Below are positions 1-64,000 of a DNA stretch of 64,000 nucleotides, piece after piece (positions within the stretch are counted from its first letter, which is position 1; each line of letters opens with the position of its first letter). The notes under the pieces are model-generated. The model did not search any database. It was given only the letters and a program-made list of their open reading frames with translations, and was not told the DNA's origin. A program made the position numbers and the translations under genes. The stretch covers positions 1 through 64,000 of the forward strand of contig NZ_BONY01000027.1 of the NCBI RefSeq assembly GCF_016862955.1. Reading direction: 5' to 3'. Origin of the DNA: Rhizocola hellebori. Lineage in GTDB: Bacteria; Actinomycetota; Actinomycetes; Mycobacteriales; Micromonosporaceae.

Positions 1-696
1 AGCGCGCTACGCGCCGCAGGCCAACCCGCCTAAGCGCGTCTTAACCATCCACGGCTTAAGGCCAAGCCCAACTCCCGGCCACGCGACACCGCAGCACAAA
101 CGTCACGAACGCTCGCCCCAGGGCAATCGGTGCGCCTCCAGGCCTTCGGCCCCGGCGCACCGAGCCCGGCGAGCACGTTCGCTCGCGGCCGGCACGACGA
201 ACCCCGAACACCAGCGCCAGCCGAACACGGGCCTCAACCATCACGGGCACGCCGCCATCCGGACTACAGACCATCCGTCGCATGCCGACAGTGGCGCAAC
301 TCCGCAGCTCACGCCGAGGGTCGGTCGCAAGCTCCCTCCACCATCATGCTCACTACCCATCCCGGGCACCAGCAACGGAAGGCAGCCGCGGAGCACCAGG
401 CCGTGCGCGCAAGAACAGATCCCCTCGCCGGGGAGGCCGACCCTATTCGGGCCGACGAAAATCGCCTCCGGCGGCCAAGGGGCTCCGCCGCCTTGGATCC
501 GGACACTCCGGGAAGCCAGGCCGCACCAATGCCCACCCATCGCACACCAAGAGGCCACCAGACCGCGCGACGGGAAGCCAGCCCACAGGTCCCCCGCTCC
601 GCCTCCGGAGGCGACCAGCCCTTTACAAATAGATCTCATCGACAAGTGAGTTTGTTTGACTACCTAGTGAACATTCAGATGGCATGATGTGCGCCT
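1..696. other. No convincing gene; C-rich, T-poor stretch
   Basis: Open frames exist on both strands, but their translations are dominated by Arg, Pro, His, Gly and Cys without any domain-like pattern, and none has a convincing ribosome binding site. The plus strand is visibly rich in C and A and poor in T up to about 620, then becomes AT-richer just before the first believable gene. It may be the decayed edge of a mobile or accessory region. Confidence 0.5.
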
Positions 697-1110
697 ATGG
701 ATGGAGGAGAGCTGGGAACTACTGCGCAGGTCCTTGCTGGAATCGTCATCGCTGGCGTTCTAGAGGTCCGCGCAGCTGCGCGAGTGCTGAAGGGTGGGGA
801 GCATGAAGATCCAGTCCCGTTAGAAGCTGTCGTGCCAGCAGCGATCAGTCTCACGGGCTTCATAGCGAGCACCTTCGGGCTGGGCCTATCAATGTTCGCG
901 ATCATTGTGCTGGGCAGAACAAACACTCAGCTAGACCTCGCTCTCCTGTCAGCGGCCGCGTTTGGAATTATCGGGATCATCGCGATTCCGGTCATGACCG
1001 TAGCGAAAGCCGTTCCGGCATTTGTGAGCAAACCCGCTCTCATATTCATCGGGGTGATTTGTACATTGAACATCCTCAACGTCATAGGCATGATCGTTTT
1101 CTTTGACTAG
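697..1110 (+). CDS. Small multi-pass membrane protein, paralogue of the gene at 1529
   Basis: A 137-residue protein of unknown function. It is almost entirely hydrophobic, with about three or four membrane segments (roughly residues 45-70, 80-102 and 112-135) and a charged stretch around residues 25-40. Its N-terminus (GTTAQVLAGIVIAGVLEVRA) resembles the N-terminus of the protein at 1529 (GTLAQVFVGLLIALAIEFKT), so the two are probably paralogues. The ATG start opens directly on this shared motif. The gene is less GC-rich than later genes in the window, which fits an accessory origin. No enzymatic motif was seen. Confidence 0.6.
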   Translation: MDGGELGTTAQVLAGIVIAGVLEVRAAARVLKGGEHEDPVPLEAVVPAAISLTGFIASTFGLGLSMFAIIVLGRTNTQLDLALLSAAAFGIIGIIAIPVMTVAKAVPAFVSKPALIFIGVICTLNILNVIGMIVFFD

Positions 1111-1127
1111 GCGATCATTTCGAGCAC

Positions 1128-1520
1128 CTACCGACTGCACGAGCTAAGGTCCAACACGACGCGATCCAGCGTAGGTGCCCAAGCGAATGCATACACTGGT
1201 CCGTTCACGATGGTCGCCTCCGGAGGCGGAGCCCGCAGCTCTGCATGATCGAACATGCCACGTACGTGCCACACGTCGGTTCCGACAGCGGTCGCCGATG
1301 GGCACCAACGGGCAGTGAACCCCTTGCGACAGAACGCCTTTAGTGCAATCTGGACAGCACGGCGACATCTTCCAAACTGGTTGCGATGTCGCTTCGGCTT
1401 TGAGAGCCACAATGAGACTCCTCCAGCGCTGCGCTTCCTTGTATGTCCAAACCCGGTACTGCAAAGACCACCTCGGCGACAGCCAGTGACGGGATAGGAC
1501 CATGGACCTCCGGTGATATA
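1128..1520 (-). pseudogene. Possible frameshifted remnant
   Basis: Two overlapping minus-strand frames each give a protein-like segment. One (about 1520 to 1340) reads with ordinary amino-acid composition and stops near 1340. The other continues plausibly from about 1340 to the stop at 1128, including the stretch TDVWHVRGMFDHAELRAPP. A single-base shift near 1345 would join them into one product of about 120 residues. No family was recognised and there is no clear start, so this may be chance. Confidence 0.25.
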
Positions 1521-1528
1521 ACCACGCT

Positions 1529-2098
1529 GTGGACCAACAAGCAGTCGGCACCCTCGCCCAAGTCTTCGTCGGCTTGCTGATCGCATTAGCAATTGAGTTC
1601 AAAACCTTCGGAGCGAAATCGCTCCAGGAATTCGATCAAGTGGACGTCCGGACCGTTCAGGGCTTTCTAAGCAGGCGGACTTTGATATTGGCGTTTAACA
1701 TGACGGCAGCGACGTTCGCATTCCTGGGAGTGGCCTCATCATCACTCGGCCTTCTAGTGTGCGTCACATCGTCGTTCGTGGTCGCTCCTGTTGATAACCT
1801 GATCTTTGCGACCGTTATTTCACTATTTGTCGCAGTCAGCGTAGTAGGTGCATCGGCACCACCTCTCGCGCGTCTTGTGGTGGTAGCGGTTCAGTCGCCG
1901 ACCGCATTTGTCGGCATCTTTATGCTGGCGGGCGCTTTGGTTGGCTTCGTGATGGCGGTGGTGATGGTGATGGCTGTGGGCACCTGGCTCCTACCGCTCA
2001 CGACCCAGAAGGCGCCTGTTGGCCGGAACCATCCCCACGCAATGCAGGATCAATCAATCATGATCGAACCTACGCGGGATATTCCCGGGATGATCTAG
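1529..2098 (+). CDS. Multi-pass membrane protein, paralogue of the gene at 697
   Basis: A 189-residue membrane protein of unknown function with a GTG start. There are about four hydrophobic segments (about residues 8-22, 53-80, 90-118 and 125-155), followed by a short polar tail. The first 20 residues share a Gly-Thr-x-Ala-Gln-Val pattern and an acidic residue after the first helix with the product at 697. Lateral similarity beyond that is weak. The pair could be subunits of one membrane assembly or products of an old duplication. No known transporter or enzyme signature was seen. Confidence 0.6.
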   Translation: MDQQAVGTLAQVFVGLLIALAIEFKTFGAKSLQEFDQVDVRTVQGFLSRRTLILAFNMTAATFAFLGVASSSLGLLVCVTSSFVVAPVDNLIFATVISLFVAVSVVGASAPPLARLVVVAVQSPTAFVGIFMLAGALVGFVMAVVMVMAVGTWLLPLTTQKAPVGRNHPHAMQDQSIMIEPTRDIPGMI

Positions 2099-2340
2099 CA
2101 ATTAAGATCCGTAAGCGCGACTTTGCTTGCTGCCCACGTCCAGATTGGACGAGCTGCGAAGATCGGACTCTTAATCCGCTGTGGTCAGCGTCGACGCAAT
2201 AGCCGGCGCGGACTGGCACGGGCAAGGCGACACTCATCGACGCTAGAGGCACCCAAGGGACCATACAGCGGTCGGGGCAGGGCTCACGACCTGCCCATCT
2301 AATCGAGTCGGGTGTGCCATGGATCGGTCATAATAAGGGC

Positions 2341-2667
2341 ATGGAGATGGAACGACCTGGCCCGTTCAGCGTGGCGGACGTCAAGCCCTACGCGGTTCCC
2401 GGCAGCCTTGACGAGTTGCAAGGGCCTGACCACGGTGTCGTGGCGCTCCCGAAGGATGTGGCGTGGAGCGGCCGCCAGGAGTTCGACCTTGACGACGACT
2501 ACGATCGTGCTGCCATGTACAAAATCCTCCTTGAGGAAGGGCAGGAAGCCGACCAGCGGAGGTTCCTCAACTGGCGAATCTTGCGACGCGAGTGGCGCGG
2601 CCTCTTTCCCGCTCGGCAGGTCCGCGCGCTGTGGGAAGACCGGTTCCCTGAGCTTCGCAGCGCCTAA
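2341..2667 (+). CDS. Small partner protein of the nucleotidyltransferase (putative antitoxin-side gene)
   Basis: A 108-residue acidic protein, not recognised as a named family. ATG at 2341 or 2347 is chosen over the upstream GTG at 2314 because the upstream residues look non-conserved. The second half is charged and helical (residues about 60-105, rich in Arg, Glu and Trp). Its stop codon overlaps the ATG of the next gene by one base (TAATG), so the two are translationally coupled. Position and coupling suggest it is the cognate partner of the AbiEii-like protein. It is much shorter than classic AbiEi and I see no clear winged helix. Confidence 0.6.
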   Translation: MEMERPGPFSVADVKPYAVPGSLDELQGPDHGVVALPKDVAWSGRQEFDLDDDYDRAAMYKILLEEGQEADQRRFLNWRILRREWRGLFPARQVRALWEDRFPELRSA

Positions 2668-3299
2668 TGGATCCATTCCAGCAAGAGTTAGCGCGGATCG
2701 CGCTTGAGGTCGTCGCCGGCCGCGGGTTCGTCCTCGGAGGTGGCCATGCAGTCCAGCTTCACGGTATGGCCGCACGCCCATCCGACGACATCGACCTGTT
2801 CGGCCTCGAACGCGGCGGGCCAGCAGAGGTGGAAACCGACGTGGTAGCGGCGTTCCGCCGACATCGATTCGAGGTGACCGTCACCCGGCGCACACCCGAC
2901 CTCGTGCAGATGATGGTCACCGCGCCGGACGGCGAAACCTGCAAAGTGGACCTAGGCCTCTTCTGGCGAGCCCGTGAACCGGTCACCCTCAACGTCGGAC
3001 CCGTCCTACACCCTGACGATGCGGCTGCAGGCAAGATGGACGCCCTATACAACCGGTGGGCACCACGCGACTTCCTCGACGTGTACGCCATACATCTCAG
3101 CGGCCGCTACAACCAGCAACAGCTCGAAGCGCTCCTCTCGGAACATAACCCCGGATTCGAGCAAACCATGTTCGCCGAGTCGCTCGGATTCCTCACCCGC
3201 ATCCCCGATCGCGAATTCGAAGCCTACGGCGTCGACAAGGAACACATCACCGCCATGCGCGCCTACTTCCAGCAATGGCAACACCAACCCGACGCCTAG
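2667..3299 (+). CDS. AbiEii/AbiGii-like nucleotidyltransferase (putative type IV toxin)
   Basis: A 210-residue protein of the nucleotidyltransferase superfamily. The N-terminal part shows the family pattern: a glycine-rich turn (VLGGGHAVQLHG, about residues 22-33), then DDIDLF (about 39-44) with the two metal-binding aspartates, and a later carboxylate in KVDLGLF. The middle motif AAGKMDALYNRWAPRDFLDVY matches the K...R..RD(F/L)xD region typical of AbiEii-like proteins. In the AbiE system such enzymes are cytoplasmic toxins countered by a co-expressed partner. Here the small coupled gene upstream would fill that role. Standalone housekeeping use cannot be excluded. Confidence 0.75.
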   Translation: MDPFQQELARIALEVVAGRGFVLGGGHAVQLHGMAARPSDDIDLFGLERGGPAEVETDVVAAFRRHRFEVTVTRRTPDLVQMMVTAPDGETCKVDLGLFWRAREPVTLNVGPVLHPDDAAAGKMDALYNRWAPRDFLDVYAIHLSGRYNQQQLEALLSEHNPGFEQTMFAESLGFLTRIPDREFEAYGVDKEHITAMRAYFQQWQHQPDA

Positions 3300-3485
3300 G
3301 CGCGTCACGCGAGTCGACGACAGGCGGCCGCCGCGACATATGGCCTCCCTCGCGTAAGGCAAGGCAGGCTTCACCTTTTCATTCATTACGCCCTATAGGT
3401 GAATACGGGTGGCTTGCCCTGTCGCTGCCACGCCGACAAGCGCATGGTCGACAGAGCGGACCAATCGGGGTGAAGGGCTGAAGGC

Positions 3486-3812
3486 GTGGAGGAACGAAGT
3501 CCGGTTGTGGGCGACTTTGTGACCTTGTTCGACATCGCGGAAATCGCACGATGGACACGGCACGGCGAATCGACCATCCGGCGATGGATCTCCACCGGCA
3601 AGATACCTAGCCGGTTCCTGACCCGGCCGGGCGGAAGGATCTTCATGAGCGGCGACCAACTCGCCGGGCTGATCCGATCATGGCAGGACACCGAAACCGT
3701 TGCCGAACCACCACCGCGCCGCACCACAAGGATCAAACGCCGGGATCCGCTCGTAGCTGCCCGCCGAGGTCCGCGTCGGCCGGAACCACGGAACGCGGCC
3801 GCGGATCGTTAG
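3486..3812 (+). CDS. Excisionase-like helix-turn-helix protein
   Basis: A 108-residue basic protein with a GTG start. Residues 12-60 form a winged-helix of the MerR/excisionase type: TLFDIAEIA, then STIRRWISTGKIP, and a wing ending in FMSGDQLAGLI. The C-terminal 40 residues are arginine- and proline-rich. Such proteins control directionality of site-specific integrases in actinobacterial integrative elements and usually sit just upstream of the integrase gene. Here a decayed integrase start follows about 300 bp downstream, which supports the call. It could instead be a small repressor of the former element. Confidence 0.65.
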   Translation: MEERSPVVGDFVTLFDIAEIARWTRHGESTIRRWISTGKIPSRFLTRPGGRIFMSGDQLAGLIRSWQDTETVAEPPPRRTTRIKRRDPLVAARRGPRRPEPRNAAADR

Positions 3813-3846
3813 CCGGTCGAGACATCGACGCATCGATGATCTATGC

Positions 3847-3863
3847 GTGCACCCTGGGTGCAC
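3847..3863. promoter_or_regulatory. Perfect 8-1-8 palindrome, candidate operator
   Basis: GTGCACCC-T-GGGTGCAC is a perfect inverted repeat just downstream of the excisionase-like gene. The half-site GTGCACCC recurs at the right edge of both copies of the 47-bp hairpin repeat (4037-4044 and 9033-9040). It may bind a regulator or recombination protein of the decayed element. Confidence 0.4.
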
Positions 3864-3997
3864 CGCGACGTACGCGGCGATCGAAATGCCTGAAACGTGA
3901 GCAGTTTTGGCGAGAAATTTTCAGGTGGTTAGAAGCTAATGCCCGATATGCTGGATAAAGTTTAGTATTCGATCCCAGTATCGCCCACGGTTTATCA

Positions 3998-4044
3998 AAG
4001 CCGCGGCCAGCAGAAATGTCTGGTCGCGGCCTTATCGTGCACCC
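3998..4044 (+). repeat. 47-bp hairpin repeat, copy 1
   Basis: This copy matches 8994-9040 at 43 of 47 positions. Its core is an inverted repeat with 11-bp arms (4000-4010 and 4020-4030, one G-T pair) and a 9-nt loop, followed by GTGCACCC. Copy 2 starts at the stop codon of the response regulator gene, where it looks like a terminator. Here no gene ends directly before it. It could be a terminator copy carried by rearrangement, or one end of a former mobile segment. Confidence 0.6.
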
Positions 4045-4126
4045 ACGATTGCCGATTTAGGCGCACGATGGCTAGCTTCCTTCTCGACGCGACATGAGCG
4101 CGTTTCACACGGGAGGATCAGCGAAG

Positions 4127-4317
4127 GTGGCCAGCATCGAACCAACAGGAAGGACAACGCCACGGCCTTGCGCGTGAAGTGGCGCGAAGGCGACCGCAGC
4201 GGCCGGGCCATGACGATCACGTTCAGCGACGACGTCCAGGCAACAAAGTTCAGGGAACTCGTCGATGAAGCCCGCAACTACCAGGCCCCCCGAAGCCGCC
4301 GAGCGACCGCACGATGA
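4127..4317 (+). pseudogene. Frameshifted, truncated tyrosine integrase (N-terminal stub)
   Basis: A good ribosome binding site (GGGAGGA) precedes GTG at 4127, which starts the typical actinobacterial integrase opening VASIEPTGR. The frame then breaks near 4150. The next frame continues with KDNATALRVKWREGDRSG and FSDDVQATKFRELVDEA, which is the arm-site-binding N-terminal domain of phage- or AICE-type integrases. It stops at 4317, long before the catalytic domain with its R-H-R-Y residues. An intact homologue would be about 350-420 residues. The gene order, excisionase-like then integrase, fits an integrative element that has decayed in place. Confidence 0.7.
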
Positions 4318-4754
4318 AGGATTCCCGCAGAATGTCCGCGATCACCCGCACGGCGAAAGCCTCGTGTTCTATGCAGGAGAAAACTCGACAAACGTAGTAT
4401 CCAAAACCACTCCAAGCCTGGCGAGAAGCACAACATGACAGGCCACCACACCGGATGGACGGACGAAATGATTGACGCCGTCATCGCAGTAACCATTGGC
4501 CTGGGTTGAGTCGCCCTGCCAACCTGAAAGTGAATGACTTTGCCCCAGAGGACAGGAACTAACCTGAGCGGGCTCCTGTTTTGGGTTTCGCTGTCGCTCA
4601 AGCTATCAAGCACGCCAGAAGGCGGGCCGCAGTACCGGCGAATCAGTCCGCAACAAGCTCTTGCTGTACCTCAAGGGCTTGGAGCGCACTCTTATATAGA
4701 CGCTCCAAATTCGACACTGTGCCAGGCTTTCGTGGTCATGGCATTCTGATTGAC
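4318..4754. other. Non-coding stretch between integrase relic and next gene
   Basis: No frame here has a plausible start, composition or recognisable domain. The sequence is less GC-rich than the core genes. It probably contains eroded remains of the mobile element together with the promoter of the next gene. Confidence 0.4.
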
Positions 4755-6068
4755 GTGAAGACGCCCAATATAGTCGACCTAGTAGAATCGGCGATAGGTC
4801 CGTTGTCCCCGGAGACTATCGTCGCTTCAGAAATGCTGCCCAGCGAAAAGTTTGTCCAGCTGAAGCATGACTACGAACTCTTCGCTGGCACATTCCGGGT
4901 CCCGTTACGACAGGGCGGGGAGCTACGACCACTGGTGTCCCCTGCCTATGTCGGCCGTGAGACCAGTGGGTTTGCGCTGTATACAGATCGCGATCTCGAC
5001 GAGATGTCCAACGTCGAACAAGCGGTCGATCGGATCCACCTACACCTCTTGTATTCGCACAGCGTTGCCATACCGGATCCCCTACGCTATTTGACTGACC
5101 GATTCCCAAATTCGCCGGGCAGGGACGTCAATGCGATTACACGCCAGCGATTTCAGCACTACCTGATATTCCTAGCCTATCTGCGTCCGCTGATTGATAG
5201 TGGAGCAGTCGTACTGCTTGAGGATGATCTTATTACCTCGCGCGGTGATGCCGCTCGGCTTGCCTCGCTGATGGACGATGTGGCCAGAGACGGCGACCTT
5301 CAGGACTTCGCGGCCGATCGTCGCCATCTATATGGCCAGGACGCGAAGGAATTCGCTAGGCAATTGGCCACAGAGATGAGACCTGCCCTCGATATGCTCG
5401 TCATGGACGCCACTGACTCGATCATGGCGTCGATGGAGCTGAGCGCCAAGCATGGTCATCATTTCGACCTATTTCTGCCTTACCGATTCCACCTCCAGGT
5501 ACTCAAACACATTACGAGCCTGGGCCTGAACAGCTTCGCTGGCTGGCGCAGCTATTTGAGCTGGGATCAATTCTGGACTGCATCCATGCCGCGCACTCGC
5601 CTCGACGAGTCCTTGTTGGTCACCGAGTTGGCTGCTCTGGATATCCCTGACTTCAAGTTAACCGCCAAGGAGATTCTGGCTGTCCGGGCAGGTGATGAGT
5701 TTCAAGAATGGCGCCAAAATCTCCGCAGGGCGCTCCTGGACGTACAGAACGCGCGAAGTCAGGACCTTCTCGAATCGGGCTCTGCGCACCAGATCGTCTC
5801 AGAACAGCTGGCCGCAGGGCGGAGAAGACTTGAGGAACAGATTGCAAGATCGTCTTTTCTGTCCCGAGTTCAGACTGGCGCCAAGTCGTTTGCCATAGGT
5901 TCTTTGGTCGCACTCGGGTTAAGCCCTTTCACGCCTCCCGGCCAGAACGTCGCCGAGGCTGCCCTCGGCGGAATTGTGGCTGCAGCATGGGACCAACTAT
6001 CGTCCCGTGCCAAGCCCGAAGATCTGGCACTCCTGCAGCATTACGTGCAGCTGACGTCGCCGCGCTAG
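4755..6068 (+). CDS. Hypothetical protein, 437 residues
   Basis: Not recognised. GTG at 4755 is proposed because the protein becomes composition-normal there (VKTPNIVDLVESAIGPLSPE). The open frame extends upstream to a TTG at 4581 through Arg/Ser/Cys-rich sequence that looks untranslated. The product is mostly helical and soluble, with a charged, possibly coiled segment at about residues 320-375, a short glycine/alanine-rich hydrophobic segment near residues 385-415, and a polar tail. Lower GC and the flanking relics suggest an accessory, horizontally acquired gene. A defence or stress role is possible but not shown. Confidence 0.6.
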   Translation: MKTPNIVDLVESAIGPLSPETIVASEMLPSEKFVQLKHDYELFAGTFRVPLRQGGELRPLVSPAYVGRETSGFALYTDRDLDEMSNVEQAVDRIHLHLLYSHSVAIPDPLRYLTDRFPNSPGRDVNAITRQRFQHYLIFLAYLRPLIDSGAVVLLEDDLITSRGDAARLASLMDDVARDGDLQDFAADRRHLYGQDAKEFARQLATEMRPALDMLVMDATDSIMASMELSAKHGHHFDLFLPYRFHLQVLKHITSLGLNSFAGWRSYLSWDQFWTASMPRTRLDESLLVTELAALDIPDFKLTAKEILAVRAGDEFQEWRQNLRRALLDVQNARSQDLLESGSAHQIVSEQLAAGRRRLEEQIARSSFLSRVQTGAKSFAIGSLVALGLSPFTPPGQNVAEAALGGIVAAAWDQLSSRAKPEDLALLQHYVQLTSPR

Positions 6069-6645
6069 CGAGCGAATACGGCGAAGCTCACGGAGACACC
6101 GAAAACGAGAAGTACTTTCGACGCCAGGCGGGCCGGCCAGGTCGTGCGGTCGAACGTAACGAGATCGTGGGCGGAACCAGCGGCGGTTTCGCAGCGATAG
6201 TCGCGTCGAGCCCGGCGGCCTCACCGTATCTGGTCCAAAGATTGCAAGGGATTTAGATCGGTCACCGTTCCGTTTTGACAACGGTCAGCGCCGTCTCAAT
6301 GACGCGCGCCAAAAACGAGAACGTCCACAGAAGATCGCAGTATCCGATGGCAGCAACCAGACCCGGTCACTCGCGGATCGTTGGTGACCCGGAAGGGGAT
6401 CACGGTCGCCTTGCGCTGGCCAACGCGGCTGGCGATCGGTGCCTGGTCTTCTTCGCCATCCACGCGCCGAATTGGCTGGCAAGGGCGCACGGCAACCCAA
6501 AAAGCATCATCAGCTCTTCCTGGCGAAGACTCCGGGCGTGAATCCGAACCTGGTCTGGTGCTGCAAGGGCGGCATTCGAGCAACGCTGCGACGGGCTTCG
6601 GACCTGGTGTGCGGTGGCCCGATGCGGGCCACCGCAACGTGGTGT
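6069..6645. other. No intact gene seen
   Basis: Open frames on both strands have shadow-like composition and no ribosome binding sites. Together with the gene fragment that follows (6646-6780) and the empty stretch 6781-7049, this is about 1 kb of decayed sequence between the accessory genes and the two-component system. Confidence 0.4.
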
Positions 6646-6780
6646 TCAGCAGGTGGCGAGCATGCTGTTGAGGGCTGACTTCTCGCCGCTGTCGACTGTC
6701 AGGGCGTAGAAGTACTTGACCTGGATCCAGGCGCGGGCGTAGGTACACCGGAACGAGGAAAGCGACGGCTGCCGACAACG
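6646..6780 (-). pseudogene. 3' fragment of a secreted HNH-endonuclease-family gene
   Basis: The minus strand encodes 44 residues ending in TGA that include CTYARAWIQVKYFYALTVDS and then GEKSALNSMLATC. This matches the C-terminal end of the actinobacterial secreted HNH (DUF1524/GmrSD-like) family, in which a Cys-x-Tyr helix is followed by V-K and then V-D-x-x-E-K-x-A-L and a final Cys. An in-frame stop lies just upstream at about 6781, and the catalytic HNH portion is not found. The fragment is therefore a gene relic. Confidence 0.6.
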
Positions 6781-7049
6781 TCAACCAGTCCAAAGGCGAC
6801 AAGGACCCTGCCGAATGGCTGCCGCCTGGCTGTCGTCCATGCGTGTAGAGCGGATATCGGGCTTCGCGCCGAAAGATCCTGCCTCGCGCGCAGATCGATG
6901 GTGGACGGCTCCACCTTGATCTCCACCACGTTCTCCACCTCGGGGTGGTCCCTGGAGCGGGCCTGCGTTTCTAGCCTTTCTGCGGACAACAGAACCGAAA
7001 GGGACCTGTTCAGAGACCTGATGGGTTCGCAGCGAGGGAGGGCACGCGT

Positions 7050-7160
7050 ATGAGCGGAAAGTCGATCGTGGGGTTGGCGGCGGTGGGTCTGATGGCCTTG
7101 CTGGTGTTCGTGGGATACCGACTGCTTGTGGTTGAGTTGATCGCGACCTTGCACCGCTGA
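7050..7160 (+). CDS. 36-residue single-pass membrane peptide
   Basis: An ATG preceded by a strong ribosome binding site (GAGGGAGG) opens a 36-residue frame: a short polar start, one hydrophobic helix (about residues 6-28, rich in Val, Leu, Gly and Ala), and a short basic end. It ends 24 bp before the histidine kinase gene on the same strand and is probably co-transcribed with it. Small membrane proteins in such positions can modulate a sensor kinase. That role is inference only. Confidence 0.55.
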   Translation: MSGKSIVGLAAVGLMALLVFVGYRLLVVELIATLHR

Positions 7161-7184
7161 CCGTACGCCTGGAGCCGTCACCTC

Positions 7185-8342
7185 ATGGATACATCGCAGA
7201 CGCGCCGGCGTCGCCCGTTCTGGTTGGCCTACCGGCCGCCGGGATGGACAGTCGAGCGCATCATCGGCACGGTCGTGATGGTGGCGGCTCCGCTGACTAC
7301 ACGTGCGGAGCCCGCGGCCAGCGTCTGGGCGTTGATGACGGCCGGCGTCGCGGGGTGGATCGCGTTCCTGGCGTTCGAGCGCCGCCTGCCGACTGTCGCA
7401 CTGATCGCTCTCGGGATCTCGGCCGTGGCCACCGCGCAAACGATCGCCGCGACCGATGACGGCACGGGCGTGATCATGGCGTGCGTGGCATTGACCGGGT
7501 TGGCGACATATACCCGGCCCAGCTTGGGCATGATCATGATGGTCACCGGCTTGGTGCTGGGCTCGGTCGCCCTCGGCCAGCTCGTCCGCGGTCAACCGCT
7601 GACGGATCTGACAGCAGACGCCACGGTCATCTTGATCGTCGTGGTGCTCGCACTGGTCCGGCGGGACTACCGGGTCAAGGCCGAACACGCTCACCGCCTG
7701 CTGGAGCGGGAAGAGCACGCACGTCGCGAACACGCCCGCGCGGCGGCGCTGGACGAGCGCGCCCGGATCGCGCGCGAGCTGCACGACGTCCTGGCGCATG
7801 CGCTGGGATCGCTCGCCATCCAGCTCGAGGTCGTCGACGCGCTGCTGACCGAGCGAGGCGACGCCGACGCCGCCCTGCCACGCGTGCGCTTGGCTCGCCG
7901 GCTGGCGGCCGAGGGCCTGACGGAGGCGCGGCTCGCGGTGGCAGCGCTACGCGATGACGCGCCGCCGTTGCCCAAGGCGCTGTTACAGCTCGTCGACGCC
8001 CACGCCTCCAGCGGCGCGAACCCGGCGACACTCACCATCGACGGCAACCCCCGCCCGATCGCCGCAGACGCCGCCGTATCCCTGATCCGCACGGCCCGGG
8101 AAGCGCTGACCAACGCTGCCAAGCACGCCCCTGGCGCCGCCGTGGCGATGGTCGTCGCCTACCTGGCCGACACCGTTCGGTTGTCGGTGCGCAACGCACG
8201 CGGCGCACGGACAACCGAAGCGAGCAGCCCTCGCGGGTACGGTCTGACGGGAATGGCCGAACGCGTCGCACTCGCCGGTGGATCCTTCGCAGCGGGTGAG
8301 GACGCCGACGGCTGGCACGTGACTGCAGAGGTGCCCGCGTGA
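7185..8342 (+). CDS. NarL-family sensor histidine kinase
   Basis: A 385-residue membrane kinase. Residues 25-160 contain about five or six hydrophobic segments forming a sensor without an obvious extracellular domain. A charged helical linker (160-195) leads to the HisKA_3 dimerisation domain with ERARIARELHDVLAH, in which His200 is the likely phosphorylation site. The ATPase domain has the N-box REALTNAAKHAP and the G-box YGLTGMAERV. The stop overlaps the regulator start by 4 nt, so kinase and regulator are one operon. The signal is unknown. The preceding 36-residue peptide may be an accessory part. Confidence 0.92.
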   Translation: MDTSQTRRRRPFWLAYRPPGWTVERIIGTVVMVAAPLTTRAEPAASVWALMTAGVAGWIAFLAFERRLPTVALIALGISAVATAQTIAATDDGTGVIMACVALTGLATYTRPSLGMIMMVTGLVLGSVALGQLVRGQPLTDLTADATVILIVVVLALVRRDYRVKAEHAHRLLEREEHARREHARAAALDERARIARELHDVLAHALGSLAIQLEVVDALLTERGDADAALPRVRLARRLAAEGLTEARLAVAALRDDAPPLPKALLQLVDAHASSGANPATLTIDGNPRPIAADAAVSLIRTAREALTNAAKHAPGAAVAMVVAYLADTVRLSVRNARGARTTEASSPRGYGLTGMAERVALAGGSFAAGEDADGWHVTAEVPA

Positions 8343-8995
8343 GCAGCAAGCCGATCCGGGTGGTGATCGCCGACGATCAGCAGATCGTCCGGGAAGGACT
8401 AGTGGCGCTGCTTGAGCTCATCGACGGTGTCCAGGTCGTCGGCGATGCCGCCGACGGCGCGCAGGTCCTCGCCCTGCTGGATAACGTTTCAGCCGACATC
8501 GCCCTCATGGACCTGCGGATGCCCAGCACCGATGGCATCGAGGCGACCAGGCAGATCACCCTCCGGCACCCGGACGTGGCCGTAATCGTTCTGACCACCT
8601 ATGCCGATGACGAATCCATCGGGCAGGCACTGCGCGCCGGGGCGCGCAGCTATCTCACCAAGAACGCAAGCCGAGATCAGATCGCAGCCGCACTGCGGGC
8701 GACCGCACAGGGACAGGCGACCTTCGATCACGCGGTATCGCAGCGCATCGTCGGTGGCTTACTGCAGCCAGCCTCCACAGGTCGATGGAGCAACCCGGAC
8801 CGACTCACCCCCCGCGAAGTGGAAATCCTGCAGCTGATGGCGCAGGGGATGAGCAACCACGACATCGCCACTACGCTCTTCATCGGCGAGAGCACTGTCA
8901 AAACCCATGTCAACAACGCCTTCGCCAAGATCGGCGCACGCGACCGCGCCGACGCCATCAGGTACGCATACCGCCACGGTCTCACCGAACCGTAA
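8339..8995 (+). CDS. NarL/LuxR-type response regulator
   Basis: A 218-residue regulator starting with GTG inside the kinase stop region (4-nt overlap). The receiver domain (about 5-122) has the acidic pair D12/D13, the phosphoacceptor D58 (LMDLRMP), T86/T87 and the conserved K108. A LuxR-type DNA-binding domain occupies about residues 150-212 (LTPREVEILQLMAQGMSN, then GESTVKTHV). It is the expected partner of the kinase at 7185. The gene ends in the 47-bp hairpin repeat at 8994-9040, which probably terminates the operon. Confidence 0.93.
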   Translation: MSSKPIRVVIADDQQIVREGLVALLELIDGVQVVGDAADGAQVLALLDNVSADIALMDLRMPSTDGIEATRQITLRHPDVAVIVLTTYADDESIGQALRAGARSYLTKNASRDQIAAALRATAQGQATFDHAVSQRIVGGLLQPASTGRWSNPDRLTPREVEILQLMAQGMSNHDIATTLFIGESTVKTHVNNAFAKIGARDRADAIRYAYRHGLTEP

Positions 8996-9040
8996 GCCGC
9001 GGCCAGCAGAGATGCCTGGTCGCGGCTTTGTCGTGCACCC
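8994..9040 (+). repeat. 47-bp hairpin repeat, copy 2 (probable terminator)
   Basis: It begins within the response regulator stop codon. The 11-bp arms are 8996-9006 and 9016-9026 around a 9-nt loop, followed by CTTTG-like sequence and GTGCACCC. It matches 3998-4044 at 43 of 47 positions. At this position the hairpin would act as an intrinsic-like terminator of the two-component operon, although the T-tract is weak. Confidence 0.65.
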
Positions 9041-9094
9041 CAGATGCGACATGATTACGCTTCGCATCGGGGCGTCTCTACCAGGATGCCCCAG

Positions 9095-9562
9095 TCAGTT
9101 CACGTTCGGGAACCAGACCACGAGATCTACCTGGCCCCGCGAGATGTCCTCTCGGCCGTCCGCGCCGTCGTTGTTCCTCTGGTAGTCGCGGTACTCGCAC
9201 ACCTGCTGCATCGAATCCCACTTGAGGACGATCATGTGCCGGGTCGAGTCGGGCCGCGTGAACCTAATCGCGAACTTCTTCGAGAAGCCGAGATTGTTCT
9301 GCAACGCGATCTCTTCGGCCTGAGCCAGGCTGGTGACCGTCGCGACCTGGTAGGGCTCGCCGGTCGCGTCGAGCAGTGCCTTGATCTCGCTGTCTTGCGC
9401 GCCACCGTCGAGCTGCATCTCGCCTGTCTTGTCGACGAGCTTGCTCACAGTGGTGTTGAGCAGTTTGGCTATCGTCACGTAATAGCAGTTGTCGCCGAAC
9501 CCGAAGGTGTTGGTAACGACCTTCTTTGGCAACGCTGCTGCGCTTACCGGGTCACGCCACAT
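9095..9562 (-). CDS. Small protein with possible papain-like Cys-His site
   Basis: A 155-residue soluble protein. ATG at 9562 has an excellent ribosome binding site (GAGGAGGAACA). No signal peptide is seen. The segment FGFGDNCYYVTIAKLLNTTV places a Cys at the start of a helix, as in papain-fold enzymes, and a later strand RHMIVLKWDSM offers the His. This Cys-then-His order resembles papain-fold deamidase and protease effectors, but the similarity is by eye only. The gene stands alone, convergent to the two-component operon. It could equally be a non-enzymatic hypothetical protein. Confidence 0.6.
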   Translation of the reverse strand: MWRDPVSAAALPKKVVTNTFGFGDNCYYVTIAKLLNTTVSKLVDKTGEMQLDGGAQDSEIKALLDATGEPYQVATVTSLAQAEEIALQNNLGFSKKFAIRFTRPDSTRHMIVLKWDSMQQVCEYRDYQRNNDGADGREDISRGQVDLVVWFPNVN

Positions 9563-9653
9563 TGTTCCTCCTCAGGGACTCTCGTTGTGGTGTTTTACAA
9601 CTAGAGAACCGAGAGGCATCACTCGATACGACGAGGATCCGACACCCTGTGGT

Positions 9654-9971
9654 TTAGCGCCCTATCCGCGCGGCAGCGGTGAGGATCATGGCGAGCAGGC
9701 AAAGGTAAATCACCGCGATGACCATCGCGCGGCGGCTAACTCGAGGTGGGCGAGGTGCTGGGCGGGTATCCGGCCACCAGTCTGGCGGCGGGGCTTTGCG
9801 CCGGGCGATCTCGCTACGGATGGCTTTGTTGACTACTTCCCAAATATCCGACTTGTAGGCGTAGTCCGGCGAACCTCCAGACGGAGCGTTCAGCCCATGG
9901 ATGAATAGGCGTCGATAAAGCTCTTCGTCGCTGGCCGACCTCAGGTCTGTGAGGACGGGCTCGTCCCTCAT
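9654..9971 (-). CDS. Small tail-anchored membrane protein
   Basis: A 105-residue hypothetical protein. The N-terminal 60 residues are charged (for example DLRSASDEELYRRLFIHG and IWEVVNKAIRSEIARRKAPP), a proline-rich linker follows, and a single C-terminal transmembrane helix spans about residues 83-101. The region before the helix looks cytoplasmic. ATG at 9971 is proposed. An in-frame ATG at 10064 would add 31 residues including a Cys-x-x-Cys pair. It lies downstream of the DoxX gene on the same strand, with a gap. Function is unknown. Confidence 0.55.
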   Translation of the reverse strand: MRDEPVLTDLRSASDEELYRRLFIHGLNAPSGGSPDYAYKSDIWEVVNKAIRSEIARRKAPPPDWWPDTRPAPRPPRVSRRAMVIAVIYLCLLAMILTAAARIGR

Positions 9972-10111
9972 CCCTATAGTTAACTGGCCACTCGACTCAA
10001 CGCATTCATTGCATCGTATTTCTGACAGTCGATGCCCGATTGCTGCCGCCGTTGGACGGCTCATGATAGAAGCTCGCCGCAGACGCATCCATCCAAAATA
10101 GACGCCGACGG

Positions 10112-10486
10112 TTAGAAGGCGTAGGGACCGAACCTGCCCCAGGCCACGAAAAGCGCGAGCAACATGATAATCACGTTGCCGATAATGACTTGGTTTTCCT
10201 TTCGCCGGGCATGGACGATGGCGGCCAGGACCATGAGCACGGCGATGCCGGAAGCGGCCAGTGGCACCAGAATCGGCGCGATGTCGAACACGGCGGGCAG
10301 TATCAGGCCGATTCCGCCCATAAAGTTCACTGTGCCGATCAGCTTGACTGTCAGAGGGCTGAAGGCCTCGGTCCAGGCCAGGCCCATCTGGGCCAGCTTC
10401 TCCCTGGGCTGGGTGGCCTTCATGATTCCGGCGCCGGTGAAGACGACGGCAAGCACACCCGCGACGATCCACAGCAGAACGTTCAT
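10112..10486 (-). CDS. DoxX-like membrane protein
   Basis: A 124-residue protein with four predicted transmembrane helices (about 2-20, 46-66, 70-92 and 100-118). The pattern A-G-x-x-K (FTGAGIMKATQP) after the first helix and the central IGTVNFMGGIGLILPAVFDI are characteristic of the DoxX/DoxX-like family. Members are small integral membrane proteins of poorly defined function, sometimes linked to redox stress. The gene appears monocistronic and has its own upstream region (10487-10663), in which I see no other gene. Confidence 0.8.
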   Translation of the reverse strand: MNVLLWIVAGVLAVVFTGAGIMKATQPREKLAQMGLAWTEAFSPLTVKLIGTVNFMGGIGLILPAVFDIAPILVPLAASGIAVLMVLAAIVHARRKENQVIIGNVIIMLLALFVAWGRFGPYAF

Positions 10487-10663
10487 AGTTTGTTGGGCTC
10501 CTCAGACCTCAGCCGATGGCCAAAGAGTAAGAGCGACACCGGGGCGCAGGGCAGCCCACAAGGTCCAGTTCGCGCTGGCCGGTTCGCCGAATCGGCCAGC
10601 CACCTAGGTGACAGCCCTGTCCACTACGGTCGGCACGCCCGGACTCGGGGCCAGTTCCGCCGG

Positions 10664-11476
10664 CTACGGGACGACGTGGAGAAGGTATACCCGTGACCCT
10701 GGCATCGAATTCTGGAGCAGATTCCCGTTGCTGTCCTTCCACCACTGTCTGCCCGGATTCGCCACACTGTGCTGAGTGACAATCGGAATCTGCGACGAAA
10801 TGCTGGTGACGATGGCCACGTGATCGAACCTGCCGTCCGGGTTCCAGTCGTAGCCGATGACATCGCCGATCTGCGCTCCGCCGGCCGTGTAGTCAGACCA
10901 GCTGAGCTCTCTGATCGTGGCGAAGTTGGCCCGTACCAAGGCATTCTTGAAGCTGTCTGCATTGACGGCCTCGACTGAATGTGGATACCACGTTGCGGTC
11001 TGGGGCAGGCCCCCGATCCACAAGGCTTGTGAGACGAACCAGGTGCAGTCATTGCCCGGGTAATACTCCGGGTCGTTCCAGTGCGCGAGAGCCCAACTCG
11101 TGGCGGATGCCCTGTTGTACTGATTGCAGTCGAGTTCCCCCGGGATGTACTGATTGAAGCCAGGTGTGGTGGTGTAGTAATCGGAAATCCAGCCTTGAAC
11201 CGGAGCGGAGATCCGATGCCAGACGGTGTTACCGAGGACATCCCGGGCCCGGACTGCGCACACGGCCGAGAACGCGGTGCCGTCGGACAGAACAGTGACC
11301 ACACCGGCACCCGAATTATAGGGATCGGTGCGGACTTTGAGCCCGACACCACCGGTCCCGGTGACCCGATAGCCGTCCCAGGTCGCCTCGGCCGGAACAG
11401 GGCTTAGCATGAGCCCGATGGCGAGGCCGCCAATCGCGATGACCTGCAGTGATGTCCTTTGCAGAATGGATGACAT
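10664..11476 (-). CDS. Secreted amidase-domain (Amidase_6-like) protein
   Basis: A 270-residue exported protein with a signal peptide (about residues 1-31, ending PAEA). Residues 32-105 look like an SH3-type module (GVGLKVRTDP, then WHRISAPVQGWISDYY). Residues 115-270 follow the putative amidase domain: YNRASATSWALAHW, then GNDCTWFVSQALWIGG with the candidate catalytic Cys, and FDHVAIVT with the His. Such proteins act outside the cell, probably on peptidoglycan or peptides. The upstream region carries the palindrome GTGTCAACTGACAC, shared with the XRE regulator promoter, so the regulator may control this gene. Confidence 0.8.
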   Translation of the reverse strand: MSSILQRTSLQVIAIGGLAIGLMLSPVPAEATWDGYRVTGTGGVGLKVRTDPYNSGAGVVTVLSDGTAFSAVCAVRARDVLGNTVWHRISAPVQGWISDYYTTTPGFNQYIPGELDCNQYNRASATSWALAHWNDPEYYPGNDCTWFVSQALWIGGLPQTATWYPHSVEAVNADSFKNALVRANFATIRELSWSDYTAGGAQIGDVIGYDWNPDGRFDHVAIVTSISSQIPIVTQHSVANPGRQWWKDSNGNLLQNSMPGSRVYLLHVVP

Positions 11477-11559
11477 TTCGTTCCCCTCTGCCCGATAGGG
11501 CCATGCCAGTCGATGTCACTTAAACGTGGCATGCGCATGGCAATGGGGACAGAGGTCGG

Positions 11560-11573
11560 GTGTCAACTGACAC
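11560..11573. promoter_or_regulatory. GTGTCA-AC-TGACAC palindrome upstream of the amidase-like gene
   Basis: A perfect 6-2-6 inverted repeat about 85 bp upstream of the secreted amidase-like start and just after the XRE regulator stop. A 13/14 match lies at 12390-12403 in the regulator's own divergent promoter. This makes it a likely shared operator. Confidence 0.5.
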
Positions 11574-11589
11574 TCGCGGCCGATCAGTG

Positions 11590-12303
11590 CTACTTAAGAA
11601 AAACTCGATTCGTTTCTGTGTACGCGACGAGCTCGCCATCAATCCTGATGGAAGCGCACGCGTAAAACAGGCCGGAGCCGGTGACGACGAGATCGCCCCA
11701 GTGATAGTCGAAGGAATACTCCTGCTCGAAGGGCCCGCGCCTTCCGTCGTGCTCTCGGACCACGTCGATAGTGACATCGACCTTTCGGCCCGACTCGGCC
11801 AGTCGATCGAGGATCGGGTACCCCTTGAAACGGCCCCAGGCGGCATGCGTGGAAGGGTTGTATCGAAGCTCCACCACTCCAACGATCCGGCGTTGGCCTC
11901 GCAGAGCAATCCGTCGCGCATGGACAGTCTCCGCCCCGGCTGCGCATCTGGCCTCGTCCGGGTCGGCCCCGTCGGCGACCTCTACCCGCGCCCACGGCGA
12001 CTCAGCGTCGGCCGGCGGCGGGCGCCCATCGCCGGACTTCTCGGCGTTGCGGCGCAATCGATCCAGCCCATGCCACTGGCTCTCCCACTGCGCCGGATCC
12101 GCGCCACAGGCGGCGACGATCGCCCGCAACACCTCCAACGTAGGCAAACTGCGGCCGCTGGCTGCTTCCGCGATGGTCGTGTGAGAGAAGTGAACCCGGC
12201 GAGCCAGCTCTCGAAGGCTCGGCATGCCTGCGCTTCTGATCAGAGCCCTCAGGCCGGCACCAAATCGCAGGAGATCGGCATCTGCATTAAGAGGGGCACC
12301 CAT
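11590..12303 (-). CDS. XRE-type helix-turn-helix regulator
   Basis: A 237-residue protein. ATG at 12303 is chosen for its AGGGAG ribosome binding site. Upstream in-frame codons look untranslated. Residues about 8-70 form a helix-turn-helix (SLRELARRVHFSHTTIAEAA, then LPTLEVLRAIVAACG) of the kind found in many actinobacterial regulators, followed by a W-rich segment (WESQWHGL). The C-terminal half is a beta-rich domain of unknown ligand (HAAWGRFKGYPILDRL, then YACASIRIDGELVAYTETN). It is divergent from a secreted DUF2690 protein and upstream of a secreted amidase-like gene, and probably controls both through a shared palindrome. Confidence 0.75.
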   Translation of the reverse strand: MGAPLNADADLLRFGAGLRALIRSAGMPSLRELARRVHFSHTTIAEAASGRSLPTLEVLRAIVAACGADPAQWESQWHGLDRLRRNAEKSGDGRPPPADAESPWARVEVADGADPDEARCAAGAETVHARRIALRGQRRIVGVVELRYNPSTHAAWGRFKGYPILDRLAESGRKVDVTIDVVREHDGRRGPFEQEYSFDYHWGDLVVTGSGLFYACASIRIDGELVAYTETNRVFLK

Positions 12304-12389
12304 GTCATCGCTCCCTGTGTGGTCGCTAATGGATATGTCCTTGATGCGCCATCGGTTGCTGGAGTTGTATTGGCAACTTCCACGGCCGC

Positions 12390-12403
12390 GTGGCAACTGA
12401 CAC
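12390..12403. promoter_or_regulatory. GTGGCAACTGACAC, operator-like copy in the divergent promoter
   Basis: It matches 13 of 14 bases of the perfect palindrome at 11560-11573. It lies between the XRE regulator (start 12303, minus strand) and the secreted protein gene (start 12540, plus strand). Several more TTGGCA/TGGCAAC-like words occur between 12365 and 12495. Confidence 0.45.
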
Positions 12404-12539
12404 CGCTGCTCTGCCAACCGGAAAGCCTACCTGGCAGCCTGATGACAGCACGCTTCCGCAGCCAAATTGGCAGCCAGCCCTCACATTTGGCAGGCGCTTT
12501 CCTTGCGCCGCAGAGGGATCTCGTCACGAGAGGATCGAC

Positions 12540-13028
12540 ATGCAAACAGCCCGACACACCCCTCCTTTCTCCCGCCTCATGTCGACGGTCGTCATGGTCG
12601 TCGCCACGGCGGTCATTTCCCTGACGGCGGTGACACCGGCAGAGGCCGCGACCACCATTCAATCAGTCGGATGCAACGGCGCGACCTGCGCCGGCCGGGA
12701 CCCGTCAAACATGGGCTGCGCCACCGACGGATACACCGTCCAGCTGGTCGGCGTCGATCCCCTCGGCGTGTGGGAGGGTTTGGAACTGCGGTACAGCCCA
12801 GCCTGCAACGCCAACTGGGCACGGCTCACCGCACAGTCCTACTACGGCGCCTGGGTCTCCCTGTGTGTCGTCAACGACGCGAACCGCAATGACATTCAGT
12901 GTCTCGCCGCCGTCCGCAACGGCTACCTGTGGTCACCGATGATCGACGGTCACAAGAAGGTCTTCGCTTCGGTCGGCTACAGCCTCGACAGCGGGGGCAG
13001 CGGAAACAGGCGCACCGGCGCTTTCTGA
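12540..13028 (+). CDS. Secreted DUF2690-family protein
   Basis: A 162-residue exported protein. ATG at 12540 follows a good AGAGGA site. The signal peptide runs to about residue 34 (TPAEA-A). The mature part has the DUF2690 pattern: SVGCNGATCAGRDPSNMGCA, then LELRYSPACNANWARLT, a tyrosine-rich strand and a further Cys pair, giving several potential disulfides. The family is common in actinobacteria, often linked to helix-turn-helix regulators, and has no established function. Its divergent XRE neighbour fits this association. Confidence 0.8.
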   Translation: MQTARHTPPFSRLMSTVVMVVATAVISLTAVTPAEAATTIQSVGCNGATCAGRDPSNMGCATDGYTVQLVGVDPLGVWEGLELRYSPACNANWARLTAQSYYGAWVSLCVVNDANRNDIQCLAAVRNGYLWSPMIDGHKKVFASVGYSLDSGGSGNRRTGAF

Positions 13029-13043
13029 GTGAATTGGCAAACC

Positions 13044-13071
13044 GAGGCTCGGGTGATTCCGCCCGAGCCTC
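13044..13071. terminator. Bidirectional hairpin between convergent genes
   Basis: A perfect 10-bp stem (GAGGCTCGGG / CCCGAGCCTC) with an 8-nt loop lies between the secreted DUF2690 gene and the convergent HEAT-repeat gene. There is no T-tract, but the position suits transcription termination in both directions. Confidence 0.6.
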
Positions 13072-13090
13072 TGGCCAACCCTGTGGGGTG

Positions 13091-13987
13091 TCAGGTCAGG
13101 CCGAGGCGTTGCAGCGCAAGGGCGGCGTAGCCGCGTTGGGCTCGTTGGCGCCAGCCAGGTGGGAAGTCTGGCAATGTCTGGCTTTCTTTCGCGTCGATGA
13201 GAATTTCGAGTGCGCGATCGGGTATGTTCTGGCCCACCCGGTAGGCCAACGCGACTGCGGCCGTTAGCTTGATCGTCAACGAGTCGTGCTGGAGCAGCAG
13301 GGCCATCTTGTTGGCTATGGCGTTGCCTGGCACATCTAGATGTGCCAAGGCCAGGTTGGCGCTAGCCCGAACGGCATCGTTGCGGTCCGCGCCCAGCAGC
13401 GAGGCGATCGTTGGCTCGGTTGGCTTGAACCACGCCAACAACTCGGCTGCCTGCGAGCCAACGTCTGAATCGGCGTCGACGAGCCAGCGAATGTAGACAT
13501 CGACGTGTGTCGCGGCGGCCCAGTAGGCGTCGGCCTCCCACTTTTCGGCGCAGGCGTCGGCGATGTCGGCCCAGTCGTCGGTGATCTCTTCTTCGAGGTG
13601 ATACACCAGCTCGACTATCGCGTCCTCCTGTTCCTTGGTCACGTGCTGCGAGCCGTGCCGGCCAAAGGCGACGCCGGGATCGAACGGCAGGTCGCGGTCG
13701 CCGCGTGGTCCCACGCCAATATCGCGTAGCAATGTCATCAATTCGGCCCGGCCGGGGTTGGCAGGATCGTCGATCAACCGCACCAGAAAGGGCACCACGT
13801 GCGCGCTGACCTGCCAGCGGGTGCCCTGATGAATGACCGCGTTCCACAACCCGGCCAAGGCGGCGTCACGTGCTCCGCTGTCGGCAGATCGAAGCGCCTC
13901 GAGCCATCCAGGTACTTCCTCGGCCGAGGTGTACGCGCCGTGCATACAGGCCCAAGCGATGTCAGCAAGGCCGCGGAGCGGATCCAC
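13091..13987 (-). CDS. HEAT-repeat protein
   Basis: A 298-residue soluble protein built of helical repeats, with recurring patterns such as LRSADSGARDAALAGLWNAV, VVPFLVRLIDDP, ASLLGADRNDAVRASANLAL and LTIKLTAAVALAY. These are typical HEAT/armadillo repeats for protein binding. GTG at 13987 (VDPLRGLADIAWACMHGAY) is my best start; in-frame ATGs further upstream have doubtful composition. No catalytic motif is visible. The gene is alone and divergent from the next. Its partner is unknown. Confidence 0.7.
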   Translation of the reverse strand: MDPLRGLADIAWACMHGAYTSAEEVPGWLEALRSADSGARDAALAGLWNAVIHQGTRWQVSAHVVPFLVRLIDDPANPGRAELMTLLRDIGVGPRGDRDLPFDPGVAFGRHGSQHVTKEQEDAIVELVYHLEEEITDDWADIADACAEKWEADAYWAAATHVDVYIRWLVDADSDVGSQAAELLAWFKPTEPTIASLLGADRNDAVRASANLALAHLDVPGNAIANKMALLLQHDSLTIKLTAAVALAYRVGQNIPDRALEILIDAKESQTLPDFPPGWRQRAQRGYAALALQRLGLT

Positions 13988-14113
13988 GCACGCAGTATGC
14001 CAAGGCCTTGTCACTTCGCCAAGATCTGCGGCGGGCATTGCAGATTGCCTGGAAAATGGCCTCACCCCCGACCTTGATCAACTGCTGCTACCTGACGTGG
14101 GTGGCGCTACGAT

Positions 14114-14785
14114 GTGACGCAGCTGGTATGCAGCCAACTCGAAGAGACGACAGAGATGCTGGTCGAGCCCGATTCCCGTCTGCCGGCTGGGCAGCGTGCC
14201 ACCATCTGGTCCGAGCTGCACGGCATCTGGGCCGGGATTTCACCGGAGCCGCCTCGCGATTACGTGGCCTTCGTCGCCACGCATCTGCATCAGCTGCGCC
14301 AGGACGCGCAACTGCTGGCAGGCGATGACGAATACGAAGCTCACGCGCTGTATTCGCAAGCCTTGACCGATATCGCGATCCGATGGCAGTGGTTTGCGCT
14401 GCGGCGGTGGCTGCATCGTCCCGACACCGCCGACGCGTATCTTCAGGAGACGTTGGTACGCCGATCGACCCGGCGGCAGGCCGAGCAGGCCGGCCTTGTC
14501 GAGGCCGAGATCGAGGTCGAGTTCGAGGTGTGGTTCTCCAACGACCCGCAGGCGACCCACCCGCCGTCCGGCCGACGCACACTCAATCCGGCAGCCCTGT
14601 CGCCGACACTTGCGGTGAGGTTGCTTCCGATGTCCAACCTCAAGGTTGAGGTTAGCCCGATCGCGGAGGCGGCCATCGCGTGGTGGCATGCCTATGTGGC
14701 GCACCGCTATGCGCGCCTGGGTGCCCTCGCCGCGGCCATCGTCTTCGTCATAACGCTTATCGGCCCATATCTCCACCGCCACTGA
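14114..14785 (+). CDS. Tail-anchored hypothetical protein
   Basis: A 223-residue protein, not recognised. The bulk is soluble and helical (for example DYVAFVATHLHQLRQDAQLL, then YSQALTDIAIRWQWFALRRW). An acidic strand-rich part follows (VEAEIEVEFEVWFSNDP), and a single C-terminal transmembrane helix spans about residues 200-218 (LGALAAAIVFVITLIGPYL). GTG at 14114 is the longest start; ATG at 14156 is a good alternative. The gene is divergent from the HEAT-repeat gene with a short shared promoter, so they may act together. A minisatellite follows directly. Confidence 0.6.
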   Translation: MTQLVCSQLEETTEMLVEPDSRLPAGQRATIWSELHGIWAGISPEPPRDYVAFVATHLHQLRQDAQLLAGDDEYEAHALYSQALTDIAIRWQWFALRRWLHRPDTADAYLQETLVRRSTRRQAEQAGLVEAEIEVEFEVWFSNDPQATHPPSGRRTLNPAALSPTLAVRLLPMSNLKVEVSPIAEAAIAWWHAYVAHRYARLGALAAAIVFVITLIGPYLHRH

Positions 14786-14797
14786 CCTCCGCCTGTA

Positions 14798-14970
14798 GCC
14801 AATGCCGCAGCGGGCGGAATCCGGCCAACGAGGTTCCCGCCAACGCCACAGCGGGCGGGATCCGGCCAACGCCACAACGGACGGGATCCAGCCAACGCCA
14901 CAACGGACGGGATCCAGCCAACGCCACAACGGACGGGGTTCCGGCCAATGCCGCAGCGAGCGGGTTTCCG
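14798..14970. repeat. Minisatellite: six copies of a 26-27-bp unit
   Basis: The unit begins GCCAACGCCACAACGGACGG and ends GATCCA or a variant. Copies start at 14798, 14839, 14865, 14891, 14917 and 14944; a 15-bp interruption follows the first. The copies at 14865 and 14891 are identical. The array fills the gap between two convergent genes. Repeat number is probably variable between strains. Confidence 0.9.
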
Positions 14971-14977
14971 GGCAGCG

Positions 14978-15835
14978 TCACCAATGGCCGTTGAAGAACG
15001 CCAACAAGGCCGATGTCGGCTGTGCCGCGGTGGTCATGTTTGCTACGGCGACGATCGTGAGGGCCAGCACAAGCAAAGCCGCGAAAGTGCCGAAGGCTGC
15101 GAACACGCGTCTGGTGCGCCGGTCTGTTGGCCGTGATGCCGCAAACCTACGCCAGAGCATCACGCTGAGGCCCACGACGATGAGTGCCACGACCGCTGCC
15201 GACACAGCTAGCGCCACGTGGAATCGGGAAAAGTCGCTGACCATGACCTGGAGAGCAGAATGGGACTGCCGGCCAGCACTCGGGTCAGCCAGACCCTGTC
15301 TGACCTGATCGAGCGTCTCGGCCAGCTCGGGGTCGGCTGCGCCGTCGGTCAGCATGGGCAGCAGCGAGGCGAAGGGTGCTACGGCGCCCTGGACGTTGGC
15401 CATCACCGTCACCAGTGAAGCCAGGGCGAGCAACGTGAAGGCGCCACTGGCCGACGCCAGGATAGCTGTGCGCCACGCGTGCTGACGCCCGCCTCTGAGT
15501 AACGCTCGGCAGACAACGATGGCGAGCGCGACGAACACAGCCAGCATAAGCGCGGCGATCGACGCCTTGGCCAAGTGGTAGCGAAACCAATAGCCGACAA
15601 CCTCTTTCAAGCCGGCAGAGAACTCTCGATCGCCAGATCTCCAATAGCCGTCAAACGTTCCTTGTACGGCTTTGACGAGGTTGCGCCTATCGGCCAGATC
15701 GCCGGTCGATCTGTTCGCCGCCAACGTGCGAGGCAGCTCTACGAACGCGACACCGAGCGCTGCCACCAAGACGAGGAGCCCCGCTAGAGCCCGACCGCTG
15801 ATACGTGCGGATGGCGGCGTGGCCGAGCTGCTCAT
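14978..15835 (-). CDS. Four-helix membrane protein downstream of the SARP regulator
   Basis: A 285-residue integral membrane protein with about four transmembrane helices (about 14-36, 88-112, 123-145 and 206-230, plus a hydrophobic stretch 246-268). An extracellular-type segment lies between helices 1 and 2, and another (residues 150-205) between the middle helices. Family not recognised. It starts 12 bp after the stop of the large SARP regulator on the same strand and is very likely co-transcribed, which suggests a link to whatever that regulator controls. Confidence 0.65.
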   Translation of the reverse strand: MSSSATPPSARISGRALAGLLVLVAALGVAFVELPRTLAANRSTGDLADRRNLVKAVQGTFDGYWRSGDREFSAGLKEVVGYWFRYHLAKASIAALMLAVFVALAIVVCRALLRGGRQHAWRTAILASASGAFTLLALASLVTVMANVQGAVAPFASLLPMLTDGAADPELAETLDQVRQGLADPSAGRQSHSALQVMVSDFSRFHVALAVSAAVVALIVVGLSVMLWRRFAASRPTDRRTRRVFAAFGTFAALLVLALTIVAVANMTTAAQPTSALLAFFNGHW

Positions 15836-15847
15836 GGAGGTACCATC

Positions 15848-18667
15848 TCACGCCATAGGTCGCTGGCGCAGTAGTGGTAGCCCGACTATTGCACGGGATC
15901 GATCGCCACGCGCCGCCTCGAGTTTGCCGCGCACCTCGGCAGCTGTGGGATGCCCGAGATCGTCGAGGATCGACAGCGCCTCCATCAGGGCGGCCTCGCC
16001 GTGTTGGCCGGCCGCGTGACGGGCCTCGCCCAGGTGTACCAGGATGCGCGCTTCGTAGAAGCGGTCGCCCAGCTCACGGAACAGCTCCAGCGCCACCAGA
16101 TAACAGGCAACGGCTTCGTCGTGCTCGCCGAGATGGTGGTGGGCGTAGCCGATGCTGTCCCAGGTGTGTGCCTCGCTGTCGCGGTTGTCCAACCCGCGCA
16201 ACACCTCCAGCGCCTCCTGGCAATGAATCAGCGCCTTTCGATGGTCGCCGACCAGAGAGTAGGCCCAGCCGACCGAGTTGAGGGCGTTGGCTTTCGCCGC
16301 GTCGTCGTCGCCGCGGCGGAAGACGGACAGCGCGGCTTGGGCGTAGCCGAGCGCTTCGGCGAAACGGCCTTGCTGCTCGAGCAGCAGGGCTAGGTCAAGC
16401 TGAGTGTTGGCTTGACCGCGGCAGTCGGCCTCGTGAGTGAAAAGCTCAAGCGCCGCAAGGGCTTGAGCGTGCGCCTCGGCAAGGCGCGACATGCGGGTCA
16501 GCGCCCGGGCCAGCCGCCGGTGGGCGTGGGCCTGGCCGATGCGGTCACCCGCGGCGCGGGCCGCCTCGATCGCGGCCTGTTGCGTGCTGACCCAGTCGGA
16601 CCAGTGGCCGCGCCGGTCGAAGTAGGTGGCCAGCGCCCCGGCCAGCCGTATGGCGTGGGCTGGCAGGCCAACGGCCGCGGCCCGGTGCACACAGGCGATC
16701 AGGGCGGCGTGCTCGTCACGGAACCAGGCCAGAGCGTCTGCGGCGCTGGTGAACTCGAAAAGCACCACGGCGGGCAGCGGGTCGTGATCGGCGACGGCGA
16801 CTCGCAGCGGATTGATGGCGGTGGCACCGCTCTCGCATGCGTGCAGGTAGTGGTCGTAGAGCCGGCGAAGCGCGTCGTGTCGCTCGCTTGGGGCGTCGGT
16901 GGCGGCGGCCGTCTCACCGGCGAAGGTGCGCAACAGGTCGTGCATCCCGTAGCGGCCCGCTGCGGGCTCGGTCACCAGATGGGCCTGGGCCAGCTCGCCG
17001 AGCAGCCGGCTGGTCTGCGCGAGCGGCAGCGCGGCGAGGCTGGCCGCGGCGGCCACCCCGATGTCGGGGCCGGAATGCAGACCCAGCAACCGAAACAGGC
17101 GTGCCTGGAGTGGCGGAAGCGTGCGGTAGGAGGAGGCGAACACGGCCCGCACATCGGTGGCTGCATCGCCGGCTTCGAACGGGTCCAAACCCGCCCCGGC
17201 CTCGCGCAGCTGCGCAGCGAGCAGCGCGAGGCTGGCCGCGGGCCGGATGGCGGCCCGCGCCGCGACGATGGCCAGTGCCAGCGGCAGCCGCACGCATCGG
17301 TCGATAATCTCCCCGGCGGCCTGCGGCTCAGCGATCACCCGGCCCGCGCCGAGCCGCTCAGCGAGCATCTGCCGGGCTTCCGACACGGAAAGCAGGCCAA
17401 GCATCAGCGGCTCCGCGCCCGCGGCGGCGAGCAGGCCGGGCAGCTGACTGCGGCTGGTGACCACGACCAGGCAACCTGGTGTGCCCGGAAGCAGTGGGCG
17501 CACCTGCTCGGCGCTCGCGGCGTTGTCCAGCACGATCAGCATGCGCCGCTTGGCCAGCAGGGTTCTGTAGAGCGCCGCCCGTCCGTCCACATCGGAGGGC
17601 ACCCGGTCGGCCGGGACATCAAGGGCATCAAGGAAACCTTTAAGAGCGTCGCCCGGCTGCACCGGGCAGCCGGAAGTGGTGAAGCCGGCGAGGTTGACGT
17701 AGAGCTGCCCGTCGGGAAACTCGCCACTGACGCGGTGGGCCCAGTGAACCGCCAGCGCGGTCTTGCCCACACCGGCCATGCCGGCGATGGCGGTGATGAG
17801 CACGGCGGTGGGCTGTGAATGCCCACGGCTCAGGGCGGTGTCGAGCTGACGCAGCTCGCCGCGGCGGCCGACAAACCCGTACCCGTCAAAGGGAAGTTGG
17901 GCAGGCACGACGGGGGCCCTGCCGTCGTCGGTCAGGATCTCCTGATGCAGCGCGCGCAAACGCTGCCCCGGATCGGTGCCCAGCTGCTCGGCCAAAGCGA
18001 GCCTTGCTTGCTCATAGGCCTGCAGCGCCGCGGCGGAGTTGCCGCCCGCCCGCAGCGCCTCCATCAGCAGCAGCCAACCGGTCTCCCGCAACGGTTCCGC
18101 GCGGGTGTGGGCCAGCAGGGTGGCGATGAGGTCGCCGGTGTCATGCAGCCGCAGCCTCACCTGTGCGTGGCTTTCGAAGGCGGTCAGCCGCCACTCCTGC
18201 CAACCGGCCGAGGCCGCCTCCAGCTCCGGGCCGGTGGCCACACCTTCGAAAGGCTTGCCGCGCCAGATATCCAGCGCGCTTGCCCATAGGCGGGCCGATT
18301 CGGTGAGGTCACCCGCCCGCAAGGCCGTCTCGGCCCGGCCCGTCAACCCAGCGAAGCGATGGAAGTCGATGGTCTCAGCGGAGGTCTCCAGCACGTAGGC
18401 GCTGTCGCGGCGGGTCAGCGCGCAGCCGACCCCGGCCAGAATCCGGCGCAGGCGGCTGACGTAGGTAATGACGTTGGCGACAGCGGAGTGTGGGGCTTCA
18501 CCCGGCCACAGCTCGTCGACCATGCGGGTCACCGTCACCGGCCGGCCGGGACTCAGCAGCAGCAGCGCGAGAATGGTGCGCTGCTTGGGGGTGCCCAGCT
18601 CGACCGCCATGCCGCCGTGGCGAAGGTCCAGCGCGCCGAGTACACGGAAATCGACGGCCTCCCCCAT
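15848..18667 (-). CDS. AfsR/SARP-type regulator with NB-ARC and TPR domains
   Basis: A 939-residue regulator. Residues 5-95 form the OmpR-like winged helix (TPKQRTILALLLLSPGRPVT, then YVSRLRRIL), and 100-245 the bacterial transcriptional activation domain. An NB-ARC ATPase starts near 262 (FVGRRGEL) with Walker A GMAGVGKT at 296-303 and Walker B MLIVLDNA. The last 350 residues are TPR repeats (for example AKANALNSVGWAYSLVGDHR). AfsR-type proteins activate secondary metabolism or development genes, gated by nucleotide and often by Ser/Thr kinases. No biosynthetic cluster is adjacent, so its targets are unknown. Confidence 0.92.
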   Translation of the reverse strand: MGEAVDFRVLGALDLRHGGMAVELGTPKQRTILALLLLSPGRPVTVTRMVDELWPGEAPHSAVANVITYVSRLRRILAGVGCALTRRDSAYVLETSAETIDFHRFAGLTGRAETALRAGDLTESARLWASALDIWRGKPFEGVATGPELEAASAGWQEWRLTAFESHAQVRLRLHDTGDLIATLLAHTRAEPLRETGWLLLMEALRAGGNSAAALQAYEQARLALAEQLGTDPGQRLRALHQEILTDDGRAPVVPAQLPFDGYGFVGRRGELRQLDTALSRGHSQPTAVLITAIAGMAGVGKTALAVHWAHRVSGEFPDGQLYVNLAGFTTSGCPVQPGDALKGFLDALDVPADRVPSDVDGRAALYRTLLAKRRMLIVLDNAASAEQVRPLLPGTPGCLVVVTSRSQLPGLLAAAGAEPLMLGLLSVSEARQMLAERLGAGRVIAEPQAAGEIIDRCVRLPLALAIVAARAAIRPAASLALLAAQLREAGAGLDPFEAGDAATDVRAVFASSYRTLPPLQARLFRLLGLHSGPDIGVAAAASLAALPLAQTSRLLGELAQAHLVTEPAAGRYGMHDLLRTFAGETAAATDAPSERHDALRRLYDHYLHACESGATAINPLRVAVADHDPLPAVVLFEFTSAADALAWFRDEHAALIACVHRAAAVGLPAHAIRLAGALATYFDRRGHWSDWVSTQQAAIEAARAAGDRIGQAHAHRRLARALTRMSRLAEAHAQALAALELFTHEADCRGQANTQLDLALLLEQQGRFAEALGYAQAALSVFRRGDDDAAKANALNSVGWAYSLVGDHRKALIHCQEALEVLRGLDNRDSEAHTWDSIGYAHHHLGEHDEAVACYLVALELFRELGDRFYEARILVHLGEARHAAGQHGEAALMEALSILDDLGHPTAAEVRGKLEAARGDRSRAIVGLPLLRQRPMA

Positions 18668-18699
18668 GCGCTCTTTCTACCGGATGACCCCGACAACCA

Positions 18700-18735
18700 C
18701 GGACCCACCCGGCGAGGAGATGCCGGGTGGGTCCG
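18700..18735 (-). terminator. Long perfect hairpin after the propeller-repeat gene
   Basis: A 14-bp perfect stem (arms 18700-18713 and 18722-18735) with an 8-nt loop sits between the stop of the leftward secreted-protein gene and the start of the SARP gene. It should insulate the regulator from read-through. There is no strong T-tract. Confidence 0.65.
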
Positions 18736-18764
18736 CTTCGGAGGATCCTCAAGGCACGGGGAAC

Positions 18765-20015
18765 CTAAAGGAAGATGACCCCCTGGGTGTCCTGGCCGTT
18801 GCCGTTCCAGTCCCCGATGACCGGGATGGCCCCCGGGTCGCCGTAGGGCTGGACGCGGGTCACCGTCCTGGTGTCCGACACCGTCAGGAAGTAGAACGTG
18901 CTGTTCGAGGGACGGTAGACACCGATCTCGGCGATGCCGTCGGTGATCCAGTCGCCGACGATCGGGATGTCGCCGAAGTTGCCGAACGGCACAGCGCCAC
19001 CTGTGATCTTGTAGAAGGTGATGTTGCTGGGACGGTAGACACCGATGTCGTCGCGGCCGTCACCATTCCAGTCGCCGATGATCGGCAGGTCACCTGCGTC
19101 CCCGTACCGGATAGGCGCAGGAGCCGGATCACCGTCGAGCATGTGGAAATAGAAGGTCTGGTTGCTGGGCCGGTAGACGCCGATGTCGTCGCGGCCGTCG
19201 CCGTCCCAGTCCCCGGCGATCGGCTTGTCGCCGAAGTTGCCCAAGCGCACCACCACATCGGCGTTACCACCGGTGCACGGACAGTTGCGCAGGTAGAACG
19301 TCCAGGTGGTCGGATCGTAGAGCCCGATCCCGTCACCGAGGTAGCTGTCCCAGTCGCCCGTGATCACCTCGGAAGCGCCGAACCCGTAATAGAAGAAGGG
19401 CAACGTGTTGGCGTTCGAGCTCAGCGAGTCGGAGAGAGCGAACAGCGGGGTGGAGTTGCGTGACCGGAAGAAGCTGGTCTCCTTGCGCGCGCCCGCCCAC
19501 GACATGGAGAAGTGGACGTGGTCGGTGTGTGGGTTGGACCCGCCGTAGGACACCCAGTTCTTGTTGCTGGTGGAAGACCACAGCGAGATGATGCGGCGGT
19601 TCCAGATGATTTCGCCGATGCCCAGCCGGCGCGCGTTGGCATGTGCGTTGCCGCGCTCGTCAGTGGACAGCAGCCAGGTCAGGACTTCGTTGACCCGGGC
19701 CGCTTCGAACCCGTCGGAAGCGTTCATCCCCCAGTCCCAGGCGCGGCTCTCCCGGTGGTAGGAGGTGCTTTCGCTGCAGTTGGTGTAGCCGAGATGACGC
19801 CCGCCCGCGCCGGCGAGCACCATGTCGTGCAGGTAGACCGTGCCCGCCTGCGGTGTGGTGATGCATGAGGTCGGCAGCTGCCGCAGCGGGTAGCCGTCGA
19901 TGCCGGTGTAGGTGCCGGCCGTGCTGCTTGCGGCGTAAGCGCCGCTGGCGGCGGTCAGCTGGCCCGCTAATGCCACCGTGACGACCGCGACGACCGTCAA
20001 CGTACGTCGGAACAT
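18765..20015 (-). CDS. Secreted M15/extensin-like protein with C-terminal FG-GAP-like repeats
   Basis: A 416-residue exported protein. ATG at 20015 has an AGAGAGGGAA site and opens a signal peptide (about 1-29). The N-terminal domain (about 30-190) contains AWDWGMNASDGFEAARVNEV and ends with PHTDHVHFSMSW, the metal-binding H-x-x-H-x-H-like signature seen in M15-type and extensin-like peptidases. The C-terminal half has about five repeats of the type DWDGDGRDDIGVYRPSN followed by TFYF, which suggests a beta-propeller-like or calcium-binding fold. It probably acts at the cell surface on wall material. The peptidase assignment is by motif only. Confidence 0.7.
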   Translation of the reverse strand: MFRRTLTVVAVVTVALAGQLTAASGAYAASSTAGTYTGIDGYPLRQLPTSCITTPQAGTVYLHDMVLAGAGGRHLGYTNCSESTSYHRESRAWDWGMNASDGFEAARVNEVLTWLLSTDERGNAHANARRLGIGEIIWNRRIISLWSSTSNKNWVSYGGSNPHTDHVHFSMSWAGARKETSFFRSRNSTPLFALSDSLSSNANTLPFFYYGFGASEVITGDWDSYLGDGIGLYDPTTWTFYLRNCPCTGGNADVVVRLGNFGDKPIAGDWDGDGRDDIGVYRPSNQTFYFHMLDGDPAPAPIRYGDAGDLPIIGDWNGDGRDDIGVYRPSNITFYKITGGAVPFGNFGDIPIVGDWITDGIAEIGVYRPSNSTFYFLTVSDTRTVTRVQPYGDPGAIPVIGDWNGNGQDTQGVIFL

Positions 20016-20145
20016 GGTTCCCTCTCTGGTGATTCGTCCCCGCTTTCCACGCCCGCGGGCTGGCCCCGACGCTATGAAATAGCTCGATATATTCTCGATA
20101 CGCGGCCGATATCCACCGGCTGCTGACCGAAATGGACGGAGTGCC

Positions 20146-20667
20146 ATGTCGCGACCGACGCCACCCTATGCGCCCGCGGGCATGCCGCCTGCTCGCTCAC
20201 GGACTGGGCTGATAATCGGCATCGTCGCGGGCGCTGCGGCTCTGGCACTGGTGGTATGCCTCGGCGTTGGCTACCTGATCCTCAGGTCGATTCACCAGAA
20301 GGTAACCACCCAGCTGGCGCAGACATCGCCCTCGCCTATGCAGGAGCAGGCCTACAGCAAAACCTTGCAGACAACGAAGTTTCAGCTGCAGGTAGATATC
20401 AGCCCGGCCAAGACCGGCGAGAACATTGTTCACCTGTACGCGTTCACGCCCGCCGGCCGCCCGGTGAGGGTCGAAGAATGGAAGGTGACCGCGTCACTGC
20501 CCGCAGCTGGGATCGACCCGGTGAGCGTGCCGGTGTTGGAGCTCAGCGAGAATCACGCGGTGGGGACGATCTCGTTGACAGCCCGCGGACAGTGGCAGTT
20601 CCAGTTCACGTTGCGCATCGCAGAAGGAGACCAGGATTCGGTCACCGCCCAGGTGCCGATCAGGTAG
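20146..20667 (+). CDS. Membrane-anchored protein with CopD-tail/YtkA-like domain
   Basis: A 173-residue protein: a short proline-rich cytoplasmic start, one transmembrane helix (about 21-47), and an extracellular beta-sandwich. The outer part has the pattern of the C-terminal domain found on actinobacterial CopD fusions and YtkA-like proteins: VDISPAKTGENIVHLYAFTP, then GRPVRVEEWKVTASL, and WQFQFTLRIAEGDQDSV. In CopD fusions this domain sits next to a copper-transport membrane part, which is absent here. No His or Met ligand cluster is obvious. The gene stands alone, divergent from the secreted propeller protein. Confidence 0.65.
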   Translation: MSRPTPPYAPAGMPPARSRTGLIIGIVAGAAALALVVCLGVGYLILRSIHQKVTTQLAQTSPSPMQEQAYSKTLQTTKFQLQVDISPAKTGENIVHLYAFTPAGRPVRVEEWKVTASLPAAGIDPVSVPVLELSENHAVGTISLTARGQWQFQFTLRIAEGDQDSVTAQVPIR

Positions 20668-20773
20668 AGCTCGACCGTCCGATCAGGACGGACATACAGA
20701 CCCACCTCCGCGAACACATCGATGACGGTAGTGGGCTGACACAAGGCCAGCCCACGTTCGCGCGACGCTAGCC

Positions 20774-21577
20774 TTATTGGGAAGCCGCCACCGCGACCGG
20801 CAATGCGGGCCGCGGTGCGCGGGCAAGCAGTGTGGCAAGGTCTCCGTCAACGCTGCCAAGGAATCCGGCCGCCACCGCGGAGTACATCGACATCACCATG
20901 GGGGGCTGGAAGGGCAGCAGATTGGCGTGCGCCAGCGCCCGCCGCTGATCGGCCAAGGCCACCGGCTTATAAGGCACGTCAAGCGCGGCGGCCAGCTCAG
21001 CGGCGGTCAGGGCCACCGATCCGACCAGTTCGTAGCAGCGATTCAGGTGGGCCTGTGGCGCTGCTGCCACCGCAACAGCAGCGTCGGCGAGATCCTGCCT
21101 GGTTACCGCGGCCAGCGCCCCGTCGCCGAAAGGCGCCGTGATCACCCCGTCTATCGGCGCGGCGAGCAGGCCGAACAGCTCGGCGTAGAGCCCGTTGCGC
21201 AGGATGGTCCAGGTCATCGAGCTGCGTTGCAGGCGCTGCTCGGTCCAGCGGTGAGCAAGGGCGAAGGCCAAATGATCGCCCGCGCCGGTGAGGCTGGTGT
21301 AGATCACGTGGCGAACGCCCGCCTGCTCAGCGGCGGAGATGACCCGGTGGTGCCGGGCGATGACCACATCGTCCTCGCCGTAGCCGGCCGAGATGAGAAG
21401 CAGGGTCTGCACTCCTGACAGGTCCAGCGTCGCTGGATCATCGAAGTCAAGCATTCGCCCAAGCGCCGCGAACCTTGCGGGTGTGCGGGTTCCGGCTAGC
21501 GGGGCGAGGCCCTTTTCGACCAGTCCGGCATGGACAAGCGCGCCGAGGTTTCCCGAGGCGCCGGTGACGAGCAGCAT
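20774..21577 (-). CDS. NmrA/SDR-type NAD(P)-binding protein
   Basis: A 267-residue atypical short-chain dehydrogenase/reductase of the NmrA-like group. ATG at 21577 has an AAGGG site and directly precedes the nucleotide-binding motif VTGASGNLGALV. Residues about 55-110 continue the Rossmann fold (LLLISAGYGEDDVV, then GVRHVIYTSLTGAG), and the pattern TILRNGLYAEL follows. Members are often NAD(P)H:quinone oxidoreductases or redox-sensing regulators. The divergent HxlR-family gene is its probable regulator, a very common pairing. Confidence 0.85.
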   Translation of the reverse strand: MLLVTGASGNLGALVHAGLVEKGLAPLAGTRTPARFAALGRMLDFDDPATLDLSGVQTLLLISAGYGEDDVVIARHHRVISAAEQAGVRHVIYTSLTGAGDHLAFALAHRWTEQRLQRSSMTWTILRNGLYAELFGLLAAPIDGVITAPFGDGALAAVTRQDLADAAVAVAAAPQAHLNRCYELVGSVALTAAELAAALDVPYKPVALADQRRALAHANLLPFQPPMVMSMYSAVAAGFLGSVDGDLATLLARAPRPALPVAVAASQ

Positions 21578-21595
21578 GGCTGAGCCCTTCAAGTG

Positions 21596-21610
21596 GTTCT
21601 GATTAGGAAC
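21596..21610. promoter_or_regulatory. GTTC-N7-GAAC inverted repeat in the NmrA/HxlR intergenic region
   Basis: GTTCTGATTAGGAAC lies between the divergent NmrA-like and HxlR-type genes. A GGAACC half-site follows at 21624-21629. HxlR regulators bind such spaced inverted repeats in shared promoters, so this is a candidate operator. Confidence 0.4.
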
Positions 21611-21659
21611 TAGCCTCATCTTCAGGAACCACGACGGGCGCGGACAAGGAGGCACTTCA

Positions 21660-22073
21660 GTGTCATCAGGGCACACGGCGGTAACCACTGCGCTGCAGCC
21701 ATGCGGGCTGCCCGAGCATCGAAACTGCGGAATTCGCGAGGTCCTTGACCGCATCGGCGACAAGTGGTCGGTGTTGGTCATCGCCGAGCTGTCGCCCGGG
21801 ACCCGCCGCTTCCGCGAGATTCAGCGCGGCATCCACGGCATCTCGCAGCGGATGCTCACCCTGACCCTGCGCCGCCTGGAACGTGACGGGCTCGTGCTTC
21901 GCACCGCCTTCCCCACCGTCCCGGTGACCGTGACCTACCAGCTGACCGATCGCGGCAGGAGCCTGACCCATCTGGTCCAGCAACTGGCGGACTGGTCACT
22001 GGCGAACATGGCGGCGGTAGCGGAGTCACGCAGAAGATGGGACGCCGCGAATCCGGAGTCCATGATCGTGTGA
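21660..22073 (+). CDS. HxlR-family transcriptional regulator
   Basis: A 137-residue winged-helix regulator. The GTG start has an AAGGAGG site. The HxlR core is clear: CGIREVLDRIGDKWSVLVIA, then RRFREIQRGIHGISQRMLTL, LRRLERDGLVLRTAFPTVPV, and VTYQLTDRGRSL. A Cys near residue 23 before the first helix is typical of members that sense electrophiles or disulfide stress. It is divergent from the NmrA-like oxidoreductase, its likely target, and probably autoregulated from the shared promoter. Confidence 0.9.
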   Translation: MSSGHTAVTTALQPCGLPEHRNCGIREVLDRIGDKWSVLVIAELSPGTRRFREIQRGIHGISQRMLTLTLRRLERDGLVLRTAFPTVPVTVTYQLTDRGRSLTHLVQQLADWSLANMAAVAESRRRWDAANPESMIV

Positions 22074-22151
22074 GGCACTCCAGGAAACCTGGGCTGATCG
22101 TTGGCAACCATTTGCCGGCCTGCGGTTGTTGATGAGCCGAGGAGGTCTGCA

Positions 22152-22649
22152 GTGGAAGATTTCGATGCTTATGTCGTAGCGGCGTGGCCGAGGCTTGTGC
22201 GCTCGGCCTGGCTGCTGACAGGGGACTGGCATAGGGCGGAGGACCTGGTGCAGGCGGTCCTGGCAAGGGCTTATGGCCGCTGGTCCCGCATTGGCGCCGA
22301 CTCCCCCGACGCCTATCTGCGCGCGATGCTCGCCACGACCTTCCTCACCTGGTGGCGGCGGCGCTGGCGGGCGGAGATCCCGTCGGCGACCATCGCCGAG
22401 AGCGCCGGGGTCGACGAGCACGCCCGAGCCGAGCTGCAGCAGGTGGTCCGCGACGCGCTGCTTTCGTTGCCCCATCAGCAGCGCGCCGTGCTCATGCTGC
22501 GCTTCCATGCCGATCTGACCGAGGCCGCCACCGCCGACGCGCTCGGCATCAGCCTTGGCACGGTCAAGTCCTACACCGCCCGTGCGCTGGCCGCTCTGCG
22601 CCAGCACCCGAGCCTGAGATCCTTTGTCCTGGAGGGGGCAGCGTCATGA
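22152..22649 (+). CDS. SigE-family ECF RNA polymerase sigma factor
   Basis: A 165-residue ECF sigma factor. GTG at 22152 has a GAGGAGG site. Region 2 is seen in FDAYVVAAWPRLVRSAWLL and GDWHRAEDLVQAVLARAY, and region 4 in LPHQQRAVLMLRFHADLTEA and GISLGTVKSYTARALAALR. This pattern belongs to the actinobacterial SigE-like (ECF41/50-type) group with a short region 4. The stop overlaps the start of the next membrane protein, which is likely its regulator or effector in place of a classical anti-sigma factor. Confidence 0.92.
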   Translation: MEDFDAYVVAAWPRLVRSAWLLTGDWHRAEDLVQAVLARAYGRWSRIGADSPDAYLRAMLATTFLTWWRRRWRAEIPSATIAESAGVDEHARAELQQVVRDALLSLPHQQRAVLMLRFHADLTEAATADALGISLGTVKSYTARALAALRQHPSLRSFVLEGAAS

Positions 22650-23542
22650 CATCGGCGAACCTGCGAGACCTCCTCGACGAGGCCACCCGGGACATTCCCG
22701 CATCTGTTGCCCAGCCACCGCTTTCGGCCATCCGTGACCGTGTCAAGCGCCGCCGGGCCGGCTTCGCCGCGACCGGTGTCGTGGCCGCGGTCGCCCTCGC
22801 GGTCGCCGTGGCTATCCCGCTCCAGCTCGCCAAAGCGCATCGGCCGGCGCCACCGGCGGCCACGCCGTCCGCCTTCGCCTGGGAGTTCGGCTACGTCGAC
22901 GGCGCCGAGCTGACCGTCTACGCGACGAGGCTTCCTCCATGCACGTTCCTGGACAACCCGACCGTGGTGTCCTCGCATACCGACGGGTCGTACACCATAA
23001 GGCTTATCGGAGATCTGGGCACCACTTCCGGTTGCGCCACCTCGGGTCCCGGGGCCAGCGGCCCAGGCCGCCTGGCAACGGCGAAGGTACAGCTCGATGG
23101 AACGATCCCACTCGATCTGATCAGGGATGCGGTGAGCCGACAGTTCCGGCCTATTTACAGCCGCGCGGAGCTGCCGGTCGGATTCACCGAGGGGCTGGGC
23201 CTCATCTTCGAGTGGGGCTATCAATCCGTCGACGATGCCTATGCGGAGTTCTATGGCAGGTTCCAGACCCAGAACTCGTATTCGCCGCCCATCGAACTCA
23301 CTGGCGTCAGTTTTTGGGGACGCGGCGTGTTCGCCGACCCGCCACCCGTCATCGGCGGCGAGCCGGCCAGCTTCGGCCCGGTCAGCGGCTGGCTTGCGCC
23401 GCAGAGCGATGGCAGAGCCTGGCGCTTCCTCTGGTACGAACCTCGGGGCAGCTCATGGATCGTTTACGAGGCGACTCCCGACCGAGGCTATCCAACCAAA
23501 GCCGATCTTGTACACGTGCTGGAGAAGCTCAAGTGGCAGTGA
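22646..23542 (+). CDS. Single-pass membrane protein coupled to the ECF sigma factor
   Basis: A 298-residue protein whose ATG overlaps the sigma factor stop (ATGA). The cytoplasmic start (about 1-40) contains LRDLLDEATRDIP and a basic stretch RVKRRRAG. One transmembrane helix spans about 44-62, and the extracellular remainder has no recognised domain. A short cytoplasmic sigma-contact segment, one helix and an outer sensor is the usual design of anti-sigma partners of SigE-type factors, so an anti-sigma role is likely. The canonical zinc anti-sigma motif is absent. Confidence 0.7.
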   Translation: MTSANLRDLLDEATRDIPASVAQPPLSAIRDRVKRRRAGFAATGVVAAVALAVAVAIPLQLAKAHRPAPPAATPSAFAWEFGYVDGAELTVYATRLPPCTFLDNPTVVSSHTDGSYTIRLIGDLGTTSGCATSGPGASGPGRLATAKVQLDGTIPLDLIRDAVSRQFRPIYSRAELPVGFTEGLGLIFEWGYQSVDDAYAEFYGRFQTQNSYSPPIELTGVSFWGRGVFADPPPVIGGEPASFGPVSGWLAPQSDGRAWRFLWYEPRGSSWIVYEATPDRGYPTKADLVHVLEKLKWQ

Positions 23543-23552
23543 AAGGGCGCGC

Positions 23553-24413
23553 TCAGAGATCGCGGCGCAGCTCGAGGAAGCGGTAGCTGAGCAGCCCGCG
23601 GGTCAGCGCGTGCTGAAGGGCGTTGCCGCCGACCAGCGACCGCCAGTATTCGCCGGACGGCCGAAACACCCGGCCCACGGCCAGCAGCGCGCTGATCCAG
23701 CGGTCGCGGGGGCGGCGCAACTCGAGCCCCGACGTCAGGTCCAGATCGCGAACCAGGGCCAGGCCGTGCTCCGCAGCCAGCTCGCGCACCTGATCCACGG
23801 TGAGCAGTGAGGTGGCGTGCCAGCCGGTCCGGAATTCGTCAAGCCAACGGGCCGAACGCGACGATGAGGGCACGGCGGCGGAGGTGAGAAAGTCGTCGCA
23901 GATGACGAGGGTGCCACCGGGGCGCAGGGAGCGAGCCGCTTGCGCGAAGTAGCGGCCGGCGTCGGGGCTGTGCAGGAACGCCTCGATGGAGAAGGTGAGA
24001 TGAGCCCGCCCGGCCAGGTCGTCGGGCAGCGACAGGTAGTTGCCCTCCCGACAGCGCACGCGTGAGCCGGCCCCGGCCTCGGCAATCAGCGTCGCGGCGC
24101 GCGCCGCCTGCAGCGGGCTGATCGTGATGCCCTCGCCCTCAAGGTCGATCTGGCTGGCCAGATAGAGCAGGCTCGCGCCCAGCCCGCAGCCGAGGTCCAC
24201 CACGGTGGGCTTGGCGACGCCGGGCGGAAGGGCTTGCAGAATGAGCTCGTCGACGTGGTGGAACGACGCCTTGCGCGTGGTCACCCCGGGGCCCCAGACC
24301 GCGCGATGGATCGATGCCCCGCCCTGGCCGAGCCGCTCGAAAGCGGCGGCGTTGTTGTCGTAGTAACGCCGCACCCGTTCGGCACGCTCGGCCGCGTCAG
24401 CCTCGGAGATCAC
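23553..24413 (-). CDS. Class I SAM-dependent methyltransferase
   Basis: A 286-residue methyltransferase. Motif I is VVDLGCGLGASLLYLA (about residues 71-86), followed by GEGITISPLQAARA, the acidic region REGNYLSLPDD, and the post-motif FSIEAFLHSPDAGRYFAQAA with LRPGGTLVICDDFL. The start RRYYDNNAAAFERLGQGGAS resembles small-molecule C-methyltransferases of the tocopherol/prenyl-phosphate and cyclopropane-synthase-like group. The substrate is unknown. It lies between the sigma operon and the exonuclease gene, convergent to the former with a 10-bp gap, and appears monocistronic. Confidence 0.85.
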   Translation of the reverse strand: MISEADAAERAERVRRYYDNNAAAFERLGQGGASIHRAVWGPGVTTRKASFHHVDELILQALPPGVAKPTVVDLGCGLGASLLYLASQIDLEGEGITISPLQAARAATLIAEAGAGSRVRCREGNYLSLPDDLAGRAHLTFSIEAFLHSPDAGRYFAQAARSLRPGGTLVICDDFLTSAAVPSSSRSARWLDEFRTGWHATSLLTVDQVRELAAEHGLALVRDLDLTSGLELRRPRDRWISALLAVGRVFRPSGEYWRSLVGGNALQHALTRGLLSYRFLELRRDL

Positions 24414-24452
24414 GAAGGCCCACTTTAGACGATCCGGACAGCTGCAGGGAGG

Positions 24453-25484
24453 TCAGAACAGGGTCAGCTGGCCCGGGATGGGGTCGTAGCGGCCCCGGCG
24501 GCGGGGGCGGACCATCCAGGGCCTGGTGTCCTGGTGACGCTGATCGCGACTGGGCGGAGGCGCGCCGCCGGTGATGGCCCACAGCGAGGGACCGAGGTTG
24601 ATGCCGCGGGCGGACAGGACGCGTCTCATGTGCGCCAGGTCGAGGGGAAGCCGGGCGGTGTCGAGCTCTGGCAACGGCAGGTCGGTGCGCATGCGCATGA
24701 TCCGCCGGTTGCGGGCGACATTTTCGCGCATGGCCGGGGTGCCCAGCTGCTCGGTGGCACGCTCGCCCACGACATCGCGGACGGTTTGGCCGTCGCCGCG
24801 GTCGATGGCTGCGAAGGCGGCCTCCACCGAGCCGAACGCGGCGAGGAGGCGGGCGGCGGTGGTGGAGCCGAAGTGATGCACGCCGCGCAGATTGTCCGAC
24901 GGGTCACCGCGAAGGGCGGCGAAATCCCTGTACTGCCAAGGTTCCACGCCGCAGAGGTCGGCAAGGCCCGCGGGGTCGACGAGCACCGCCTCGTCGAAGC
25001 CTCCGTTGCGCACGCGCAGCACCGAGGTCGACTGGTCGATCAGGGCGAACGCATCGCGGTCGCTGGTCATCAGCACGCTGCGCCATCCGTGGCGGCGGGC
25101 GTGCTCGGCGCCGCTGGCGAGAACGTCGTCGGCCTCATAGGAAGGCGGAACCACCGTGCAGATGCCGGTGGCTTGGAGAAGCTGCGGCGCGTCAACGATT
25201 TGCGACGCGAGATCGACAGGCTTTTCCGCCCGATGTGCTTTGTACTCTGGGTAGTCAGCCTTGCGCGCAGAGTGGTCGGGGCAGTCGAAGCCGACCATCA
25301 CCGCATCGGGACGCAGGTGCGCCGCAGCCCGAGCGATGTAGCTGACCAGGCCTTTGAGCGCCCACACCGGGCGTCCGGCGGGATCCCAGAGGGGCTCGGT
25401 GGAGGCGGCGTGGTAGGCGCGATGGAGCAGGCTGTTTCCGTCAAGCACGAGCAGCAGCGGAGCGGGGGGTGCTTGCACCGCCAC
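24453..25484 (-). CDS. Stand-alone 5'-3' exonuclease with C-terminal clamp-binding motif
   Basis: A 343-residue FEN-like nuclease corresponding to the N-terminal domain of DNA polymerase I. Metal-ligand motifs are visible: LLVLDGNSLLHRAYHA (first Asp), VMVGFDCPDHSARK, SYEADDVLASGAEHA, VLMTSDRDAFALI and LRGDPSDNLRGVHHFG (helix-hairpin-helix start). The last residues are GQLTLF, matching the beta-clamp binding consensus QLx(L)F at an exposed end. This suggests recruitment to the sliding clamp for primer removal or repair. Many actinobacteria carry such a second exonuclease. The GTG start is reasonable. Confidence 0.9.
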   Translation of the reverse strand: MAVQAPPAPLLLVLDGNSLLHRAYHAASTEPLWDPAGRPVWALKGLVSYIARAAAHLRPDAVMVGFDCPDHSARKADYPEYKAHRAEKPVDLASQIVDAPQLLQATGICTVVPPSYEADDVLASGAEHARRHGWRSVLMTSDRDAFALIDQSTSVLRVRNGGFDEAVLVDPAGLADLCGVEPWQYRDFAALRGDPSDNLRGVHHFGSTTAARLLAAFGSVEAAFAAIDRGDGQTVRDVVGERATEQLGTPAMRENVARNRRIMRMRTDLPLPELDTARLPLDLAHMRRVLSARGINLGPSLWAITGGAPPPSRDQRHQDTRPWMVRPRRRGRYDPIPGQLTLF

Positions 25485-25497
25485 AGACTATTACCTA

Positions 25498-25956
25498 TCA
25501 GCGGGCGGCGCTTGGCACGAATGGCTTTTGCAGCTCGGCGCGCAGCGCAGGGGTGAGTGCCTCGCCAGCCTGCTTGGCCAGCTTGGCCATCTCGTAGCCG
25601 ACCACGCCGATCTCAGCGCCATGGGTGGCCAGGCAGGCCAGGCACGAACCGTCGCGGATCGACATCACGAGCAGATAGCCTCGGCCCATCTCGACCACGG
25701 TCTGGCGGACCTGATCGCTGTCGAACATGTGCGCTGCGCTCTTGACCACACTGACCAGGCTGGAAGTCACTGCGGCGAACCGGTCAGCGCTGTCGCGCGG
25801 AAGGTGTTCGGACGCCGCCACGAGCAGACCGTCGGAGGAAACGACCACCGCGTGCACCACCCCGGCGACGCGTTCCGCGAAGCCGTTGAGCAGCCAGGTG
25901 AAGTCGCTTGCCGCCTTGCTGATGTTCACGATCTTTCCTCCGGTGGTTTGGTTCAC
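25498..25956 (-). CDS. Roadblock/LC7-domain protein (CvnB-like)
   Basis: A 152-residue roadblock/LC7 protein: DFTWLLNGFAERVAGVVHAV, then VSSDGLLVAASEHLP, and a C-terminal helix. In actinobacterial conservons the kinase-like CvnA, roadblock CvnB, DUF742 CvnC and GTPase CvnD are encoded together and form a G-protein-coupled-like membrane complex. The GTG start overlaps the kinase stop by 4 nt. No cvnC or cvnD follows; the next gene is the exonuclease. This is therefore a two-gene version. Confidence 0.9.
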   Translation of the reverse strand: MNQTTGGKIVNISKAASDFTWLLNGFAERVAGVVHAVVVSSDGLLVAASEHLPRDSADRFAAVTSSLVSVVKSAAHMFDSDQVRQTVVEMGRGYLLVMSIRDGSCLACLATHGAEIGVVGYEMAKLAKQAGEALTPALRAELQKPFVPSAAR

Positions 25957-28310
25957 GTGACTGGTGCGGTGTCTTCACTGTCAGCGCGGCGAACGCCGGC
26001 GTAGAGATTCGACAGGATGGATGCGGTGTCCTCGGGGTTCAGCTCCGCTGCCTCGGCCGTCTCGACCACTTCGACCATGACCATCGCCCTGGCCGCGGCT
26101 CGATTGCGTTTGGGCAGACCGGACGAGGTCACGCCGATGCTCTCCGCGCGGGCCGGTTCCGGTGGCGCGGCTGGGTGATCGCCCGGCTCGCCAGCCGCAT
26201 CCTTGGACCACCAAACGCTCGTTCCAGCCGTGTCACGCTGGCGCAGCACGCTGGCGACCCGCCTGGGTGCCCGGCCGTTGCCGGATACGGCTGGTTTGGC
26301 AGTGGCCGATTTCGATGCGGCCGACTTGTTTCCGGCACGCACGAAACGGCCGGGCTCAGGGGCGTCGCTGCCTTCGGTGGAAGCCGCGGGGGCGTCGGTG
26401 ACCAGCGCCGCCGGAAGGCTCACCCGTGCGGTCACGCCAGGACGGCCATGGCTATGGGCGCCAACGCTGCTGGCGCTGAGCGTCACCGCGATGTTGTGCC
26501 GCTTCGCGAGGTGCCCGACCACGACGTGGCCCATCAGCTCGGCCGTCGACACATCGATGCTCGCCGGTGAGGCGAGCTGCCGGTTGGCTTCGACGAGCGC
26601 GGTGGGCGACATGCCGATACCGGTGTCGACTATGACGATTTCAGCTCCACCCTCCGCAGTGGACTCTGCCCTCAGGGTGACGGTGGTGTCGGGCGGGGAG
26701 AACGACACGGCATTCTCGAGCAATTCTGCTACAAGGTGAACGAGGTCGGTGACCGCGTACCCCGCGATGTAGACACTGTCGACAATCTCGGTCTGGACCA
26801 TTGTGTAGCGCTCGATTTCCGCCGTTGCCGCCAGCGCCACCGTGTTCAGGTCGACCGGCTGGCCCATGCCTCGGGTGGTGCCGCCATCGGCGAGCACGAG
26901 CAGGTTCTCGTCGTTTCGCCTTAGCCGGGTCGCCAGGTGGTCGAGACTGAACAGGTTGGAAAGCCGGTCGGGATCGGTCTCGGCGGACTCCATGGTGTCC
27001 AGCAGCCGAAGCTGCCTTTCCACCAGCGCTTGGCTTCGCCGGGCGAGCTTGATGAAGATTTCGTTAACGTTGCGTCTCATATTGGCCTGTTCCGCGGCAA
27101 GCCTTACCGCGCTGCGGTGCACAGCGGTGAAGGCCTCCGCGACCTCACCGACCTCGTCGTGCACCCGCACGACAATGGGTTCCACTCGAAGAGGAGGCGC
27201 CTTGGTGGGCATGGCACGCAGCTGCCCGATGACCGAAGGCAGCTGATGATGCGCAATTTGCAGCGCTTGCTCGCGCAAACTGCGAAGGGAGAACACCATC
27301 CGGCGTCCGATCGCCACCGACGTCACCACCGCGATGGCCAGCAACGCCAAGGTGGCCAGCGAGCCGGCGACGGTGCTGCCCCACTGCTCACCGCTCGCGC
27401 CTTCCACGACATCGGTGGCGTTGGTCAGCAGGCTCTGCTCGACCTCGCGCATCAGCTCAAGCTGCGTCGTGCTGGCCAGCCACCACTGTTGCGCGTCAAC
27501 GCCGAGAGCTTCAGCGCCCGCGTTGGAGATGATCGTCTGAAGTAGACGGCCCGCATTGCTTACCGCCTGACCGGTGACCGCGTCGTCAAACCGCTTGAGC
27601 TGTGCCTGATCCGCGTCTTTCCGAAACCGGTCGATCGCAGCCAGTGACTCTGCCCTCACATCGGCGATGCGCTCCGACTCGCCTGGGTCAAAGGCGCCGC
27701 TGAGACAGACGATATAGAGGTGGCCGCGAATCTGGGCGGTCAGCTCCTTGGCCAAGGCAAGGTTGGTGAAGCCGCGAACGATGCGCGCCACGTTGGCGTC
27801 GCCACCGACCTGCACCGGCGCCGGAAGCAGCGCCTGCAAGCTCGCGATCATTTTGGTGTACGCGTCGAAAGCGGCCTGCGTGCGCAGCCAGCCCTGGCCC
27901 GCCCCCGCGCGCAGCTGCTTCAGCTCCCCCAGCGTGGCGTCGGCCTGCGTATAGGCCTGCGCCACCGTCTGGTCGTCGAGCAGTGGTGAGGCGGCGCGCC
28001 GAAACGCTTCCACCGCACGGTCAACGGCCGTCCACTCCGGAGCGAGACCCGCGACGTCACGGTCGGTGCTGCCCTCACGCGCGCCCAGCGCGGCGAGCAT
28101 ACCCGCCGAACGATCGCGCTCGCGTTGCAGGTCGTGCACCAGCGCGGTGACCTCGCGGCCCAGCGCGACCTGCTTGGCGAACCTGTCCAGGCTCGACGCC
28201 GTGCCGACCGACGAGGTGACCTGCACCCCGGCCACCACGAGAAAGCCCACCAGCGGGACGGTTAGCACGGCTGCCAGTTTCAGCGCGACCCGCCAGTCAC
28301 GCATTCGCAT
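25953..28310 (-). CDS. CvnA-like sensor kinase with nitrate/nitrite-sensor-type outer domain
   Basis: A 785-residue membrane kinase. ATG at 28310 (or 28304) starts MRMRDWRVALKLAAVLTVPL with the first transmembrane helix. An extracellular helical bundle of the NIT type follows (VHDLQRERDRSAGMLAALGA), then a second helix near residue 315, a HAMP-like region and an ATPase domain with LVAELLENAVSFSPP and VDTGIGMSP. The usual phosphoacceptor His region is weak, as in CvnA proteins. A long, low-complexity C-terminal tail precedes the roadblock gene. The next gene, divergent, encodes a binding lipoprotein that may supply its ligand. Confidence 0.9.
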   Translation of the reverse strand: MRMRDWRVALKLAAVLTVPLVGFLVVAGVQVTSSVGTASSLDRFAKQVALGREVTALVHDLQRERDRSAGMLAALGAREGSTDRDVAGLAPEWTAVDRAVEAFRRAASPLLDDQTVAQAYTQADATLGELKQLRAGAGQGWLRTQAAFDAYTKMIASLQALLPAPVQVGGDANVARIVRGFTNLALAKELTAQIRGHLYIVCLSGAFDPGESERIADVRAESLAAIDRFRKDADQAQLKRFDDAVTGQAVSNAGRLLQTIISNAGAEALGVDAQQWWLASTTQLELMREVEQSLLTNATDVVEGASGEQWGSTVAGSLATLALLAIAVVTSVAIGRRMVFSLRSLREQALQIAHHQLPSVIGQLRAMPTKAPPLRVEPIVVRVHDEVGEVAEAFTAVHRSAVRLAAEQANMRRNVNEIFIKLARRSQALVERQLRLLDTMESAETDPDRLSNLFSLDHLATRLRRNDENLLVLADGGTTRGMGQPVDLNTVALAATAEIERYTMVQTEIVDSVYIAGYAVTDLVHLVAELLENAVSFSPPDTTVTLRAESTAEGGAEIVIVDTGIGMSPTALVEANRQLASPASIDVSTAELMGHVVVGHLAKRHNIAVTLSASSVGAHSHGRPGVTARVSLPAALVTDAPAASTEGSDAPEPGRFVRAGNKSAASKSATAKPAVSGNGRAPRRVASVLRQRDTAGTSVWWSKDAAGEPGDHPAAPPEPARAESIGVTSSGLPKRNRAAARAMVMVEVVETAEAAELNPEDTASILSNLYAGVRRADSEDTAPVT

Positions 28311-28608
28311 TGCTGAAGGTCGGCGGTGTGAAGCGACAGCTGTCCTCTGATGACGACTTCGTCGCGTCACCTGAACATCACCATTGCCCACCTGACCGCA
28401 CCACCAAGCTTGCAAAAATTTAAGTAAGCGATAATAGTCGCCGGGTACATCTAACCCGGGGACGAATTGCGCAGCAAGTCGGGCCACGGCAAGAGTTCAA
28501 CGCAACATTCCACAACCGACTCCAGGGGTTGAAACTAGCAGCTCGGCACGACAAGATACTCCGGTGCACGACCCCGAGAGCAATCGTTGTAAACTTATGT
28601 ATATAACT
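28311..28608. promoter_or_regulatory. Divergent promoter region between kinase and transporter operons
   Basis: About 300 bp without a gene. It contains an unusually AT-rich patch (around 28410-28440, GCAAAAATTTAAGTAAGCGA) in otherwise GC-rich DNA and a second AT-rich patch directly before 28609. It most likely holds the promoters of both divergent operons. No clear operator palindrome was identified. Confidence 0.45.
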
Positions 28609-29829
28609 ATGTATCGCTTGGCGCTAGTTCTGGGCGCGACATCTGTCGTCCTTTCTGGTTGCACAGCAGCGGACAAGACACCGCCGGCCCTGGCCATAGG
28701 GGTGCTGTCCGCGACCACCGGCGGCGACGCCAAGGCCGGTGACGACGCGGTTCGGGGGGCACAGCTAGCCGTTGAAGTGGTCAACGACGACCACAGCAAA
28801 CTGCCTGTCCTGCTTGGGCCCGGCATAGGGCTTCCGCGTCTCAACGGCGCCAAGCTCACTCTCGTCAGCGTCGACACACGCGGCAATCCCGAAGAGGCGG
28901 CCCGCCAGTCCATCGATATGGTTACCCAACGGCACCCGGTGGGAGTCATCGTGGCCGACTCCGCACAGGTGGCGGCAGCCACCGCAAGCGAGATGCAGCG
29001 ACTGCGGGTGCCCCTGCTCGACGCGAGCGGCACCGCCGACTACCTCACCGAGCTCGGCCTCGACTGGTACTTCCGCACCGGGCCAAGCGATCGGCTGCTC
29101 ACCGAGGGCGCCTTCGCCATGCTGCGACGCGAGCTGCCGGCCGGCGCACCCAAGGTGGCGCTCGTGGCCGAGGCGGGCGGCGACAGCGCCACCGGGTCCA
29201 GCGCGGTCAAGGAGGCTGCCGAAAGGTCGGCAAGCTCAGTGGTTTTCGAACATGAGTGGCAAGGCGGCGACTCGGCCAACGCCGAGCTGATCGCCAAGCT
29301 CAAAACCAGCGGTGCGGAAGCGGTGGTGGCATGGGCGCACACGGCCGGCGGCGCTGCGGGGATAATCCGCACGGTCGCTTCGGCGACGTCCCGGCCCGTT
29401 GTGGGCCTGGGTAAGGGTTTCCGCCAGCTGACCCAGCCTCCGGCCACGGGCGCGATGATGCTGCGCTCGGTGGCCTGGTCTGCCGAGTTCGCCACGCGAA
29501 GCCCGGCGGCCCAGGGCGTGACACAACTGTACGAAAAGCGCTTCGGCCACCCCATGACCGATGCGGCGGCCGCCGCGTTCACCTCGACCATCGCGCTGGC
29601 GGTGGCGGTGGACGCCAGCGGTTCCCAGGACACGGCGGCCATCCGCACCGCGCTGCGGCAGGAGTCGCTTCCCCCCACCCAGATGATCATGCCGTGGAAC
29701 GGGGTCCAGTTCGCGGCCGACGGCCACAACAGCCGGGCCGCGGGCACGATCGAAGCCTGGGAGGGCACCACCTACCGCGTCGTGCATCCGGCAGAGCTGG
29801 CTGCGCGCCCGTTGCGTTGGCCCGCGTGA
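28609..29829 (+). CDS. Leu/Ile/Val-type substrate-binding lipoprotein
   Basis: A 406-residue lipoprotein. The start MYRLALVLGATSVVLSGC carries a lipobox with Cys18; an upstream ATG at 28597 is possible. The body follows the type I periplasmic-binding fold of the branched-chain amino acid family: IGVLSATTGGDAKAGDDAVR, then GAQLAVEVVND, VGVIVADSAQVAAA, and PVVGLGKGFRQL. No matching Liv permease genes are present. It overlaps the next gene (TGATG) and so heads the deaminase and transporter operon. It may act as a ligand sensor for the divergent CvnA-like kinase or as a solute catcher. Confidence 0.85.
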   Translation: MYRLALVLGATSVVLSGCTAADKTPPALAIGVLSATTGGDAKAGDDAVRGAQLAVEVVNDDHSKLPVLLGPGIGLPRLNGAKLTLVSVDTRGNPEEAARQSIDMVTQRHPVGVIVADSAQVAAATASEMQRLRVPLLDASGTADYLTELGLDWYFRTGPSDRLLTEGAFAMLRRELPAGAPKVALVAEAGGDSATGSSAVKEAAERSASSVVFEHEWQGGDSANAELIAKLKTSGAEAVVAWAHTAGGAAGIIRTVASATSRPVVGLGKGFRQLTQPPATGAMMLRSVAWSAEFATRSPAAQGVTQLYEKRFGHPMTDAAAAAFTSTIALAVAVDASGSQDTAAIRTALRQESLPPTQMIMPWNGVQFAADGHNSRAAGTIEAWEGTTYRVVHPAELAARPLRWPA

Positions 29830-31037
29830 TGTCTGCAAGTGGCACGCTACTGCTTCGCGGGGTGACCCTCGAAGACGGCCGTCACACCAACGTGCTGCTC
29901 CGCGGCAACGTCATCGAGGCGGTCGGAGCGCAAGCGGGAGACGAAACACTCGACCTGGAGGGGTACCTGCTGCTGCCCGCCCCGGCCGAGGCACACGCTC
30001 ACCTGGACAAGGCCTACACGGCCGACGTCGTGCCCAACCCGGCCGGTGACCTGATGGGCGCCGTGGAGGGCTGGCTGCGGCACCGGCCGACGCTGACGGC
30101 TCAGGACATCACGGATCGCGCGACCGCGGCGCTGCGCGCCTACCTCGCGCACGGGGCCACCGCCGTGCGCAGCCACGTCGACATCGGGGAAGGCATTGGC
30201 CTGCGGGCACTCGAGGCCGTGGTGGCCCTCAAGACACCGGTCACACCGCAGATCGTGGCGTTCGCCGGAACCCCGCTGTCCGGAGTGGATGGTGCTCAGA
30301 ACAGGGCGATGCTGCGCGACGCGATGGCGGCCGGAGCGCACGCCGTCGGCGCCTGCCCGGGGCTTGACCCCGATCCCAAGGCGTGCATCGAGTTCTGCCT
30401 CGAGCTGGCGCAGGCTCACTTGGTACCCACGGATATGCATGTAGATGAGTGGCTTGACCCTGACCCTTGCGCACTGGCGTTGCTTGCTGAAATCGTGCTT
30501 GCTAGCAGCTTTGAGCAACAGGTCACGGCGAGCCACTGCGTGAGCCTGGGGATGATGCCCGCAGCGCAGGCCCGCGCCATCGCCGAAACGGTCGCCCAAG
30601 CCGGCATCGGCGTGGTGTGTCTGCCCCAGACCAACCTCTACCTTCAGGGCAGGCAACACGATTTCGCCCCGCCGCGCGGGCTCACCGCGCTTTCCGTGCT
30701 GCGCCAAGCAGGCGTCGTCGTCGCTGCGGGCGGGGACAACCTGCAGGATCCCTTCAACCCCATGGGCCGCGCCGACCCGCTCGAGACCGCAGCGCTGCTT
30801 GTCGTGGCCGGGCATCACAGCCCGCAGCAGGCCTATGCGGCGGTGAGCGACCACGCGCGCCACGTGCTCGGCCTGCCCGCGGTGACGATCAGCCCCGGCT
30901 CACCCGCCGAGCTGCTCGCCATTCGCGCCGGCAGCCTGCGCGAGGCCCTCGCCACCACCCACCCGGAGAGGCTGGTCATCAGCGCCGGCCGGGTGGTGGC
31001 CCGCACCTCTATCCAAAGGGAATGGCCAACTTGTTAA
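29829..31037 (+). CDS. CodA-like cytosine deaminase family amidohydrolase
   Basis: A 402-residue metal-dependent hydrolase. ATG at 29829 overlaps the previous stop. Active-site residues are spaced as in E. coli CodA: H56 and H58 (EAHAHLDK), H204 and E207 (MHVDEW), H236 (ASHCVSL) and D303 (GGDN). The residue after the last metal ligand is Asn304 where CodA has Asp314, a substrate-contact position. This hints at a substrate other than cytosine, for example another heterocyclic amine or amide. Context with an uptake system and a FAD oxidase indicates a salvage or catabolic pathway for an imported heterocycle. Confidence 0.85.
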   Translation: MSASGTLLLRGVTLEDGRHTNVLLRGNVIEAVGAQAGDETLDLEGYLLLPAPAEAHAHLDKAYTADVVPNPAGDLMGAVEGWLRHRPTLTAQDITDRATAALRAYLAHGATAVRSHVDIGEGIGLRALEAVVALKTPVTPQIVAFAGTPLSGVDGAQNRAMLRDAMAAGAHAVGACPGLDPDPKACIEFCLELAQAHLVPTDMHVDEWLDPDPCALALLAEIVLASSFEQQVTASHCVSLGMMPAAQARAIAETVAQAGIGVVCLPQTNLYLQGRQHDFAPPRGLTALSVLRQAGVVVAAGGDNLQDPFNPMGRADPLETAALLVVAGHHSPQQAYAAVSDHARHVLGLPAVTISPGSPAELLAIRAGSLREALATTHPERLVISAGRVVARTSIQREWPTC

Positions 31038-31771
31038 CCATCAAGGATCTCAGCGTCCGGTATCCGACCGGAACGCTCGCATTGGACGGGGTGTCGCTCA
31101 GCCTTGCGGCGGGCGAGTTCGTTGCCATCGTGGGTCCCTCCGGCTGCGGCAAGAGCACCTTGCTCAAGGTGGCCGCCGGATTGCTGGCGCCGACCGAGGG
31201 CTCGGTGGCGAAAACCAGTGACCACATAGGTTTTGTCTTCCAGGATCCGACTTTGCTGCCATGGCGCAGCGTGCGAAAGAACGTGGAGCTCATCGGCGAG
31301 CTGCGCGGCATGAGCCGCGACGACCGGCAGAAGGCGGCCACGGAAGCGATCGCGAAGGTCGGTCTCAGCGACTTCGCGCAGGACCGCCCGAGCACCCTGT
31401 CCGGCGGGATGCGCATGCGAGCCTCATTGGCCCGCACCCTGATCACCCGCCCTGAGCTGATGTTGTTCGACGAGCCGTTCGGCGCGCTCGACGAGCTCAC
31501 CCGCGCCAAGCTTTGCGACGATGTGCAAACCCTCTTCGTGGCCGACCAGTTCGCCGGGTTGCTGGTGACCCACTCCATCTCCGAAGCGGTGTACCTGGCC
31601 GAGCGGGTGCTGGTGATGACCGACCGTCCGGGGCGCTTCGCGGGCGAGGTCCCGGTGCCCTTCGACTATCCGCGCCCGCCCGATATCCGTTACACCCCAG
31701 AGTTCGCCAAGACGACAGCCGGCGTCTACTCGCTGCTGCAGCCACCGTCTACTTCGGAGGATGGTAAGTGA
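31022..31771 (+). CDS. NitT/TauT-type ABC transporter ATPase
   Basis: A 249-residue ABC ATPase whose ATG lies 16 bp inside the end of the amidohydrolase gene. Walker A is GPSGCGKST (38-46). The Q-loop is VFQDPTLLPWRSVRKNV with the Leu-Pro-Trp typical of nitrate/sulfonate/taurine-type importers. The signature is LSGGMRMRASLARTL and Walker B is LMLFDEPFGALDELTR, with the switch His in LVTHSISEAVYLAER. It energises the adjacent permease for import of an organic solute, perhaps a pyrimidine-like compound judging from the neighbours. Confidence 0.92.
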   Translation: MANLLTIKDLSVRYPTGTLALDGVSLSLAAGEFVAIVGPSGCGKSTLLKVAAGLLAPTEGSVAKTSDHIGFVFQDPTLLPWRSVRKNVELIGELRGMSRDDRQKAATEAIAKVGLSDFAQDRPSTLSGGMRMRASLARTLITRPELMLFDEPFGALDELTRAKLCDDVQTLFVADQFAGLLVTHSISEAVYLAERVLVMTDRPGRFAGEVPVPFDYPRPPDIRYTPEFAKTTAGVYSLLQPPSTSEDGK

Positions 31772-32580
31772 TGAGCCGTCGCCTGAAGGACTTCGTCGCC
31801 CCCACCGGTGTCTTTTTACTTGCCATCATTATCTGGTACCTGATCAGCACCGTGGTCATCGACGAGGGTCGGCGCTTCCTGCTGCCGCCACCGGATGCCG
31901 TGGTGCGGGTGGCCTTCCTGGACCCGGTGAACCTCAAGGACTTGCTTGCCGGGCTTGGTCTTTCCGCCCGGGTGGCGCTGACCGGCCTGGTCCTGGCCAC
32001 GGTGATCGGGCTCAGCCTGGCCACGGTGATGAGCCAGGCGCGCTGGCTAGAAAAGTCATTGTTCCCCTACGCGGTGGTGTTGCAGACGGTGCCGATCCTG
32101 GCCCTGGTCCCCCTCTTCGGGTACTGGTTCGGCTTCGGCTTCGAAAGCCGGGTGCTGACCTGCGTGCTCATCGCGCTTTTCCCCATCGTGGCCAACGCCC
32201 TGTTCGGCCTGCAGTCGGTGGATCCCGCACTGCACCAGCTTTTCTCATTGCACGGCGCGAACCGGCTGACCCGGCTGTGGAAACTCCAGCTGCCCTCGGC
32301 CCTTCCCGCCATCTTCACCGGCCTGCGCATCTCCGCCGGAGCCGCCGTGATCGGCGCGGTCGTGGGCGATTTCTTCTTCCAGCAGGGACAGCCCGGCATA
32401 GGGCAGCTCATCTACATCTATCCCCGCCGCTTGCAGTCGGAGATGCTCTTCGCCGCGGTGATTCTCGCTTCGCTCTTCGGTCTGGCCGTCTTTTGGTTGT
32501 TCGGCCTGGCCTCGCGCCGTGTCACCGCGTGGCACGCGTCGCAGGAACCCAACCCCCTTTCCCCTGGAGGAAACAAATGA
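31768..32580 (+). CDS. ABC transporter permease (BPD_transp_1)
   Basis: A 270-residue permease with a GTG start overlapping the ATPase stop by 4 nt. There are about six transmembrane helices. A first helix (about 12-30) is followed by the permease core, with the EAA-type loop HGANRLTRLWKLQLPSALPA that contacts the ATPase, then IFTGLRISAGAAVIGAVVGD. This is the classic SsuC/TauC-like architecture. It works with the ATPase before it and the binding lipoprotein after it. Confidence 0.92.
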   Translation: MMSRRLKDFVAPTGVFLLAIIIWYLISTVVIDEGRRFLLPPPDAVVRVAFLDPVNLKDLLAGLGLSARVALTGLVLATVIGLSLATVMSQARWLEKSLFPYAVVLQTVPILALVPLFGYWFGFGFESRVLTCVLIALFPIVANALFGLQSVDPALHQLFSLHGANRLTRLWKLQLPSALPAIFTGLRISAGAAVIGAVVGDFFFQQGQPGIGQLIYIYPRRLQSEMLFAAVILASLFGLAVFWLFGLASRRVTAWHASQEPNPLSPGGNK

Positions 32581-33728
32581 ATACCACACGGAGGCTCGCC
32601 TTCGCGTTGGCCGCCGCACTATCGCTGACGGGGTGCCAAACCGCGCCCCCCGCCACGAACGCCGGGCCCACCCTCACCCCCGGTAGCGGCGGGCTCGACC
32701 TCGCCGCGGTCTGTCCCGCCACTGTCGTCATCCAGGCGGCGTGGACACCGGAGGCCGAACACGGCGCGCTCTACCATCTGCTCGGCGAGAACTACACCAT
32801 CGACGCGGCGAGCAAGAAGGTATCGGGAAACCTTGTAGCAGACGGCAAAGACACCGGCGTGAAGGTGGAGATCCGGGCGGGTGGCCCGGCCATCGGTTTC
32901 CAGAACGCCGGCGCGCAGATGTACGCCGATCCGTCCATCATGCTGGGCCAGGTGGCCACCGACGACGCCGTCGGGCTTTCCGCCAAGCAGCCCGTGATCG
33001 CGGTGATGGCACCGTTCGACATCGCCCCCTACATGATCATGTGGGATCCGGCCGCCAACGCCAGCTTCAACTCGATCGTGGACATCGGCAAGACCAACAC
33101 CAAGGTGCTCTACTTCAACGGCGCGACCTACATGGACTATCTGCTCGGCTCGGGCATTCTCAAGCGCAACCAGGTCGACGGCGCCTACGACGGCAGCCCG
33201 ACCCGCTTCCTGGCCGAGCAGGGAAAGATCGCCCAGCAGGGATTCGCGACCAACGAGCCGTTCATCTACGAGAAGGCGCTGCCCAACTGGAAGAAGCCGG
33301 TCAAGTTCCAGCTCATCCACGACACCGGCTATCCGATCTACCCTGAGGCGATCGTCGTGCGCGCAGACAAGAAGGCCGAGCACGCGGCCTGCCTGAAGAA
33401 GCTGGTCCCGATCATTCAGAAGTCACAGGTCGACTACGTGCACAACGCCGCCGCGACCAACGACCTGATTGTCAAGCTCAACAGCGAGTTCAAAGGCTTC
33501 GCCTACCCCAAGGAGCAGGCCGCCTTCAGCGTCGAGCAGCAGCTCAAACTGAAGATCGTCAGCAACGGCGCCAACACCACCCTGGGCGACATGGACGTGG
33601 AACGGATTCAGAAGGTGATCCGCATCGTCAGCCCGATCTACGCCGCCCAGCGTAAGGACGTCAAGAGCGGCCTTACCCCGCAGGACCTGATGACCAACGA
33701 GTTCATAGATACCACCATCGGCCTGTGA
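32577..33728 (+). CDS. NMT1/NitT-type substrate-binding lipoprotein
   Basis: A 383-residue lipoprotein with a strong GGAGGAAACAA site and a 4-nt overlap with the permease gene. The signal ends in the lipobox LSLTGC (Cys20). The body matches type II binding proteins of the thiamine-precursor/nitrate/taurine group: VVIQAAWTPEAEHGALYHLL, then GPAIGFQNAGAQMYADPS, DYLLGSGILKRNQVDGAYDG and GFATNEPFIYEKALPNWKKP. It would capture the solute outside and deliver it to the permease. The ligand is unknown; a heterocyclic amine would fit the enzymes in the operon. Confidence 0.88.
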   Translation: MNTTRRLAFALAAALSLTGCQTAPPATNAGPTLTPGSGGLDLAAVCPATVVIQAAWTPEAEHGALYHLLGENYTIDAASKKVSGNLVADGKDTGVKVEIRAGGPAIGFQNAGAQMYADPSIMLGQVATDDAVGLSAKQPVIAVMAPFDIAPYMIMWDPAANASFNSIVDIGKTNTKVLYFNGATYMDYLLGSGILKRNQVDGAYDGSPTRFLAEQGKIAQQGFATNEPFIYEKALPNWKKPVKFQLIHDTGYPIYPEAIVVRADKKAEHAACLKKLVPIIQKSQVDYVHNAAATNDLIVKLNSEFKGFAYPKEQAAFSVEQQLKLKIVSNGANTTLGDMDVERIQKVIRIVSPIYAAQRKDVKSGLTPQDLMTNEFIDTTIGL

Positions 33729-35089
33729 AACCGCCACCCTTGGCCGAGACGGCCGCCGCGGCGAGCCGGCTGGCGCCCTCGCCGGCGACCGTGGCCTCGC
33801 TCACCGCGGCGCTGATCAAAGCTTTGGGTGCGCAAAGGGTCAGCACGGTGGAGGCGGCACGGCGTGCCGCCTCCACCGACTTCGCCCACCTCTCCCCGAT
33901 CCTGACCGCGGCCCTGCCGGCCCGGCCGGCCGACGTGGTGGCCTACCCGGGCTCGCCCGCCGAGCTGGTCGAAGCGGTGCGCATCGCCAGCGAACACGGC
34001 GTGCCGATCGTCCCGCGCGGGCGCGGGACGGGCAACTACGGGCAGGCCGTGCCGCTGGCGGCCGGGCTCGTCATCGATCTGACCGGGCTGGAAAGCGTCC
34101 TCGATGTCGGCCAGGGCTGGATTCACGCCCAGGCGGGCGCCACCTTCGTCGCCCTGGAGGCGGCGGCCCGCCGCCGGGGACAGGAGATCGCCATTCAGCC
34201 CACCACCGTCGGCAGCACCATCGGCGGGTTCCTCGCCGGAGGCGCGGGCGGCATCGGCTCGATCGAAAACGGATGGCTCTGGGACGGGTTCGTGCTCGCC
34301 CTGGACACGGTCACCTGCCCACCCGGGCCCGCCGCGGTGACCCTGGTCGGCGAACAGTGTTCCGCATTCCTGCACGCCTATGGCGTGACCGGGATCATCG
34401 CCGCCGCCACGGTAAAGCTCACCCCGGCCCGGGAATGGCTCGCCGTCATCGCTTCCTTCGCCAGCTTCGCCGACGCCGTACAGGTTGGACAGTCTTTATT
34501 GGAGCTGGAACCGGCCGCCCGGCTCGTGTCGCTGGACGACCCGGCGCTGGTCGGCCTCTACCCCCCGGACGAGGCCCTGCCCGCTGACCGGTACAGCCTG
34601 CGAGCCGTGATCGAGGTGTCGGCCCGGGAGGCGGTGCTCGATCTGGTCAAAACCCATGGCGGCACAGCCGAATCGGTGACCCCGGACGCGATCGGCTATC
34701 TGTCCACCCTGTCGTTCAACCATGTCACCCTGCGGGCCAAGCGATCCCGGCCCGAGCTGTGTCATCTCCAGGTCTCCGGGGAGGCGCTCGTCACCCAGCC
34801 GCAGCGGGTGCGCGAGGCGCTGCCCGGCGCGATGCTTCACCTGGACGGGATGCGCCTGTCGCCGGACCCCGCCGCCCCCCGGCGCGGCCGCGGTTTCGGC
34901 GGGCTTCTGCTTAGCCCATTCCATGACACGGCAACGCTTTACGACGGCATCGCCCGCCTGCAGGAGCTGGGAGTCCATGTCGTGGACCCGCACACCTGGC
35001 TCCTAGGCGGGCCGGCGCTGCCCGGCATCCGCGCCGCAGCGGCCCACAACGACCCGCGGGGCCTGCTCAACCCGGGAAAGCTGCCTTAG
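33725..35089 (+). CDS. FAD-binding (VAO/GlcD-type) oxidoreductase
   Basis: A 454-residue flavoprotein with a GTG start overlapping the previous stop. The FAD-binding PCMH fold is clear: YPGSPAELVEAVRIASEHGV, then PIVPRGRGTGNYGQAVPLAA, GLVIDLTGLESVL, and GSTIGGFLAGGAGGIGSIEN, where the His or Cys that anchors FAD covalently in some members is not evident. The C-terminus ends in the family-typical DPRGLLNPGKLP. Such enzymes oxidise hydroxy acids, alcohols or amines. As last gene of the operon it likely oxidises the deaminase product or a ring substrate. Confidence 0.88.
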   Translation: MKPPPLAETAAAASRLAPSPATVASLTAALIKALGAQRVSTVEAARRAASTDFAHLSPILTAALPARPADVVAYPGSPAELVEAVRIASEHGVPIVPRGRGTGNYGQAVPLAAGLVIDLTGLESVLDVGQGWIHAQAGATFVALEAAARRRGQEIAIQPTTVGSTIGGFLAGGAGGIGSIENGWLWDGFVLALDTVTCPPGPAAVTLVGEQCSAFLHAYGVTGIIAAATVKLTPAREWLAVIASFASFADAVQVGQSLLELEPAARLVSLDDPALVGLYPPDEALPADRYSLRAVIEVSAREAVLDLVKTHGGTAESVTPDAIGYLSTLSFNHVTLRAKRSRPELCHLQVSGEALVTQPQRVREALPGAMLHLDGMRLSPDPAAPRRGRGFGGLLLSPFHDTATLYDGIARLQELGVHVVDPHTWLLGGPALPGIRAAAAHNDPRGLLNPGKLP

Positions 35090-35115
35090 GAACCGGCTTT
35101 GCTCACGTAGACCAA

Positions 35116-35997
35116 TCAGTTCGCCGGGGGTCGGGCTGAACCCAGCGGCATCCAGGTGAGATGGTCGCGCCAGCCGTCCAGCTCGAAGGCCCAGCCGGTA
35201 AGCGCCGCGTGAGCGAGCCGCTTGTCGGAGGTCACCGCCTGGAAGTGATGTTCTTGGTCGCCGGCCCTGTACTCGACCACAAATCTCGAGTCATCGTCGA
35301 GAGTCACCTGCGAGAAGACCTCGGACGAGGCGCTGCCCGGCTTGGTAAGGACGAAATACTCCTCCTCACCCCTTTCCACATCTCCGAACAGCTCGAAGAG
35401 CGTCTTCTCGGAGGGATCGGAATACAGCTCGCCGCTCGCGCACTCGGCACGCAGCCACAGGTGCCGGCGCTGCCAGCGCAGATCGACCCGGATCCGCTTG
35501 GCCAGATCTCCGTTCCACGACACCTCAAGACCGTTGCGCTGCAACGCTTCCACCACTTCGTGCCCGATCGACTCGGGCGCTCCGCGCACTGAGCCGTAAC
35601 ACAGGCACAGGCCGCCACCCTCGACCGCGCCCTCGGTGTCCTGGAAGTGGTAATAGACGTATCCCCGCGCGCCCGGGGTTTGCCCGATCTCATCGCCAAT
35701 CTCGGCATTGCCACACGTCTGGCAGCAGGTGAAGTGCTGCCTGGCCACCACGCCCGTGCTTTCCAGCTCGGCGAAAGCAAGGTCGAGCCGGTCGCAATCG
35801 GACATGTGCGAATCCGGCGGCTGGGCGAGGAGATGCTCCTGCCACTCCTGTTCCAGCAGGGCGGCAACGAGACCTTCGAGATCATCGCCTTCGTATTCGT
35901 CTTCAAAACACTCCACCGCGTTCACGGCGATCTCGTGGCCCTCGTCGAAGCCCATCGCAATCTGCAGCCGGATGAACTCGCGAACCTCCTCGCTCAT
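35116..35997 (-). CDS. DUF6891-like hypothetical protein
   Basis: A 293-residue soluble acidic protein. The core SDCDRLDLAFAELESTGVVA, RQHFTCCQTCGNAEIGDEIG, GYVYYHFQDTEGAVEGGGLC and LCYGSVRGAPESIGHEVVEAL matches an actinobacterial uncharacterised family (DUF6891) with a conserved Cys-Cys-x-x-Cys group that may bind metal. The C-terminal part is a beta-rich stretch without recognised domain. It is convergent with the FAD oxidase gene. Function is unknown. Confidence 0.75.
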   Translation of the reverse strand: MSEEVREFIRLQIAMGFDEGHEIAVNAVECFEDEYEGDDLEGLVAALLEQEWQEHLLAQPPDSHMSDCDRLDLAFAELESTGVVARQHFTCCQTCGNAEIGDEIGQTPGARGYVYYHFQDTEGAVEGGGLCLCYGSVRGAPESIGHEVVEALQRNGLEVSWNGDLAKRIRVDLRWQRRHLWLRAECASGELYSDPSEKTLFELFGDVERGEEEYFVLTKPGSASSEVFSQVTLDDDSRFVVEYRAGDQEHHFQAVTSDKRLAHAALTGWAFELDGWRDHLTWMPLGSARPPAN

Positions 35998-36014
35998 GGC
36001 ACGCAGTGTAATGA

Positions 36015-36052
36015 GAAGCTCGCTAGATTTGTCGGCTAGCGAGCTTCCTTTT
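36015..36052 (+). terminator. Hairpin with T-tract between two leftward genes
   Basis: The perfect 12-bp arms GAAGCTCGCTAG and CTAGCGAGCTTC surround a 9-nt loop and are followed on the plus strand by CTTTTTATATA. It reads as an intrinsic terminator for rightward transcripts, although both neighbours are transcribed leftward. As a hairpin it may still end the GH43 message, whose stop is at its edge. Confidence 0.6.
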
Positions 36053-37047
36053 TATATAACGAAAGGCCAACCACTGCTGTCCCAGCCAAGCAGGTTTATC
36101 CCCAGCCGGGCCGCGCCGTTGTCGGCATAGTAGTGGTAGAACAGAACATCCTGCCCGTTGTCGGCAACGACCGCGGGATGACCCGGCCCGTGGATCGAGC
36201 CGTGACCGGCCAGAATCTCGGTCCCCCCACCGGAAGTCAGGGCGGTCCCAGCGCGGTCCGTGTAAGGCCCGGTCGGCGAAGTTGACCGGCCCACCATCAC
36301 GCGATAGGTGCTTGTCGCACCGCGACAGCACAGATCGAAAGCCACGAACAGGTAATAGAAGCCGCCGTGGGCGTAGACGAACGGCGCCTCAATCGCCCCG
36401 TTCGCGGTCTGCCGCTGAGCCAGCGCCCTGATCGCTGTATCGGAGGCGGAACGCATGCCGGTGGCCGGGTCGAGCCGGACCGCTTTGATGCCGGTCCAGA
36501 AGGATCCGAAGCTCAGCCACCACTGCCCCGCCGAGTCGACCACGAGATTCGGGTCGATGGCGTTGAAGTTGACCGAGCCGCTGCTTTCGATGACCAGGCC
36601 GCGATGTGTCCAGCTGCCGGCCGCGCCGGTCGGGCTGGTAGCCAGGAAGATCGCCGATCGCTGTGAGCCGAAGGTGGATGCGGAGTAGTACAGGTAGAAC
36701 TGGCCATTGCGGAAGGAGATGTCTGGGGCCCAAAGGTTGCGGCTGCCGTTGGTGTAAGCGGTGGTCCAGGAGGCCCCATTGGGCCAGACCACACCGGCGT
36801 TCTGCCAGTTGACCCGGTCTCGCGAGGTGCGGATGGGCAGGTTGTTTCCGGTCGTCAGCAGCAGGTACGTGCCGTTGCCGGCCTTGACCACCGCCGGGTC
36901 GTGCGCCCCGGTGGATCCGGTGACCGGAGCCGGGTTGGGATAGGCCGCCAGGGGCGCGGCCCTGGCACCGGTGACCAGGACGCTAGCCGCGACAACGACG
37001 CCAGCGACCACGCCGAGTGCGGCCAGTCGGAACTTGCTGGAGGACAT
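36052..37047 (-). CDS. Secreted GH43 arabinan endo-1,5-alpha-L-arabinosidase
   Basis: A 331-residue exported glycoside hydrolase. ATG at 37047 has a GGAGA site and opens a signal peptide (about 1-31, ending ARA-A). The five-bladed GH43 catalytic residues are visible: Asp50 in TGAHDPAVVKAGNGTYLL, a second Asp in FNAIDPNLVVDSAGQWWLS, and the general acid Glu in GAIEAPFVYAHGGFYYLF. The conserved NLWAPDISFRNGQFYLYYSA follows the arabinanase subfamily. It cleaves alpha-1,5-arabinan from plant pectin outside the cell. No carbohydrate-binding module is attached, and no CebR-type box was seen upstream. Confidence 0.93.
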   Translation of the reverse strand: MSSSKFRLAALGVVAGVVVAASVLVTGARAAPLAAYPNPAPVTGSTGAHDPAVVKAGNGTYLLLTTGNNLPIRTSRDRVNWQNAGVVWPNGASWTTAYTNGSRNLWAPDISFRNGQFYLYYSASTFGSQRSAIFLATSPTGAAGSWTHRGLVIESSGSVNFNAIDPNLVVDSAGQWWLSFGSFWTGIKAVRLDPATGMRSASDTAIRALAQRQTANGAIEAPFVYAHGGFYYLFVAFDLCCRGATSTYRVMVGRSTSPTGPYTDRAGTALTSGGGTEILAGHGSIHGPGHPAVVADNGQDVLFYHYYADNGAARLGINLLGWDSSGWPFVI

Positions 37048-37132
37048 GACGGGTCTCCGCTCAACGAATTGACACATGACAATTCGCGTGCGCCGTTGGT
37101 GCTCCCGCCGGAAGAATAGCCCAGCTTCGATA

Positions 37133-38743
37133 TCACCTGCCACTGTTGGCTATGGCTAGCAGGACGTACGCCAGCACGATGGCGCTGCCGGAGGCAAGAA
37201 CCCAGAGCACCGGTGACCGCAGCGGGTAGTCCAGTGGCGGCGGTGGAGGCAGGTGAGCGGCAGGTGTGCCCGCGGCTCGTCGCTTGCTGTCGCGCAGGGC
37301 AGCGACCAGCTGCTGCGGGCTTCGCTCGCCCGGCGCCAGCCACCGGCTGATCCGATGGACGGCGATGACATGGTCAGCGCCCTCGGCCCGCAGCTTCACA
37401 CCCTCGTCCAGCTCGATGGAGGACACGTCCCGCCACGGCAGGTGCTGAACGCCACGGCCGGTGACCACAGCGATCCCCTCGTCGTTCCAGGCCGCCCGGG
37501 GCCGCACCAGCACCCGCCACACGATCTCCGCCCCGAGCCCGGCCAGCCCGAGCGCCACAAGCACCGACACCGAGGGATGGAAAGCGCCGATGCACGTCAC
37601 GAAGCCCACCATGGTCGCGCCGAGGGCCACCGCCGCGATCGACAGTGGCACCAACGCATAGGCCCTCTCCCGGGCGAGGCGATGGGTCCGCAGCAGGTCA
37701 GGGCTTGCCGATCGGTCCACCGCCGTCAGGTCCGCCGGATCAAACCCCAGCTCACGCCCGCCCTCGCCAGGGCCATCGCCCTCGCCATCGTCGGTGGCGG
37801 AAGCGGCGGCGGTTTGGGAGTGGGGATCGGACAGTGCCTCGATCGAGCCGAAGGGCGCCAGCAGTTTGGAGTCGAGAACGACCGCGCACCACCGGGTGGT
37901 GAGCGGATCGCCATAGAGCAACGCGGGTCGTTTCCGGCCGCTATCGGCATTCGCTCCGCGCCAGACCCAGCGCGGGCCGTCCTGCATCTCCAGCCTGGCC
38001 GGAAATCTAGCTTTGATCGGGATGTGGGCCACCGCCGACCCGGGCAGCCAAACGTAGACACCGGCCGAGTGCTCGACCACCTGAACCGGTCGGACCGGCT
38101 GCGGCGAGGCGAAGAACCGGCGACGCGACCGGTTGAGGGAAACGGCCCGCCAGCCCAGACCGAGGCCGAGACCGATCGCGGCCGCCGCCCAGGCGCCCCA
38201 AACGCCTTCGGAGCCGAACCACCAGGGCAGCCGCCATTGCAGCAGCCACCACAGCAGGCCCGAGCCGAGCGCCAGCAGCACTATCGAGGTGGCCGTGGTG
38301 CGGGCGGCGACCCAGGTGAATCTGGTCTCGGCGGGCGGCTGCTGCGCGGATGAGGACGCCGAGATCGTGAACCGATCGGAGGTGCCGCGCCAGGGGGTCA
38401 GCGCCAGGATCGCGCCACCCGAAACCAGAAGGGCGAAACTGACCGTGACCCAGGTCGGCGGATGGCCTTCCCGCAGCGCCAGCCGCCAGGCGGCCGCCGC
38501 CAGAACGGCGAGGATCTCCGCGGCGGTGCGGTGCATCCAGGCGACTATGGCGACCGCCAGCGCGAGGCCCAGGCCTAGCGCGGCCCACGGCACCTGGCCA
38601 CAGGTCGTCCACGCGCAGGGCGGCATGGCCGGGATGGCGAAACCGACCGCGGCGAACCCAGCCACCGCGGCCAGCACGGCGTAGCCGATGAAGATCCCCG
38701 CGGCCCGGGTGGGCATGGGGAGGACGTGACCCGGAGGAAGCAC
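37133..38743 (-). CDS. Multi-pass membrane protein with PH-like segments
   Basis: A 536-residue membrane protein of unknown function. About eight hydrophobic segments are distributed as a cluster in the first 200 residues, a pair near 365-410, and a last helix at the end (LWVLASGSAIVLAYVLLAIA). Between the last ones, AWNDEGIAVVTGRGVQHLPW followed by RDVSSIELDEGVKLRA looks like a bacterial PH-domain strand pattern. A Pro/Ala/acidic linker lies near 310-340. It may sense or organise the membrane. GTG at 38743 is tentative; ATG at 38716 is an alternative. Confidence 0.65.
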   Translation of the reverse strand: MLPPGHVLPMPTRAAGIFIGYAVLAAVAGFAAVGFAIPAMPPCAWTTCGQVPWAALGLGLALAVAIVAWMHRTAAEILAVLAAAAWRLALREGHPPTWVTVSFALLVSGGAILALTPWRGTSDRFTISASSSAQQPPAETRFTWVAARTTATSIVLLALGSGLLWWLLQWRLPWWFGSEGVWGAWAAAAIGLGLGLGWRAVSLNRSRRRFFASPQPVRPVQVVEHSAGVYVWLPGSAVAHIPIKARFPARLEMQDGPRWVWRGANADSGRKRPALLYGDPLTTRWCAVVLDSKLLAPFGSIEALSDPHSQTAAASATDDGEGDGPGEGGRELGFDPADLTAVDRSASPDLLRTHRLARERAYALVPLSIAAVALGATMVGFVTCIGAFHPSVSVLVALGLAGLGAEIVWRVLVRPRAAWNDEGIAVVTGRGVQHLPWRDVSSIELDEGVKLRAEGADHVIAVHRISRWLAPGERSPQQLVAALRDSKRRAAGTPAAHLPPPPPLDYPLRSPVLWVLASGSAIVLAYVLLAIANSGR

Positions 38744-38765
38744 ACATTGATGGTCACGTAACCGG

Positions 38766-40289
38766 TCAAGCGTCGCGGACCTGCTGCCTAAGCTTTTTGC
38801 GATCCACCTTGCCCACCGAGGTCAGCGGGATGGCCTGCACCACATGGATCTCGCGCGGATACTTCGTGGCGGACAGGTGGGCCTTGGCGTGGGCGATGAG
38901 CTCCTCCTCGGTCGCGGCCGCCCCGGGACGCAACGCCACGAAGGCGACCACCTCCTCACCCAGCCGCGGGTCTTCGCGCCCCACCACCGCGGCCGACGCC
39001 ACCGCCGGATGGGCGAGCAGGACGTCCTCGACGTCGCGGGGGAAGACGTTGTAACCACCCCGGATGATGAGATCCTTCTTCCGGTCCACAATGGACAGAT
39101 AGCCGTCCTCGTCGAGCCGCCCGATGTCGCCGGTGGCGAACCAGCCCTGCACCACCGCGGCCGGGCCCTCCTGCGACGTGCCCCAGTAACCGGCCATCAC
39201 ATTCGGTCCCCGTACCACAATCTCGCCCTCCTGACCCGCGGCGACCTCCTTGCCGTCCAGGTCGAGCAGCCGTAGCTCGATGCCGGGGACGGGCTTGCCC
39301 ACGGTGCCGGGCCGGGGCGCACTCGGCGGGGTGGCGCTGATGATGCCGGCGGTTTCGGTACAGCCGTAGCCCTCCATCACCACCGCGGACGGCACCCGCC
39401 GCTGGAACTCGCGGGCCAGCGCGGCCGGCAGCGGCGCGGCGCCGCACGACAGAAAGCGCAGCTCGGCCAGGTCGTAGTCTTCCAGCGGCTGGGCCAGCAG
39501 CATCGCCAGCATGGAAGGCACCAGCGCTGCCGCCTGTGCCCTGTGCTGCTGAGCCAGGGCCAGCCAGCCCGGGGCGTCGAACCATCGCTGCAACGCGGTG
39601 ACCGGTGGCTCGGTGGCATGCATCCCGCCGACCGTGACCAGGATGCCGAACGAGTGCGCCAGCGGCAGGGCCAGCACCCCCCGGGTGATGCCGGAGACAT
39701 AGGTGACCGAGCGCGCCGCGCCCGCACCCTCGCTGAGATGACCGTGGGTGAGCGGAACCCCCTTGCTGCGCCCGGTGGTTCCGCCGGTGTAGAGCAGCGC
39801 CGCGAGGCCATCCACGCCAACGTCCAAATAGTCCATGGCAGCAGCGGACTCCAGCTCAGCGAAGTCGACCACCCCGGCCATGGCCTCGGCGCCGGCCACG
39901 ATCACCTTCAGCCCTAGCCCTTCCGCGGCCGGGAGCACCTTGGGTAGCAGCTCCTTCGTCGCGATCACGGCCACCGCACCCGAATCGACCATCACGTGCC
40001 GCAGCTCGGGCACGGTCATCAGAAAGATGGCCGGCGCCACCACCGCACCCGCGCGCCAGATGGCATGGTAGCTAACGAAAACCTCGGGGCAGTTGGCCAT
40101 CATCACCACCACCCGGTCGCCGGGGGCGACGCCGAGGTCGCGCAGTCCGGCGCTGACCCGATCGGCTCGGGTGTGAATATCAGCCGACGTATGCCAGTTA
40201 CCTTCGAAGAACAACGACGGATAATCGCCAAGTCGGTCCAGCGCGGTGGCGGCAAGACGTCCCAGATTCTGCCCATCCATGTTGGTCAC
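38766..40289 (-). CDS. AMP-forming acyl-CoA ligase
   Basis: A 507-residue adenylate-forming enzyme. The P-loop-like motif is LLYTGGTTGRSKGVPLTHGH. Later motifs are VMEGYGCTETAGIIS, then GWFATGDIGRLDEDGYLSIV and DRKKDLIIRGGYNVFPRDVE, and the C-terminal catalytic lysine lies in PLTSVGKVDRKKLR. These define long-chain fatty acid or aryl-CoA ligases, which activate a carboxylic acid with ATP and CoA. It is divergent from a PaaI-type thioesterase, so the pair may set the level of one acyl-CoA. GTG 40289 or ATG 40280 is the start. Confidence 0.92.
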   Translation of the reverse strand: MTNMDGQNLGRLAATALDRLGDYPSLFFEGNWHTSADIHTRADRVSAGLRDLGVAPGDRVVVMMANCPEVFVSYHAIWRAGAVVAPAIFLMTVPELRHVMVDSGAVAVIATKELLPKVLPAAEGLGLKVIVAGAEAMAGVVDFAELESAAAMDYLDVGVDGLAALLYTGGTTGRSKGVPLTHGHLSEGAGAARSVTYVSGITRGVLALPLAHSFGILVTVGGMHATEPPVTALQRWFDAPGWLALAQQHRAQAAALVPSMLAMLLAQPLEDYDLAELRFLSCGAAPLPAALAREFQRRVPSAVVMEGYGCTETAGIISATPPSAPRPGTVGKPVPGIELRLLDLDGKEVAAGQEGEIVVRGPNVMAGYWGTSQEGPAAVVQGWFATGDIGRLDEDGYLSIVDRKKDLIIRGGYNVFPRDVEDVLLAHPAVASAAVVGREDPRLGEEVVAFVALRPGAAATEEELIAHAKAHLSATKYPREIHVVQAIPLTSVGKVDRKKLRQQVRDA

Positions 40290-40330
40290 TACAACACCTG
40301 TCTACCGTGAGGTCAAACGATGGAGTCAAC

Positions 40331-40807
40331 ATGCGCGAGGAGAACAGTGTGCAAAACGATCTGGACGACTGGGTTGGCCCACCCGATGGCGGGCCGCATG
40401 TCTGGCGGACACTGGGTTTCCGGCGCAAACAGAACGCGGTAGGACACGCCACCGTCGAATGGGACGCCTCCCCCGACTACAGCTTTCCCACCAGCAACGG
40501 GCCTGTGGTCCAAGGTGGGCTGGTCACCGCCGTGCTGGACTCGGCGATGGGCGGCGCCTGCTGGACCGTGCTGGAGGGCGACGAAACGTTCCTCACCGCC
40601 GACCTCCGGGTGGAGTTCCTCCGCACGACCAGGCCGGGCAAGCTGACCGCCACCGGCACCGTGGTCAGGCGTACCCGGCGGGTGGTCTTCTGCGCGGCCG
40701 AGCTGGTCGACGAGGAGGGCACGGTGCTCGCGGCGAGCCGCTGCACCCAGGTTGTGCTGCCCCTCGACGGGCCGGCTGGACGGCGTACCCATCACCTGCG
40801 TGCTTGA
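40331..40807 (+). CDS. PaaI-family hotdog thioesterase
   Basis: A 158-residue hotdog-fold protein. ATG at 40331 has a GGAG site. The PaaI signature is seen in GPVVQGGLVTAVLDSAMGGA, with the conserved Gly and the catalytic acidic residue in the central helix, followed by TADLRVEFLRTTRPGKLTAT and GTVVRRTRRVVFCAAELVDE. Such enzymes hydrolyse acyl- or aryl-CoA thioesters. The divergent acyl-CoA ligase nearby suggests a shared substrate class and perhaps joint regulation from the 40-bp intergenic gap. Confidence 0.88.
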   Translation: MREENSVQNDLDDWVGPPDGGPHVWRTLGFRRKQNAVGHATVEWDASPDYSFPTSNGPVVQGGLVTAVLDSAMGGACWTVLEGDETFLTADLRVEFLRTTRPGKLTATGTVVRRTRRVVFCAAELVDEEGTVLAASRCTQVVLPLDGPAGRRTHHLRA

Positions 40808-41012
40808 AAACCCCGCCGGCGGGGTAAAGACCACCCGTGGCGTGATCGGCTTCGGGCTGGTCAAAAGGCAAGCGGCGGAAGGAAACGCGATAAGCACCCC
40901 CTCGGTGGGCGACCCGATTGCCCTTAAATCTAGGCTTTTTTCACATCCGCACCTCGATGCGTATAGTGGGCCCCGCAACTGGAGACGACCAGCGGAAGGG
41001 GCCGGAGGGGCT

Positions 41013-42200
41013 GTGCAAGGGCCGGCTGTGCCGCTGCAGGTGGTGCTCGTCGAAGACGACGAAGCCGATGCTGTTTTGGTGCAAGAGCTGCTCTCCGACA
41101 CTGGCCTGAACGTCTCGCTGGTGTGGTGCCGATCGCTGGCCGAAGCCGCCGCCAAGCTGACCGACGAGGTCGACTGCGTGCTGGTCGATCTGAACCTGCC
41201 GGACAGTCTGGGCCTGGATGCCGTCGATCTGGTGCTGCGATCCGCTCCCGAGGCCGCGGTGCTGGTGCTGACCGGCATGGCCGACGAGACCACCGCCATC
41301 TCCGCGGTAACCCTTGGCGCGCAAGACTATCTGGTCAAGGGCAAGGTCGACGGCTACCTGCTGGGCCGGTCGATCCGCTACGCGATGGAGCGGAAAGCGG
41401 CGGCAGCCGCGGCCGCGGAGCTGCGCGACACGCGCCTGCTGGCCGCCGAAAACGCCCGTCTGGAAAGGGGTTTGCTACCCCGGCCGCTGGTCGCCAACGA
41501 GCGGGTCAACATCACCTCGCGCTATCGGCCGGGGCGGCAACGGGCCCTGCTCGGCGGCGACTTCTTCGATGTGGTGGAGACCGACGATGGGCTCGTGCGG
41601 GCGCTCATCGGCGACGTTTGCGGGCACGGCCCGGACGAGGCCGCGCTCGGGGTCGGGTTGCGCTTCGCCTGGCGCGGGCTGGTGCTGGCGGGGGTGGCCG
41701 ATCCGGTCGAGATCCTGCGTGCCATGCAGCGGGTGTGTGTGGCCGAGCGGCACGCCGACGGAATCTTCGCCAGCATTTGCATGATAGACATCCATCTTCC
41801 CGGTACCAGAAAAGAAGGCTCTGCGGTCGTCACATGTGCCGGGCATCCGGCTCCGCTGCTGGCGGCCACCGGCGTGGTGACCCCGATCCCGACCGCTGTC
41901 GGCTTCCCGGTCGGCCTGCTGCCCGGCATCGGCAGCTGGAGCTCGGTGAGCGTGCCGCTGCCGGCCGAGGGCGGGATCCTGCTCTACACCGACGGCATGA
42001 CCGACTGTCAGGTCGGCGTGGGCGAAGAGCGCCTTGGCGTGGAAGGCCTGACCGCGATCGCCGGCAAGGTCTGGCAGGCCGCCCCGGAGGCTTTCCTGGA
42101 AGACCTGGTCCGCACGGTGACCGTCCAGGATGCCGGACGCAACCTCGATGATCTAGCCGTGCTCTATGTGACCTGGGGAGCGACCGCCGATGTTCGATAA
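41013..42200 (+). CDS. Receiver-PP2C (SpoIIE-type) phosphatase
   Basis: A 395-residue response-regulator phosphatase. GTG at 41013 has a GGAGGGG site. The receiver domain (about 8-125) has EDDEADA, the phosphoacceptor Asp in CVLVDLNLPDSLG and Lys in DYLVKGKVDG. A helical linker (ELRDTRLLAAENARLERGLL) leads to a PP2C-like phosphatase: LLGGDFFDVVETDDGLVRAL, IGDVCGHGPDEAALG, and LYTDGMTDCQ with the metal Asp residues. Such proteins dephosphorylate anti-anti-sigma factors. It overlaps the next kinase gene by 11 nt and forms a cassette with it and the Rcp1-like regulator. Confidence 0.92.
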   Translation: MQGPAVPLQVVLVEDDEADAVLVQELLSDTGLNVSLVWCRSLAEAAAKLTDEVDCVLVDLNLPDSLGLDAVDLVLRSAPEAAVLVLTGMADETTAISAVTLGAQDYLVKGKVDGYLLGRSIRYAMERKAAAAAAAELRDTRLLAAENARLERGLLPRPLVANERVNITSRYRPGRQRALLGGDFFDVVETDDGLVRALIGDVCGHGPDEAALGVGLRFAWRGLVLAGVADPVEILRAMQRVCVAERHADGIFASICMIDIHLPGTRKEGSAVVTCAGHPAPLLAATGVVTPIPTAVGFPVGLLPGIGSWSSVSVPLPAEGGILLYTDGMTDCQVGVGEERLGVEGLTAIAGKVWQAAPEAFLEDLVRTVTVQDAGRNLDDLAVLYVTWGATADVR

Positions 42201-43749
42201 AGGCTGGCGGCGCTTCAGCACCAACACCCTCATCCTGTCCGGGCTGGTGATCCTCGCCGGGCTCCTGGTCGCGGCGGCCATCGCCGGAACGCTTGCCCTG
42301 CGCAACTCCGCCGCCGCTTCGCAGACTCTGACCGACCGGCTTTCACCGGCCCTCATCAGCGCGGAACGGCTCAACACGGCCCTGCTCGATCAGGAGACCG
42401 GCGTTCGCGGTTACGCGCTCACCGGTGAAAGGCGATTCCTCGAGCCCTACCACGCCGGCCTCTCCGCCGAGCAGGCGCAGATCGCGCAGCTGCAGCAGCT
42501 TCTCGCGCAACGACCCGAGGCGCTGGCCGCGCTGGGCGAGGTCGTCGAGCTGGCACGCTCATGGCGCGCTGGCACGGCAGAGCCCGTCATCACCGCCGTG
42601 GAAAGCGGCGCAAGCGCCACCGGGCTGGTCGAGAAGGGCAGGCAGGACTTCGACCGGGTCCGCGGCGGGCTGGACAGACTGGAACAGCAGATCAGCGCGG
42701 CCCGGCAGGCCGCCCGCGACGACCTCACCCGGGCGATGCGGTGGCAGAACACGGTTCTGGTCGGGGTCCTCATCGTCTTCCTGATCGCGGCCATGCTGGT
42801 GACGATGCTCATCCGCTCGGGCGTCGGCCGGCCCATGTCCCGGCTGGCGGCGGCCACCCGGGAGGTCAGCGGCGGCGACTTCGAGCAGCGGATCGCCGTC
42901 GACGGTCCGGCCGATCTGCGGGCTCTCGGCGGCGACATCGAAACCATGCGCCAGCGCATCGTCGCCGCGCTGGCGGCCAGCGTCGCGGCCCAGGCGACTT
43001 TGCAAGCGCAGGCGGTCGAGCTGGAGCGGTCCAACGCCGATCTGGCCCGCTCCAACAGCGAGCTGGAGCAGTTCGCCTACGTCGCCTCGCATGACCTGCA
43101 GGAGCCGTTGCGCAAGGTGGCCTCCTTCTGCCAGCTGCTCGAGCGCCGCTATGGCGAGCTGCTCGACGAGCGCGGCAAGCAGTACGTCGCCTTCGCGGTC
43201 GACGGGGCGGAACGGATGCAGATCCTCATCAACGATCTGCTGGCGTTCTCCCGGGTGGGCCGGGTCTACGACGCGGAGAACGAGGTCGACCTCAATGCGA
43301 TCTGCGACAACGCTGAACAGAACCTGACCCACCGGGTCGAGGCTTCCAGCGCGGTCATCGAAAGCGACAAGCTGCCCATCGTCCTCGGCGACCCGACCCT
43401 GCTGAACATGCTGTGGCAGAACCTGCTCGGCAACGCGCTCAAGTTCAGCGACCCGCAGCGCCCGGCCCGGGTGGAGATCACCTGCCGCCGGGCGGGCGAG
43501 CTGTGGGAGTTCGCCGTCAAGGACAACGGCATCGGCATCGATCCCCAGTTCGCCGACAAGATCTTTGTCATCTTCCAGCGCCTGCACAGCCGGGGCGACG
43601 TCTATGGCGGGACAGGGATCGGATTGGCCATGTGCCGCAAAATCGTCGAACATCATGGCGGAACCATCTGGCTCGACTCGCAACACTCCGGCCCGGGGTC
43701 GACCTTCCGTTTCACCCTGCCCGCCCGCAACAGTGAGGAATCCCCCTAA
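42190..43749 (+). CDS. CHASE3-HAMP sensor histidine kinase
   Basis: A 519-residue membrane kinase. The first transmembrane helix (about 12-36), an extracellular CHASE3 domain (about 40-182, with DQETGVRGYALTGERRFLEP), a second helix (about 188-208) and a HAMP domain (209-262) precede a coiled linker. The dimerisation motif FAYVASHDLQEPLRKVASFC has His301. The ATPase N-box is LLGNALKFSD, with DNGIGIDPQ and GGTGIGLAMCRKIVEHHGG. The type resembles bacteriophytochrome kinases that use Rcp1-like regulators. It sits between phosphatase and regulator genes in one operon. Confidence 0.93.
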   Translation: MFDKGWRRFSTNTLILSGLVILAGLLVAAAIAGTLALRNSAAASQTLTDRLSPALISAERLNTALLDQETGVRGYALTGERRFLEPYHAGLSAEQAQIAQLQQLLAQRPEALAALGEVVELARSWRAGTAEPVITAVESGASATGLVEKGRQDFDRVRGGLDRLEQQISAARQAARDDLTRAMRWQNTVLVGVLIVFLIAAMLVTMLIRSGVGRPMSRLAAATREVSGGDFEQRIAVDGPADLRALGGDIETMRQRIVAALAASVAAQATLQAQAVELERSNADLARSNSELEQFAYVASHDLQEPLRKVASFCQLLERRYGELLDERGKQYVAFAVDGAERMQILINDLLAFSRVGRVYDAENEVDLNAICDNAEQNLTHRVEASSAVIESDKLPIVLGDPTLLNMLWQNLLGNALKFSDPQRPARVEITCRRAGELWEFAVKDNGIGIDPQFADKIFVIFQRLHSRGDVYGGTGIGLAMCRKIVEHHGGTIWLDSQHSGPGSTFRFTLPARNSEESP

Positions 43750-44196
43750 ATGAGCGAGGAACCGGTCGCCAAGCCCATCGTCGTGCTGCTCGTCGAGGAC
43801 GACCCGGGCGACGAGCTGATGACCCGGGAGGCGTTCGCGGAAAACAAGGTCAACAACGAGCTGCACGTGGCCCGCGACGGCGAGCTGGCTCTGGACTTTC
43901 TTTACCAGCGCAACAGTTTCGAAGACGCGCCCCGGCCCGACCTCATCCTGCTCGACCTCAACCTGCCCAAGTTCGACGGGCGTGAGATCCTCGCTCAGAT
44001 CAAGCAGCACCCTGACCTGTGCAGCATTCCGGTCGTCGTGCTCACCACCTCGCGCGCCGAGGAGGACGTGCTGCGCAGCTACAAGCTGCACGCCAACGCC
44101 TATGTCAACAAGCCGGTGGACTTCACCCGGTTTATCGACGTTGTGCGCCAGATCGACAACTTCTTCGTCTCTGTCGTCAAACTCCCCTCACGCTGA
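43750..44196 (+). CDS. Rcp1-like single-domain response regulator
   Basis: A 148-residue stand-alone receiver with ATG immediately after the kinase stop. Its acidic pair is in LLVEDDPGDE, the phosphoacceptor is D69 in LILLDLNLPKFDG, Thr lies in VVVLTTSRAEED and Lys in NAYVNKPVDF. The extended loop and C-terminal helix (FIDVVRQIDNFFVSVVKLP) match the cyanobacterial phytochrome partner Rcp1. With no output domain it likely relays phosphate or acts by protein contact, perhaps controlling the PP2C phosphatase of the same operon. Confidence 0.93.
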   Translation: MSEEPVAKPIVVLLVEDDPGDELMTREAFAENKVNNELHVARDGELALDFLYQRNSFEDAPRPDLILLDLNLPKFDGREILAQIKQHPDLCSIPVVVLTTSRAEEDVLRSYKLHANAYVNKPVDFTRFIDVVRQIDNFFVSVVKLPSR

Positions 44197-44259
44197 CCCA
44201 ATTGACCTGGTCTGCCCGATAAGCCTACGGTGAAGGGGACAGATCCGGGGGGTGGCGTA

Positions 44260-44625
44260 ATGGACACGATGGAACGCAAGAGCCTCGACCAGCCCGACGA
44301 AACCCGCAAGTTCGAGGGGCTGGGCTGGGCCGACATCGTTACCGTGGGCGGCAAAGCGGTCGCCAGGGGGCATTTTCAGCCCGGCTGGCGGTGGTCGGTG
44401 AACGTCAAGCCGATCGCCGGGACCGAGCTCTGCGAGGTCTCGCATCTGATCTACTGCCTCGAAGGCACAATGCGCGTCACCATGAAGGACGGCTCGGTGC
44501 ACGAAGTCACCAAGGGCGATGCCGTGGCCGTGCCGCCAGGGCATGACGCCGAGGTGATCGGCCACGACGCCTGCGTGATGGTCGACTTCGGGGAGATAGG
44601 CGAATACGCCTTGCGCCACCTCTAG
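44260..44625 (+). CDS. Small cupin-domain protein
   Basis: A 121-residue single-domain cupin. ATG at 44260 is preferred over the GTG at 44230. The beta-barrel pattern is seen in GHFQPGWRWSVNVKPIAGTE, then CEVSHLIYCLEGTMRVTMKD, GDAVAVPPGHDAEVIGHDA, and VMVDFGEIGEYA. Metal ligands of cupin motif 1 are only partly present (His in SHL, Glu in LEG) and motif 2 has PPGHD. Function is unknown; binding of a small molecule or metal is possible. It follows the signalling cassette by 63 bp. Confidence 0.8.
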   Translation: MDTMERKSLDQPDETRKFEGLGWADIVTVGGKAVARGHFQPGWRWSVNVKPIAGTELCEVSHLIYCLEGTMRVTMKDGSVHEVTKGDAVAVPPGHDAEVIGHDACVMVDFGEIGEYALRHL

Positions 44626-44637
44626 GTTTGCGGAGCG

Positions 44638-45150
44638 CTACTCGCCGGTCACGCCGTCGATGCGCTCCCGCAGCAGGTCCAGATGACCGCAATGGCGAGC
44701 GGTTTCCTCAACCATGTGCATCAGGGCGTAACGCAGGTTGAAATTCATGTCTGCGGCCCGCGCCATGTCATCGAGGCCGTAGCTGGAAATGACGCTGTTG
44801 GACCGCGCACACTCCGCTTCATAGGCGGCCACCAGCTCCACGATGGTGTCGGTGGGCTCCAGCAGGAAGGCGCCGGGGTTTTCGTCGCCCCACGGCCACG
44901 GCAGGTCTGCATCGGCGAAGTCGATGCTGAACCAGAAGCGCTCCACTCCGGTGAGGTGCTTGATCAGCCCGGCCGGGGTGAGGGTGGAAGGCGGCACCGA
45001 AGCTGAGAACGCTTGCTCGTCGGTCAGGCCGGACACCTTGAGCACCACGGTGGCGCGGAGGAAATCGAGCAGCCCGGTCACGGTTTCGCGCTCCGGCGCG
45101 GCCTCCGGTGGCCTGACCCGGGTGACGGCCTGCACATCGTTCATTGTCAT
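44638..45150 (-). CDS. DinB-superfamily (DUF664) protein
   Basis: A 170-residue four-helix bundle. ATG at 45150 or 45144 is chosen; the longer frame upstream is Arg-rich and unlikely. The pattern ETVTGLLDFLRATVVLKVSG, LTPAGLIKHLTGVERFWFSI, and NFNLRYALMHMVEETARHCG with HLDLLRERIDG has the three metal-binding His positions (LIKHL, and the His residues near the end). In actinobacteria this family includes mycothiol-dependent enzymes acting in thiol transfer or detoxification. The substrate is not known. Confidence 0.88.
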   Translation of the reverse strand: MTMNDVQAVTRVRPPEAAPERETVTGLLDFLRATVVLKVSGLTDEQAFSASVPPSTLTPAGLIKHLTGVERFWFSIDFADADLPWPWGDENPGAFLLEPTDTIVELVAAYEAECARSNSVISSYGLDDMARAADMNFNLRYALMHMVEETARHCGHLDLLRERIDGVTGE

Positions 45151-45222
45151 GCCCGGCACGATAGACGGCGGGCCGGACATTTTCGCTTGCCACCACTGCC
45201 AAGCCCGGCCTAAGGTGGCGCT

Positions 45223-45276
45223 ATGCAGCAGTTCAGGAACACGACGACGCCGGCGCGCCCGGCGTTGCCATGGTGA
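45223..45276 (+). CDS. Threonine-rich leader peptide (attenuator)
   Basis: A 17-residue peptide, MQQFRNTTTPARPALPW, with a good AAGGTGG site. Codons 7-9 are three consecutive Thr codons (ACG ACG ACG). A small hairpin (45247-45265, 7-bp arms) begins at the third Thr codon, and a perfect terminator follows at 45300-45325. The next gene encodes a threonyl-tRNA synthetase. This is the expected layout of ribosome-mediated transcription attenuation: stalling at Thr codons when charged tRNA-Thr is low would favour read-through into the synthetase gene. Confidence 0.85.
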   Translation: MQQFRNTTTPARPALPW

Positions 45277-45299
45277 CCTGCTAGCCAATAGTCATCGTG

Positions 45300-45332
45300 C
45301 GGCCCCGGGATTCGTCCCGGGGCCGTTTTCTT
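45300..45332 (+). terminator. Attenuator terminator before thrS
   Basis: A perfect 11-bp stem (CGGCCCCGGGA / TCCCGGGGCCG) capped by a TTCG tetraloop, followed by TTTTCTT. It lies after the leader peptide stop and 53 bp before the synthetase start, with no other gene end nearby. An intrinsic terminator in this place implies conditional termination. The competing antiterminator is not obvious; a CCCGG at 45257-45261 could pair with CCGGG in the 5' arm. Confidence 0.9.
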
Positions 45333-45384
45333 GCTCCGCGGAGGGAGCCCGACGCCGCCAAGTCCACATAGGAGACAGCGCGTC

Positions 45385-46575
45385 ATGATCGACCATCGTC
45401 AGCTCGGAAGAGAGCTCGAAATATTTCACAGCGACCCACTGATCGGTGCCGGGCTGCCGATCTGGCTGCCCGCGGGCGCCGCCGCCCGCCATGCGGTCGA
45501 GGAATACATCCGCGAACAGGAGCGGCTGGAGGGGTACCAGCACGTCTACTCACCGCCGCTGGGAAAGGTTCAGATGTACCGCCGTTCGGGCCACCTGGCC
45601 AAATTTGGCGACGACATGTTCCCCGCGATGGCCGATGGCAACGACGATCCGGACCAGGCGCTCATGCTGCGGCCCAGCCTGTGCCCACATCACGCCATCG
45701 TCTACGCCGCCAAGGGCCGCTCGTACAGGGAGCTGCCGCTGCGCATAGCCGAGCTGGGCGGCATGTTCCGAGCCGAACGCTCGGGCGTGGTGGGCGGGCT
45801 GAGCCGGGTCAGGTCCATCTGGCTCAACGATGCCCACATCTTCTGCCGGCTCGACCAGGCCCAGGACGAGGTGGCCGGGGTGCTGCGCTTCATGGGCCGG
45901 GCCCATAAGGCGCTAGGCCTTGAGCCACACCGGTTCCGCCTCTCCCTGCGCGGCAGCAACGCCCTGGGCGACCCGCGCGAGTGGGATCTGGCGGAGGAAA
46001 TGCTGCGCGCGGCCCTGGTCGAGGCGGGCATCGAGTTCCAGGAGGAGCACGGCGAGGCGGCCTTCTACGGCCCGAAAATCGATGTGCAGGTCCGCGACAG
46101 CGCCGGCCGGGAGTGGAGCCTGGCCACCGTGCAGATCGACTTCGCCCAGCCGGCCCGCTTCGAGCTGGAATATGTTGACAGCAAAGGGGAACGACAGCGT
46201 CCGGTGATGGTGCATCGCAGTATCATCGGCAGCTTGGAGCGCCTCTTCGCCCACCTTATCGAGGTGCATCAGGGCGCTTTTCCAGCCTGGTACGCCCCGC
46301 TGCAGCTGGCTGTGCTGCCGGTGGGCGCAGCCCAGGACGTCGCAGCGCGGGAGTTCGCCGACCGAGCCATGCGCGAGGGGCTGCGGGTGGAGATCGCCCA
46401 CGAGGGGTCGCTGGGTCTGCGGGTCCGGGAGGCGGTCAAACGCAAGGTGCCCTTCATCGCGGTCATCGGCGCGAAGGAGGCGGCCAGCGGCCAGGTCGCG
46501 CTGCGCCTGCGCGACGGCAGCGAACTTCCCCCGCTGCCGGCAGACGCTGCCCTGGAAAGGATCCGGGCGCTTTAG
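45385..46575 (+). CDS. thrS: Threonyl-tRNA synthetase lacking TGS and editing domains
   Basis: A 396-residue class II synthetase. ATG at 45385 has an AGGAGA site. It starts directly at the catalytic core (HSDPLIGAGLPIWLPAGAAA); full-length ThrRS is about 640-680 residues with TGS and N2 editing domains. Zinc ligands are kept: Cys in MLRPSLCPHH, His in NDAHIFCRL, His in RPVMVHRSIIGSLERLFAHL. The motif 2 Arg region SRVRSIW is present, and the C-terminal anticodon-binding domain is complete. It should charge tRNA-Thr but cannot clear Ser-tRNA-Thr itself, so it is likely a second, regulated copy controlled by the upstream Thr attenuator. Confidence 0.93.
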   Translation: MIDHRQLGRELEIFHSDPLIGAGLPIWLPAGAAARHAVEEYIREQERLEGYQHVYSPPLGKVQMYRRSGHLAKFGDDMFPAMADGNDDPDQALMLRPSLCPHHAIVYAAKGRSYRELPLRIAELGGMFRAERSGVVGGLSRVRSIWLNDAHIFCRLDQAQDEVAGVLRFMGRAHKALGLEPHRFRLSLRGSNALGDPREWDLAEEMLRAALVEAGIEFQEEHGEAAFYGPKIDVQVRDSAGREWSLATVQIDFAQPARFELEYVDSKGERQRPVMVHRSIIGSLERLFAHLIEVHQGAFPAWYAPLQLAVLPVGAAQDVAAREFADRAMREGLRVEIAHEGSLGLRVREAVKRKVPFIAVIGAKEAASGQVALRLRDGSELPPLPADAALERIRAL

Positions 46576-48272
46576 CGCATCGCGTCGGCGCGGGGCGGGC
46601 AGGCTGGGCTGTACTCGGCGTTCACCTCATCGGGCAGCGGGAACCAGCGGATGTTCTCGAACCCGGCGGCCGCGGAGCGCTCGGGCTGGCCCAGCCGCGC
46701 CCCGGAACGCTTGGCATGTTTGAAGATTCGCTCTGCGGCGGCCAGCTGGCGGCGCAGCACGCGATCGGAGCGGCTCGCCCGCGGCAGCGCCCGCAGGCCC
46801 TCCCCGGCGAGCACCCCGGCCAGCCCCGCCGCGGCGGCAGGTTGCGCGCCGCGATGCTGCCACAGGCCGGTCGCCGGGTCGAAACGATAGTGCGGCAACA
46901 ACTTCCAGGCATGCTCGGCCAGCAGGTGCACCGCCCGGATCAGGTAGTCGACGGTCGCCTCGCTGGCGAAGTAGCTGAAACCCAAGCGCACGAAGGAAAG
47001 TTTGGCCCCCATCTGCCCGCGCACGATCTCCTCCTCCATCCGCCGCGACCACAGGTCGTTGATGGGGAAGCCCCGGTGCAGGTAAGGCCCCGCGCAGAAG
47101 CACCCGCTGCGGGCCTGGATACCGAAGACGTCGTTGAGCAGAGCGGCCACGAAGTTGCCGTGCAGCAGGCCGGAGCCGTGGCGCAGGCCGAAGGAGACGA
47201 TCGCCAGGCGTGGCGCGCTCGGGTTGCCGAGGATCTCGATGCGCGGATCCTTGCTCCAGGAGGCCATCGCCCGCTTGACGAACTCGCTTTCCCGGCGGTG
47301 AATCTCCACCGTCCCCACGGCTTGCTTGACCGAGAAGGCAAGCCCGGCCCGGATCGAGCCGACTATGGCGGGCGTGCCGCCCTCCTCGCGGATCGACGGC
47401 TCAGGGTGGTACGAAACGGTGGTGGGGCTGACGAACAGGATCGTGCCGCCGGCCGGAACCACCGGAACCGGGTTGCGGAACAGAGCGCGCTTGGCCACGA
47501 GCACCCCGGGTGTGTCCGGGCCGCCCACGAACTTGTGCGGGGAGATCATCACGGCGTCCTTGGCCGCCAGCGGATCGGAGGCCGGGTTCATGTCGATGCG
47601 CAGATAGGGCCCGGCCGAGGCATAGTCCCAACAGGACAGTGCGCCGTGCTCGTGCAGCACGCGCGACACCGCGTCCACGTCGGTGAGGATCCCGGTCACG
47701 TTGGAGGCGGCCGAGAAGCTTCCGATCTTCAGCGGCCGATCCTGATGCAGGATCAGCTGAGCGGTCAGGTCGGTCAGGTCGACCCCGCCATCGGCGGCCT
47801 CGCGGATGGTGACCAGGTCGCAATTGGACTCACGCCAGGGCAGCTCGTTGGAATGGTGTTCGTAGGGCCCGACGAAGACGACCGGCCGTGGCGTGCCCGG
47901 CTCGCCAGTGCCGCGCCGGGTGAGCCCGAACACCCTGACCAGCCGGTCGATCGCGCCGGTCACCCCTGTCCCGCAAAAGACCACCACATCATCGGCGCTG
48001 CCGTTGACCGCTTGATGGATGATGGCGCGCGCTTCCTCGCGCAGCTGCGTGGTCCGGCGTCCGGTGGCCGTCGCCTCGGTGTGCGTGTTGGCGTACATGG
48101 GCAGCACGTGGTCGCGGATGAAGTCCTCGATGAAGGTCAGCGCCCGGCCCGAGGCGGTGTAGTCGGCGTAAACCAGCCGCCGCCGCCCGTACGGGCCGTC
48201 CAGCATCACCTCATCGCCGATGACGCAGCGGCGTATCCGCTCGATCATCCGGTCTGCGCTGACACCCGACAT
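46572..48272 (-). CDS. Class V aminotransferase / cysteine-desulfurase-like PLP enzyme
   Basis: A 566-residue PLP enzyme, longer than the usual 400. The catalytic core spans about residues 20-450: VYADYTASGRALTFIEDFIR, then THTEATATGRRTTQLREEAR, VVVFCGTGVTGAIDRL, and the PLP lysine in VMISPHKFVGGPDTPG. IQARSGCFCAGPYLHRG places a Cys pair in the position of the cysteine desulfurase active-site loop. A 100-residue C-terminal extension of unknown role follows (ending PACPPRADAMR). Its stop overlaps the stop of thrS by 4 nt, convergently. It may act in sulfur transfer or another beta-elimination; the substrate is unknown. Confidence 0.85.
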   Translation of the reverse strand: MSGVSADRMIERIRRCVIGDEVMLDGPYGRRRLVYADYTASGRALTFIEDFIRDHVLPMYANTHTEATATGRRTTQLREEARAIIHQAVNGSADDVVVFCGTGVTGAIDRLVRVFGLTRRGTGEPGTPRPVVFVGPYEHHSNELPWRESNCDLVTIREAADGGVDLTDLTAQLILHQDRPLKIGSFSAASNVTGILTDVDAVSRVLHEHGALSCWDYASAGPYLRIDMNPASDPLAAKDAVMISPHKFVGGPDTPGVLVAKRALFRNPVPVVPAGGTILFVSPTTVSYHPEPSIREEGGTPAIVGSIRAGLAFSVKQAVGTVEIHRRESEFVKRAMASWSKDPRIEILGNPSAPRLAIVSFGLRHGSGLLHGNFVAALLNDVFGIQARSGCFCAGPYLHRGFPINDLWSRRMEEEIVRGQMGAKLSFVRLGFSYFASEATVDYLIRAVHLLAEHAWKLLPHYRFDPATGLWQHRGAQPAAAAGLAGVLAGEGLRALPRASRSDRVLRRQLAAAERIFKHAKRSGARLGQPERSAAAGFENIRWFPLPDEVNAEYSPACPPRADAMR

Positions 48273-48350
48273 GGCAAGAGGATAGGAGTGATCCTCACAA
48301 AGGGCTGTCCGCTACCTGATAAACGGTGCCCGGATTTACTTCTCCCTTAC

Positions 48351-48908
48351 TTACGACGACAGGACAAACCTGGTCAGCTTCGGGAAGAAGGGAACGCCTG
48401 TCGCCACTGCGCCGCGCTCCGCGCGCGAGGCGGCGGCGAGCTTGTCGAAAGGCGCGAACCTGAAGTCGTAGATGACGACCCGGCCACCGGGACGCAGCAC
48501 CCGGGCCAGCTCGGGCGCGGCAGCCTCGGGGTCGTCCCAGTGGTGCAGGCTCAGCGACGAGACGATGAGGTCGAAAGACGCGTCCGGGAACGGCAGCCCG
48601 GTCACGTCGCCGACCCGCACGGTGGCGCGCTCACCTTGCGGGGCAAGGTTTTTCGCCGCCACAGCGACCATGTCGGCGGACAGGTCGACCCCGGTGAGGC
48701 GCAGGTCGGCCCGGCGCTGCGCCAGCTCCATCAGGAGCACGCCTGGCCCGGTACCCACATCAAGGATTGAGGCTTTTTCCGGAGCCAGATTGGCGACATC
48801 CTGGGCCAGCCTGCGGTAGACGCGGCGGAGCAACCGCTTGGCGACGAAGTTGTATAGGCGGCTGTTGCGGCCCTCGAATGCCTTGGGAATGTTGCCGTGT
48901 CGGTGCAT
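48351..48908 (-). CDS. UbiE-type class I methyltransferase
   Basis: A 185-residue methyltransferase. ATG at 48908 has a GGGAGGAAA site. Motif I is SILDVGTGPGVLLMELAQRR, followed by LTGVDLSADMVAVAAKNLAP, the acidic region VRVGDVTGLPFPDASFDLIV and LARVLRPGGRVVIYDFR. It is shorter than UbiE proteins at the C-terminus. It is divergent from a MarR regulator, with two 17-bp palindromic sites between them, so it is very likely the regulator's target, perhaps modifying a toxic small molecule. Confidence 0.88.
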   Translation of the reverse strand: MHRHGNIPKAFEGRNSRLYNFVAKRLLRRVYRRLAQDVANLAPEKASILDVGTGPGVLLMELAQRRADLRLTGVDLSADMVAVAAKNLAPQGERATVRVGDVTGLPFPDASFDLIVSSLSLHHWDDPEAAAPELARVLRPGGRVVIYDFRFAPFDKLAAASRAERGAVATGVPFFPKLTRFVLSS

Positions 48909-48927
48909 GGCGCGTTTCCTCCCTGAC

Positions 48928-48983
48928 AGTTGTAACTTACAACTATCCATCGAGGGTAAACTAGATAGTTGCAGAGCACAACT
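48928..48983. promoter_or_regulatory. Two 17-bp MarR-type operators
   Basis: AGTTGTAACTTACAACT (48928-48944) is a perfect 8-1-8 palindrome. AGTTGCAGAGCACAACT (48967-48983) repeats its ends exactly (AGTTG...CAACT) with the same 17-bp length. Both lie between the divergent methyltransferase and MarR genes and overlap where both promoters must be. Centres are 39 bp apart, nearly four helical turns. Confidence 0.8.
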
Positions 48984-48999
48984 TTTCAAGGGGATCGGT

Positions 49000-49440
49000 T
49001 TGGAATCCACGGCGGAACGCCTGCACGGGCTGTTCATGGACGTCATGCTGGTCAGTGGCCTGCTGCAGCCCGATTCCGCCGTGCCCGGTCATCCGATCTC
49101 GATGTCGCAGGCCTTCGCGCTGCACGAGCTGGACACCGACACCCCGATCTCGCAGCGGGAGCTGGGCGAGCGGCTGCGGCTGGAGAAGAGCTCGGTGAGC
49201 CGGATGGCAGCCGAGATGGAGAGCAAGGGACTGCTGGTGCGCGAGCGTGATCCGGCCAACCGGCGGCTCTATCGGTTGCGGCTCACCGATCGCGGCCGGG
49301 CGCTGCACACCGGGATGGCCGCCACCATGCACGAGCAGTACCAGCGCTGGGTGGAGGCGATGTCACGCGATGAGCGCGAAGCGCTGCTCACCGGGCTGAC
49401 CGCTTTCGTGCGCGTGCTTCGCCAACATCACGGCGAGTGA
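49000..49440 (+). CDS. MarR-family transcriptional regulator
   Basis: A 146-residue winged-helix regulator. TTG at 49000 is selected because it has an AAGGGG site and follows the operator region; the frame upstream would run through the operators. The MarR core is ISQRELGERLRLEKSSVSRM, then MESKGLLVRERDPANRRLYR and LRLTDRGRAL. Helices at both ends form the dimer. It probably represses itself and the divergent methyltransferase gene, released by a small ligand. Confidence 0.9.
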   Translation: MESTAERLHGLFMDVMLVSGLLQPDSAVPGHPISMSQAFALHELDTDTPISQRELGERLRLEKSSVSRMAAEMESKGLLVRERDPANRRLYRLRLTDRGRALHTGMAATMHEQYQRWVEAMSRDEREALLTGLTAFVRVLRQHHGE

Positions 49441-49446
49441 TCCGCA

Positions 49447-50184
49447 CTAGGGCCGCAAACCGCTTATCCGGGCAAGGGTTTCGTCGGCCGGCTCGCCATC
49501 GGTCAGCACGAGGTCCTCGGCGACTCTGCCGTCGCGCAGGCGCACCAGCCGATCGCATTGGGCGCTGATGTGCTGCTCATGGGTGGCAATCAGCATCGTG
49601 GTGCCGAATTGCTGCCTGATCTGCAAAAGCAAATCCATTATTTCCGCTCCGGTACCGGAGTCCAAGTTGCCCGTGGGCTCGTCGGCCAACACCAGTCGGG
49701 GCCGGGCGATCAGGGCTCGGGCGATGGCGACCCGCTGCTGCTGGCCACCGGAAAGCTGGCTCGGCATAGCGCTTTCGCGGCCCGCCAGGCCGCACGCCTC
49801 CAGCAGCTCACGCGCTCGGGCGACCTTGTCGTAGCGCACGCGGTAGGCAAGCACGGGCGCCAACACATTGTCCAATGTGGTCAGAGCGGGCAGCAGATGG
49901 TATCGCTGGAACACAAAGCCCACCGTGCGCCGATAGGCGGTCAGCGACCTTCGCCGCAACGCGGTCACCTCAACGCCATCGACGGTGATGCTGCCGGAGT
50001 CGACCTTCTCGATCGCGCCGATCAGATGCAGTAGCGTCGACTTGCCCGAGCCCGATGGGCCGGTGACACCGACCACGCTGCCCGCGGCCACGTCGAGGCT
50101 GATCGCGTCGGCGCCGGTGATGCTCGCCCCGCCGGCCGAGAAGACCCGGGTAACGTCGGTGAGCCGAAGATGGATGTCAGTCAT
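49447..50184 (-). CDS. MacB-type ABC exporter ATPase
   Basis: A 245-residue ABC ATPase. Walker A is GPSGSGKSTLLHLIGAIEKV, Q-loop VFQRYHLLPALTTLDNV, signature LSGGQQQRVAIARALIARPR, Walker B LVLADEPTGNLDSGTGAEIM, and the switch His lies in LIATHEQHIS. This is the LolD/MacB/FtsE-like class which drives extracytoplasmic protein or peptide remodelling. It directly follows the large permease (2 bp gap) on the same strand. The operon is divergent from a PadR regulator, a common arrangement for such exporters. Confidence 0.93.
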   Translation of the reverse strand: MTDIHLRLTDVTRVFSAGGASITGADAISLDVAAGSVVGVTGPSGSGKSTLLHLIGAIEKVDSGSITVDGVEVTALRRRSLTAYRRTVGFVFQRYHLLPALTTLDNVLAPVLAYRVRYDKVARARELLEACGLAGRESAMPSQLSGGQQQRVAIARALIARPRLVLADEPTGNLDSGTGAEIMDLLLQIRQQFGTTMLIATHEQHISAQCDRLVRLRDGRVAEDLVLTDGEPADETLARISGLRP

Positions 50185-50186
50185 CG

Positions 50187-52943
50187 CTACTCCTGAGCCA
50201 GCAGGGTCGAAATCGGCAAGCGGCGCTGGGCAAGCGCCGGTGCCACCAGAGCGGCAGTCGTCGCCATCACCGCGGTCAGGGCAACCGCCGCACTGACCCA
50301 CAGCAGAGCGCCGGGCGTTTCCCGGGCAAGCCAGGCCGCCGCCGCGACGCCGACCAGAGCGCCGGAGACCGCGCCCAGCAAGCCGATCGCCAACCCCTCA
50401 TAGGCGATCAGCCGGTTCACCGAGCCGGCGGACCAGCCGATCGCTTGCAGGACCGCGAATTCGCTGGATCGCTGGGTCACGTTCAGGTAGAGCACGTCGG
50501 CCAGCGTCCCGAGGCCCAGCAACAGCGTCACCACCACCGCCACGGTGTCGACGGCTCTAACTTGAACGGAGACCGCATCTCCGAGCAGCGAGCCGGTTAT
50601 CGAGCCGTGGAAAGCCCGATTCACCGCCACCACCCCGGTGAGCCCGGCCGTGCCGACCAGCAACGCCAGCGCGGCCACCGCCGTGCGGGCCGGGTTTCTG
50701 CGCAGGTTACCCAGCGCCATGGCGGCGATCGACCGGTGCCGCCCGCCCCTGCCGCCGACATCCGCGGTCGCCCGCTCGAGAAGGGAGCGCGGATGCGCCC
50801 GAGCCGCCTGCCAGGCCGGAACGAGCGCGGCGATGACCGCCAGACCCACCGCCACCGGAACGGCCAGCGCGGCGCGCCCGAACGGCACCTCAAGGTCGAG
50901 GAGCGCACCCAGCCCCAATGCCGCGCCCCCACCGCAGACCCCCGCCAGCAGACCGAGCAGGCTCACCTCGCCGGTGACGGCGGCCGCGATGCGTCCCGGC
51001 GACCAGCCCAGGCAGGCCAGGATCGCCAGCTCGCGACGCCGTTCGCTCACGGCAGCGGTGACCGCGTTGGCCAGGAAGAGCACGCAGACCACGAGGATGA
51101 GCCCAAAAAGCATGGCGCTCTTGCGATCCACCGCCTCGATGATCGCCAGCGAGACGCCCTTGCGGGTCCACTCCTCGGTCAGCAGCAGCGGCGGCCGCCC
51201 GAAGTTCCCGCCCGGCAACCGCACCCGCTGCGGGGCCGGGGAGGACCCGACGACGATGTCGACCGCCAGCCCGGTCTGCGCCGCGATCTGTTCGGCGACC
51301 AGCCTTACCCGCTCGTTGGAGACCGGGTCGACACCGGCCACCCCGGCCACCCTGACCCGGATCGCGCTGATCGGGTCGGCGACGGCGTCGTTGGCGAGGA
51401 TGGTGTCCAGGGCCAGCAGGACGCTGGGCGGCATGGTCAGGTAGCCGCTGGGATTGGTGTTGGCCGACAGCGTGCGCCCCTGCGCTGCGGCCGTTGCCGC
51501 GCGGTAGGTCTCCAGCGGCACACGGCCCAGATTCGCGTCGGCGGCCAGTTTCGTGGGATCGAAGACGCCGACCGTACGGGTGGCGACGATCTTGCCGAGG
51601 AGCGCGCTTCGTAAGTCCACCACCGACTTGCGGAAGCCCACATCGCCCGCCAGCACCGGCACCGGGGCCAGCCAGCTTCCGCCCTCCGGCCAGCTGTTCG
51701 CCGCCGGGGCCAGTGCCTGCGGCGCCAGCTCACCGGAGGGCAGCTCGGTGACGGTCAGCGGACCCGACTGCATCAGCAGCCGCAGATCGCTCCACGGGTT
51801 GAGGTCCACCGCGGGGGTGGCCCAAACCGCTGGAGTGTAAGCCTCGGTCACCTCGCCGTAGTCGCGAACGATCGCCGTCTTGCCCGCTACGGCAGCGGCC
51901 AGCCCGGCACGGTCGGCCACCTCCGCGAGCCCGGTCACCGCGACGCCACGGGTTTGCAAAGCGACCTGCTCGTCCAGCGGCAGCCGGTTGGCGTAGAGCG
52001 CGTTGGCCAGCATCGCCCCGTCCACCGGACTGCTGCCGTCCGAGTAGCGCATCGGCTCCGCGGGCTCGTCCGGGTTCAGGTACCGGCCATCGATCACGGC
52101 CCGATCCAGGCCCACCAGACGCGCCTCGGCCTGCGGATCGATCGCCGCCACCAGCTGCGGGATGGACACCGGGATGAACACCCGCAACCGTTCCTGGGAA
52201 CGAGGGCCGTCTATGGTGTCCTGCCAGAAGCGGCCGTCACCGTCCAGGTGCACGATGGCGTAGATGAACCGGAGCCGCTCTTGGCTGTCGTGCTTGGGCC
52301 CGGTAAGGCAGATCGGCGACTCCGAGCCGTCCTCCTGTACCTCGATGGGGTCACGGCCCTGGGCACCGTCGCAGGTGGTGAGCGGGCGGGTCTTGCCGTC
52401 GCTGTAAGCGCCGTCGCGTGAGCTGCGCCCGACGGGCCAGATCACCGGTCGCTTGGTGAGGTAGACGTAATCAACCAGCGAATCGTCGGCATTGGACAGA
52501 CCGGCGTCAGCTCGCCAGCGCGGGCTCACCTCGATGATCTGACGGGTCAGCGTGGGGTCCACGGCGGCGGTGATGTCGGCGCCGGTCCACGCCGGGTTGA
52601 AGACCTGGCCGAGCATGGCGATCGGGGCGGCCACCTCCACTCCCGCCAGTTGCCGCACCGTGGCGAGCTGAGCCGCGGTGATCCCGCCGTATTGGCCGCC
52701 GAGGAAGTTGGGCTGGACCAGGCCGCGCGAGCGTTCCAGCTCGGTGACCGTCCCCTGTGGACGGACCAGCACGTCGTAGGCCCCGCGCGAGTTGCGCTCC
52801 ACCGTCCCGGTCACCTGCAGGCGCGACGTGGCCGTGCTCCCGGTGAGCACCGCGAAGCCGGTGGTCGCGACCACCATGCCGAGCAACAGCGCGCTGGCCC
52901 GGCCCGGCCGGCGGCGCAGGTGCGAAAGAATGACCCGTAGCAC
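50187..52943 (-). CDS. Large FtsX-like ABC permease
   Basis: A 918-residue permease with a GTG start at 52943 (VILSHLRRRPGRASALLLGM). It has an N-terminal transmembrane helix, a long extracellular domain (about 50-590), then FtsX-type cores near residues 605-700 (LFGLILVVCVLFLANAVTAA, SERRRELAILACLGWSPGRI) and near 780-900 (RSSEFAVLQAIGWSAGSVNR). The duplicated FtsX modules and large outer domain fit MacB-like mechanotransmission permeases, which do not import solutes but act on substrates outside the membrane. With the ATPase it forms the transporter controlled by PadR. Confidence 0.92.
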   Translation of the reverse strand: MLRVILSHLRRRPGRASALLLGMVVATTGFAVLTGSTATSRLQVTGTVERNSRGAYDVLVRPQGTVTELERSRGLVQPNFLGGQYGGITAAQLATVRQLAGVEVAAPIAMLGQVFNPAWTGADITAAVDPTLTRQIIEVSPRWRADAGLSNADDSLVDYVYLTKRPVIWPVGRSSRDGAYSDGKTRPLTTCDGAQGRDPIEVQEDGSESPICLTGPKHDSQERLRFIYAIVHLDGDGRFWQDTIDGPRSQERLRVFIPVSIPQLVAAIDPQAEARLVGLDRAVIDGRYLNPDEPAEPMRYSDGSSPVDGAMLANALYANRLPLDEQVALQTRGVAVTGLAEVADRAGLAAAVAGKTAIVRDYGEVTEAYTPAVWATPAVDLNPWSDLRLLMQSGPLTVTELPSGELAPQALAPAANSWPEGGSWLAPVPVLAGDVGFRKSVVDLRSALLGKIVATRTVGVFDPTKLAADANLGRVPLETYRAATAAAQGRTLSANTNPSGYLTMPPSVLLALDTILANDAVADPISAIRVRVAGVAGVDPVSNERVRLVAEQIAAQTGLAVDIVVGSSPAPQRVRLPGGNFGRPPLLLTEEWTRKGVSLAIIEAVDRKSAMLFGLILVVCVLFLANAVTAAVSERRRELAILACLGWSPGRIAAAVTGEVSLLGLLAGVCGGGAALGLGALLDLEVPFGRAALAVPVAVGLAVIAALVPAWQAARAHPRSLLERATADVGGRGGRHRSIAAMALGNLRRNPARTAVAALALLVGTAGLTGVVAVNRAFHGSITGSLLGDAVSVQVRAVDTVAVVVTLLLGLGTLADVLYLNVTQRSSEFAVLQAIGWSAGSVNRLIAYEGLAIGLLGAVSGALVGVAAAAWLARETPGALLWVSAAVALTAVMATTAALVAPALAQRRLPISTLLAQE

Positions 52944-52962
52944 GCGGCCATCCTGTCGCTTA

Positions 52963-52975
52963 CATTGTGACAATG
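52963..52975. promoter_or_regulatory. CATTGT-G-ACAATG palindrome, candidate PadR operator
   Basis: A perfect 6-1-6 inverted repeat between the divergent permease (start 52943) and PadR (start 53005) genes. It extends to 17 bp with one mismatch. Its position covers both promoters, as expected for an autoregulating PadR protein. Confidence 0.65.
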
Positions 52976-53004
52976 CAAGCCCGATTTTGCCGAGGAGCCC
53001 ACCG

Positions 53005-53634
53005 ATGCCCATCCACCATGCCGTGCTTTCGCTGCTCAGAGCCGGGCCCAGTCACGGTTACGAGCTGAAGAACGCGTTTGAAGCGGCGGTCGGGCCACAG
53101 TGGGGGCCGCTGAACATCGGCCACCTCTATCAAGTGCTGGAACGGCTCTCCCGGGATGGGATGGTCGTCTCCCACCGGGTCTCGCAGGACGTCAAACCCG
53201 ACCGTCTCGTCTACGAAATCACCGAAGCGGGCGGCGCCGAGCTCGCGGAATGGATGGCCGCACCCACTCCCCGCACCGCCGGCTTCCGCGACGACTTCTT
53301 CCTCAAGGTGATGGCGGCCGCCCGTACCCGTGAGGCGGGCCTGCTGCGCTCGGTGCTTTCCGGGCAGCGCACCTTCCTGTTGCAGGAGTTGCGCAATCTG
53401 GAGAAGCTGCGCCGCGAGCACTCCGCCGATCCCATGGTGAGCCTGCTGGTCTCGGCCGCCGCCCGCCACGTCACGGCCGACCTCGGCTTCCTCGACGACG
53501 TCGAGGCCGAGCTGCTCGACCGGGAGGGCCTGAGCCGCATCCCGGCCGAGCCGGTGGCGACTACAGATCCAGGGAGTCAGACGAGTCGGCGATCGGCCGC
53601 ACGTCCACGTACTCCCCGGGCGCATCCGGGTTGA
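53005..53634 (+). CDS. PadR-family transcriptional regulator
   Basis: A 209-residue regulator. ATG at 53005 has a GAGGAG site. The PadR winged helix is seen in MPIHHAVLSLLRAGPSHGYE, LKNAFEAAVGPQWGPLNIGH and LYQVLERLSRDGMVVSHRV, with a C-terminal helical dimerisation part (FLLQELRNLEKLRREHSADP, then VTADLGFLDDVEAELLDRE). The last 30 residues run into sequence shared with the end of the opposite YCII gene and look unconserved. It is likely the repressor of the divergent ABC exporter operon. Confidence 0.9.
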   Translation: MPIHHAVLSLLRAGPSHGYELKNAFEAAVGPQWGPLNIGHLYQVLERLSRDGMVVSHRVSQDVKPDRLVYEITEAGGAELAEWMAAPTPRTAGFRDDFFLKVMAAARTREAGLLRSVLSGQRTFLLQELRNLEKLRREHSADPMVSLLVSAAARHVTADLGFLDDVEAELLDREGLSRIPAEPVATTDPGSQTSRRSAARPRTPRAHPG

Positions 53635-53962
53635 TCAGGCCGGACGCGATCTGGGTGGCGCGATCGAAACTGTCGCACTCCACGATGGTGTAACCGGCCA
53701 GCACCTCCTGCGTCTCCGGATAAGGCCCGTCGGTGACCACCGGCGCCCCGCTGGCAAGCTGCACCCGCCGCGCATGCACCGGGGCGGTCAGCCCGCGCGC
53801 GTCCACCAGCTCTCCCGAGTCGACCAGCTCCTGGTGGAATTTGCCCATGTAGGCGTGCATCGCGGCGACCTCGTCCGGGGTCATCGGCGGCTTGTCGGAA
53901 GGCCGGCCGGCCAGCACGTCATAGTCCTGCTGCGAGCCGTAAAGCAAGATCATGTACTTCAT
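53561..53962 (-). CDS. YCII-related (DGPF) protein
   Basis: A 133-residue small protein of the YCII/DGPF family: MKYMILLYGSQQDYDVLAGR, then MTPDEVAAMHAYMGKFHQEL, VVTDGPYPETQEVLAGYTIV with the DGP-[YF]-x-E-x-x-E motif, and EYVDVRPI. ATG at 53962 has an AAGGAGT site seven bases upstream. Function is unsettled; related proteins are often paired with ECF sigma factors of the SigJ type. It overlaps the 3' end of padR by 74 bp on the opposite strand, which is long for actinobacterial convergent genes. Confidence 0.88.
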   Translation of the reverse strand: MKYMILLYGSQQDYDVLAGRPSDKPPMTPDEVAAMHAYMGKFHQELVDSGELVDARGLTAPVHARRVQLASGAPVVTDGPYPETQEVLAGYTIVECDSFDRATQIASGLINPDAPGEYVDVRPIADSSDSLDL

Positions 53963-54068
53963 CGTCATACTCCTTGTCCACCACGCCCCTGCGGCGCTCT
54001 TTCATTGGAGACGTCGAAGCCGCTGCCACGGGCCGGACACAGCCCCACAAGAAAACTATCCTTAGCGC

Positions 54069-55088
54069 GTGATCGCTGTCCTTCTTCTGGGCCTGCTGGC
54101 CGGAGGCGTCTCCTGCGCCGCCGTCCAGGGCGGGCTGCTGGCCGGCCTGGTCACCCGCCAGCGGGCCACCTCGGCCACGCAGGCGACGATGGGCGACGAC
54201 CTGGCGCCGGTGGGCGGATTCCTGGCCGGAAAGCTTGTCTCCCATGCGGTCCTCGGCCTGCTTCTGGGCGGGATCGGTTCGGTGGTCCAGCTTTCCCTGC
54301 AAGCGCGAATGCTGGCCCAGCTCGCGGCCGGGGTGCTGATTATCGTGCTCGGGCTGGCCCAGCTCGGGGTGCCCGGGTTGCGCCGGGTGGCCTTCGAGCC
54401 GCCCGCCTCCTGGGGAAGGTTCGTCCGCGGGCGCGCCCGCAGCATGTCCACATTCGCCCCCGCCGCCCTGGGCCTGGCCAGCGCGCTGATCCCTTGCGGG
54501 GTAACGCTTTCAGTGATGGCACTGGCGGTAACCAGCGGCTCGCCTTGGGAAGGCGCCTCCTTGATGGCGGCTTTTGTGGTGGGTACGGTGCCACTCTTCG
54601 CGATCCTGGGATTCGCCGCCGCCCGCGCGCGCAGGGCGACGGGGCCATGGCGGCAACGCCTCGCCACCTTCACGGGTCTGGCCGTGCTCGCGGCCGGGCT
54701 GTTCACCCTCAACGGCGGCCTCGAACTGGCCGGCTCCCCCGTGGCGGCCAGCCAGATCGTCGCCCTCTTTCCGGCCGACGATGGAGGACTTCAAAGCTCC
54801 ATTGTGGACGGACAGCAGCAGGTCGTGGTGACCGCCGTCACCGACGCCTATCTTCCCGGCGACCAGAAGGTGCTGGCCGGCATCCCGACCACGCTCGTCG
54901 TGCGGTCAAAGCAGGCGAGGGGCTGCATCCGGGAGTTCGTCATCCCCGGCATGCAGGTGCAGAAATTCCTCCCGTCCGACGGCGACACCGTGTTCGCGCT
55001 CGGCCCGCTCCAACCGGGCACGCTGCGCTTCACCTGTGGCATGGGCATGTACACCGGTCAGCTCACGGTCGTGGAAAACCTGGCATGA
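54069..55088 (+). CDS. SafE/DsbD-like copper membrane protein fused to a cupredoxin-like domain
   Basis: A 339-residue protein. The N-terminal part has about six transmembrane helices with Cys in MIAVLLLGLLAGGVSCAAVQ and in ASALIPCGVTLSVMALAV, and resembles the UreH/SafE-type copper-related membrane family. After the last helix, an extracytoplasmic domain ends with RGCIREFVIPGMQVQKFLPS and RFTCGMGMYTGQLTV, the cupredoxin-like C-H/C-M ligand pattern. It is joined to copZ (ATG overlap) and faces copA, so it likely works in copper handling at the membrane, perhaps in export or cuproenzyme loading. Confidence 0.85.
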   Translation: MIAVLLLGLLAGGVSCAAVQGGLLAGLVTRQRATSATQATMGDDLAPVGGFLAGKLVSHAVLGLLLGGIGSVVQLSLQARMLAQLAAGVLIIVLGLAQLGVPGLRRVAFEPPASWGRFVRGRARSMSTFAPAALGLASALIPCGVTLSVMALAVTSGSPWEGASLMAAFVVGTVPLFAILGFAAARARRATGPWRQRLATFTGLAVLAAGLFTLNGGLELAGSPVAASQIVALFPADDGGLQSSIVDGQQQVVVTAVTDAYLPGDQKVLAGIPTTLVVRSKQARGCIREFVIPGMQVQKFLPSDGDTVFALGPLQPGTLRFTCGMGMYTGQLTVVENLA

Positions 55089-55297
55089 CGATCACGACAC
55101 ACACCTTCACCGTTTCCGGGATGCATTGTCCCGGCTGCGCTCTGCTCATCGACGACGCCCTGGAGGACCTGCCGGGCGTGATCAGCTCCCGCACCAGCCG
55201 CAGGAAGGGCACTGCCACGGTCGAGCTGAACCCCGACGTGGTCACCCCCGAGCAAGTGGCCCAAGCCATCCGCGCCGTGGGCTACCGCGTCGCCTAA
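55085..55297 (+). CDS. copZ: CopZ-like copper chaperone (HMA domain)
   Basis: A 70-residue heavy-metal-associated domain. ATG at 55085 overlaps the stop of the SafE-like gene. The metal motif is GMHCPGC, followed by LLIDDALEDLPGVISSRTSR, TATVELNPDVVTPEQVAQAI and AVGYRVA. The length and fold match cytoplasmic copper chaperones that pass Cu(I) to the HMA domain of the exporting ATPase. The opposite copA gene supplies that partner. Confidence 0.92.
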   Translation: MTITTHTFTVSGMHCPGCALLIDDALEDLPGVISSRTSRRKGTATVELNPDVVTPEQVAQAIRAVGYRVA

Positions 55298-55299
55298 GC

Positions 55300-55388
55300 T
55301 CCCCGCAGAACCCGCGCAGCCGCAGCGTTGTCTCGCTCTGCGCGCGGAAACCGCGCAGCCGCGGGCTGCTGGAGACGACGCAGCGCGG
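55300..55388. repeat. Degenerate duplicate of the copA 3' end
   Basis: Downstream of the copA stop (minus strand), the sequence again reads as VVSSSPRLRGFRAQSETT followed by LRLRGFCG, matching the real CopA tail [18 protein letters not shown]. The offset is 69 bp, and a third, shorter partial copy follows. It is a local tandem duplication of the gene end left as non-coding sequence. Confidence 0.7.
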
Positions 55389-57605
55389 CTATCGGGTCTG
55401 CTGGCTCTGGGAGCGGAAACCGCGTAGGCGGAGGCTGTTGGAGACGACGAAGACTGACGAGAGAGCCATGGCGGCGCCGGCGAGCATTGGCTTGAGCATG
55501 CCCAGGGCGGCCAGTGGCAGCGCGGCCACGTTGTAGGCGAAGGCCCAGAAGAGGCTGCCTTTGATGGTGGCCAGCGTGCGCCGGGAGAGCCGGATCGCGT
55601 CGACGGCGGCCATCAGGTCGCCGCGCACCAGCGTCAGATCTGAGGCCTCGATGGCGACGTCGGTGCCCGTGCCCATGGCCAGACCCAGATCGGCCTGGGC
55701 CAGCGCGGCGGCGTCGTTGACCCCGTCGCCCACCATCGCCACCACTTTGCCCTGTGCCTGAAGGCGTTTGACGGCCTCGACCTTTTCGTGCGGGAGAACC
55801 TCGGCCACCACCTCGTCGATGCCCACCTGCGCCGCGATGGACCTGGCCGCACTCGTGTTGTCTCCGGTCAGCAGCACCGGGGTCAGGCCCAGCCCGCGCA
55901 GCTGCGCCACCGCTTGCGCGCTGGTGGCTTTCACCGCGTCGGCCACCACGAAGACCGCCCGCACCGAGCCCTCCCAGCCGGCGAGCACGGCCGTGCGGGC
56001 CTGCTCCTGCGCCGCCTGCTGGGCCGCCGCCAGGTCGGGTGGCAGGTCGAAATCGGTGAGCAGCCCGGCCCGGCCGACCACCACCTTGCGCCCGTCGATG
56101 ACACCGGTCACCCCGAGACCCTCCACATTGGAGAATGAGGCGATCTGGGGCAGCGGGCCTTCGGCCGCGGCCGCCTTGGCGATGGCCTGCGCGATCGGAT
56201 GCTCCGACGCCGATTCCAGCGCTCCCGCCATCCGCAGCACGTCTGCCCGCGCTTCACCCGCGGCCGGGATCACGTCGAGCAGCGTCATCTGGCCGGTGGT
56301 GACCGTCCCGGTCTTGTCGAGGACGATGGTGTCGGCCTGGCGGGTCGACTCCAGCACCTGCGGGCCCTTGATGAGGATGCCCAGCTGCGCCCCGCGGCCG
56401 GTGCCCACCAGCAACGCGGTCGGGGTGGCCAGGCCCAGCGCGCACGGGCAGGCGATGATGAGCACGGCCACGGCCGCGCTGAAGGCGGCCGCCGCGCCGC
56501 TTCCCGCCCCGAGCCAAAAGCCGAGCGTGGCAACGGCAAGAGTGATGACGATCGGGACGAAGACCGCCGAGATCCGGTCGGCGAGCCGCTGCACCGGGGC
56601 CTTGCCGGTCTGCGCCTGCTCGACGAGCTTGGCCATCTGGGCCAGCTGGGTGTCGGCCCCGACCCGCTGCGCGCGAACGACCAGACGCCCGCCGGCGTTG
56701 ACGGTCGCCCCCACCACCCGATCGCCCGGGCCGACGTCGACCGGAACCGACTCGCCGGTGATCATCGAGTTATCTACGGCGGAGAAGCCCTCCTCCACCA
56801 CGCCATCGGTGGCGACCTTCTCCCCGGGGCGGACCACAAACAGGTCTCCCACCGCCAGCTGCTCGATGGGCACCTGGATCTGGGTGCCGTCGCGAAGCAC
56901 CGCAACCTCTTTCGCGCCCAGCTCGAGCAGCGCCCGTAAAGCCGCGCCGGCCCGGCGCTTGGACCGCGCCTCGAAGTAGCGCCCGGCCAGGATGAAGACC
57001 GTCACCCCGGCGGCCACCTCCAGGTAGATGTTGCCCGCGCCGGTGGAACGCTCGACCGCCCAGCTGAACGGATGCGTCATGCCGGTCTGCCCGGCCGTGC
57101 CGAAGAACAGAGCCCACAGCGACCAGGCGAAAGCGGCCAGCGTGCCGAGCGAGATCAACGTGTCCATGGTGGCGGCGCTGTGGCGCAGGTTGGTCCAGGC
57201 GGCCCGATGGAAGGGCCAGCCGCCGTAAACGACGACTGGAGCGGCCAGCGTGAGCGAAAGCCACTGCCAGTTGGGGAACTGCAGCGCCGGGATCATCGCC
57301 ATCGCTATCACCGGCACCGCGAGCACGGCGCTCACCCACAGCCTGGTGCGCAACGACTCCAGCTCATCAACCTGCGGCGCCTGCTCCGGCTTGGGCGAAG
57401 GCAGCTTGGCCGTGTAGCCGGTCTGCTCGACCACGGCCACCAGCTGTTGCGGGGTCACCGGCGCGGCATAGGTCACGCTGGCCTTCTCGGTGGCGTAGTT
57501 CACCGCCGCGGTCACCCCGTCGAGGCGATTGAGCTTCTTCTCGATCCTTGCCGCGCACGAAGCACAGGTCATCCCGCCGATCGAGAGCTCGATGCGACTG
57601 CTCAC
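55389..57605 (-). CDS. copA: P1B-type copper-translocating ATPase CopA
   Basis: A 738-residue heavy-metal ATPase. One N-terminal HMA domain has GMTCASC (Cys14, Cys17). Eight transmembrane helices include the CPC ion motif in [20 protein letters not shown]. The phosphorylation Asp is in [16 protein letters not shown], with the actuator TGES in [12 protein letters not shown], the HP motif in [15 protein letters not shown], and the hinge [20 protein letters not shown]. It exports Cu(I) from the cytoplasm. A CsoR-type operator sits just upstream of the start (57622-57636). The GTG start follows an AGGAG site about 12 bases upstream. Confidence 0.96.
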
Positions 57606-57621
57606 ACCGACACTGTACTCC

Positions 57622-57636
57622 TACCCCCTGGGGGTA
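57622..57636. promoter_or_regulatory. CsoR-type copper operator of copA
   Basis: TACCCCC-T-GGGGGTA is a perfect 7-1-7 palindrome 17 bp upstream of the copA start. It matches the G/C-tract pseudo-palindromes bound by the copper repressor CsoR (TACCC...GGGTA). No csoR gene is in this window, so the repressor would act in trans. It also abuts the stop codon of the upstream aminotransferase. Confidence 0.85.
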
Positions 57637-58851
57637 TCAAACAGCGGCGGCTTGAATCTCGGTGAGCGCGTCGACGAGACGGGCCACATCCGCGGCGGTG
57701 GTGTAGTGATAGATGCTCGCGCGCACCGCACCACCGCTGTCGCGCAGGCCGAGCGCGGAGAAGAACTCGTAGGCGTAGTAGTCGCCGGCGAACACGCAGA
57801 TGCCCCGGTCGCCCAGCGCGGCCGCGGTCTTGGCCGGGTCGTCACCATCGAGGCGGAAAGCCACGGTCGGGCAGCGGTGCTCCGGCGCGGCCACCATCCG
57901 CAAACCCGGCACCGTGCCCAGGCCCGCGATCAGCGTGGCGAAAAGGTCGCTCTCGTAGGCGTGGACGGCGGCCATCGACTGCAGCACCCTTTCCCGGCGG
58001 CTGCCCTGCGCGGTGTCGTCGAGGGTGGCCAGATGATCCACCGCGGCGGTGAGGGCGGCCAGCGCGGCGAAGCTCGGGGTGCCGTGCTCGAACCTTTCCG
58101 GTACCAAATCAGAAGAGGGCATAAGCTTTTGCGGCCGCAACGTCTCCCACAGCGCCGGATCGGCCGCACACGTGGCGAGGTGCGGGCCGGACCACTTGTA
58201 GGCGCTGGTGACATAGAAATCGGCGCCCAGCGCGGTGACCTCCACCGGCAGGTGCGGAGTGGCGTGCACACCGTCCACATAGCACAGTGCGCCGGCCCGG
58301 TGGGCTAGGGCGGAAATCGTTGCCACATCTGGGATAGCGCCGTTGGCGTTGCTGGCCGCGGTCACCGCCACCAGCCGCGTGCGCTCGCCGATCAGAGCCT
58401 CGTACTGCTCGCTGGGCAGCGCGCCCGTGGCCGGGTCGAACTCGGCCCACCGCACGTTCACCCCGGCCGAGGCGGCCGCCTGCAGCCAGGGCCGGACATT
58501 GGCGTCGTGGTCGAGCCGGGACACCACGATCTCGTCGCCGGGATGCCAGGTCTGCGCCAGCGTCCGGCTCACCAGGTAGGTCAGCGAGGTCGCGCTGGAG
58601 CCGAAGACGGCGCCGGCCGCGGGCACCCCCAGCAGATCGGCGACCGCGGCACGGGCCTGCTCGACGATCTCGATCGCGCGCCGCCCGGGAGCGAACGCGG
58701 TCGATCTGTTCGCCACCGCGCCGGTCATCACCTCGTGCGCGGCCTGCGCCACCGAGGCGGCCACCAGCGACCCGGCGGCCGCGTCAAAGTGGGCAAATCC
58801 CTCAGCGAGGGCTGGATATCCGGCACGGACGGCGTCGATCTGAAACGGCAT
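57637..58851 (-). CDS. Cysteine desulfurase-like class V aminotransferase
   Basis: A 404-residue PLP enzyme. ATG at 58851 begins MPFQIDAVRAGYPALAEGFA. The fold is clear in AAVADLLGVPAAGAVFGSSA, DEIVVSRLDHDANVRPWLQA, GALCYVDGVHATPHLPVEVT, and the PLP lysine lies in FYVTSAYKWSGPHLATC. The nearby pattern and the missing active-site Cys loop match the cysteine desulfurase-like family TIGR01976, whose substrate is unknown. It lies upstream of copA on the same strand, but the CsoR-type operator in between makes separate transcription likely. Confidence 0.88.
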   Translation of the reverse strand: MPFQIDAVRAGYPALAEGFAHFDAAAGSLVAASVAQAAHEVMTGAVANRSTAFAPGRRAIEIVEQARAAVADLLGVPAAGAVFGSSATSLTYLVSRTLAQTWHPGDEIVVSRLDHDANVRPWLQAAASAGVNVRWAEFDPATGALPSEQYEALIGERTRLVAVTAASNANGAIPDVATISALAHRAGALCYVDGVHATPHLPVEVTALGADFYVTSAYKWSGPHLATCAADPALWETLRPQKLMPSSDLVPERFEHGTPSFAALAALTAAVDHLATLDDTAQGSRRERVLQSMAAVHAYESDLFATLIAGLGTVPGLRMVAAPEHRCPTVAFRLDGDDPAKTAAALGDRGICVFAGDYYAYEFFSALGLRDSGGAVRASIYHYTTAADVARLVDALTEIQAAAV

Positions 58852-58954
58852 AACCGCTACCGTAGCCGCCCCGCGGCATCGCCGCCCGACGAGGATGTTG
58901 CCCCGCCGGGCCAGCGCCGGGATACTCGGCGCAACACGGGCGAAGGAGGAAAGG

Positions 58955-60394
58955 GTGGGCCGACGTTGGGTGCGTCTGGCCGCCCCTGCCGTCGCGGGAG
59001 CGGCGATCGCCACCATGTTCTTTTCAGCCCTGCGGCTCACCGGAAGATCCGTGCCGCTGCCGGTTCAGGCGCTGGCCGCCGGGATGTCGGCGGTGGCGGT
59101 GGTGGCCGCCTGGATCACCGTGCGGCGCTGGCTTCGATGCTCCAAGCTTGAAGCTCGATTGCATGCGGCACAGGCGGAGCGAGCCCGCCTGGCCCGGGAG
59201 ATGCACGACTCGCTCAGCAAGACCCTTGACGCGCTCGCGCTCGGCGCGGCCGCCCTGCCCTCGGCTCTCGACGAGCCGGATCACGCGGCCAGGCTCGCCC
59301 AGACCTTGCGCGATGGCAGCCTGACCGCGGCCCGCGACGCCCGCGCATTGATCGACGGACTTCGTGCCCGCCAGGCCGACGCGCCACTGCACGAGCTGCT
59401 CAGCGCCGCCTGCCAGGAGTGGTCGGCGGGCACCGGGGTGCCGGTCAGGCTGCGGGTCAGCCCGGTCGCGGTCCACCCGGAGCTGATCGTCGACATCGTG
59501 GAGATCGCCCGGGAGGCGCTGCGCAACGTGGCCGTCCACGCCGGCGCCCGGCTGGTCGAGGTGACTCTTGACCAGGATCGCGACATCGTCCTGACCATCA
59601 CCGACGATGGCCGCGGGGCGCACTGGGCCAGCGGTGTCCCCTCTGGCCGCTACGGGTTGCTGGGAATGGCCGAGCGCGCCCGGCTCGCGGGCGGAAAACT
59701 GCTGATCGCCCCGGGCCGCTCCGGTGGCACCACGATCATCGTTTCTTTTCCTTCCTGGAGCAGGCGACAGGCCGCTCCCGCCGCGGCCGGCCATCCCGGG
59801 CGGGTGTTGATGGCCTGCGCGGCAACGCTCGCCCTCGCGGTGACCGGCCTCGTGCTGACCGCCGCGCCTGCCCGCCAGTTCTCGTCGCGCACCTTCGAGC
59901 CGCCGATTGTCCAATCAGGACAGCCGATTTCGCCTACCCCGGCGGCTTCCCCGTCGCCGTCACCGTCACCGTCGCGTTCCCCGGCGGCGTCCCCCTCGCC
60001 CGCGGTGAGCCCCAAGCGCACGACCACCCCGCCTCAGCAGCCCTCGACAGGCAAGACCGGCTTGTGCCGAGTGCGCTACACCATCCGGGAACAGTGGAAC
60101 ACCGGGTTCACCGCCGACATCATCATCACCAATCTCGCCAGCACCCCGATCGACGGCTGGTCCCTGGTCTTCTCGTTCACCCCCAACCAGAAGCTGCTCG
60201 CCGCCTGGGACGCCACGGCGGCCCAGAACGGCCGCGTGGTAACGGTTTCCGACGGCGGGCGCAAGACGCTCATCGCGGCCGGACAGTCGATCAGCTTTGG
60301 GCTGCAAGGGAACTGGACCGGTGCCAACCCCGTTCCGTCCGCCTTCACGCTCAACGACGCGAGCTGCGCCACCGAGCCGGTCAGCGGCGGTTGA
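58955..60394 (+). CDS. Histidine kinase fused to an extracellular CBM2 cellulose-binding module
   Basis: A 479-residue fusion. GTG at 58955 has a strong GAAGGAGG site. Two N-terminal transmembrane helices (about 8-27 and 37-58) precede a cytoplasmic NarL-type kinase: HisKA_3 with REMHDSLSKT (His84), N-box EALRNVAVHAG (Asn191) and YGLLGMAERARLAGG. A third helix (about 283-303) crosses the membrane outward, then a Pro/Ser/Thr-rich linker (about 320-365) and a full CBM2 (371-471): Cys371 to Cys471, WNTGFTADIIITNL, DGWSLVFSF, GNWTG. I infer a sensor that directly touches cellulose. The 3' end overlaps the convergent response regulator by 14 bp, and cellulase genes follow. Confidence 0.93.
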   Translation: MGRRWVRLAAPAVAGAAIATMFFSALRLTGRSVPLPVQALAAGMSAVAVVAAWITVRRWLRCSKLEARLHAAQAERARLAREMHDSLSKTLDALALGAAALPSALDEPDHAARLAQTLRDGSLTAARDARALIDGLRARQADAPLHELLSAACQEWSAGTGVPVRLRVSPVAVHPELIVDIVEIAREALRNVAVHAGARLVEVTLDQDRDIVLTITDDGRGAHWASGVPSGRYGLLGMAERARLAGGKLLIAPGRSGGTTIIVSFPSWSRRQAAPAAAGHPGRVLMACAATLALAVTGLVLTAAPARQFSSRTFEPPIVQSGQPISPTPAASPSPSPSPSRSPAASPSPAVSPKRTTTPPQQPSTGKTGLCRVRYTIREQWNTGFTADIIITNLASTPIDGWSLVFSFTPNQKLLAAWDATAAQNGRVVTVSDGGRKTLIAAGQSISFGLQGNWTGANPVPSAFTLNDASCATEPVSGG

Positions 60395-61028
60395 GCCAGT
60401 AGACGACGGCCTGGGCCCGGTTGCGCACGTTGAGCTTGCGGTAGATCTGGCTCACCTGGTTACGCACGGTCTTTTCGGCGATCCCGAGCCGGGCCGAGAT
60501 CCCGCTGTTGGGCTCCCCCGCCACCATGAGATCCATGATCTGGCGCTCGCGCGGGGAAAGGCCGTGCGGGTCCGCGGCCGGCCCCGGCTGGCGCTCGCGC
60601 ACCGCCGTCATCAACGCGCGCGCGGCGCTCGGCGAAAGGTGCGCCTCGCCGCCGGCCACCGCATGGATGGCCTGTACCAGCTCGGCCGGGCTGAACTGTC
60701 CATGGACGAGAAACCCGAGCGCACCGGCCCGCACCGCCTCCAGGACCAGAGCATCATCGCTGATCCGCGTCAGCATGAGCACCTTGCTGTGTTCGCTGAT
60801 CGCCACTACCACGGACAGGCCGTCGCGCAGCGGCATCCGATGATCCAGCAGGGTCACATCGGGCTTGAGCCGGCGGGCCGCGTCCAGCGCCTGCTGACCG
60901 TCGGCCGCCTCACCGGCTAGGCGAATGCCTGTCCCCGGGTGCAGCATGTCGCGCAGCACTGCCCGGACGACTGTGTTGTCGTCGGCGACCAAGACGGTCA
61001 CGGCAACGGTGGGGGTGGCATCGCTCAT
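60381..61028 (-). CDS. LuxR-type response regulator with atypical receiver
   Basis: A 215-residue regulator. The receiver (about 10-125) has the acidic pair in VLVADDNTV, phosphoacceptor D62 in TLLDHRMPL and T87, but the conserved switch lysine is missing: GFLVHG places His109 there. The LuxR helix-turn-helix is in LSPRERQIMDLMVAGEPNSG and EKTVRNQVSQIYRKLNVRNR. It is convergent with the CBM2 kinase and divergent from the GH5 cellulase gene, with inverted repeats in that shared region. It is the most likely partner of the kinase and regulator of the cellulases. Confidence 0.92.
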   Translation of the reverse strand: MSDATPTVAVTVLVADDNTVVRAVLRDMLHPGTGIRLAGEAADGQQALDAARRLKPDVTLLDHRMPLRDGLSVVVAISEHSKVLMLTRISDDALVLEAVRAGALGFLVHGQFSPAELVQAIHAVAGGEAHLSPSAARALMTAVRERQPGPAADPHGLSPRERQIMDLMVAGEPNSGISARLGIAEKTVRNQVSQIYRKLNVRNRAQAVVYWLNRR

Positions 61029-61055
61029 AGCGTCAGAAAGTAGCTCAACCGCGTG

Positions 61056-61110
61056 TTGTCCCGCGCGGGCCGGGACATCGACCCGCGTTGTCCCGCTGTT
61101 TGCGGGACAA
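61056..61110. promoter_or_regulatory. Two TTGTCCC...GGGACA inverted repeats
   Basis: TTGTCCCGC-TGTTT-GCGGGACAA (61088-61110) has perfect 9-bp arms. A second, related repeat at 61057-61077 (TGTCCCG with a right arm of CGGGACA) has 7-bp arms and 7 bases between them. Both sit directly upstream of the response regulator gene and between it and the GH5 gene. They are candidate binding sites for the LuxR-type regulator. Confidence 0.65.
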
Positions 61111-61172
61111 AGACCTCAATGCGTGGTCGACATGTTGCGACGGGGTTAATTCGAGCCATAGGCTCCGATCCA

Positions 61173-61186
61173 TGGGAGCGCTCCCG
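61173..61186. promoter_or_regulatory. CebR/CelR-type box upstream of the GH5 cellulase
   Basis: TGGGAGCGCTCCCG matches the LacI-family CebR/CelR operator TGGGAGCGCTCCCA at 13 of 14 bases. It lies 77 bp before the cellulase start. In Streptomyces and Thermobifida this box is bound by a repressor released by cellobiose or related sugars. No cebR-like gene is in this window. A second short palindrome (CGAGCGCTCG) overlaps its right side. Confidence 0.85.
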
Positions 61187-61262
61187 AGCGCTCGATCGGA
61201 GAGCTCCCCTGGCGCGGTCGCCCCCGCGTCCAAGACCAAACGCTCCCGGAAGGTTGCACCAC

Positions 61263-63242
61263 ATGGCACTGACCAACATGACCGGCCGCCTGAGATGGCG
61301 CTGGCCGGTGGCATTCGCGACCGCGGCGGCAGCCCTGGTCACGGCCGCCGGGACAGCGGGCGCGGTGGCCCTCGCCGCGCCCGATGCTCCCCCCGCGCAG
61401 GCCGTCGCCGCCGTACCGGCCAAGGATTGGCTGCACACGGTCGGCAACCGCATCGTCGATGAGGCCGGCAATCAGGTCTGGCTGACCGGCGCCAACTGGT
61501 TCGGCTACAACGCCTCGGAGAGGGTCTTCCACGGTCTGTGGTCGGCCAACATCACCACGCTCACCAAGTCGATGGCCGACCACGGCATCAACCTGGTCCG
61601 CGTTCCGATCTCGACCCAGCTGCTGCTGGAATGGCGCGCGGGCACGGTCGTCACCGCCCCCAACGTCAACACCTTCGCCAACCCGGAGTTGCTCAACAAG
61701 AACAACCTGCAGATCTTCGACTTCTGGCTGCAGCTGTGCGAGCAGTTCGGCATCAAGGTGATGCTCGACGTGCACAGCGCGCTGGCCGACAACTCCGGTC
61801 ACATCCACCCGGTGTGGTGGAACGGCTCGGTCACGGTCGAGCAGTTCTACCAGGCATGGGAGTGGGTGACCACGCGCTATCGCGACAACGACACGATCAT
61901 CGCGATGGATGTCAAGAACGAGCCGCACGGCACGCCCAACTCGCCGCCGCGGGCCAAGTGGGACAACACCACCGATCAGGACAACTTCAAGAACGCCTGT
62001 GAGACCGCGGGAAGGCGCATCCTCGCCATCAACCCGAACGTGCTCATCCTCTGCGAGGGCATCGAGGTCTACCCGCGCGAAGGCAAATCCTGGAGTTCGC
62101 CGAACACCAACCCCGACCAGAGCCCGAACTACTACTACAACTGGTGGGGCGGCAACCTGCGCGGAGTGGCGACCAACCCGATCAACCTGGGCGCCAACCA
62201 GGATCAGCTGGTCTACTCCCCCCACGACTACGGACCACTGGTCTTCGACCAGCCGTGGTTCCAGAAGCCGTTCGACAAGGCCACGCTGACCACCGATGTG
62301 TGGCGTCCCAACTGGCTCTACATCCACGAGGGCGGCACCGCTCCGCTGCTCATCGGGGAATGGGGCGGCCGCCTCGGCCAGGACGCCCGACAGGACAGGT
62401 GGATGACGGCCCTGCGCGACCTCATCGTCGAAAACGGCCTGCACCAAACGTTCTGGGTACTGAACCCGAACTCCGGCGACACCGGCGGCCTGCTCCTGGA
62501 TGACTGGGTCACCTGGGACCAGACCAAGTACAACCTGCTCAAGCCGGCGCTGTGGCAGTTCCAGAACAAGTTCGTCAGCCTGGATCACCAGATCCGGCTC
62601 GGCGGGATCGACAGCACCACCGGCATCAACCTGGCCGACCGCTACGGCGGCGGGTCCGGCTCCGACACGACACCGCCCAGCGTGCCCGGCACGCTGCGGG
62701 TCACCGCCACCACGTCGAATTCGGTGTCGCTGGCCTGGAACGCGTCCACCGACAACGTCGGGGTCGCCGGCTACAACGTCTACCGGGCCGGAGTCCAGGT
62801 CGGAACCCCTGCCGGGACAACCTTCACCGACACCGGGCTCTCCGCCGCCACCGCTTACAGCTACACGGTGCGGGCCCGTGACGCGGCCGGAAACCTTTCC
62901 GCCGCTTCAACCGCGGTCACCGGAACCACCCAACCAGGAGGCGGCGGGGGCGGCGGATGCACAGCCACCTACCGGACGACCGGCTCATGGCAGGGTGGCT
63001 TCCAAGCGGAGGTCACTGTGGCCAACAGTGGCACCGCAGCAATAGCCGGCTGGACGGTGTCGCTCTCCATCGCCTCCGGACGTTCCATCAACAACCTTTG
63101 GAACGGCACGCTGACCGGCAGCAACGTCACCAACGCCCCACACAACGGCAACCTCGCCCCCGCGGCTACCACCTCCTTCGGGTTCGTGGCCAATGGCGAC
63201 GTCACCGGTGGGGTCAGCGTGGTGGGCTGCACGGCCCGCTAG
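61263..63242 (+). CDS. Secreted GH5 endo-beta-glucanase with FN3 and CBM2
   Basis: A 659-residue modular cellulase. ATG at 61263 follows a GGAAGG site. A long signal peptide (about 1-51) is followed by the GH5 catalytic domain (about 55-440), with the acid/base Glu220 in IIAMDVKNEPHGTP and the nucleophile Glu366 in PLLIGEWGGRLGQD. An FN3 module (about 472-556), a glycine linker and a CBM2 (about 566-659, Cys566 to Cys656, with GSWQGGFQAEVTVAN) follow. It hydrolyses cellulose outside the cell. A CebR-type box and two inverted repeats upstream suggest dual control by cellobiose and by the adjacent two-component system. Confidence 0.96.
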   Translation: MALTNMTGRLRWRWPVAFATAAAALVTAAGTAGAVALAAPDAPPAQAVAAVPAKDWLHTVGNRIVDEAGNQVWLTGANWFGYNASERVFHGLWSANITTLTKSMADHGINLVRVPISTQLLLEWRAGTVVTAPNVNTFANPELLNKNNLQIFDFWLQLCEQFGIKVMLDVHSALADNSGHIHPVWWNGSVTVEQFYQAWEWVTTRYRDNDTIIAMDVKNEPHGTPNSPPRAKWDNTTDQDNFKNACETAGRRILAINPNVLILCEGIEVYPREGKSWSSPNTNPDQSPNYYYNWWGGNLRGVATNPINLGANQDQLVYSPHDYGPLVFDQPWFQKPFDKATLTTDVWRPNWLYIHEGGTAPLLIGEWGGRLGQDARQDRWMTALRDLIVENGLHQTFWVLNPNSGDTGGLLLDDWVTWDQTKYNLLKPALWQFQNKFVSLDHQIRLGGIDSTTGINLADRYGGGSGSDTTPPSVPGTLRVTATTSNSVSLAWNASTDNVGVAGYNVYRAGVQVGTPAGTTFTDTGLSAATAYSYTVRARDAAGNLSAASTAVTGTTQPGGGGGGGCTATYRTTGSWQGGFQAEVTVANSGTAAIAGWTVSLSIASGRSINNLWNGTLTGSNVTNAPHNGNLAPAATTSFGFVANGDVTGGVSVVGCTAR

Positions 63243-63257
63243 TCACTTCGAAGTAAC

Positions 63258-63293
63258 CCGGCCGGCGGTCACATGCCCGAGACCGCCGGCCGG
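63258..63293 (+). terminator. Intercistronic hairpin between the GH5 and GH9 genes
   Basis: Perfect 13-bp arms (63258-63270 and 63281-63293) with a 10-nt loop and no T-tract, 16 bp after the GH5 stop and 25 bp before the GH9 start. It may terminate part of the transcripts or stabilise the GH5 message, giving more GH5 than GH9. Confidence 0.7.
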
Positions 63294-63318
63294 TCCATCC
63301 CCTTGGCAAGGAGTCGCC

Positions 63319-64000
63319 ATGACCCCTCGATGGCTAGCCGGCACCGTGTGCGCTGTGCTGCTTAGTTTCGCGATATCCGCTAACCCGGCTCAGGCCGATG
63401 TGGACACCAGCCCGGTCCGGGTCAACCAGATCGGCTATCTGGCGGGCGCGGACAAAATCGCCACCATCGTCACCACGACCACCACCCCACGTGCCTGGCA
63501 GGTTCGCCAGGCCAGCGGCGGCGCGAGCGTCGCCAGTGGCACCACCACCGTCTTCGGCAACGACCGAGCCTCCGGCGATCACGTGCACCGGGCCGACTTC
63601 AGCGCCTTCACCACCCCCGGCAGCTACCTGCTGTGGGTCGACGGCGTGGGCCAGAGCGTCCCGTTCACCATCTCCACCACGGCCCTGTATCCCGATCTGG
63701 GCCGGGAAGCCATGCAGTACTTCTACTTCCACCGCATGGGATCCGCCGTCGATGGCCAGTTCCTGCAGAACTCGGGACACGCCCACGCCGCGCTGCACCC
63801 AGGCGACGAATCGGTCGGGTGTTTCAACTCGTGGTGCGGCAGCCAGCGGCTCAATGTGCGCTACTCGTGGGCCGATGCCGGGGACTTCGGGATCTACGCC
63901 GTGAACCATGCCGTCTCCGCCTGGACCCTGCTCAACCTCTACGAGCGTTACCCCGACGCCTATCCGGACGGCTCCCTGCGCATCCCGGAGAACGCCAACG
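63319..64000 (+). CDS. Secreted GH9 cellulase (5' part, cut by window end)
   Basis: The first 227 residues of a large exported enzyme. ATG at 63319 has an AAGGAG site and opens a signal peptide (about 1-26, ending PAQA-D). An N-terminal Ig-like CelD_N domain follows (RVNQIGYLAGADKIATI to GSYLLWVDGVGQSVPFTIS). The catalytic domain begins near 121 (LGREAMQYFYFHRMGSA) with the GH9 motif SWADAGDFGIYAVNHA carrying Asp186 and Asp189, one of them the catalytic base. The rest, including the catalytic Glu and any CBM, lies beyond the window. It likely cooperates with the GH5 enzyme in the same transcription unit. Confidence 0.93.
   Translation, partial: MTPRWLAGTVCAVLLSFAISANPAQADVDTSPVRVNQIGYLAGADKIATIVTTTTTPRAWQVRQASGGASVASGTTTVFGNDRASGDHVHRADFSAFTTPGSYLLWVDGVGQSVPFTISTTALYPDLGREAMQYFYFHRMGSAVDGQFLQNSGHAHAALHPGDESVGCFNSWCGSQRLNVRYSWADAGDFGIYAVNHAVSAWTLLNLYERYPDAYPDGSLRIPENAN

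Follow-up and report, generated by a model that had tools for sequence, protein, structure and literature searches.

A histidine kinase carrying its own CBM2: a probable contact sensor of insoluble cellulose in Rhizocola hellebori

The gene at positions 58955-60394 of the window, by which we mean the whole stretch of 64,000 nucleotides of Rhizocola hellebori DNA that was analysed, is a NarL/DesK-type histidine kinase fused to a CBM2 in a single intact gene (Table 1). The outer CBM2, the inner kinase, the adjacent regulator and cellulases and the conservation of the whole arrangement suggest that the protein probably senses solid cellulose and turns on the enzymes for its digestion. The explanation that we prefer, and hold to be likely with some room for doubt, is that of a contact sensor of insoluble cellulose that would drive its own regulator and the neighbouring cellulases as a two-component system. 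An earlier note on this DNA had proposed such a contact sensor; the predicted topology, the partner regulator, the cellulases and the conservation favour its interpretation, and the loss of the third tryptophan of the cellulose face counts against it.

Table 1. Features of the kinase locus in the window, with strand and the evidence for each.
Feature	Position	Strand	Evidence
Likely ribosome-binding site (AAGGAGG) of the kinase gene	58943..58949	+	sequence reading; 5 nt before GTG
Histidine kinase with C-terminal CBM2, 479 aa	58955..60394	+	continuous ORF, Pfam, alignment
Transmembrane helices 1 (residues 8-26) and 2 (residues 33-51), N-terminal	58976..59107	+	hydropathy
HisKA_3 dimerisation/phosphoacceptor domain; His84 codon 59204-59206	59177..59371	+	Pfam
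HATPase_c catalytic domain	59492..59752	+	Pfam; best solved relatives DesK
Third transmembrane helix, residues 284-302	59804..59860	+	hydropathy
Outer linker, Pro/Ser/Thr-rich, 68 residues	59861..60064	+	composition
CBM2, CBM2a-like, C371 to C471	60065..60367	+	Pfam, alignment, model
NarL/FixJ-type response regulator, convergent with the kinase	60381..61028	-	Pfam, NCBIfam, alignment
TGTCCC-N9-GGGACA inverted repeat, copy 1, candidate regulator operator	61057..61077	.	pattern scan
TGTCCC-N9-GGGACA inverted repeat, copy 2, 32 bp further	61089..61109	.	pattern scan
CelR-like palindrome TGGGAGCGCTCCCG, one mismatch	61173..61186	.	pattern scan
GH5 cellulase (GH5, fn3, CBM2), divergent from the regulator	61263..63242	+	Pfam; best solved relatives GH5 cellulases
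GH9 cellulase, first part (CelD_N, GH9, fn3, CBM2)	63319..64000	+	Pfam; start codon chosen by eye

Domain architecture of the kinase

The reading frame of the kinase is uninterrupted from its GTG start codon at 58955 to its end, and third-position GC is high along the whole of it (0.76-0.91). Pfam recognizes HisKA_3 (E 1.4e-9), HATPase_c (E 4.2e-6) and CBM_2 (E 9.1e-28) in the one protein, the last of them over profile positions 1-101 of 101. The HisKA_3 phosphoacceptor, His84, is present within AREMHDSLSKTL, and the motifs REALRN, DDGRG and YGLLGM, which we take to be the N, G1 and G2 boxes, are largely invariant among eight sequences. According to NCBIfam the kinase resembles NarX/NarQ, with scores below the curated cut-offs, while its closest solved structures are DesK. 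The third helix starts 17 residues past the last strand of the ATPase domain, and the linker behind it is made up to 72% of Pro, Ser, Thr, Ala or Gly. All the parts that the earlier note had read here (a complete NarL-type kinase with its histidine and boxes, the third helix, the Pro/Ser/Thr-rich linker and a full CBM2 with paired Cys) were recovered. The note had also named a sequencing frameshift joining two genes as a danger to its reading, but no evidence of one was found: a frameshift or chimera is ruled out by the continuous frame and by the same architecture in seven genomes.

The kinase is predicted to lie inside the cell and the CBM2 outside, as had been proposed before. The last helix has more Arg/Lys on its inner side in seven of the eight sequences (with a tie in G017:C8), all eight linkers consist to 68-82% of Pro, Ser, Thr, Ala or Gly, and the equivalents of C371 and C471 are unchanged throughout; given this charge bias, the linkers and the cysteine pair, a CBM2 inside the cell is unlikely. 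The leash between the ATPase domain and the third helix is only 11-18 residues long in the eight sequences. The number of N-terminal helices goes from one (G017:C8) through two (window) to five (G016), and the N-terminal part and the linker are, by eye, the least conserved stretches of the alignment, whereas the CBM2 and the third helix are retained in all seven orthologues. Placing a sensor at the C-terminus is indeed unusual, since six related kinases devoid of a CBM2 (in G024, G018, G009, G006 and G106, plus a further kinase of G016) stop shortly behind the ATPase domain; in the five kinase loci analysed, out of 11 from the own genome, no helix was found after this domain.

The CBM2 and its cellulose face

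We compared eight sensor CBM2s, namely those of the seven orthologues (window included) and of one partial paralogue. The window domain aligns over its full length with the CBM2a of Cellulomonas fimi Cex (1exg, 6qfs). The AlphaFold2 model (with the window and related-locus sequences as input), a structure prediction of the kind that the earlier note had suggested, has the CBM2 fold at a pLDDT of 91.6, and its first match by E-value is the C. fimi CBM2a variant 6qfs (TM 0.90, rmsd 1.1). The top fold matches (6qfs, 3ndy and 1exg) are domains from cellulose-acting enzymes; a chitin-binding CBM2 relative (2rtt) comes sixth with TM 0.75, and 1xbd and 1heh, which bind xylan, are at ranks 18 and 30.

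In Cex numbering, W17, G20 and W54 are retained in all eight sensor CBM2s. The window equivalents of W17 and W54 are W381 and W418, but W72 corresponds to Arg436, and position 72 is aromatic in a single sensor (Tyr, G108) compared with 38 of 43 other CBM2s of the own genome, a count that excludes four CBM2s from likely membrane proteins and relies on secreted status judged by eye from the N-termini. A Fisher test of this difference gives p 5e-5, which is no true probability because the rows are related. The claim that the usual tryptophans are present consequently holds for two of them and fails for the third. The set of three coplanar surface aromatics typical of CBM2a (W17, W54, W72) is incomplete in the window, but the Gly (not Arg) that CBM2a has beside the first tryptophan is there in 8 of 8, and the window domain shows no gap like the missing eight-residue stretch that is the hallmark of CBM2b. 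An Arg at this Gly position is reported to turn the first tryptophan in CBM2 (PMC5935602). Both adjacent cellulases, GH5 and GH9, have His at position 72 of their CBM2s, and a Streptomyces cellulase CBM2 is described as lacking the third tryptophan too, with Asp instead (PMC5935602). Loss of the third tryptophan may loosen the grip and render it reversible, a property that would be fitting in a sensor.

Partner regulator

A convergent NarL-type regulator adjoins the kinase in all seven loci, with 3' ends that overlap in six (by 14 bp in the window) and abut in L130. Pfam finds Response_reg and GerE (receiver and LuxR domain) in the first regulator of every locus, which also carries the phospho-Asp motif LLD(H/Q)RMP in 7/7 (as LLDQRMP in L112). 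The switch position of receivers usually holds Lys, and His replaces it in all seven canonical or fused regulators (H109 in the window, LVHGQF). Five loci (L113, L128, L129, L130 and L131) have two tandem regulator genes, the first canonical with receiver and LuxR domain, the second, next to the kinase, with a receiver devoid of the acidic pair and the phospho-Asp; in all five second regulators Pfam detects the LuxR part and, at E 1e-4, no receiver. The window and L112 have a single regulator. Its receiver shares 61-69% identity with canonical receivers and 19-33% with those of the other type; its DNA-binding part, conversely, shares 58-65% with the second type and 40-53% with the canonical one. 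Judging from these identities, the two tandem regulators seem to have been fused here, which suggests that in the other genera they work jointly.

Neighbouring cellulases and the promoter region

Divergent from the regulator there is a GH5 gene in five of the seven loci, in the form of GH5-fn3-CBM2 in the window and L112 (both followed by GH9-fn3-CBM2), GH6-GH5-fn3-CBM3 in L113 and L128, and GH5-fn3-CBM3 in L131. The GH5 catalytic parts of the four other intact loci are 71-86% identical to that of the window, where the GH9 gene extends beyond the window end to C27:65943. The sixth locus, L129, has a broken GH5, and no GH5 of this type was found within the 16 kb of L130. The remnant in L129 (5053-5332) lies beside a LigD primase-polymerase gene, and the kinase and regulators there are intact.

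The inverted repeat TGTCCC-N9-GGGACA sits between the CelR-like site and the regulator start in the window, and is found in exact form in five of the seven loci (window, L112, L113, L128 and L130), L129 and L131 having only a 10-spaced form with one mismatch, TGTCCC-N10-GGGACC. An exact repeat appeared in 1 of 14,000 simulated regions, for a pattern that was picked after being noticed. No further copy with one mismatch or fewer was found in 419,597 bp of own-genome loci (the window and L064 overlap), where the other CBM2 genes sampled also lack it, so the repeat seems to mark the kinase locus.

The putative CelR site at 61173 is within one base of TGGGAGCGCTCCCA, and a single site is weak alone, since 50 of 100 window shuffles hold a match when two mismatches are allowed. 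A CelR-like site with 0-1 mismatch is nonetheless present upstream of the regulator in all seven loci; in L113 the nearest copy has two mismatches and an exact copy lies 132 bp further up. At the locus of the partial paralogue (L114) no CelR-like site was detected. Around the CBM2 stretches of the own genome we counted 13 CelR-like sites with 0-1 mismatch in 289,893 bp.

Distribution among relatives

We searched the family with the kinase part alone (121 genomes of 44 genera, E 1e-40, up to 19 candidates scored per genome) and obtained matches in seven genomes from five genera (own, G016, G017, G043, G060, G080 and G108), all of which carry the helix, the linker and the C-terminal CBM2; at these settings the other 114 gave no match. 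The search for HisKA_3 plus CBM2 fusions near cellulases that the earlier note had envisaged is in this way answered positively for 7 of 121 family genomes, with GH5 divergent in 5/7. The six other orthologues are 43-61% identical to the window kinase in the alignment, with motifs intact. An earlier search of 31 family genomes had yielded two orthologues (G017 at 62% and G016 at 48%) and one partial paralogue in G017, together with CBM2-only matches in many genomes. The paralogue (L114:8067-9074) is a second CBM2-bearing kinase copy without the phosphoacceptor part in frame, probably decayed.

Beyond this family the samples were small and included some of its members: among 111 genomes of the order (E 1e-36) only the own genome and G106 matched, the latter a member of the same family with a kinase lacking CBM2, and among 108 genomes of the class (E 1e-33) only the own genome did. 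Scanning the genome contigs with single-protein patterns gave three relatives, none spanning both kinase and CBM2, and no plasmid record covers 80% of the query. A weak full-length match in G025 (27%) turned out to combine two distinct ORFs, one for a kinase and the other for a CBM2 protein, and was dropped. In a CBM2 tree the seven intact sensors form a group (support 80/94) that excludes the CBM2s of the two adjacent cellulases (GH5 and GH9), although the tree rests on few columns, its support is below its star mark, and that of the sensor group falls to 36/0 when the paralogue is added. This grouping is compatible with a single old fusion, without proving it; a recent copying of the CBM2 from the neighbouring cellulases finds no support in this tree of few columns.

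Proposed mechanism and alternative explanations

If the protein is a contact sensor, its CBM2 would grip exposed cellulose, and many sensors on one fibre would be held in register or put under tension. Grip or tension would be relayed via the third helix to the ATPase domain, and, the leash of 11-18 residues being so short, an outside pull or clustering could limit or free the movement of this domain. Autophosphorylation of the kinase would change in response, and the response regulator would then bind TGTCCC-N9-GGGACA, raising the expression of its own gene and of the divergent GH5 and GH9 genes. CelR, freed by cellobiose, would bring a second input, that of soluble sugar, to the same promoter region. 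Several observations speak against such a contact sensor: a linker so long and flexible is ill suited to passing on a conformational signal, the third tryptophan of the cellulose face is missing from the window and aromatic in only one of eight sensors, the receiver has H109 in place of the usual switch Lys, L130 is without such a GH5 and L129 and L131 have only an imperfect repeat, and no match was found in 114 of the 121 family genomes (E 1e-40, up to 19 candidates scored per genome). A bolder idea, which we entertain tentatively, is that the protein stands for a new class of sensors of solid surfaces, a kinase wired backwards, in which the grip on a solid polymer, acting via the C-terminal helix, would gate the reach of the leashed ATPase domain to the phosphoacceptor His, with an output that in five of the seven loci would pass through a regulator pair (one with a receiver, one without phospho-Asp), fused in the lineage of the window.

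A different possibility, to which we give a small share of belief, is that the kinase senses another cue (membrane state or an envelope signal via the N-terminal helices, DesK-like) and that the CBM2 does no more than tether the cell or the kinase to cellulose. DesK senses membrane state, the closest solved kinases are DesK and the linker is long and flexible, all of which would agree with an anchor; it is, however, the N-terminal part that varies and the CBM2 and third helix that are kept in all seven, and the genome, with its 48 CBM2 stretches, would seem to have no need of an anchor on the kinase. We judge it similarly improbable that the ligand is another insoluble glycan (xylan, chitin or the own cell wall), or more than one. 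A CBM2 with two tryptophans does recall CBM2b, in which the missing residue is the equivalent of W72, and the chitin-binding relative comes sixth among the fold matches. CBM2b, which lacks an eight-residue stretch bearing a surface tryptophan, is reported to bind xylan, and one CBM2a to bind both cellulose and xylan (PMC9996879). Nevertheless, a xylan-type CBM2b is not supported by the full 101-position match with no eight-residue deletion, by the Gly in 8/8 where an Arg would turn the first tryptophan, or by fold ranks in which domains of cellulose-acting enzymes come first and xylan binders low; moreover, the neighbours are GH5, GH6 and GH9 enzymes and the Streptomyces cellulase CBM2 mentioned above also lacks its third tryptophan (PMC5935602). 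Finally, a decaying or chance fusion, in which a cellulase CBM2 joined the kinase with no sensing role, could draw on the adjacent cellulases as a source of CBM2 sequence and on the paralogue in L114 without its in-frame H-box region, but it is very hard to reconcile with one architecture in seven genomes of five genera, intact motifs at 43-61% identity in the six others, and sensor CBM2s that group with each other (80/94, or 36/0 with the paralogue) and not with the neighbouring GH5 and GH9.

Comparison with known systems and implications

RsgI of Clostridium thermocellum, acting with SigI, is also a membrane protein, with its signalling part in the cytoplasm and an outer module at the C-terminus; the outer modules of RsgI1, 2, 4 and 6 are reported to bind cellulose and the system to control cellulosome genes (PMC4711584). 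It differs in holding a sigma factor and signalling by cleavage in the membrane (PMC12203970), and in its CBM3, PA14 or GH10 modules, in place of which the window has a histidine kinase, a CBM2 and a response regulator. We found no anti-sigma domain in the window protein, and the regulators are of LuxR/NarL type, with only an HTH weakly like sigma region 4. XydS/XydR of Clostridium cellulolyticum is likewise a two-component control of plant-cell-wall enzymes, responding to straw, but with an AraC-type regulator and no CBM on the kinase in the available part of the description (PMC3572039). Canonical NarL/DesK-type kinases share HisKA_3, HATPase_c and a NarL-type response regulator with the window kinase, which differs by its sensor behind the ATPase domain, attached via an extra helix. 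In the CelR regulon of Thermobifida and other actinobacteria, as in the window, a CelR-like palindrome precedes regulator and cellulase, and CelR sites are reported at Ser/Thr kinase genes and at proteins weakly like histidine-kinase ATPase domains; however, CelR answers soluble cellobiose, and the accessible text describes no CBM-bearing kinase (PMC3377646).

The own genome contains 48 CBM2 stretches in 47 open frames. One of its Ser/Thr kinases (L102:2328-4367, on C21) is laid out like the window kinase: by eye a helix is likely, and a CBM2-like domain follows at the C-terminus. This domain is below the Pfam cut-off, very degenerate and lacks the tryptophans. Two neighbouring proteins on C33 (L101:4350-5420 and L101:3417-4343) have a hydrophobic stretch followed by a CBM2-like domain, one of them with an AHSA1-type domain ahead of the stretch, and a short protein on C49 (L099:3542-4312) has a hydrophobic stretch, a Pro/Ser linker and a CBM2, with no other convincing Pfam domain. 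With such likely membrane proteins bearing a CBM2-like outer domain, the earlier statement that CBM2 is otherwise known from secreted hydrolases was too strong. In G106, the related kinase without CBM2 is found beside a separate gene that encodes a helix, a Pro/Ser/Thr linker and a beta domain resembling CBM35/CBM6 by eye (L132:1471-3592), perhaps a two-gene glycan sensor.

A kinase with its own CBM2 was named in no title or abstract start within a search lacking most subscription journals and bioRxiv preprints, nor in the parts available of PMC3377646, PMC2386152, PMC3572039, PMC2914790, PMC4711584, PMC9996879, PMC5935602 and PMC3749933. The assertion that no sensor of this design had been characterised stands to that extent, but since the outer CBMs of RsgI are already known as biomass sensors (PMC4711584), the principle is not new; what appears to be new is its two-component build.

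The model of the cellulose response in Thermobifida fusca is based on cellobiose and CelR (PMC3377646). A kinase that touches cellulose would, if confirmed, directly answer the question of how aerobic bacteria detect solid cellulose when no soluble sugar is present yet, and its defined partner, predicted DNA site and predicted target genes could all be tested in one strain. Biosensors of insoluble polymers would also gain a component that is ready for use, and signalling from a sensor that follows the ATPase domain could be studied in it.
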